A DNA stretch of 23,784 nucleotides from a virus. The position numbers and the translations under genes were made by a program. The notes under the pieces were generated by a model. That model was not told where the DNA came from. It searched no databases and saw only the letters and a list, made by a program, of their open reading frames with translations. Each line of letters opens with the position of its first letter. Within the stretch, counting starts at the first letter, position 1. Shown piece after piece: positions 1 through 23,784 of this stretch. The DNA lies in the IMG/VR virus record IMGVR_UViG_3300022413_000040, positions 1 through 23,784 of that record. One strand, 5' to 3'.

Positions 1-2
1 CT

Positions 3-128
3 AATTTGTCAGACATGGCTCAATGGCTGAACGCCTATGAGGCTGAAATGGTGGCTGTGATTGCTGCTGCTGGAACCTTTTACGCACCAAAGAACAATGA
101 CCAAAGCAATCCAAGCTCCGAATCGTAA
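3..128 (+). CDS. C-terminal fragment of an upstream phage protein (partial)
   Basis: An open frame runs from the window edge to TAA at 126-128 and encodes about 41 residues, with alanine- and acid-containing segments and a Ser/Asn/Pro-rich tail. It may be the end of a gene starting outside the window, or start at ATG 15. Its end overlaps the next gene's ATG (97) by 32 bases, which fits the overlapping style of this phage. The fragment is too short to assign a function, and it could be a chance frame. Confidence 0.35.
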   Translation, partial: NLSDMAQWLNAYEAEMVAVIAAAGTFYAPKNNDQSNPSSES

Positions 129-525
129 GAGGGGAAGACCTCCAGGCTCTAAAAACGCTAAAACCATTCTGAAAGAGGCTGCGATAGATAAATGCCTCAA
201 GAAGGCTGAAAGTATCGCTATTGCTAACGCTGCAAGCGTAGTACAAGCAATGGTTGATAAGGCCATTAAAGGGGATACGGCAGCTGCCAAACTGATTCTA
301 GACCGGGTCATTCCAGCTAGACGCAGTGTCGATGAAGCATCCGCGAAAGATGTGAATATTCAGATTAACGTGACAGAGAGGGAAGCAAGACATGGCGACT
401 ATCAAGCGCAAAGCGAAGAAAGCAATGAGTCAGCCGGCCAATCCGATGGGGAATTCAGTTCCGGACAAACGGGCCCCCATGTCATCTCCATCGTTCGAAG
501 CCAAGAAGGGCAACGGACGGACTAA
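97..525 (+). CDS. Putative terminase small subunit / DNA-binding packaging protein
   Basis: 142 residues from ATG 97; an in-frame TTG at 61 is possible but the basic N-terminus begins naturally at 97. Residues 10-20 read RKRGRPPGSKN, a basic AT-hook-like arm typical of many phage terminase-adjacent proteins. A predicted helical core follows (KAESIAIANAASVVQAM, then KGDTAAAKLILDRVIPARR). The C-terminal 45 residues are low complexity, Ser/Gln/Glu-rich and probably disordered. Small subunits recognise the packaging site and load the large subunit, and the position immediately before the large terminase supports that role. No diagnostic helix-turn-helix is obvious, so the role is partly inferred from context. 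Its last 134 bases also encode a separate 51-residue frame. Confidence 0.6.
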   Translation: MTKAIQAPNRKRGRPPGSKNAKTILKEAAIDKCLKKAESIAIANAASVVQAMVDKAIKGDTAAAKLILDRVIPARRSVDEASAKDVNIQINVTEREARHGDYQAQSEESNESAGQSDGEFSSGQTGPHVISIVRSQEGQRTD

Positions 526-547
526 CCAGCAACAGGGCCAAGGCTAG
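392..547 (+). CDS. Small basic protein nested over the end of the small terminase gene
   Basis: 51 residues from ATG 392 to TAG 545-547, in a different frame from the upstream gene and overlapping it by 134 bases. The protein is strongly basic and lacks hydrophobic segments (starts MATIKRKAKKAMSQ, ends in Gln/Gly). A purine-rich GAGAGGGAAG lies just upstream as a possible ribosome-binding site. Its stop is 5 bases before the TTG start of the large terminase, whereas the other frame stops 27 bases before, so this frame is better placed for translational coupling. The function is unknown. It may be a real small protein with the small terminase carrying a dispensable disordered tail. Confidence 0.5.
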   Translation: MATIKRKAKKAMSQPANPMGNSVPDKRAPMSSPSFEAKKGNGRTNQQQGQG

Positions 548-552
548 GTCAC

Positions 553-1830
553 TTGAACCTAGACCTTTCTCTGCACCCTGGGCAGATGAAGGTCTTCAGC
601 GACCCTTCTAGGTTTAAGTGTGTAGCTGCTGGGAGGCGCTGGGGAAAGACGCACATGGCGTGCGTCTATATTTTGTTTCAGGCGATTCAAAAGACAGCCG
701 TCATCAATGGCAGTGAAAGGTCTCTGCGTGACATTGAATGCTGGTATGTAGCGCCCACCTATGACCAGGGCAAGCGCATATTCTGGAAGCTCCTGAAAAA
801 TCTGGCTGAACCCCTTACCTCTAAGATATGGGAAAATGAGTCACGTCTAGAACTCGTTAACGGTCGCTGCATTGCACTGCATGGCTCTGATAAACCTGAA
901 CGCTTGAAGGGCGTTGGTTTGTCGGCTGTCGTGCTCGATGAATTTGCCACCATGAAGCCCGACACCTGGTTTGAAGCCATTCGCCCAACACTGGCTGATG
1001 TGATGGGTAAAGCGCTGTTCATTGGAACGCCAGAGTTTAAGAACCATTTCTATGACATCTACCTGACGGGTTTGACAGACCCTGATTGGGGTTGTTTCCA
1101 CTACGAGAGCAAGACCAATCCGTATCTACCGCAGTCAGAGATTGAATACGCGCGCAAGACCATGCCGCGCGAGACGTTCAAGAAAGAGTTTGAAGCGTCA
1201 TTTGAGACCGCAGGCGGGATTGTCTTCAATTATCCTATCATCGAAGTTGATGCGGCTGATGTTCCTGCAGACGGCGAAATCTACATTGCTATGGACCCGG
1301 CTGGCTTCGCTTCGGCGCAACAGGCTAAAACAGCCAAGCATCGCTTGGATGAAACTGCCATTGCAGTGGTGAAGGTCAATCGCGGTGGTTGGTGGGTTCT
1401 CGATGTAGAGCACGGACGCTGGGATGTGCGAGAGACTTCTATTAAGTTCCTGCGCATGTGCCAGAAGCACCGCCCAGTATTGGCTGGTATCGAGCAAGGC
1501 ATGGCAAAGAATGCAGTGATGCCCTACCTAGAAGACCAGATGAAACGCCTCGGAATCTATCCCAACATCCGAGAGTTGACCCACGGCGGGCAAAACAAGT
1601 CTTCTAGAATTGCCTGGGCCCTACAGGGGCGTCTAGAGCACGGTCGTATTCACTTCGTGCGTGGTGACTACCTGATTCCGATGAAAGAACAAATCTTTGA
1701 TTTCCCCAACGCTCGCCATGATGACATGGTCGATGCATTGGCCTATATAGACCAGATTGCTAGCGTCATGTATCTCGATGAAATCATGCAAGACGACTGG
1801 GAACCTCTGGATACAGCGGTGGGCTTATGA
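553..1830 (+). CDS. terL: Terminase large subunit (packaging ATPase and nuclease)
   Basis: 425 residues, normal for the family. It drives DNA into the prohead and cuts concatemers. The N-terminal ATPase has Walker A AAGRRWGKT (residues 25-33), Walker B VVLDE (126-130, catalytic Glu 130) and a motif III-like FIGTPEF (156-162). The RNase H-like nuclease domain has acidic residues in YIAMDPAG (Asp 248), AGIEQG (Glu 314) and HDDMVDAL (Asp 390/391). The start is inferred as TTG 553, because the frame is closed at 523-525, there is no ATG before codon 12, and AAGG lies 9 bases upstream. Starting at the later ATG 586 would remove the conserved LSLHPGQ segment. It overlaps the portal gene by ATGA. 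Confidence 0.95.
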   Translation: MNLDLSLHPGQMKVFSDPSRFKCVAAGRRWGKTHMACVYILFQAIQKTAVINGSERSLRDIECWYVAPTYDQGKRIFWKLLKNLAEPLTSKIWENESRLELVNGRCIALHGSDKPERLKGVGLSAVVLDEFATMKPDTWFEAIRPTLADVMGKALFIGTPEFKNHFYDIYLTGLTDPDWGCFHYESKTNPYLPQSEIEYARKTMPRETFKKEFEASFETAGGIVFNYPIIEVDAADVPADGEIYIAMDPAGFASAQQAKTAKHRLDETAIAVVKVNRGGWWVLDVEHGRWDVRETSIKFLRMCQKHRPVLAGIEQGMAKNAVMPYLEDQMKRLGIYPNIRELTHGGQNKSSRIAWALQGRLEHGRIHFVRGDYLIPMKEQIFDFPNARHDDMVDALAYIDQIASVMYLDEIMQDDWEPLDTAVGL

Positions 1831-4022
1831 GCTTTCTACTCGGCGGAGACCTAGACGTTGAATTTGATGGCCAGGGCTTGCTTAGCCGAGTCGGTAACCG
1901 GCGCGTATCACGCGACCCAACCAGCGGAACAATCACCAGCTTGGCCAACATGGGGGCAGGTACTGAAGGCCTGACTTCCTGGGTAGTTGGGCACGTCGCG
2001 AATTGGCGTAACCGTCGCGATATCGAGCATCGCCAGCGCTGGATGGAGTACTACCGGCTGTGGAAGGGAATATGGGCAGCCGAAGACAGAGACAGAATCT
2101 CTGAACGTTCGCACGCCATCATGCCCGCTCTGGCACAAGCGGTGGATTCAGCTGTGGCGGAGATGGAGGAAGCCACGTTCGGACGCGAACGCTGGTTTGA
2201 TGTCGATAATGAAGATGATTCAGAGCTTGCAGATCGCCTGCTGCGTGATTTTCGCATCATGCAATCCGATGTCAGCCGGATATTCCTTCTCGGTGCCATC
2301 TACGGGACCGGAATTGGCAAAATCATCATTGAAGAAGACGAAAACGGAGTCGGCATCCGCCAATCATTGGCCGCTATTGAGCCTCTAGAGTTTGTTCCCG
2401 ACCCTGCTGGGAGAACCATTCAGGAAATGATGGGCTGCGCGCACGAATTCGTGCTACCTCGAAATGTCGTGATAGACCGACAACAAAAAGGCATCTATGA
2501 GCCGGTTGACCCTGGCCAAATACCGGACCATTTCCAGACTCGGGCCATGAAATCCGACGAGAGAACCTTGGCGGACACGGAAGCGGTAGGAATCATCGAG
2601 TATCACGGCCTGGTTCCACGCGAAATGTTGCCAGACCCTCCAGAGGAAGAAGGGCACCTCGATTTCGAGGATGACGAAATGGTGGAAGCCATCGTTACTA
2701 TCGGAAACGAGCAAACTTTGCTAAAGGCCGTCGCGAATCCCTTGACCCATGGCGATAGAGCGATTGTGGCCTATCAGCACTTCACTGTGCCTAACCGTTT
2801 TTGGGGAATGGGCATTGTTGAGCGCGGTTACTGGCCTCAGAAGGTGTTGGATGCAGAGATTAGGGCCAGGATTGATGCTTTAGCCTTCTCAACCCATCCA
2901 ATGATGGCCATTAACGGCGCAGCTATCCCCAGAGGCGGGGATTTCAAGGTTAGACCGGGTCGGAACGTGTTTTTGAACGGTTCGGTAAGTGATTCCATCG
3001 CGCCGCTGAACTTTCCGCCGCCAGACCCACAGACCTACACCCAAAGCGCTGAAATGCAGCGCATGATTGAAATGTCGACGGGTCAGATGCAGGCAGCTAC
3101 TCCATTGTCTGTGAATGACCGTAATAACACGGCTTCTGGCATGTCGATGATTCTTGGCGCGTCGATTCGGCGTACCAAGCGCACCATGGCCAATATTGAA
3201 CGCGAGTTCGTGCGCCCGTTGATACGGAAAGTAGCTTGGCGCTTCCAGCAGTTCGATATTACCTATCCACAGCAAAGCGCTGAATTCAAGGTGTTTGGCG
3301 CGCTGGGCATTATGGCGCGAGAGTTTGAGCAAGTGCAGTTAACCCAACTCATGAACGCCTTACCGCCAGGACCGCAAAGCCTTCTGATTATGCGAGCAGT
3401 GGTTGATAACTCTTCCGTAGTGGGAAAGGAAGACATGATTGAAGTTGTCGACCACTTGCTAGCGCAAGCCCTGCAGCCACCGCCAGAACCGCCGCCCGAC
3501 CTTGCTGCTGAGGCTAGGCTGATGTCTGCGCAAGCCAGGCAACAGGAAGTGCAAGACAATGGCCAGATAAAGCTAATGGAGCTTCAGCTTGAAGAGGCCA
3601 AGTTACGGATGAGTGAACAGAACAATGAGCGTAACCACGAGCGTGGGGTTATGGCCATCTCTGTTGAAGCGGACAAGGCAGAAAGTGCGGATATCAAGGC
3701 AACCACAGACTCCGTCTTGAATTTAGCCAAGGCTGCAGCTGAGGAGACTAGCAGAGAGGTTAACGAGCTTCGCGAGCAAATAGAGATGATTAAGGCGCTG
3801 CCCGCATCCACTATTACAGGAGGCGGAATTTCTAATGAACTGGTTGAGACCCTGCGTGCTGAACTAGAAGAACTTAGGGAAGGCGTCAACGCTAGAAGTT
3901 CTGACCTTTCTGATGAAATTCAACCCATCACCATTGACCGCGATTCGGATGGACTTGTTACGAACGTGAACGGCCGCAATGTGGTGCGCGATGACGATGG
4001 CCTGATTCGGGAGCTTAGATAA
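1827..4022 (+). CDS. Portal protein
   Basis: 731 residues, in the size range of the long podovirus portals. It would form the dodecameric ring at one capsid vertex, bind terminase during packaging and later the tail adaptor. Typical portal-like features are an N-terminal Trp/Arg-rich helical segment (about 50-90), a long mixed alpha/beta body, a segment around RMIEMSTGQMQAATP (about 415-430), and a long acidic/basic coiled-coil C-terminus rich in Glu, Gln and Arg (about 550-680) that could act as a barrel or internal extension. Position directly after the large terminase with a 4-base ATGA overlap strongly supports the call. The assignment rests on context and overall composition; no enzymatic motif is expected. 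Confidence 0.85.
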   Translation: MSFLLGGDLDVEFDGQGLLSRVGNRRVSRDPTSGTITSLANMGAGTEGLTSWVVGHVANWRNRRDIEHRQRWMEYYRLWKGIWAAEDRDRISERSHAIMPALAQAVDSAVAEMEEATFGRERWFDVDNEDDSELADRLLRDFRIMQSDVSRIFLLGAIYGTGIGKIIIEEDENGVGIRQSLAAIEPLEFVPDPAGRTIQEMMGCAHEFVLPRNVVIDRQQKGIYEPVDPGQIPDHFQTRAMKSDERTLADTEAVGIIEYHGLVPREMLPDPPEEEGHLDFEDDEMVEAIVTIGNEQTLLKAVANPLTHGDRAIVAYQHFTVPNRFWGMGIVERGYWPQKVLDAEIRARIDALAFSTHPMMAINGAAIPRGGDFKVRPGRNVFLNGSVSDSIAPLNFPPPDPQTYTQSAEMQRMIEMSTGQMQAATPLSVNDRNNTASGMSMILGASIRRTKRTMANIEREFVRPLIRKVAWRFQQFDITYPQQSAEFKVFGALGIMAREFEQVQLTQLMNALPPGPQSLLIMRAVVDNSSVVGKEDMIEVVDHLLAQALQPPPEPPPDLAAEARLMSAQARQQEVQDNGQIKLMELQLEEAKLRMSEQNNERNHERGVMAISVEADKAESADIKATTDSVLNLAKAAAEETSREVNELREQIEMIKALPASTITGGGISNELVETLRAELEELREGVNARSSDLSDEIQPITIDRDSDGLVTNVNGRNVVRDDDGLIRELR

Positions 4023-4333
4023 TGTCTTTACTGGACCGATTGAAAGGTGATGAAGAACCGAAGGTGCCCGCGCACCAATTCTTTGCCGCGTTGGTACGTG
4101 TTGCAGATGGCGAGATGACACGCGCGGAACTGGAGACCCTATTCAGCATCGCCACGACTGGGCAGGATAAAGCTCAACTAGATGTAATGTTTAACGGGTT
4201 CACGGCCGCTGCGGACAAGGGCCGCTATCTCGACGCCGTGCACGCGATATTCATGCTTCTAGAAAATCAGGATTTTTCCCTTTCAAACGCCGAGATAACA
4301 TCTTGGCTGGCGGCGGCAGAAGCCTCCTACTAG
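4022..4333 (+). CDS. Small helical protein of the head module, function unknown
   Basis: 103 residues; the start ATG shares one base with the portal stop (TAATG). The composition is soluble and alpha-helical, with alternating charged and hydrophobic residues (for example VADGEMTRAELETLFSIA) and no signal peptide or membrane segment. Location between portal and fibre-like structural genes suggests expression with the head module. It could be a minor virion or assembly factor. I do not recognise the family. Confidence 0.7.
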   Translation: MSLLDRLKGDEEPKVPAHQFFAALVRVADGEMTRAELETLFSIATTGQDKAQLDVMFNGFTAAADKGRYLDAVHAIFMLLENQDFSLSNAEITSWLAAAEASY

Positions 4334-4336
4334 ACA

Positions 4337-6313
4337 ATGGCCGACGTTCAAACCTGCATTGTCCAAGCTACCTGCAATACCTCAACGGGTAATCAAACCT
4401 TTGCGCACGCCACGGAGACCTTTACCGCCAAGCTCGCCCTTTTCTACATGCATAACCCAACTACTGCGCTTAATACAGCGGTGGCGCACGCGTTTTGGGG
4501 GTTCGGTGCGGCCGATGGCACCACGCAATGCGCCATTGCGATACGTGTCGGCGAGGACAACGTATCAACGTCGGACGTGCGGCGTTTTGGTTTCAATGAT
4601 GTCTGTATAGCCGCTGCCGCCGCGACCGCGAACACCATTCTTGATGAAGCAACGTTTGTTAATTTCACGTTAAGCGGTGGAAAGACAGCGGTTACGGTCA
4701 ACTGGACGAATGCACCTCTGTCGGCGCAGCAAATCACTGTAGTGCTAATGGGCGGCGCTGATTTTACGCCTGTTGTTGGTATTCATGACCTCGGCACCGG
4801 AACTAGCGCAGTTGATGTAGCGCTGGCGTTTGACCCTGACCTGGTGATGACGTTCGGCGATAACGACGATGTGGACGGTGTCGGGAATGCGGGCAGCTTC
4901 GGAAACTATTTTATGGGCTGGTGCACGAATCCCGCCAGCACTGCAGAGCAATTCTGTTTTTGTAACAGGGCGCAAGATGGACAAGCGCAAACGAACATTG
5001 GCGCGCACATTTTCACCAATCGAATGGGGGCGCAGATTGCCGCGACTGGCTCACCGACGTCGGACCATGAGTACACGATGGGGGCGCACAGTAGCTCTAC
5101 CGGGTTTTCGGTGACATCCGATGTGGGCACTGGTAACGATGACATGCTGTACGTCGCCATGGATTTGGGCGGCGCTGGGGTAAAAATTGGCACCCTGACC
5201 ACGCCAACATCGACGGGTAATAATGAACATTCCCCGTTGTCTTTCACGCCACAGCTGCTGCAAGTGCTTACAACATCGATGGAGGCGACCGATACCCCTG
5301 TCAGCTCTGCACTGTCCGGCGCCGCTGGCTATTACGTCACAGACTTCACAGACGAGGCATCCGGCGCATGGGCTGATGAGTTCCAGCCGGCGACGACTAA
5401 CACTCAAACGATTTCAGACAATAAGCTAAATCTACCGACGCATGACGGGTCTACTGGCCTTGTCGCGACCATGACTAGCGCCGATGCGGACGGCTGGACG
5501 TGGAACTTTTCGGCAGTTGAGGGGACCGCTAAAACCTGGATTTATTGCGCCATAGAGACCGATGCAGCTGGTAGTACCTTCAATCTGACAGCAACTGAAG
5601 CGCTATCATTTGCTGATCCTTCCACCGAGACAGCAGACTTTCCAGAGACCTCAACAGAAGCGCTTTCCCTGGTAGACGTTTCAACTAGTACCGCAACGCT
5701 TCTAAGGACGCTAGCCGAAACTCTTTCGTTAGTTGATGCATCAACAGAAGTGGGAGTGTTTCCAGAGACGTTAACAGAGGCGCTAGCTCTGGCAGATGTG
5801 TCATCTGCAGACGTTGGCATATTTGTATCGCTTGTGGAATCTCTGGTATTAGCTGATGTAGCGAGTGAAGCAGCGTCGTTTAGTGCTTCTATAGCAGAGT
5901 CTTTAGCGTTTTCTGAAGACTCAAGCGAACTTGCTGACGTTGTTAGAACGCTGGTTGAATCTCTTACATTAGTCGATACGGCAGAGGGTATAACAGGTGT
6001 TTCCGTGAGTGTTGCGGAAGCCTTGCTACTGAGTGATGTATCTAGCGAAGTGGCGACATTTGCGCGATCCATACTGGACGCTGTTGCATTCTCAGATAGT
6101 GCGGCAATTGCTACTAAGGTCATCGGCAAAATATTAACCGAGGCCCTGATATTTACAGATGTAGCGCTAGCAACCGGCGGTGTGCCTATACCGACAGGCC
6201 AGCGCGGGGGCTCGTCGCTATCACGCGCAAAAATGCGCAGGCTGGAACGCCTTCAGATGTTAAGGCGGGATGATGATGAAATAATGGCACTTATTGCGAG
6301 GTTACTTAAATGA
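4337..6313 (+). CDS. Large virion fibre-like protein with ten 20-residue repeats
   Basis: 658 residues. Residues 1 to about 400 are beta-rich, Thr/Ser/Gly/Ala-rich and resemble surface structural proteins. Residues 420 to about 616 consist of ten tandem repeats of close to 20 residues with the pattern [TAV]E[ATS]L.[LF].D.[SA], for example TEALSLVDVS, VESLVLADVA and AEALLLSDVS. The C-terminus is a basic-then-acidic helix (AKMRRLERLQMLRRDDDE). The gene starting at 6795 has the same repeat type, a related upstream beta domain and a matching C-terminal helix, so the two are paralogues and probably use the same docking site. Position between portal and scaffold genes fits a head fibre, decoration or tail-fibre role, which I cannot separate. 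It starts 3 bases after the preceding stop and ends with an ATGA overlap. Confidence 0.8.
   Translation: MADVQTCIVQATCNTSTGNQTFAHATETFTAKLALFYMHNPTTALNTAVAHAFWGFGAADGTTQCAIAIRVGEDNVSTSDVRRFGFNDVCIAAAAATANTILDEATFVNFTLSGGKTAVTVNWTNAPLSAQQITVVLMGGADFTPVVGIHDLGTGTSAVDVALAFDPDLVMTFGDNDDVDGVGNAGSFGNYFMGWCTNPASTAEQFCFCNRAQDGQAQTNIGAHIFTNRMGAQIAATGSPTSDHEYTMGAHSSSTGFSVTSDVGTGNDDMLYVAMDLGGAGVKIGTLTTPTSTGNNEHSPLSFTPQLLQVLTTSMEATDTPVSSALSGAAGYYVTDFTDEASGAWADEFQPATTNTQTISDNKLNLPTHDGSTGLVATMTSADADGWTWNFSAVEGTAKTWIYCAIETDAAGSTFNLTATEALSFADPSTETADFPETSTEALSLVDVSTSTATLLRTLAETLSLVDASTEVGVFPETLTEALALADVSSADVGIFVSLVESLVLADVASEAASFSASIAESLAFSEDSSELADVVRTLVESLTLVDTAEGITGVSVSVAEALLLSDVSSEVATFARSILDAVAFSDSAAIATKVIGKILTEALIFTDVALATGGVPIPTGQRGGSSLSRAKMRRLERLQMLRRDDDEIMALIARLLK
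5594..6184 (+). repeat. Ten tandem 60-bp coding repeats (degenerate)
   Basis: The segment encodes ten copies of a 20-residue unit, with unit starts near residues 420, 440, 460 and so on to 580 and a final unit at 601 after a one-residue shift. DNA copies are diverged while the E-x-L-x-L/F-x-D positions are kept, so selection acts on the protein pattern rather than recent DNA amplification. A long antisense frame (6129-5542) is open only because of this codon bias. Confidence 0.85.
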
Positions 6314-6795
6314 TTTCCGAAGGTTTGAAAATTAGTGGTTGGGTAATGATGGAACTGTGGGATCCTAATGGGAAGCTCCTAGCGAGGGATGAGGGGCCTA
6401 ATCTTATTGTCGACGAGGGCCTAGACTTCATCATCGACACAGCATTATCAGGCTCAACTCAAGACACCACTTTTTTTGTAGGCCTGAAGGATACAGGTAC
6501 TCCGCTTGCTAGCTGGACGCTGGCTACGGGCTTGACTGAAATCAATCCGTACACAGGCAATCGTATTGCCTGGACGGAAGACAATACAGCCACTGACCAA
6601 TCAGTGTCTAACTCGGTAGCTCCTGCCAGTTTTGCTATCACGGCAACGGATACCGTGTTTGGAGCACTTCTGGCCACGGTCAATACGGGGACTGCTGGCA
6701 CTCTGATAGGCGCTAAAGACTTCGCCGCTTCTCAGGCTGTGAATAACGGCGACACGCTAAACGTGACTTACACGATTAACGCAAGCAGTAGCTAA
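6310..6795 (+). CDS. Small virion structural protein, probably beta-sandwich
   Basis: 161 residues starting at an ATGA overlap and ending at a TAATG overlap, so it is translated within the fibre block. The N-terminus reads WVMMELWDPNGKLLARDEGP, then NLIVDEGLDFIIDTAL, an arrangement seen in many small phage structural proteins where a strand pair precedes 'N-IV-GL' and a helix. The rest is Thr/Ala/Asn-rich beta sequence ending in LNVTYTIN. It is sandwiched between the two repeat-bearing paralogues and may be a decoration protein or fibre adaptor. The exact role is inferred only from position. Confidence 0.75.
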   Translation: MISEGLKISGWVMMELWDPNGKLLARDEGPNLIVDEGLDFIIDTALSGSTQDTTFFVGLKDTGTPLASWTLATGLTEINPYTGNRIAWTEDNTATDQSVSNSVAPASFAITATDTVFGALLATVNTGTAGTLIGAKDFAASQAVNNGDTLNVTYTINASSS

Positions 6796-8501
6796 TGCCC
6801 AACGTTAAAGCCTCTGTCGGTTCCTTCACGGTCACGTCTGCGACACAGTTCGCGGTTACGGACGCGACCGCGTTTGGAGGCGATACACCAAAGGGGGTTT
6901 TATTTTGGACAGGCAACCATGCAGTAGGAACCATTTCAGACCATGCCCACTTCGGATTATGGGGGGCCACTGCTGATGATCTTGTTGGTAGTTGTATGCG
7001 ATACCGACATGACTTTAGTACAAGTCAAGTCAACCGTACCATAGCCGATGGTAACGTAGGTGCGGCAGCAACAGCGCTAGTGCTATCGGATATTTCCACG
7101 GCTACGGAAATGGTCTTGGATGCCAATGGGGACGGCATTGGTAGCAATCCTGGGCCGATTACCGATGGTTGGCGATTTGACGTTACTAGCTTTAGTGGTG
7201 GTTCTGTCACTGTTAATTACCTTCTCGTCGGTGGCGATGACTTAGAGATAAAAGCCACATCGCGTGGCGTCAATGATGCGACAGAGCTTTATGCTCATGG
7301 CTTTAGCAAGACAGATGCTGTATTGGGATTTGCTTGGGAGGCTAACGAATTTGCTTCCGGCGGGAATCATACCCGCACTAGTAGTTACAACAGTTATGGT
7401 TGTTTCGCCACTAATGACGGTGGAACCACCTTTGACCAATGGGCGGTTAGTCAGCGTGAAGTAAGTGGATCATCCGCTCAAGATATTATTGGCGCATTTA
7501 GCAATCTGGATTGCATCAATGATTCGAGTGTTGATTCAGGGCACAACACAGCAAATACCCGCCAATATCGGGCAACGGGCCTTGATTCCACTAACCTAGA
7601 GATAACTAACGTTCTAGGGGCCTTTGGGTCCAGTCCGCCGATTCTTTTCCTGTGGATGATATCTATCCCTAGCACGTTGAATGTCTGGGTCGGGGATTAC
7701 GCCTTGCCGACCTCTGGCGGGACCTTTACCCCTTCATCTCAACCCGGGTTTGAGCCAGGCGTATACGGAATCATGGCCTCTGGCCACACTACTGCCAACG
7801 ATTGGGAACAGGTAGAGGGTTCGGGCGCTTGGTCTTTCGGTGTGCAGGATGAATTTGGCAACCATAAATCTGCCTCGATTATCGTCGAAGGCGAGATGCT
7901 GACCTCTGAAAACACCTTCGCTAAGTCTCTAACTAGTAATAACTTCCTAGACCACAACACGGTTTCCGGGTCGTCAGTGTCGAGTGCTGCTGTATTCACT
8001 GCGGCAACCTTCATCTCTACTGGCATAGAGGTTGCTTCTCCTACGGGTACCTTTGGCGGTCTGGCTGGTGCGTTCGCCTTTGAGACTGCCACCACTGCAC
8101 CAGTGGATAAGACATCTACCGATACACTGTCATTCACTGACACTGCAACGTCTGACATCTTATTCAATAGAACCGTTTCTGAATCTTTAGTATTGGCGGA
8201 CACTGCAGTAGGCGTAGGACCTATTCAGGTATCGGTTACTGAAACCCTGGTATTGACTGACGACACGGTTGAGTTAACCCCGCCGAATGTCTTCAGCGGC
8301 ATTCTGACAGAAGCCCTCGTTTTTTCTGATTCAGCGCTTGCGAGCGGCATTGCTCCGGTTGCTGTTGGCGGCGTTAGTGGTATGACGATCCCTGACGTTA
8401 GGACTATGCGCAGAAAGGAACGGCTGCAGGTATTGGCTCGTCAAGACCAGGCACTGCTTGAATTCTTGAGAAAAGAACTATCCAGGGGGCCTAGGCAATG
8501 A
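6795..8501 (+). CDS. Second virion fibre-like protein, paralogue of the 4337 gene product
   Basis: 568 residues. A Ser/Thr/Gly-rich beta domain (residues 1 to about 440) includes a hydrophobic strand followed by GGDD (VNYLLVGGDD) comparable to VVLMGGADF in the first fibre protein. Four repeats of the same E/D-x-L-x-L/F-x-D type then occupy about residues 440-518 (TDTLSFTDTA, SESLVLADTA, TETLVLTDDT, TEALVFSDSA). The C-terminal helix MRRKERLQVLARQDQ matches MRRLERLQMLRRDDD of the paralogue. It probably makes a second fibre or decoration species that attaches through the same C-terminal module. It begins with TAATG and ends with ATGA. Confidence 0.8.
   Translation: MPNVKASVGSFTVTSATQFAVTDATAFGGDTPKGVLFWTGNHAVGTISDHAHFGLWGATADDLVGSCMRYRHDFSTSQVNRTIADGNVGAAATALVLSDISTATEMVLDANGDGIGSNPGPITDGWRFDVTSFSGGSVTVNYLLVGGDDLEIKATSRGVNDATELYAHGFSKTDAVLGFAWEANEFASGGNHTRTSSYNSYGCFATNDGGTTFDQWAVSQREVSGSSAQDIIGAFSNLDCINDSSVDSGHNTANTRQYRATGLDSTNLEITNVLGAFGSSPPILFLWMISIPSTLNVWVGDYALPTSGGTFTPSSQPGFEPGVYGIMASGHTTANDWEQVEGSGAWSFGVQDEFGNHKSASIIVEGEMLTSENTFAKSLTSNNFLDHNTVSGSSVSSAAVFTAATFISTGIEVASPTGTFGGLAGAFAFETATTAPVDKTSTDTLSFTDTATSDILFNRTVSESLVLADTAVGVGPIQVSVTETLVLTDDTVELTPPNVFSGILTEALVFSDSALASGIAPVAVGGVSGMTIPDVRTMRRKERLQVLARQDQALLEFLRKELSRGPRQ
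8118..8347 (+). repeat. Four diverged 20-22-residue coding repeats related to those at 5594-6184
   Basis: Four units begin TDTLSF, SESLVL, TETLVL and TEALVF. The third unit is lengthened by a few residues (a Pro-Pro-Asn insertion). The final unit, TEALVFSDSALASG, is nearly the same as the final unit of the larger array, TEALIFTDVALATGG, so the last repeat and C-terminus were probably duplicated together. Confidence 0.75.
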
Positions 8502-8740
8502 GTGATGCAGATAGAATGCTTGACCTGTTTATCCATCCGGGATGGAAGCAATTCCAGAATGACATGGAAGAAGCGCTAGAGGCCTTGATTAACGGTTGTC
8601 ATACTGCCAGCTCAAGCGAAGAGTTCTTCAGACAGAAAGGCATGATTCAAAGCCTTTCCAATGTTGTTAATTACCAACTGTTGTTCCGTACCAATTTGGA
8701 CGAACAGGAGCTACCGGAAAACGAAGATGATGTTGTTTGA
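8498..8740 (+). CDS. Small acidic helical protein of the head module, unknown function
   Basis: 80 residues starting at the ATGA overlap with the fibre gene. The sequence has LFIHPGWKQFQNDMEEALEAL near the N-terminus and an acidic end. It is helical, without Cys pairs or membrane segments. Small proteins with a 'F-HPGWK' start occur near phage scaffold and capsid genes, but I know no function. The reading frame overlaps the following zinc-ribbon gene by 14 bases. Confidence 0.7.
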   Translation: MSDADRMLDLFIHPGWKQFQNDMEEALEALINGCHTASSSEEFFRQKGMIQSLSNVVNYQLLFRTNLDEQELPENEDDVV

Positions 8741-8945
8741 TTACGAATGTCCAGCACATGGGCTGTTTGAGGCTTGGGGGAACGCTGGCGAGCCATCGCA
8801 GTGTCCTAAGTGCTCACTAAGTTGCGGTCCATGTGTCGGCAGTAAGGGAATTAAGCTCAACGGAACAAAGTTGGGATTCCCACGCGCTAACCGCCTATGG
8901 ACGGAGCGCCATGAACTCCAGGTAGAACCTGGCATTGAATACTGA
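8727..8945 (+). CDS. Small zinc-ribbon protein (FmdB-like)
   Basis: 72 residues from ATG 8727 (ATG 8730 is an equally possible start), preceded by GGAAAACGAAG. The N-terminus LFDYECPAHGLFEAW followed by QCPKCSLSC is the pattern of FmdB/regulatory-type zinc ribbons: an aromatic strand, a first metal knuckle CPAHG and a second knuckle CPKC. The remaining part is basic and probably unstructured. It would bind one zinc and could contact nucleic acid or protein. The role in a head operon is unknown. It ends 18 bases before the scaffold start. Confidence 0.75.
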   Translation: MMLFDYECPAHGLFEAWGNAGEPSQCPKCSLSCGPCVGSKGIKLNGTKLGFPRANRLWTERHELQVEPGIEY

Positions 8946-8963
8946 CACCTTCAGGAGAAGATA

Positions 8964-9662
8964 ATGTCAAACGCAGTAGATCCTCCCAAGCCTGGTAATG
9001 CCGATAACGTGACAGCACCAGACCCTGATGTCCCAGAGAAGTTTGCAGGAAAATCTGTTGCCGAAGTGGCCCAGAGCTACGTTGAGTTGGAAAGCAAGTT
9101 AGGCCAACAAAGCAGCGAGCTATCGAAACTTCGTCAAATGCTGAACGAATCAACACAGGCAGCCGCACCACCAGCTGAGGAGGTTGACTTCTATAGCGAC
9201 CCGCAGGCCGCTGTAGCTCAAACGGTGCAGCCGTTAGCTCAGGCAATTGCAGAACTTCGCGTTGAAAACATGAAGGCAAAGCTTGCTTCAGCTCATCCAA
9301 ACTATGAAGCCACCATCCAAGATGTGAAGTTTCAGGAATGGGTAGCCGATAGCAGGGTTCGTATCGGATTGTGGAATGATGCCAACGTCGGCGACTTCCA
9401 TTCAGCGAGAGAATTATTCTCAACCTGGGAGACGGTCAACCAGTCAAATGCTCAGGCCCAAACAGGTAAAAAGGAAGCGGTAAAGCGTGACCGTAAGTTA
9501 CGTGCCGCGACCACTGAAAAGGGCTCTGTTGGACTTGCTCCGGGAAAGACGTTCAACAATCAGGACTTAATTGAACTGAAGCGACGCAACCCGGAGAAGT
9601 ATCGTTCAATGTCTGCCGATATTGTAAAGGCATATGCAGAAGGCAGAGTAACTAGGAGTTAG
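8964..9662 (+). CDS. Capsid assembly scaffolding protein
   Basis: 232 residues, typical scaffold length, directly before the capsid gene, with a good ribosome-binding site (CAGGAGAAG). Pro/Asp-rich N-terminus, then the common scaffold segment PEKFAGKSVAEVAQSYVELE (about 24-43), a heptad-like helix (ESKLGQQSSELSKLRQML), a Gln/Ala-rich linker and a basic C-terminus (ELKRRNPEKYRSMSADIVKA) that would contact the coat protein. Scaffolds nucleate proheads and leave or are degraded before DNA entry. Confidence 0.88.
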   Translation: MSNAVDPPKPGNADNVTAPDPDVPEKFAGKSVAEVAQSYVELESKLGQQSSELSKLRQMLNESTQAAAPPAEEVDFYSDPQAAVAQTVQPLAQAIAELRVENMKAKLASAHPNYEATIQDVKFQEWVADSRVRIGLWNDANVGDFHSARELFSTWETVNQSNAQAQTGKKEAVKRDRKLRAATTEKGSVGLAPGKTFNNQDLIELKRRNPEKYRSMSADIVKAYAEGRVTRS

Positions 9663-9667
9663 CCTCT

Positions 9668-10579
9668 ATGGCAGCTTTCCCAGCTGACGGCGTCACAGCC
9701 GCTGAAGCCGCAACATTCATACCGGAACTCTGGTCTGATGAAGTGGTAGCCGCATATAAGTCCAATCTAGTATTGGCAGGGCTGGTGACGCAGTTCAATC
9801 ATCAGGGTCGCAAGGGTGATGTGTTTCATATCCCAGCGCCCGTGCGAGGTACGGCCAGTGCTAAGGCGGCAGATACTGCCGTTACGGTCATTCCTCACAC
9901 CGATTCTGATATTCCGATTAACATCAATCTACACTTTGAATACTCGCGATTCATCGAAGACATTGCAGCCAAGCAAGCGTTGGATTCCATGCGGGAATTC
10001 TTCACAGATGACGCTGGATTCAGTCTGGCTACCCAGGTAGACACTTCCCTGCATGGGGTTGGTAACCTTCTACAAGGTGGTGCGGGTACCGCAGCTTATG
10101 ACACGGCGGTCATCGGTTCCGACGGGGCAACGGCCTACACTGGAACCAATCAGGCTGCGTTAGCCGATGACGGCATCAGGCAAGCGATTCAATTGCTTGA
10201 TGATGTCAACGTGCCTATGCGTGACCGCTTCCTAGTGATTCCGCCAGTTGAGAAGAATAACCTTCTCGGTCTGGCTCGCTTCACTGAGCAAGCGTTCGTG
10301 GGTGAGGTTGGCATGGCCAACAGCATCCGCAACGGCATGATAGGCAATATCTACGGTGTTCCGGTGTTTGTCTCAACGCAGTGTGCAACGGCGACTGGCG
10401 CCGCGCGCATCTGCCTGCTGTTGCACAAATCGGCTATTGCGCTGGTCACTCAGCTTGATATCCGAGTACAGACGCAATACAAACAGGAATACTTGGCCGA
10501 CCTCTTGACCGCTGACACCATCTACGGTGTTGGGGAGTTGCGAGACGATGCAGGAGTTGCAATCGCAGTGACCGCCTAA
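9668..10579 (+). CDS. Major capsid protein
   Basis: 303 residues, placed 5 bases after the scaffold gene and before the adaptor gene. The N-terminal arm (residues 13-40) contains FIPELWSDEVVAAYKSNLVL, then GRKGDVFHIPAPVRGTAS, a pattern shared by a broad group of podovirus and siphovirus coat proteins with an HK97-type fold. The central part (EYSRFIEDIAAKQALDSM) fits the long spine helix and P-domain region, and the C-terminal third reads like the A-domain. A strong terminator 15 bases downstream would give this gene's transcripts a defined end. Residues 17-40 are partly copied in the minus-strand protein at 19632-19859. Confidence 0.9.
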   Translation: MAAFPADGVTAAEAATFIPELWSDEVVAAYKSNLVLAGLVTQFNHQGRKGDVFHIPAPVRGTASAKAADTAVTVIPHTDSDIPININLHFEYSRFIEDIAAKQALDSMREFFTDDAGFSLATQVDTSLHGVGNLLQGGAGTAAYDTAVIGSDGATAYTGTNQAALADDGIRQAIQLLDDVNVPMRDRFLVIPPVEKNNLLGLARFTEQAFVGEVGMANSIRNGMIGNIYGVPVFVSTQCATATGAARICLLLHKSAIALVTQLDIRVQTQYKQEYLADLLTADTIYGVGELRDDAGVAIAVTA

Positions 10580-10594
10580 TCACTGCTCACCCTT

Positions 10595-10622
10595 GGGAGG
10601 GGGTCAAACCCCTCCCTCTTTT
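10595..10622 (+). terminator. Intrinsic terminator after the major capsid gene
   Basis: A perfect 8-bp G/C-rich stem, GGGAGGGG (10595-10602) with CCCCTCCC (10609-10616), has a 6-base loop and is followed by TCTTTT. It lies 15 bases after the capsid stop. It probably ends or attenuates transcription so that coat mRNA is made in excess over downstream tail genes. Confidence 0.85.
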
Positions 10623-10633
10623 AAGGGGTTGAT

Positions 10634-11281
10634 ATGACATATAGAGAGCTGGTGAATGCTGTTCTTCGCCGTCTGAGGCTTGATGAAATAGGCTTTGTAA
10701 CAGACAGCCCTTATTCCAGAATGATTGGCGACCTGGTAAACCAGGCCAAGCGTGAAGTAGAAGACGCCCATTCCTGGCTAGCCCTGGAATCTGTGGTCTC
10801 TCTGTCGACTGTGGCGGCGGTGTCCACCTATACCCTGGTTGGATTCGGCCGTAGAGCACGGATACGCAGCGTACACAACACCACCACGCGCGCAGACATC
10901 AGAAGCCTTTCATTCGACCGCTTCCAGCGCCGCGTTGATTTTGCAGCCAACACAGGAGCGCCTACATATTGGCGAATCAATGGCCTAGTCGGAGATGACC
11001 CGGTGATTGAGTTATATCCAACGCCTGAGGCGGTTTATGCTGTTAGCGTCTACGCTACATCTCCGCAGTCGGACCTGTCTGACGACTCGGAAGAGCTAAC
11101 GGTATCCCCTTACCCGGTCATCCTGGGCGGTTATGCCTTGGCAGTGGCGGAACGTGGCGATGACCGTGGTGCTGCGGAGCAGATGGCACAAAGGGAATAT
11201 GAGTCAGCGCTATCTGATGCTGTGGCCCGTGATGCATTCAACAATGAGTCAGGCCAGGCTAGCGATTGGGTTGTTGTCTGA
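10634..11281 (+). CDS. Head-tail adaptor / connector protein
   Basis: 215 residues with a strong ribosome-binding site (AAGGGG, 6 bases before ATG). The helical N-terminus MTYRELVNAVLRRLRLDEIG plus a later helix (MIGDLVNQAKREVEDAHSW) and a central beta domain are characteristic of podovirus adaptor proteins of the P22 gp4 / T7 gp11-like group that sit under the portal ring. Location right after the capsid gene and before the gp10-like hub agrees. It ends with a TGATG overlap into the next gene. The function is assigned from pattern and order. Confidence 0.75.
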   Translation: MTYRELVNAVLRRLRLDEIGFVTDSPYSRMIGDLVNQAKREVEDAHSWLALESVVSLSTVAAVSTYTLVGFGRRARIRSVHNTTTRADIRSLSFDRFQRRVDFAANTGAPTYWRINGLVGDDPVIELYPTPEAVYAVSVYATSPQSDLSDDSEELTVSPYPVILGGYALAVAERGDDRGAAEQMAQREYESALSDAVARDAFNNESGQASDWVVV

Positions 11282-12789
11282 TGTCTAGCGAACTACACCA
11301 AATCATCTTGCGAGGTCCTGGAACCTTCGGCCTGAATACTGAGCAAGCCCTAGCAGTTGATGATTTCCGCTGGTGTACCGAAGGCCTTAATCTGGTGTTT
11401 GACGACACTAACCGTCTGACCTCACGCAAAGGCTTGAACAACCTGACTACTTCAGGCGGTCATGGTAATGACGTAGAAGCAGTGTTTGAGTTTATCGAGA
11501 ATGCAACATCGAGCGAAATCATATCTGCTGCCGGACTGAAGGTATACACCGGATCGGTCACGATTACCGATATCACGGGGACCATTACTGCGCCGACTGC
11601 CAATGATTGGCAATTCGTCAACTACAACGGTAAGTGCATAGGCGTACAGCAAGGGCATACCCCCATCGTGTACACCGGAACTGGAACCTTTGCTGACATT
11701 GTGCCGGCCACGGGAACACTACCAACAGGTAACGCAGCACTGTCAGCCTTCGGACGTCTATGGGTTGCAGACGCTGATGGTACTACCATGAAGTTCTCTG
11801 CTTTGTTGGATGAAACCAACTGGAGCACTGCAGGCAGCGGCAGCCTAGACACGCTTGAGGTGTGGCCAGACGGGGTTGACCAAATCATCGCACTGGCTGA
11901 GTTCCAGAACCAGCTGTTGATATTCGGAACCCGTTCCATCTTGGTTTACACCGGAGCGGAAGACCCGACAGCCGTCACTTTCTCACTGTTCGATATCATC
12001 CGACGTGGTACCAACTGGCGTGATTCAGTGGTCGCTATCGGTAATGACTTGTTATTCATGTCATCTGATGGTTTGCGCTCTGTGTCGCGTGGTCTGCGCT
12101 CTCAAACCATGCCAATGACGGACCTTTCTACCCATGTGCGTTCGCTTCTAATTGACCAGCTGTCAGGCGTTACGACCACCATGCAGGCAGCCTACAGCCC
12201 TGTGGACAGGGCCTATTTCTGCCGCATCGTTAAGAGCACTGGTACCAATTATTGGTATTTCGATGTCGGTCAACGTCTAGAGAATGGAGACCTTCGCGCC
12301 TTTCGTTGGTCTGGCATCAACTACACGTCCATTACTGTTGCCAGTGACCGTACCGTATATCTGGGCACCAATGGGGCCATCGGTGACCATTCTGGTTACT
12401 CAGATGACGGCAGTAACTATGACGTTGAATGGCTGACAGCCGGCAGTGAACTAGGTACGCAAGGCGAGAAGATACTTAAAACTGCCCGCTTTCTTATGTC
12501 GGTGGAGGCTGTTACGAGTTTCATCCTGCGTTGGTGCGTTGACTTTCAGGAGACCTGCCACACCGCGACAGCTACCGCAGGCGTTAACAACGCCGAGAGC
12601 GAATGGAACGTAGCAGAGTGGGGTCTAGATGAATGGTCTGGCGGGGCTAGAGTCTCTAGAGAGCTTCGTATACCTATGTCGCATTCTGGCCAAATCGTAC
12701 AGATTGGCGCCCGTGTCACCATTACAGGCACTGAAGTTAGCTTCGCTAATATCACGCTATTAACAAAGGTTGGCCGCTTGGCCGCATAG
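11281..12789 (+). CDS. Tail hub / packaged-DNA stabilisation protein (P22 gp10-like)
   Basis: 502 residues from ATG 11281 (a TTG five codons earlier is less likely because the ATG is coupled through TGATG). The sequence is beta-rich with recurring short blades such as FGRLWVADADGTTMKFSAL, LLIFGTRSILVYTG and DLLFMSSDGLRSVS. This propeller-like arrangement is seen in P22 gp10 and its relatives, which close the portal channel after packaging. An N-terminal RKGLNNLT segment and a C-terminal ITGTEVSFANITLLTK strand also match that group's layout. No enzymatic motif is visible. The order adaptor, hub, collar protein is the expected podovirus order. Confidence 0.7.
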   Translation: MSSELHQIILRGPGTFGLNTEQALAVDDFRWCTEGLNLVFDDTNRLTSRKGLNNLTTSGGHGNDVEAVFEFIENATSSEIISAAGLKVYTGSVTITDITGTITAPTANDWQFVNYNGKCIGVQQGHTPIVYTGTGTFADIVPATGTLPTGNAALSAFGRLWVADADGTTMKFSALLDETNWSTAGSGSLDTLEVWPDGVDQIIALAEFQNQLLIFGTRSILVYTGAEDPTAVTFSLFDIIRRGTNWRDSVVAIGNDLLFMSSDGLRSVSRGLRSQTMPMTDLSTHVRSLLIDQLSGVTTTMQAAYSPVDRAYFCRIVKSTGTNYWYFDVGQRLENGDLRAFRWSGINYTSITVASDRTVYLGTNGAIGDHSGYSDDGSNYDVEWLTAGSELGTQGEKILKTARFLMSVEAVTSFILRWCVDFQETCHTATATAGVNNAESEWNVAEWGLDEWSGGARVSRELRIPMSHSGQIVQIGARVTITGTEVSFANITLLTKVGRLAA

Positions 12790-12792
12790 ATT

Positions 12793-13506
12793 ATGAGCGA
12801 CTACGCAAGAATTCACGATTTCTCAGTTAAGGATGCATTGACCACAGGCGACCCTGCAAAGCTGATTAAGGGCTCAGAGGTTGATGCGGAATTCGATGAA
12901 CTTGTAATACACAACAGTTCCAAGGTAGACAAACCGCCCGGTGCATCCGAAGGTGACTTCCTTCGCTTTACCTCTGGCGTGTGGTTGCCCAGCTCAGCCG
13001 GAACGGTGCCGGCAGGCTCCCTAATGCCATTTGCTGGAACAACGCTTCCCACCGATTGGCTGTGGTGTGACGGGTCACAGGTCAGCACTACTACCTATAC
13101 GGCCCTATTTGCAGCCATTGGCTACACCTATGGAGGCTCGGGCGCTAACTTCTCATTGCCTGACCTGCGTGGCCGCGCTGCCTTCGGTAAGGACAACATG
13201 GATAACGCGGTTGGAGTTGGTGGCGGCGACGCAGCTAGGCTGACATCTGGTGGAGCGCCTGGCATCAATGGCGATACCCTGGGGGCCTCGGGAGGTGTCG
13301 AGGAGCACCAGCTAACAGAGGCAGAGTTGGCAGCCCATGCCCATGGCATTGGCGGTAATTCCACCGTTGGGGTGTCTGCATCTAACTATCGCTTGAGCCC
13401 AAGCTCTTCCAGTGTTGGTGACACCAAGAGCGCGGGGGGGGATGCAGCGCATACCAACATGCCGCCTGCTATCGTTCTTAATTACATTATTTTCTTGGGA
13501 GCTTGA
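12793..13506 (+). CDS. Phage tail-collar-domain fibre protein
   Basis: 237 residues. Residues about 75-135 form a clear phage tail collar domain: PAGSLMPFAGTTLPTDWLWC, then DGSQVSTTTYTALFAAIGYTYG and FSLPDLRGRAAFG. The C-terminal region has the usual 'HAHG' loop and ends with a hydrophobic NYIIFLGA strand, as in short tail-fibre tips that carry a host-contacting domain. It probably forms the tail needle or a short fibre. No variable-repeat or reverse-transcriptase signal of a diversity-generating system was found nearby. Confidence 0.9.
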   Translation: MSDYARIHDFSVKDALTTGDPAKLIKGSEVDAEFDELVIHNSSKVDKPPGASEGDFLRFTSGVWLPSSAGTVPAGSLMPFAGTTLPTDWLWCDGSQVSTTTYTALFAAIGYTYGGSGANFSLPDLRGRAAFGKDNMDNAVGVGGGDAARLTSGGAPGINGDTLGASGGVEEHQLTEAELAAHAHGIGGNSTVGVSASNYRLSPSSSSVGDTKSAGGDAAHTNMPPAIVLNYIIFLGA

Positions 13507-13507
13507 T

Positions 13508-14203
13508 ATGGCGCTTCTAGGCTCATTACTCGGTGCAGGCGTTAGCCTGTTAGGTTCTAAACTCGGCAACAAACAACAGCAGAGCGGCGTTAATCAAGCA
13601 CTGCAGGCGGGAGGACCGTTCAATGTCTCGGGCCCGTTTGGTAGGGCTAAGTTTAAGGATGGGAAGCTCTCGGTGGGCTTGAGCGGTAACACCCGTTCAG
13701 GCTTCAACCAAGCGGGGGCGCTGGGTGCGGGTGCTTTAGGTCAGTTGGGCTCTACAGATTTCCTTGGCCGCGAACAAGATGAGTTCGACCGATTGCAGCA
13801 ACTGCGACAACCAGGAATTGACAGGGCCCGCTCTGGTTTGCAAAGCCAACAGTTTAACCGTGGGCGCTTAGGTCTTGGGGTTGGTGGTGGTCTGTCGGGT
13901 CGCTTGTTCAACCCGGAGACCGCAGCACAAGAGGAAGCCATCATGCGTACCCAGCTAGGCGACATTGGTGCGGCGCGTCAGTCCTCACAGCAAGACCAGA
14001 ATTTCCTACTCGGTCAAGCTGGCGGATTGTTCGGACTGCAGGGCCAGCTCGGACAGCAGGGCTTGCAGCAGGCACAACTAGGCATTGGTGCACGCAACCC
14101 GGCAGCCTTGGCTGGTCTAGCAGCACAGCCAGGCTTCTCACGGGCGCGCACCACTGAAGGGTTCTTCGGGTCACTCGGCAACAGCATAGGTGGGCTCTTC
14201 TAA
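13508..14203 (+). CDS. Putative DNA ejection / internal virion protein (small)
   Basis: 231 residues from ATG 13508, one base after the previous stop; the frame is open further upstream but inside the collar gene. Gly/Gln/Leu-rich with an N-terminal GSLLGAGVSLLGSKLG segment and a central Gln/Arg helix region, ending in LGNSIGGLF. Composition and place after the tail genes match the first of three ejection proteins (equivalent in role to P22 gp7/gp20/gp16 or T7 gp14-16) that leave the head and make a channel through the envelope. The function is inferred from order and composition. The stop overlaps the next start (TAATG). Confidence 0.7.
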   Translation: MALLGSLLGAGVSLLGSKLGNKQQQSGVNQALQAGGPFNVSGPFGRAKFKDGKLSVGLSGNTRSGFNQAGALGAGALGQLGSTDFLGREQDEFDRLQQLRQPGIDRARSGLQSQQFNRGRLGLGVGGGLSGRLFNPETAAQEEAIMRTQLGDIGAARQSSQQDQNFLLGQAGGLFGLQGQLGQQGLQQAQLGIGARNPAALAGLAAQPGFSRARTTEGFFGSLGNSIGGLF

Positions 14204-15375
14204 TGGCTGAAGGAATCTTCGGACCCACACCCGCTGCGATACAGCAGGCTCAGGCCGATGAACGGTTACAGCGTGCGGCAGTGATTGGCAATCTTCCTCT
14301 TGGGGGCTTTGGCGGGGCCATTGCTGGACAACTTGCAGGCCAAGCATTCGGCCAGGCTGCTGGCATAGAAGACCCTAGGTTGCGCCAAGCGCAGACCATG
14401 CAGGAGGTTCAGGCGCAGATGGCAAGCTCTGGACTACAGCCTGGGAGCCGGGAATATACCCAGCAAGTGACCCAGCTATTCCGTAACGCGGGGCAGGAAG
14501 ACCTGGCTGTGCAAGCGCACACCTTGGGTACTCAGCTCGAACAGCAGAGCCTTGGCGTGGACAAGCAGAGGGCAGAGTTGCAAGGCCCTGACCCACAGCA
14601 GGTACCGCGTAATTTTGAGATGCTGCTGCAGTTCGGGTTGCCAGAACAGCAGGCCCAGTTCGTAGCACAGAACCAGAAGTTAACAGACGAAGCCGTCAAG
14701 CAAGCACTCAAGGGCAGGCCACAGCCTGAACTGCTGAGAATTGCTCAGTTCATGCACCCTGGAGATGTTCAGCAGCAGCGTAGGTTCGTGAAAAACGTCA
14801 AATTAAAGCCAGGAGCCAGCGTTAACGTGAACGTTGGCGGCAAAGCGTTGACGCCTGCTGAACGCAACAGCATCCGCACTGCGGACGGTAAGCCCTTACC
14901 GCCTGGCACTACGGTTGATGAAGCTAACCGGCGGTTACAAAGCGGGGAGGCTCAGCAAGTCTCGCCAGAGGAAGCGGCAGCTATCACTAGACAAGCCACT
15001 GACCAGGCAATGGTGCAGCGCAGCGCAACAGAGGCTTCTAATTCAATCAATGCGCTGCAGAGTATTGGCCAGAAGTTATCACTCGGCTCAGCACTCAGCC
15101 CGTCAGACCGTAGGGCCTACAGTGCTGCTCGAACTAGGGCGGCTAAGGCCTTTGCACAGCTGAGAAACCCACCAGGGACTGAAGCTTCAGGGCAGGCTGA
15201 AGAACGCCTACTAAGTGTTTTACCTGACCTAAATACCGCAGTGGTTGCCCCAGGTGCTCTACAGGCTGGGATCCAAACACTACAGGCTGAAGTAGCGCAG
15301 CGAACCGGCGGCGCTCAGGCTGCACCGCAGACAGGTGCTGGACAGGTCATTGATTTCAGTCAGCTACCGCAGTAG
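14203..15375 (+). CDS. Putative DNA ejection / internal virion protein (medium)
   Basis: 390 residues. An N-terminal Gln/Ala helix contains a weakly hydrophobic Gly-rich segment (NLPLGGFGGAIAGQLAGQAF, about 30-49), followed by long, highly Gln-rich helices (EQQSLGVDKQRAELQ and others) and an alanine-rich helical C-terminus. No transglycosylase or peptidase motif is visible. TAATG coupling to the preceding gene and a larger hydrophobic partner downstream make an ejection-protein trio the best explanation. Confidence 0.7.
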   Translation: MAEGIFGPTPAAIQQAQADERLQRAAVIGNLPLGGFGGAIAGQLAGQAFGQAAGIEDPRLRQAQTMQEVQAQMASSGLQPGSREYTQQVTQLFRNAGQEDLAVQAHTLGTQLEQQSLGVDKQRAELQGPDPQQVPRNFEMLLQFGLPEQQAQFVAQNQKLTDEAVKQALKGRPQPELLRIAQFMHPGDVQQQRRFVKNVKLKPGASVNVNVGGKALTPAERNSIRTADGKPLPPGTTVDEANRRLQSGEAQQVSPEEAAAITRQATDQAMVQRSATEASNSINALQSIGQKLSLGSALSPSDRRAYSAARTRAAKAFAQLRNPPGTEASGQAEERLLSVLPDLNTAVVAPGALQAGIQTLQAEVAQRTGGAQAAPQTGAGQVIDFSQLPQ

Positions 15376-15384
15376 GGGATAGCC

Positions 15385-17085
15385 ATGGACGTGCGGATGC
15401 CAGATGGAACCATCATCCGGAACGTTCCGGAAGGTATCACTCAGTCCGAACTATCTCGGCGCCTAGGACTGATGCAAGGGGGAGGGGGATTACCCCCTTC
15501 TACCCCCCCTCCTAGCATCATGTCTCAGATAGCCGCCAATCAGGGCGGCAACGTTCCGCCTCCAGAGGGCTTCGGAGCGCTACATCCGGGCGTTGGAGGG
15601 CTGGCAGCTAATCTCTTGTCTGGGGCCGTGGCAGAGCCTGTGGCGGGCATTGCTGGGATCTTGGCTGGCCTGGCTGGGGGTGCAGATTTGGGCTCAAGAG
15701 TGGTACAAGGCACCCGTGAGGCGCTAACCATTCCTCCAGGCCAGCAAGGAAGTGACCTATTGCAGCAGGCGGTAGGCGGAATTCCTGAACCCGTTCGGAA
15801 CCTGGGAACTGCGGCGGCGCAAGGATTAACTGATATATCAGATGCAGCAGCGCAAACGTTTGGCCCAGCAGCTGGAGCAGCAGTCCGCACGCTTCCGACA
15901 GCAATTGCAGAGGTGGCTGGCCTTAGTATCGGACGGCGACTCCTTAAGCAGTCCGGTCAAGCCGCTTCACCGCGCGCCAAGCCGAAGGACATCCTCGAAG
16001 CGGCGCCCAGCCAAGAACAGCTGAAAGAAGCCGCCAGGGGGCTGTACCGTGAGCTGGATAACTCTGGAGTCAGAGTTAAGTTCAACGCTTATAACGGCCT
16101 GGTACAAGACGTGACGCAGATAGCCCAGAGCATGGGGCTAGACCCGACCTTAACGCCCGCATCCACAGCAGCACTACAGCGCTTGAGCCAGAATACAGGC
16201 CAAGTGGTAAGCCTGAGCAACTTGGACACGTTACGGAAAGTGACCCGTATCGCTGCCCAGTCTCAGGTACCAGCAGATGCAGCCATCGGTGCTGCCATGA
16301 TTCAACGCATTGATGACTTCCTCGACAACGCGGGCCCGCAGCAATTAGCTGGGGCTACCCGCTCCGCGCAAGGCTTCCAAGCTAAGTATCGCACCGCTCG
16401 TGACCTCTGGGGTAGGGCTAGGCGTTCGGAGTTGATTACTGAAGCAACCGACAAAGCCAGGCTACAGGCAAGTGGGTTTGAGAATGGCTTGCGGGCCCAG
16501 TTTCGTTCTTTGCTCAACAACAGAAAAACCAAGAAGTTGTTTAACGAAAGTGAACGCACTGCTATGGAAAGGGTTATCCAGGGCGGCGCACGCGAGAACA
16601 TATTCAAGCTACTGGCCCGCTTTGGTCCTGGCGAGGGCCAACAAATAACCTCCCTTACCATGCTAGGCGGTTCAGCTGCTGGTGCAGCCGTTGGTGGTGC
16701 AGCTGGTGCCGTTGCGGTGCCCTTGGTTGGTATCGTATCGGGCAAGATGGCTAAGCGTATGACACGAGGCAATGCATCCTTTGCGGATGCTGTGATTCGC
16801 TCTGGTAGTGATGCAACCCGTATCGTTCAGGCTTATGCGATGCATACCCCAAAGGCACAAAGAAGCGCAAGCGAGCTATCGGAACTACTGATGCAGCCCC
16901 ATGTAGACATCTCCCAGATATCAGAGAGCATCGTACTAGAAGGTGGCAGGGTTATAGATGAGTTAGCCAGGAAGGCAGCCAACATCGCACGACAACGCCA
17001 GGCTGCTGCAGTGGCTGCTACGGGCGCTGTTGCGGCGGGCCAGAATCAAGCATTAGGCACACAGCAAGGAAGCCTAGGACTATAA
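15385..17085 (+). CDS. Putative DNA ejection protein with membrane-active segments (large)
   Basis: 566 residues; GGGGAT lies 5 bases upstream of ATG. The N-terminus MDVRMPDGTIIRNVPEGITQ is a small strand-turn-strand found at the start of many phage internal proteins. Two Gly/Ala-rich hydrophobic stretches (about residues 70-108, containing AGIAGILAGLAGGAD, and about 428-456, containing AAGAAVGGAAGAVAVPLVG) could insert in membranes. The centre is a basic helical region (about 190-420). This fits a channel-forming ejection protein that would bridge the envelope during infection. No lytic enzyme signature is seen. Confidence 0.7.
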   Translation: MDVRMPDGTIIRNVPEGITQSELSRRLGLMQGGGGLPPSTPPPSIMSQIAANQGGNVPPPEGFGALHPGVGGLAANLLSGAVAEPVAGIAGILAGLAGGADLGSRVVQGTREALTIPPGQQGSDLLQQAVGGIPEPVRNLGTAAAQGLTDISDAAAQTFGPAAGAAVRTLPTAIAEVAGLSIGRRLLKQSGQAASPRAKPKDILEAAPSQEQLKEAARGLYRELDNSGVRVKFNAYNGLVQDVTQIAQSMGLDPTLTPASTAALQRLSQNTGQVVSLSNLDTLRKVTRIAAQSQVPADAAIGAAMIQRIDDFLDNAGPQQLAGATRSAQGFQAKYRTARDLWGRARRSELITEATDKARLQASGFENGLRAQFRSLLNNRKTKKLFNESERTAMERVIQGGARENIFKLLARFGPGEGQQITSLTMLGGSAAGAAVGGAAGAVAVPLVGIVSGKMAKRMTRGNASFADAVIRSGSDATRIVQAYAMHTPKAQRSASELSELLMQPHVDISQISESIVLEGGRVIDELARKAANIARQRQAAAVAATGAVAAGQNQALGTQQGSLGL

Positions 17086-17173
17086 AGCCATAGGGGGGGA
17101 TTAGCATTCCGGCCAGGGCTGCAATGGCTAGGACTATTACCCATGAGAGCAGTATTGTTATGACATTAAGCAT
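17018..17173 (-). CDS. Possible small two-span membrane protein on the minus strand
   Basis: A 51-residue frame from ATG 17173 to TAG 17018-17020. It contains a hydrophobic segment LLSWVIVLAIAALAGMLI and a second, YGFIVLGFLAVCLML, separated by Pro-Pro, which is a holin-like two-helix arrangement. It lies at the far end of the minus-strand operon and partly antisense to the preceding ejection-protein gene (17018-17085). There is no visible Shine-Dalgarno sequence (the upstream bases are AT-rich). It may be a chance frame. Confidence 0.25.
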   Translation of the reverse strand: MLNVITILLSWVIVLAIAALAGMLIPPYGFIVLGFLAVCLMLDSGPPQQRP

Positions 17174-17194
17174 TACAATTCTATACAGAAATCA

Positions 17195-17440
17195 ATGAGT
17201 AACATTGATACTGTAACGGCTGAAGACAAACGTCGAAGACAGCGACGCACGGATGATATGAACTTGCATGATACTCATGACAGAGTGATCCGTATTGAGG
17301 CGCAACTGCTGCAGTGGATGAAGTCTGTTGAAGAACGCCTTGATAGATTAGATAGCTTCCAGAAGTGGGTTGTCGGCCTGTTGGGTCTTTCGCTCATGGG
17401 TATCGTGGTCAATCTGTTGCTCAACCGTCCGCCTCTCTAA
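17195..17440 (+). CDS. Small coiled-coil membrane protein, holin / XhlA-like
   Basis: 81 residues. A charged basic N-terminus (EDKRRRQRRTDD), an amphipathic coiled coil (HDRVIRIEAQLLQWMKSVEERLDRLD) and one C-terminal transmembrane helix (VVGLLGLSLMGIVVNLLL) form the layout of hemolysin XhlA-like phage proteins, which assist holins or endolysins. No good Shine-Dalgarno precedes ATG 17195; a 24-codon frame (17124-17198) ends in ATGA with this start and could couple translation. It is the last plus-strand gene before the convergent minus operon, and its last 93 bases overlap the gene at 17348-17560. A lysis role is inferred, since no endolysin is present in the window. Confidence 0.65.
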   Translation: MSNIDTVTAEDKRRRQRRTDDMNLHDTHDRVIRIEAQLLQWMKSVEERLDRLDSFQKWVVGLLGLSLMGIVVNLLLNRPPL

Positions 17441-17560
17441 TCGGTGGATAGCAAAATATAAAGGATCCAGAGCAGCAGTTGTTTGTTGGTCGAGGATGCC
17501 ATTCTCGCCCATCTCCAGCAACGCCTGGTAGCGTTCATCGATGTCTCTGAGCGTTGCCAC
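17348..17560 (-). CDS. Small helical protein ending the minus-strand operon
   Basis: 70 residues from GTG 17560, chosen because GGAG lies 8 bases upstream and the start sits one base after the upstream stop. A longer ATG version from 17605 lacks a ribosome-binding site. Starts ATLRDIDERYQALLEMGE and continues as a charged helix, resembling the N-terminus of Gp157-type helical phage proteins only loosely. The final third is antisense to the holin-like gene (overlap 17348-17440). Function unknown. Confidence 0.55.
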   Translation of the reverse strand: MATLRDIDERYQALLEMGENGILDQQTTAALDPLYFAIHRLERRTVEQQIDHDTHERKTQQADNPLLEAI

Positions 17561-17561
17561 G

Positions 17562-17954
17562 TTATTGCTCCAGTCGCCTAGGAAGTGGCATCCAATACAA
17601 CACATCTTGGCCGAACCAAGTGGATGGTCCGAATTCTTCCCAACGATAAGGCCGCTGGTTGTTACGATCTTCGTCGGCGCCTTTGAAGTTAAGCTTGCGT
17701 TTGCTGTTGTTTGGTAGAGCCTCACGCTCGGCTTTCGAAATGCCACGTTTGCAGACTGCAATCGCCCATTTCACGCCTTCTGGATCATGTTTATCGTCAT
17801 ACGGCGGATCGTCGAGACGAATCAACACATACTTGCCTTTCGGTGGTAACACATCATCTGGTGAATAAATCGGAAGTTCCACCAAGCTCACTGGGTTGGC
17901 CACTGGTGCGAGCGCGGCAGCGCCACCCGTTTTGAAGAACGTTCGGCGATCCAT
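17562..17954 (-). CDS. DUF551-like phage protein with a twin-arginine-like N-terminus
   Basis: 130 residues from ATG 17954. The C-terminus WEEFGPSTWF then DVLYWMPLPRRLE matches the end of DUF551-type phage proteins (a Trp-Met-Pro-Leu-Pro terminal motif). A middle segment reads YVLIRLDDPPYDDKHDP. The N-terminus MDRRTFFKTGGAAALAPVA matches the Tat export consensus (R-R-x-F-x-K), although the hydrophobic core is weak and Pro/Asn-interrupted, so export is uncertain. ATG 17954 has only AGG two bases upstream, which is too close for a good site, while a strongly initiated frame starts at 18004 and overlaps it. The N-terminus may therefore be misassigned or reached by frameshift. Confidence 0.6.
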   Translation of the reverse strand: MDRRTFFKTGGAAALAPVANPVSLVELPIYSPDDVLPPKGKYVLIRLDDPPYDDKHDPEGVKWAIAVCKRGISKAEREALPNNSKRKLNFKGADEDRNNQRPYRWEEFGPSTWFGQDVLYWMPLPRRLEQ

Positions 17955-18004
17955 AGCCTGATATCGCCGTACTCGTTACGCCTTATCTGGTATTCAATGG
18001 CCAT
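17888..18004 (-). CDS. Short 38-residue frame coupled to the upstream gene
   Basis: It starts at ATG 18004, coupled by TGATG to the preceding stop and preceded by a full GGAGG site, the same module that precedes the 18195 start. The product begins MAIEYQIRRNEYGDIRLWIA and ends at TGA 17888-17890. It overlaps the first 22 codons of the 17954 gene in the frame one base away. Reading AAAA at 17930-17933 (codon 25) with a -1 slip would join it to the DUF551-like frame. It is either a separate tiny protein or the true N-terminus of the next product. Confidence 0.45.
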   Translation of the reverse strand: MAIEYQIRRNEYGDIRLWIAERSSKRVALPRSHQWPTQ

Positions 18005-18195
18005 CACAAATCCTCCAGCTTGGGCCGCCTATCCATGATAGGAATAACGCCTGCGCCGCGGCACCATCGGCATACGAGTTGGTTTGTCGTGGCCGTGGTG
18101 GGTTCCTCCTTCGACCCATAGCACCGCCCGCATATAGCAACGCCAACGAAGTTCCGTGCCCAGTCTTCGATAAAGCGTCCAATATCAGACGCCAT
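18004..18195 (-). CDS. Small protein with two CxxC pairs (zinc-ribbon-like)
   Basis: 63 residues from ATG 18195, coupled by TGATG to the gene before it and preceded by GGAGG. Two cysteine pairs (ICGRCYG and VCRWCRG), 14 residues apart between the knuckles, would form a zinc ribbon. The rest is helical (IGRFIEDWARNFVG) with a short acidic end. Such proteins are often nucleic-acid or protein adaptors, but this family is not recognised. A GTG one codon earlier is possible but unnecessary. Confidence 0.7.
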   Translation of the reverse strand: MASDIGRFIEDWARNFVGVAICGRCYGSKEEPTTATTNQLVCRWCRGAGVIPIMDRRPKLEDL

Positions 18196-18914
18196 CACAA
18201 ATCCTCCAATGCTTCGCGCAGCATTGTTTCTAGCCGATCATTTTGCGCAGCCCATGCCGCAGCCCTTGCCACATCCCCTGCCGCAGCCCATGCGGCATCC
18301 CATGTCGCAGCCCCTGCCGCAGCCCATGCCGTAGCCCTTGCCACATCCCCTGCCGCAGTCCATGCGGCATCCCATGTCGCAGCCCCTGCCGCAGTCCATG
18401 CGGCATCCCATGTCGCAGCCCCTGCCGCAGTCCATGCGGCATCCCTTGCCGCCTCCCATGCCGCCTCCCATGCCGCATCCCCTGCCGAATCCCATGCCGA
18501 ATCCCATGCCGTAGCCCTTGCCACATCCCTGATCTCTGGATCTTGTGTGGTCAGGTACTCACGCACGATCTCAGGCATATCCCAGAGATGCGCAACGTCT
18601 AACGCACACTGACAGGCAAAACTCCGCAGAAGATCTTCACAATTAATATAGTCAGTGAGTCCCACTCGTTTCGACGCGCAGATTTTATCGACGGGATCCC
18701 CGTGCTCCACAATAGTCCCGGTGAGTTTGACTCTAGCAACCCATGCTCCAGGTGCGTATCTAAGGGCATCGATAGCGCGTGTCGCTCCGTGATAACCCCG
18801 CACACAGGGTTCGATATTCTCGATTTCCGGTAATGCCACCCCTTCCCCTGGTAACGGCGAACCATCACGCAATGTGTCGCCCGCAAAATGCCAGCAGCGA
18901 AAAGATTCCTTCAT
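18195..18914 (-). CDS. DUF7666-like protein with Ala/Trp-rich repeat tail
   Basis: 239 residues starting at an ATGA overlap. Residues 1 to about 120 form a compact domain with CWHFAGDTLRDG, GYHGATRAIDAL and WVARVKLTGTIVEHGD, the layout of the phage 'cargo' domain family called DUF7666 (identified from memory, moderate certainty). Residues 130-223 are Ala/Trp tandem repeats with a 12-residue period (AAWTAAGAATWD), likely a long helix or solenoid. The last 15 residues return to normal sequence (ETMLREALEDL). No catalytic motif is seen. The repeat tract is a candidate for length variation between phage relatives. Confidence 0.75.
   Translation of the reverse strand: MKESFRCWHFAGDTLRDGSPLPGEGVALPEIENIEPCVRGYHGATRAIDALRYAPGAWVARVKLTGTIVEHGDPVDKICASKRVGLTDYINCEDLLRSFACQCALDVAHLWDMPEIVREYLTTQDPEIRDVARATAWDSAWDSAGDAAWEAAWEAARDAAWTAAGAATWDAAWTAAGAATWDAAWTAAGDVARATAWAAAGAATWDAAWAAAGDVARAAAWAAQNDRLETMLREALEDL
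18246..18527 (-). repeat. Tandem repeats, 12-bp unit and 36-bp higher-order period
   Basis: Degenerate 12-bp units on the plus strand (CCGCAGCCCATG and variants) are arranged in a 36-bp period that is near identical in three consecutive copies around 18356-18445. The unit is a multiple of 3 with no stop, so all six frames are open through the tract. Antisense frames here (for example 18243-18602 and 18079-18612 on the plus strand) are therefore repeat artefacts. Confidence 0.9.
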
Positions 18915-19096
18915 TTCACCACCTCAACCTTTGAACAACTAAAGTCTACCCGCACCCCCTTGGCCTTATATGCTTTCATCACGGACGGCGCTGCACTCTC
19001 GCAGGCTGTACGGGTGTCAAACATCGGTACGTCGGCCTGAATGACGTCGGCCTGGTTTTGCGACACGACCCAAATTAATAGTACGAATTTGAACAC
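18911..19096 (-). CDS. Small secreted or membrane-anchored protein
   Basis: 61 residues from GTG 19096. AGGAG lies 6 bases upstream inside the end of the previous gene, and an ATG two bases earlier is in a frame that stops after a few codons, so GTG is preferred. The N-terminus FKFVLLIWVVSQNQA is a short hydrophobic signal or anchor. Two cysteines (TACESA and FSCSKV) 20 residues apart could form a disulfide outside the cytoplasm. It fits a common type of small phage periplasmic protein without known role. Confidence 0.65.
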   Translation of the reverse strand: MFKFVLLIWVVSQNQADVIQADVPMFDTRTACESAAPSVMKAYKAKGVRVDFSCSKVEVVK

Positions 19097-19099
19097 ATC

Positions 19100-19405
19100 C
19101 TACTCCTGTGCTAATCCGATGAACGTTTCCCAGCTCATATAGACTCTCGGTTCTCCATGGTTGCGCTTGATGACCAGGAAGTCAGCAGCGCCCATGGCGT
19201 TGTCGCCGGTTCTCCATCCATCCTTCCAGGCCTTACACTCAATGATGTAGCGCTTGCCTCGCATCCGCACCATGGCGTCATGCGGGAAGTCTGAATACAC
19301 GCCTGAACCGGGTTGACGGCGTGACGATAGGCCAACCTTTGCGAGCTCAAGCGCTACCCACTTCTCTAGCTTGGTTCCCTTAGCCTTAGCTGACGCAGCT
19401 TTCAT
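19100..19405 (-). CDS. Hjc-like Holliday junction resolvase (PD-(D/E)XK nuclease)
   Basis: 101 residues from ATG 19405, chosen because it overlaps the previous stop by ATGA; a TTG 9 codons earlier lacks support. A small PD-(D/E)XK fold is recognisable: Glu 14 in KGTKLEKWVALEL, Gly-rich GSGVYSDFPHDAMV with Asp 43, then the catalytic IIECKAW (Glu 56, Lys 58) and a following strand AADFLVIKR. This order is typical of archaeal Hjc/VRR-type resolvases and small phage recombination nucleases. In this operon it would resolve branched DNA together with the larger nuclease and SSB-like protein upstream. Confidence 0.75.
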   Translation of the reverse strand: MKAASAKAKGTKLEKWVALELAKVGLSSRRQPGSGVYSDFPHDAMVRMRGKRYIIECKAWKDGWRTGDNAMGAADFLVIKRNHGEPRVYMSWETFIGLAQE

Positions 19406-19635
19406 GGCATTGGCATCGTTTTGGTATCCCAATCACTAGCGCTTTCCGCGTACTCCCACACTGCACAGCAATGAAATATGTTCCTGTTTCGCGTGGTCTC
19501 AATCTTGAATTGAACCAGCCGGCAAGTTTGCTCAATAGTCGGTTGGCAAGTCTCTAGAGCTAGAGCCAGAGTCCTCTGGTTTGGAGAATCGTGCGTTGTG
19601 CCATACGTGAATTCCCGATAGTAATAGCGGTTCAT
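19402..19635 (-). CDS. Small protein of unknown function in the minus-strand operon
   Basis: 77 residues from ATG 19635, overlapping both neighbours by ATGA. It has a tyrosine-rich start (MNRYYYREFTYG) and four cysteines (TCQPTIEQTCRL, FHCCAVWEY), without a clear metal-site spacing. It ends TKTMPMP. Not recognised. Confidence 0.6.
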   Translation of the reverse strand: MNRYYYREFTYGTTHDSPNQRTLALALETCQPTIEQTCRLVQFKIETTRNRNIFHCCAVWEYAESASDWDTKTMPMP

Positions 19636-19859
19636 GAGAGATAGGTAACCAGTACCCCCCCGAGTAAACCGCACGTAATACCGAAAAGAACTATCCAGGC
19701 ATATTCACTTGAGCGATTAAGTTTCCGAAGGAACTTCGTAGGCTTGCGCATTAGCTTCGAAATATGGAGATTAGCTGCATAGGCAGCTATGACTTCATCG
19801 CTCCAAAGCTCTGCAATAATAGACCTCGAAACGATTGACTCTGGCTTACTCTTTTTCAC
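19632..19859 (-). CDS. Membrane protein carrying a copy of the capsid N-terminal arm
   Basis: 75 residues from GTG 19859 (GTGA overlap with the previous stop; upstream in-frame codons lie in that gene). Residues 14-37 (IIAELWSDEVIAAYAANLHI and four more) align without gaps to residues 17-40 of the major capsid protein with 14 identities, including the block ELWSDEV-x-AAY. A basic linker (KPTKFLRKLNR) and one transmembrane helix at 54-74 (AWIVLFGITCGLLGGVLVTY) follow. Synonymous codons differ widely from the capsid gene, so this is not a recent DNA duplication. A cytoplasmic capsid-like helix tethered to the membrane could bind scaffold or coat, interfere with incoming virions, or titrate a host factor that senses capsid. 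All three are inference. Confidence 0.75.
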   Translation of the reverse strand: MKKSKPESIVSRSIIAELWSDEVIAAYAANLHISKLMRKPTKFLRKLNRSSEYAWIVLFGITCGLLGGVLVTYLS

Positions 19860-20188
19860 GTTCCATACCCCTTCATCTCTGTACGTTTGGTGGCTTGCTC
19901 TGTTCTCCACATCTCAATCTTCATCTCTGCTCGCTTTAAGGCCCATAAGGCTACGGCCTCCTCCTCCACCGCAACCCTCAGGCCCTTCAAGTGCAGCTCA
20001 TAGGCATGGCTTGCGAGTGCTTCGCGCTCCTGTGCCGCTGCTGAGGTTACCCCCTCCCCTTCCGCTACCTTCATCTGTAGAGCAATCACGGCCCGTCTGT
20101 AGGGCTCCATATAGGTGGCCGTGGCTTTAGCGGTCGCATAAGTCTGCGCTGCCTCACGTACCGCGTGTAAATAATGCTCGATATCCAT
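19856..20188 (-). CDS. Helical phage protein linked to the recombination genes, unknown function
   Basis: 110 residues, TAATG-coupled to the nuclease gene. It is almost entirely helical and charged: YRRAVIALQMKVAEGEG, a Ser/Ala loop, then EREALASHAYELHLKG and AEMKIEMWRTEQATKR. Proteins of this pattern are common beside phage nuclease or recombinase genes, with no biochemical role known to me. Possibly an accessory factor of the neighbouring nuclease. Confidence 0.7.
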   Translation of the reverse strand: MDIEHYLHAVREAAQTYATAKATATYMEPYRRAVIALQMKVAEGEGVTSAAAQEREALASHAYELHLKGLRVAVEEEAVALWALKRAEMKIEMWRTEQATKRTEMKGYGT

Positions 20189-21054
20189 TAGCTGAGATTC
20201 TTCCCAAAGTCACACACGCTGCGCACAGGACACCAGTCAAGACAACGTGCCGGTGTGCCGGGTCGATGCTCAATATAGAAATCTGCATTCTGGGCAACGA
20301 TTCCATCTCTGTACTCTTGAGCCTCAGGCAGGGAATCACAGCGCTTTAACGCAGTCTTGCGTCCAGTCTTCATTACTGCCCAGTGCTCATCCCGTTCCCA
20401 GCGCTCCGCCGAAGAGCACTCTTTTGAGGGTGCTTCAAGAGCACGTAGACGAGTGCTCACGAAGTTTTCAACATCCCCAATGGGCCAGGGTCTGAATTGG
20501 TAAATCTGGTAGCGCTTGCGCGGTAGGTCAAAGTTCCTCTGTACTTCTCGTTTCTTCCAATCGGTGAAGACTGCATGAACTTCTAGGCGGTCTAGAGGGT
20601 GCCCAGACTCGGCCAACATCCAGCGATACAGGTTTACCTGCTGCTCCCATTCCCGCTTGCCAAAGACATGGCTCCACATGCTGGTGGTTTTATAATCCCT
20701 TAGCAGGCTCTGAGACTGGCTCCACCAGTCAGGCGTGCCCTTAATCAGCCAGTCATCGAAGTGGTAGTCAATTGACTGCTCTTCGCAGGAGTCATGCGGG
20801 CCATATTCCAGACTAGCCAGATACTCATGGAAGCCAATGCCTAGCATGGCTGGGATACGGCTCTCTGCTTCGGTGTCATCGACCCATTGGTAAGCGTCCT
20901 TCAAGCGAACCTGATGCGCTGGGTTGAGTAATTCAGTGACATGAATAACCTTCTTTTCCAGGTTGGCGGAGCGTCGCTCCATGGCCTCGCTAGCAGCGGT
21001 TAGCCAATCAGGTATAGCCTCAGCAGGCACGCCATTATTAGAAGGGGATGTCAT
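20188..21054 (-). CDS. PD-(D/E)XK exonuclease, Cas4/RecB-like
   Basis: 288 residues. Nuclease motifs in order: GIGFHEYL (His 76), IKGTPDWW (Asp 109), LLRDYKTT (Asp 120, Lys 122) and EQQVNLYRW (Gln 139, Tyr 143), the RecB-family set found in Cas4, AddB and phage recombination exonucleases. A C-terminal cysteine group CLDWCPVRSVC (271, 275, 281) could hold an iron-sulphur cluster, although the fourth N-terminal cysteine typical of Cas4 is not evident. It probably resects DNA ends during phage recombination or replication, working with the upstream SSB-like protein. It overlaps that gene by 17 bases. Confidence 0.85.
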   Translation of the reverse strand: MTSPSNNGVPAEAIPDWLTAASEAMERRSANLEKKVIHVTELLNPAHQVRLKDAYQWVDDTEAESRIPAMLGIGFHEYLASLEYGPHDSCEEQSIDYHFDDWLIKGTPDWWSQSQSLLRDYKTTSMWSHVFGKREWEQQVNLYRWMLAESGHPLDRLEVHAVFTDWKKREVQRNFDLPRKRYQIYQFRPWPIGDVENFVSTRLRALEAPSKECSSAERWERDEHWAVMKTGRKTALKRCDSLPEAQEYRDGIVAQNADFYIEHRPGTPARCLDWCPVRSVCDFGKNLS

Positions 21055-21586
21055 CGTCTGGATCCTTGTCTGGCTCTTCGCCGTTTGGTATGTCCTTCAC
21101 TGAAGCAAGGGCATACATGGAAGCTGACTTCGGCACTTCGCCCCACAGTGATGCCCAGATGATGCCTGCCTTCATGGCTTCATGAATGCTGCACTCTGTA
21201 GGGCCCTCAATCATGGACTTGACGACGCCAGTGGCTGAGGCCATTAGGCCATTCATGGGCACTGTCTCATGCATCAATGACTTGTACGGTACCGCTTCCC
21301 CTGGAAGGTAGTCCCTTGTGATGGTCGCGGGCCCTTGCGAGTTGTCAGGGACAACCCCATTCAGGCCATGCTGTGCCAAGTCCGCCTGATAGAACGGATG
21401 CGGGCCTACATCCTTGGTAATTGTTGACGGGTCGGAGTCGAAATCAAATTCGTACTTATGGCCTGGAATAACGTCGACCGGGTCCATCCCATGGATCGTC
21501 ATGCCTCCCTTCCAGGCCCCTTTGCGCGAGTAGAAGTAGGCAACGGTGCCTTCTCGCTTGTAGCAAATGCCGCTAGGTCCGGCCAT
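21038..21586 (-). CDS. Putative single-stranded DNA-binding protein with SSB-type acidic tail
   Basis: 182 residues with a good site (AAGGTGG before ATG 21586). The C-terminus PDKDPDDDIPF is the exact acidic tip of bacterial SSB proteins, the docking site for many repair proteins. The N-terminal part (VAYFYSRKGAWKGG, later HKYEFDFDSDPST) is beta-rich, while the OB fold is not obvious by eye. Adjacent PD-(D/E)XK nuclease and resolvase genes support a role in recombination. Called SSB-like on the tail and context, not on full-length similarity. Confidence 0.65.
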   Translation of the reverse strand: MAGPSGICYKREGTVAYFYSRKGAWKGGMTIHGMDPVDVIPGHKYEFDFDSDPSTITKDVGPHPFYQADLAQHGLNGVVPDNSQGPATITRDYLPGEAVPYKSLMHETVPMNGLMASATGVVKSMIEGPTECSIHEAMKAGIIWASLWGEVPKSASMYALASVKDIPNGEEPDKDPDDDIPF

Positions 21587-21899
21587 GGCGCACCACCTTG
21601 TCGACCTCGAACGCGGTTTCTACCGTTGACTTGTCGAGCGCGTCCGCGAATGTCTCCATTGTGTAGGACCCATCAGGTATCTTCGGGAACATCGGCTGTT
21701 GAGCCGTATTGATATCCCATTCATAGACTTCCTGCATTGACGCCTCAAGAGCGCGTATGAGGTGGTCAACCTGCCTGGAATCGAGCTTGCCAAACAGGTT
21801 TTGCATTTGGATATAGACCTCTCCGGTCTGACGGTCCACCAAGCAACAATCCCAGCGGTCTGAACTCATGCCTATGCGTGTGATTGGGTCTTCTTTCAT
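21573..21899 (-). CDS. Small acidic protein, early operon, unknown function
   Basis: 108 residues with an ATGA overlap upstream and a 14-base overlap downstream. Mixed alpha/beta: CCLVDRQTGEVYIQMQNLFG looks like a beta hairpin and VDHLIRALEASMQEVYEWD a helix. No Cys/His metal site, signal or membrane segment. Not recognised. Confidence 0.65.
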   Translation of the reverse strand: MKEDPITRIGMSSDRWDCCLVDRQTGEVYIQMQNLFGKLDSRQVDHLIRALEASMQEVYEWDINTAQQPMFPKIPDGSYTMETFADALDKSTVETAFEVDKVVRHGRT

Positions 21900-22099
21900 G
21901 TGGTTGCACTCCTGGTTAGGTTAGGCGGGGGCGTATCGTAGCCTTTGGCGTTGGTGTAACGGTGATGGCACAGGCTCTGGCCCCGATATAGGTTGCGGTC
22001 CATCAGGTACTGGATCGCTCTGCGGCGCTCAATCAACAGATGCTGCGCGCTCAACTCCAGCACAAACGCCAAGCGGTCATGTTCTGCGTAATCAATCAT
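21896..22099 (-). CDS. Small helical protein, early operon, unknown function
   Basis: 67 residues, ATGA-coupled at both ends. A helical N-terminal half (DRLAFVLELSAQHLLIERRRAI) is followed by a Cys/His/Pro-rich end (LCHHRYTNAKGYDTPPPN). It is too small for confident family assignment and could bind nucleic acid or a partner encoded next to it. Confidence 0.6.
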   Translation of the reverse strand: MIDYAEHDRLAFVLELSAQHLLIERRRAIQYLMDRNLYRGQSLCHHRYTNAKGYDTPPPNLTRSATT

Positions 22100-22395
22100 G
22101 ACTCGCCCCTGGCTTTCTTCAGAAGCTCCCAGATTTCAGATTCCAGTTCCGGTAATTCAGGGCCTCCATGCAAAAGAGCACAAGCTCTTTCTAGCAATTC
22201 ATACATCTCAGGGGCTGCGGCGATAAGGTGAGCGTTCCAAATAGCGTCCGTAGCTAGTGATGCCCCCCTGAATCCCGTTCCATCGGATAGCCAGCCAACC
22301 AGAGACGCACCTTCCTCAGTCTCTATAGATGGTGGTGTTGGCCAGACCGAGGGCACGACAATCCATGGCCCTGGTGTGAATTTGGTTTCAGTCAT
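22096..22395 (-). CDS. First gene of the early operon, 'FTPGPW' phage protein
   Basis: 99 residues from ATG 22395, chosen over ATG 22431 because that upstream start lies inside the promoter and the family motif begins just after: KFTPGPWIV. The C-terminal half NAHLIAAAPEMYELLERA is the usual ending of this widespread phage family, whose biochemical role is not known to me. It is the gene nearest the minus-strand promoter. Only a weak Shine-Dalgarno (CTGAG) is seen. Confidence 0.7.
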   Translation of the reverse strand: MTETKFTPGPWIVVPSVWPTPPSIETEEGASLVGWLSDGTGFRGASLATDAIWNAHLIAAAPEMYELLERACALLHGGPELPELESEIWELLKKARGES

Positions 22396-22403
22396 TTGCT
22401 CAG

Positions 22404-22432
22404 TTGCCCCGTTGGTGTATGTCGTATACAAT
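22404..22432 (+). promoter_or_regulatory. Promoter of the ribbon-helix-helix gene
   Basis: -35 TTGCCC (22404-22409), 17-base spacer, -10 TACAAT (22427-22432). The start codon is 28 bases beyond the -10, with AGGAG 9 bases before it. It is weaker than the opposing promoter and overlaps it. Confidence 0.55.
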
Positions 22433-22436
22433 ACAC
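22415..22436. promoter_or_regulatory. Candidate operator inside the divergent promoters
   Basis: An outer inverted repeat GTGTAT (22415-22420) and ATACAC (22431-22436) encloses GTATAC, and ATACA half-sites recur at 22426-22430 and 22431-22435. This matches the short, repeated half-sites used by ribbon-helix-helix repressors. The likely binder is the protein encoded 25 bases downstream. Confidence 0.5.
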
Positions 22437-22456
22437 GTCCACTATACAGGAGTCAA
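22428..22456 (-). promoter_or_regulatory. Sigma70-type promoter of the minus-strand early operon
   Basis: Read on the minus strand: -35 TTGACT (22456-22451), exactly 17 bases of spacer, -10 TATTGT (22433-22428). Transcription would start near 22421 and enter the operon. Its -10 box occupies the same base pairs as the -10 of the divergent promoter. Confidence 0.7.
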
Positions 22457-22460
22457 GCAA

Positions 22461-22652
22461 ATGCCGATTAAAAGACCAGGAGCGAAGAAAGGTACTGCCA
22501 CTCCCTTCGTTATCTTTCGGCTTAATCAGAGAGAAAAGAAGGACTTGCAGCATCTTGCAGAGAGATACGCAGCGGGCAATATGTCGGAGATGCTTCGCCG
22601 CTTGCTGGCTGAGAAGATAAACAGAGAGGTTAGAAAGGGAAAGACAGGATGA
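22461..22652 (+). CDS. Ribbon-helix-helix DNA-binding regulator
   Basis: 63 residues from ATG 22461 (AGGAG 9 bases upstream; the open frame further upstream lies in the promoter). A basic arm MPIKRPGAKKG is followed by a strand TPFVIFRLNQREKKDL and two helices, AERYAAGNMSEMLRRLL, the Arc/CopG ribbon-helix-helix layout. It probably represses its own promoter and the divergent early operon by binding the inverted repeats between them, setting the order of gene expression. First gene of a four-gene coupled operon. Confidence 0.8.
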   Translation: MPIKRPGAKKGTATPFVIFRLNQREKKDLQHLAERYAAGNMSEMLRRLLAEKINREVRKGKTG

Positions 22653-22831
22653 CAGGCATTGCATACAGGGGACGCTGCAAACATTGCAACAATGACAAGA
22701 TATTGGCCGCTAAGGACCTCTGTGGGCCTTGCAGGAGACTCCGAGACAGCTACTCAGAGTCTTATCTGATAGCTAAGGAGAGTCGAGAGCTATTGAAGGA
22801 CCTGGATGAACTGGTGAGGTCTAGACGGTGA
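22649..22831 (+). CDS. Small zinc-ribbon protein
   Basis: 60 residues starting at ATGA. Two cysteine pairs (GRCKHCNND and LCGPCRRL) form a four-cysteine zinc ribbon near the N-terminus, followed by a charged helix (LIAKESRELLKDLDELVRS). Likely a nucleic-acid or RNA-polymerase-associated adaptor encoded with the regulator. The function is not known. Confidence 0.75.
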   Translation: MTGIAYRGRCKHCNNDKILAAKDLCGPCRRLRDSYSESYLIAKESRELLKDLDELVRSRR

Positions 22832-22923
22832 AGGATTTAGAGTCTTGGTTCATCATTGGTCTAGGAATCATTGTGGTTATCGTCATAACTTTGGTGGTAG
22901 GAGTACTGTTCAATGTCTTATGA
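22828..22923 (+). CDS. 31-residue single-span membrane protein
   Basis: GTG start at 22828 overlaps the previous stop (GTGA), and the stop at 22921-22923 overlaps the next start. After KDLESW the rest is one hydrophobic helix (FIIGLGIIVVIVITLVVGVL). Double translational coupling and a clean transmembrane segment argue that it is expressed. Function unknown. Confidence 0.6.
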   Translation: MKDLESWFIIGLGIIVVIVITLVVGVLFNVL

Positions 22924-23036
22924 ATCAATCAACACACGATGAATTACAAGATTTAATTATAGTACTAGCAGCAGTCATGATAGGAGTAATCGGGACATTA
23001 GTATTTTTAGTTTGGTATTTGGATAAGATTTGTTAG
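22920..23036 (+). CDS. 38-residue single-span membrane protein
   Basis: ATG 22920 shares ATGA with the preceding gene; stop TAG 23034-23036. A short charged head (NQSTHDELQD) precedes a transmembrane helix (LIIVLAAVMIGVIGTLVFLVWYL). The coding sequence is AT-rich, unlike the structural genes, which may point to a different origin. The function is unknown; a membrane partner of the 22828 peptide is a natural guess. Confidence 0.65.
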   Translation: MNQSTHDELQDLIIVLAAVMIGVIGTLVFLVWYLDKIC

Positions 23037-23053
23037 ACATCTGAAAAAATACA

Positions 23054-23081
23054 TTGACAACCTAGCCCCATGAACTAGGCT
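23054..23081 (+). promoter_or_regulatory. Promoter with internal inverted repeat before the structured RNA
   Basis: Perfect -35 TTGACA (23054-23059), 16-base spacer, weak -10 TAGGCT (23076-23081). CCTAG (23061-23065) and CTAGG (23075-23079) form an inverted repeat inside the spacer, suggesting control by a repressor. Predicted transcription start is near the first hairpin at 23087. Confidence 0.5.
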
Positions 23082-23086
23082 CTAGA

Positions 23087-23330
23087 TAAGGCACTCCTCG
23101 CCTTAAAGCAGTAAGCCCCCTCCCTGGGGCTGTCAGGAAGAGAACCGGGGATACAGAACAAATCCAAGCAACGCCTGGCCGGCGACTTGGTCCCTGGCAT
23201 CAGAGTCAGACTCTGCGGCTAGCTGTCAATATGGATATTGATAGTTAACGGGGAACGCTGAGTACCTGTATCTGGCCAAGAGCCAGACTCGTCGGAGGGA
23301 CTGCCGACCAGGGGAAAAGGCCCTTTCCTG
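23087..23330 (+). ncRNA. Candidate structured RNA made of eight successive hairpins
   Basis: No plausible gene is present, but stems follow one another: TAAGGC/GCCTTA (23087-23105), AGCCCC/GGGGCT (23114-23131), CCAAG plus CGCC with GGCG plus CTTGG (23164-23190), CAGAGT/ACTCTG (23201-23215), a 12-bp stem around TCAATA/TATTGA (23220-23247), TCTGGC/GCCAGA (23271-23287), GTCGG/CCGAC (23291-23308) and GGAAA/TTTCC (23313-23328). The first two loops carry CTCC, complementary to Shine-Dalgarno sequences. A -35 TTGACA precedes it. It matches no RNA class I recognise. A clear T-tract terminator is missing. Confidence 0.5.
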
Positions 23331-23332
23331 CC

Positions 23333-23389
23333 TGTTAATTAAATATCCCATTAATCCTGTGGATAACTCTGTTAATAACCTGTTAATAA
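23333..23389 (+). other. Candidate replication origin: array of DnaA-box-like 9-mers
   Basis: An AT-rich segment with four same-orientation 9-mers: TGTTAATTA (23333-23341), a perfect DnaA box TGTGGATAA (23358-23366), and TGTTAATAA twice (23370-23378, 23381-23389) spaced 12 and 11 bases apart. Clustered DnaA boxes beside AT-rich sequence are the mark of replication origins. They could instead bind a repressor or a phage initiator. Confidence 0.5.
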
Positions 23390-23393
23390 GTGC

Positions 23394-23421
23394 TTGACTA
23401 CTGATTAAATACAGGTATTAA
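23394..23421 (+). promoter_or_regulatory. Sigma70-type promoter downstream of the candidate origin
   Basis: TTGACT (23394-23399), 16-base spacer, TATTAA (23416-23421). It points to the right into a second structured, non-coding stretch. It could supply an RNA for origin activation or drive genes beyond the window. Confidence 0.5.
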
Positions 23422-23424
23422 TAC

Positions 23425-23525
23425 ACCCATCCTGGGGAATAAACATGGGTTGTCAGCGACATGAGTTCTGCTAGTTTGCAGACGGGACCTACTCAGCCCC
23501 GCCCCCCTCATGGCGCTGAGGTCCC
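23425..23525 (+). ncRNA. Second structured segment with C-rich loop
   Basis: ACCCAT/ATGGGT (23425-23450), TCTGC/GCAGA (23467-23482), and a bulged 11-bp stem GGGAC + CTCAGC with GCTGAG + GTCCC (23484-23525) whose loop is almost all cytosine. A 69-codon frame from ATG 23461 crosses it but has no ribosome-binding site. It is probably a leader or small RNA from the promoter at 23394. Confidence 0.4.
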
Positions 23526-23675
23526 TTCCCATGTCCCCAGGAGCTTCAACCACTTAGGTCTGTATCAATCCTCCCGCCGGCGAAGGCAGAAGGAGATGGA
23601 CAGCCTTGCACTACTACTATTCACAGGTATAGACATAAAGGATGACTGTATCTGTGAGTGTGTATCGTAAACGCA
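23526..23675. other. Non-coding or undetermined stretch
   Basis: I see no supported gene, RNA or repeat here. The 69-codon frame that continues to 23670 has no initiation signal and a composition unlike the neighbouring genes. Confidence 0.4.
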
Positions 23676-23702
23676 AACACTGACCACTGGTCACTAAGTG
23701 TT
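23676..23702. repeat. Perfect inverted repeat, possible operator or terminator stem
   Basis: TGACCA-C-TGGTCA (23681-23693) is a perfect 13-base dyad, enclosed by AACACT (23676-23681) and AGTGTT (23697-23702). No T-tract follows, so a binding site for a dimeric repressor is more likely than a terminator. Confidence 0.5.
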
Positions 23703-23784
23703 ACTATCTACCCCACCTAATCCTACAAAGGGACCCTATATTTAGGGGGAGGGGGCCCCAAGTGGGTTGGGAGAAAGAGTGTTA
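23703..23784. other. Non-coding end of window with G-rich tract
   Basis: The last 82 bases hold a small CCCTA/TAGGG hairpin, then a purine-rich run containing a GGGGCCCC palindrome. No coding frame or clear signal is supported; the next gene presumably begins beyond the window. Confidence 0.4.

Follow-up and report, generated by a model that had tools for sequence, protein, structure and literature searches.

A 75-residue protein encoded in the early-type operon of an uncultured tailed phage carries a segment that resembles the N-terminal arm of the phage's own major capsid protein, and this resemblance is real, lying beyond what chance would produce within one genome. With a probability of roughly 0.4 we take the resemblance to be selected: the small protein would be an early protein, anchored in the membrane by its C-terminal tail, which carries a coat-like, scaffold-docking helix and acts on scaffold or coat. 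Nearly as likely is convergence, according to which the gene encodes an ordinary accessory membrane protein whose amphipathic cytoplasmic helix, W-[ST]-D-E-[VI]-x-A-A-Y, has no capsid function.

Gene context

The window, by which we mean the whole stretch of DNA analysed, is the entire virus record of 23,784 bases and is possibly a fragment. Its plus strand holds the genes for terminase, portal, probable scaffold, capsid and tail, and the minus strand carries, from about 22,431 to 17,562, an early-type operon that includes genes for an exonuclease and a RusA-like nuclease. The small gene sits between these two nuclease genes (Table 1). The original prediction had placed the small gene and the capsid gene on opposite strands and in different modules, and this is what we find: the former belongs to the early-type operon, the latter stands among the late structural genes. 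In a Foldseek search the model of the capsid protein matched the capsid of cyanophage A4 (9jwb, E 2.4e-17) and also that of T7.

The GTG start of the small gene lies within the stop of the upstream gene (GTGA, 19859-19856) and its stop lies within the ATG of the downstream gene (ATGA, 19635-19632). Such overlaps are the usual layout of translationally coupled operons, and we therefore regard the small gene as part of one. An AAGGGG stretch is found immediately 5' of its start. The reading frame has the highest codon score of the six frames, yet a weak one (0.018 as compared to 0.15-0.24 in the neighbours). For the upstream 110-residue product there was no Pfam match and no meaningful PHROG match, and an Rfam search of the window gave no match.

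Table 1. Coordinates of the features discussed (positions in the window)
Feature	Position	Strand	Basis
Small gene, 75 aa, coat-arm-like helix and predicted C-terminal transmembrane helix	19632..19859	-	ORF, GTG start
Capsid-arm-like segment, residues 14-37 (IIAELWSDEVIAAYAANLHISKLM)	19749..19820	-	14/24 identical to capsid 17-40
Basic linker, residues 38-49 (RKPTKFLRKLNR)	19713..19748	-	Sequence; six Lys/Arg
Predicted transmembrane helix, residues 51-74	19638..19709	-	AlphaFold2 helix 51-73, block pLDDT 74-83
Upstream coupled gene, 110 aa	19856..20188	-	Stop overlaps GTG of the small gene
PD-(D/E)XK exonuclease, same operon	20188..21054	-	PF12705 E 6.1e-5; phrog_2139 exonuclease E 1.5e-32
Downstream coupled gene, 77 aa	19402..19635	-	ATG overlaps stop of the small gene
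RusA-like / PD-(D/E)XK nuclease, same operon	19100..19432	-	phrog_244 E 6e-11
Major capsid protein, 303 aa, HK97 fold	9668..10579	+	phrog_267 E 1.7e-46
Capsid N-arm, residues 17-40	9716..9787	+	Conserved across 48 relatives; helix 23-32 in model
Probable scaffold protein	8964..9662	+	phrog_19777 head scaffolding protein E 9.6e-6; directly upstream of capsid

Three further observations concern other genes of the window. A 239-residue protein (18195-18914, minus strand) consists mostly of Trp/Ala repeats (DAAWTAAGAATW) and is weakly similar to phrog_18326. A 130-residue protein (17562-17954, minus strand) starts with MDRRTFFKTGGAAALAP, which looks like a twin-arginine export signal (PF10518 E 7e-4, below cut-off) and is unusual for a phage. 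The neighbouring probable tail genes 4337-6313 and 6795-8501 have a degenerate C-terminal region in common (35% over 96 residues).

Resemblance to the capsid arm

Residues 14-37 of the small protein align with capsid residues 17-40 without gaps, exactly as first described. In BLASTP the small protein and its own capsid score 34.7 bits. More specifically, a profile made from the capsids of 80 other phages, with the window excluded, finds the small ORF among 556 window ORFs at E = 2.9e-6; the match spans profile positions 13-41 and scores 21.8 bits, while 20,000 shuffles top out at 6.9 bits. Profile comparison had been set beforehand as a possible refutation, and the relation it found is significant. 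With a 29-column profile of the arm the small protein is detected at E 1.4e-6 among 37,776 ORFs (1.8 Mb), where the better matches that are not full-length are intron-split or contig-end capsid exons only. When all window ORFs are compared with each other, the small protein and the capsid pair at E = 1.6e-5, the sole other pair being a tail-gene repeat; 940 kb of control phage DNA yielded five short pairs with comparable scores, and each of these resembles a repeat of tail-type genes or an antisense shadow. Moreover, the small protein used as query on 56 related records finds the capsid gene in 50 of them and matches nothing else. Taken together, these results make chance within one genome an insufficient explanation. 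This conclusion is softened by the number of windows that may first have been scanned; from the E-values and about 30 genes we put the chance of any such pair at roughly 1e-4 per window.

The residues retained are not evenly distributed over the arm. Among 48 aligned relatives, positions F17, P19, W22, D24, L34 and V35 of the capsid are invariant and S23, E25, A28, Y30, K31, A37 and N38 nearly so. Between E20 and Y30 (capsid numbering) the small protein is identical at 10 of 11 positions and has I for V27 at the eleventh; N33 and L34 are kept as well. It differs at F17, P19, K31, V35, A37 and N38; note that the phage's own capsid has G instead of N at position 38. Only W22, D24 and L34 are thus left out of F17, P19, W22, D24, K31, L34, V35, A37 and N38. 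Since the helix of the capsid model lies at 23-32 and the invariant residues that flank it are lost, it is the helix with its N-cap that is retained and not the extended arm. Compared to the N-arm of HK97-fold capsids (phrog_267, near cyanophage A4 9jwb), the small protein has the 24-residue segment with the helix ELWSDEV-I/V-AAY..NL in common, but in capsids the arm leads into the body of the fold (E-loop, P- and A-domain) and there is no membrane anchor, whereas in the small protein it is followed by the basic linker and the membrane helix. Unrelated sequence flanks the arm-like segment on both sides.

At the DNA level, the stretch that runs from Glu through the second Leu contains 12 identical residues and, as originally reported, 7 of them are encoded differently in the two genes; serine, for example, is TCT in one and AGC in the other. 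Over all 14 identities the number is 9 and the DNA identity 41/72. Random synonymous choice with the window's own codon usage would lead to 8.6 +/- 1.6 differences, and an independent origin would give the same picture, so that the DNA provides no evidence of descent. The original wording, that the protein had been kept while the DNA diverged, presumes descent and goes beyond this evidence. A recent duplication or copy of the capsid segment is ruled out by codon differences at the random level. The helix may have arisen by capsid-gene duplication, by transfer or by selection for resemblance.

Predicted topology of the small protein

A basic linker and then a transmembrane helix had been proposed to follow the match, and both are borne out by the linker at 38-49, the helix predicted at 51-73 and a best 19-residue Kyte-Doolittle mean of 2.19 (residues 56-74). 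The predicted hydrophobic helix of about 23 residues lies at the C-terminus, with one residue beyond it, and the arm-like stretch, N-terminal to this predicted anchor, is predicted to be helical too. Only the helices of the AlphaFold2 model are used here because it was made from one sequence and has a mean pLDDT of 63, i.e. low confidence. Given the six Lys/Arg in the 12-residue linker, we infer from the positive-inside rule that the arm-like helix should be on the cytoplasmic side. A Pfam match to Voltage_CLC (E 0.01, below cut-off) was rejected as presumably a membrane-helix match.

Related genes and capsid insertions

Searches of IMG/VR, phage records and GTDB genomes gave no homologue of the small protein, and there is therefore no sign of a conserved function. 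Its tblastn matches in Listeria and Klebsiella (E 0.2-8) were treated as chance. The exonuclease and a 182-residue protein of the operon have no close homologue in IMG/VR by pattern search, and the exonuclease had no match in 58 related records, a search with no positive control and with many fragments among the records. The closest sibling (L159; terminase 71%) is collinear with the window and its contig stops short of the early operon.

A pattern for arm-like peptides lacking the capsid proline was found in 73 contigs, none of which has it in a small non-capsid gene; about 40 of them are intron-split capsids. In these approximately 40 related IMG/VR contigs an intron-like insertion, 573-601 nt long, interrupts the capsid gene in the N-arm at the very junction of FIP with E[ILV]WSDE (L085:88-679, L096, L098, L106, L110, L128, L137 and L145 are examples). 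The insertion begins after CCT, the 5' exon ending in T, and ends in G. No Rfam family reaches the cut-off in 16 insertion-bearing contigs; in L085 the group I intron model matches below threshold (15.8 bits, E 0.19), with the match terminating at the splice point. On the minus strand of L202 (G065:C1:36000-41675) the capsid gene is apparently interrupted twice, and the first insertion contains, by eye, a LAGLIDADG-like reading frame. A 49-residue open frame with PELWSDDTIAAYKANLVVGNLVSKINHVGKRGDK in the same place was considered as a second small arm protein and is actually the capsid exon between the insertions. Introns in phage capsid genes are already known from mycobacteriophage cluster J (PMC3706429). 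The capsid gene of the window is unsplit.

The same helix in other phage proteins

Convergence draws its strength from the occurrence of the helix elsewhere. Searched against PHROGs, the small protein matches no capsid family and only phrog_6228, weakly (E 0.21, 13.1 bits, profile 66-85 of 92), and the family profile does not match it over its length. Proteins of this family have 'ALWTDEVIAAYAA' at the C-terminus. The best capsid-independent match to the helix in 50,697 phage records is the phrog_6228 protein gp42 of Synechococcus phage S-SBP1, which has the helix as ALWTDEVIAAYQA and the C-terminus IASALWTDEVIAAYQASVAASQL, with 13/25 residues identical to the small protein. The capsid arm of S-SBP1 was examined and the motif W-[ST]-D-E-[VI]-x-A-A-Y is absent from it, hence the helix of gp42 cannot be self-mimicry. 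When IMG/VR was scanned for W.DE[VI].x.YA, six contigs were obtained and all six matches are phrog_6228-type C-termini, one of which, with DEVIAAYAA, has nine consecutive residues in common with the small protein. The likeness lies in the helix LW[ST]DEVIAAY.A: in phrog_6228 it stands at the extreme C-terminus of soluble-looking proteins of ~85 residues with no obvious transmembrane helix, whereas in the small protein it occupies residues 17-32 of 75, and the gene neighbourhoods differ. The gp42 gene of S-SBP1, for instance, lies between tail-fibre genes. A strongly conserved terminal helix WTDEVIAAY is seen in the phrog_6228-type proteins of L206, L207, L209, L210, L211 and S-SBP1 (gp42, L155:2833-3087).

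At the C-terminus of scaffolds from the capsid's family there are likewise helices, ALSDEIMAAY for instance, that weakly resemble the helix of the small protein, and this too fits convergence. Their consensus [SQ][DP]EIMxAYxEGRV is similar to the helix of the coat N-arm (SDEIIAAYKKNLV), with a profile-profile P of 5e-5 over 15 columns, in a comparison comprising window positions 9540-9659 and the scaffold ORFs upstream of the capsids in L005, L012, L067, L068, L078 and L079. Judging by these sequences, scaffold and coat arm possibly compete for one site. Together with the C-termini of the phrog_6228 proteins, gp42 of S-SBP1 included, they indicate that the helix is a recurring solution and not specific to capsids. 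Codon differences at the random rate and the loss of capsid-invariant residues are equally what convergence would give. Against it, the small protein aligns with capsids over a longer stretch and with higher scores: the raw BLOSUM62 score of the small protein is 77 with its own capsid and up to 83 with other capsids, as compared to 57-68 with phrog_6228 C-termini, even though its own motif had served to select the latter. Convergence would also require a within-window coincidence of about 1e-5 per gene, and it leaves unexplained why the partner is in the same genome.

The original idea of a capsid-arm mimic is accordingly upheld in part. The profile match, the predicted helix and anchor and the retention of the helix residues speak for it, but the helix is not capsid-specific and capsid-invariant residues have changed. 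It is possible, although unproven, that the small protein deliberately mimics the arm.

Possible docking to the scaffold

A role for a coat-like helix is suggested by other phages. In the P22 procapsid the coat N-arm is helical and its D14, E15 and E18 bind R293 and K296 of the scaffold (PMC9965877); in SPP1 the helix of the coat arm binds scaffold and unfolds to an extended arm upon maturation (PMC6813328). At the docking site the P22 coat reads AVDEIIETI, the counterpart of WSDEVVAAY when aligned by eye (DE with DE). The scaffold family of our phage has a conserved C-terminal domain with several basic residues, ELKRRNPEKYRSMSADIVKAYAEGRVTRS, and by analogy we propose this domain (about 9540-9659) as the partner of the small protein's helix.

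The favoured reading, that of a selected, scaffold-docking helix, could then work as follows. The small protein would be made early, as a C-tail-anchored inner-membrane protein of the replication/recombination operon, and its cytoplasmic part would display a helix equivalent to that of the coat N-arm in this phage, the part of the coat which in well-studied phages docks scaffold. The tethered helix would bind the partners of the coat arm, first the basic C-terminal domain of scaffold and second a coat subunit; as for the consequence, we infer that head assembly would be held back or localised at the membrane until coat outnumbers the small protein. We favour this reading because capsid profiles match the small protein, because 50/56 records return the capsid gene, because the helix is kept, and because of the P22/SPP1 analogy and the basic scaffold C-terminus. 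Mimicry is weakened by the lack of a homologue, by the occurrence of the helix in phrog_6228 with no link to capsids and by random-level codons, which fit convergence as well; the docking-helix reading is further weakened by the placement of the gene in the early-type operon and not among the late structural genes, and by the pLDDT of 63. The full statement, that the early operon of a tailed phage encodes a membrane-tethered copy of the scaffold-docking coat helix controlling the place or time of head assembly, is one we consider rather doubtful.

Other explanations

Illegitimate recombination could have fused a 5' fragment of a capsid gene from some phage to a membrane-protein gene and left a helix with no selected role. 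The isolated position of the arm-like segment between unrelated sequences is consistent with this, and the window is a mosaic, capsid-sharing and terminase-sharing relatives lacking the operon's nuclease. We nevertheless regard a non-functional fusion as quite improbable, since an intact helix core despite random-level codons would not be expected of a fragment that had long been present under no selection, the gene is coupled tightly to both of its neighbours, and a donor capsid with the same version of the arm was not found.

Small early membrane proteins are common superinfection-exclusion factors, T4 Imm being an example, and an inner-membrane anchor, a trait of such proteins, is predicted here. 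The small protein, made early, might trap scaffold or coat, or might interfere with a step in the infection by a second, related phage. Satellite proteins known to redirect capsid assembly or to compete in it lend this some plausibility. SaPIbov5 Ccm, a coat homologue that redirects assembly of the helper capsid (PMC8569155), is comparable as a non-coat gene with coat-derived sequence that could act on assembly, but it is a full HK97-fold coat homologue found in pentamers, is satellite-encoded and is not membrane-bound. SaPI1 CpmA/CpmB (PMC5644958) and P4 Sid (PMC7552001) are likewise small proteins that alter the outcome of capsid assembly; in contrast to our protein, they belong to satellites and change capsid size. 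Trapping coat or scaffold would, however, be equally harmful to the resident phage, the window showed no lysogeny genes and PADLOC gave no match, which makes exclusion slightly less probable still than a fusion. Least probable of all is a decoy, i.e. that the membrane-held helix occupies a host defence sensor of capsid: capsid-sensing defences do exist, but in the TIR system that senses the major head protein the escape mutations lie in the E-loop and P-loop and not in the N-arm (PMC11312562), and the window contains no indication of a sensor.

Implications

Should convergence prove right, the value of the finding is methodological: unrelated phage proteins repeatedly contain a short, stable helix which can be mistaken for mimicry. 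If a selected docking helix is right, it would offer an immediate starting point for peptides against head assembly, and the small protein would be the phage's own version of those satellite proteins which usurp coat and scaffold contacts; to our knowledge SaPI1 CpmA/CpmB and P4 Sid have no membrane anchor. The phage would then be steering assembly by means of a membrane-held part of its own coat, and we know of no earlier case of a phage doing so.
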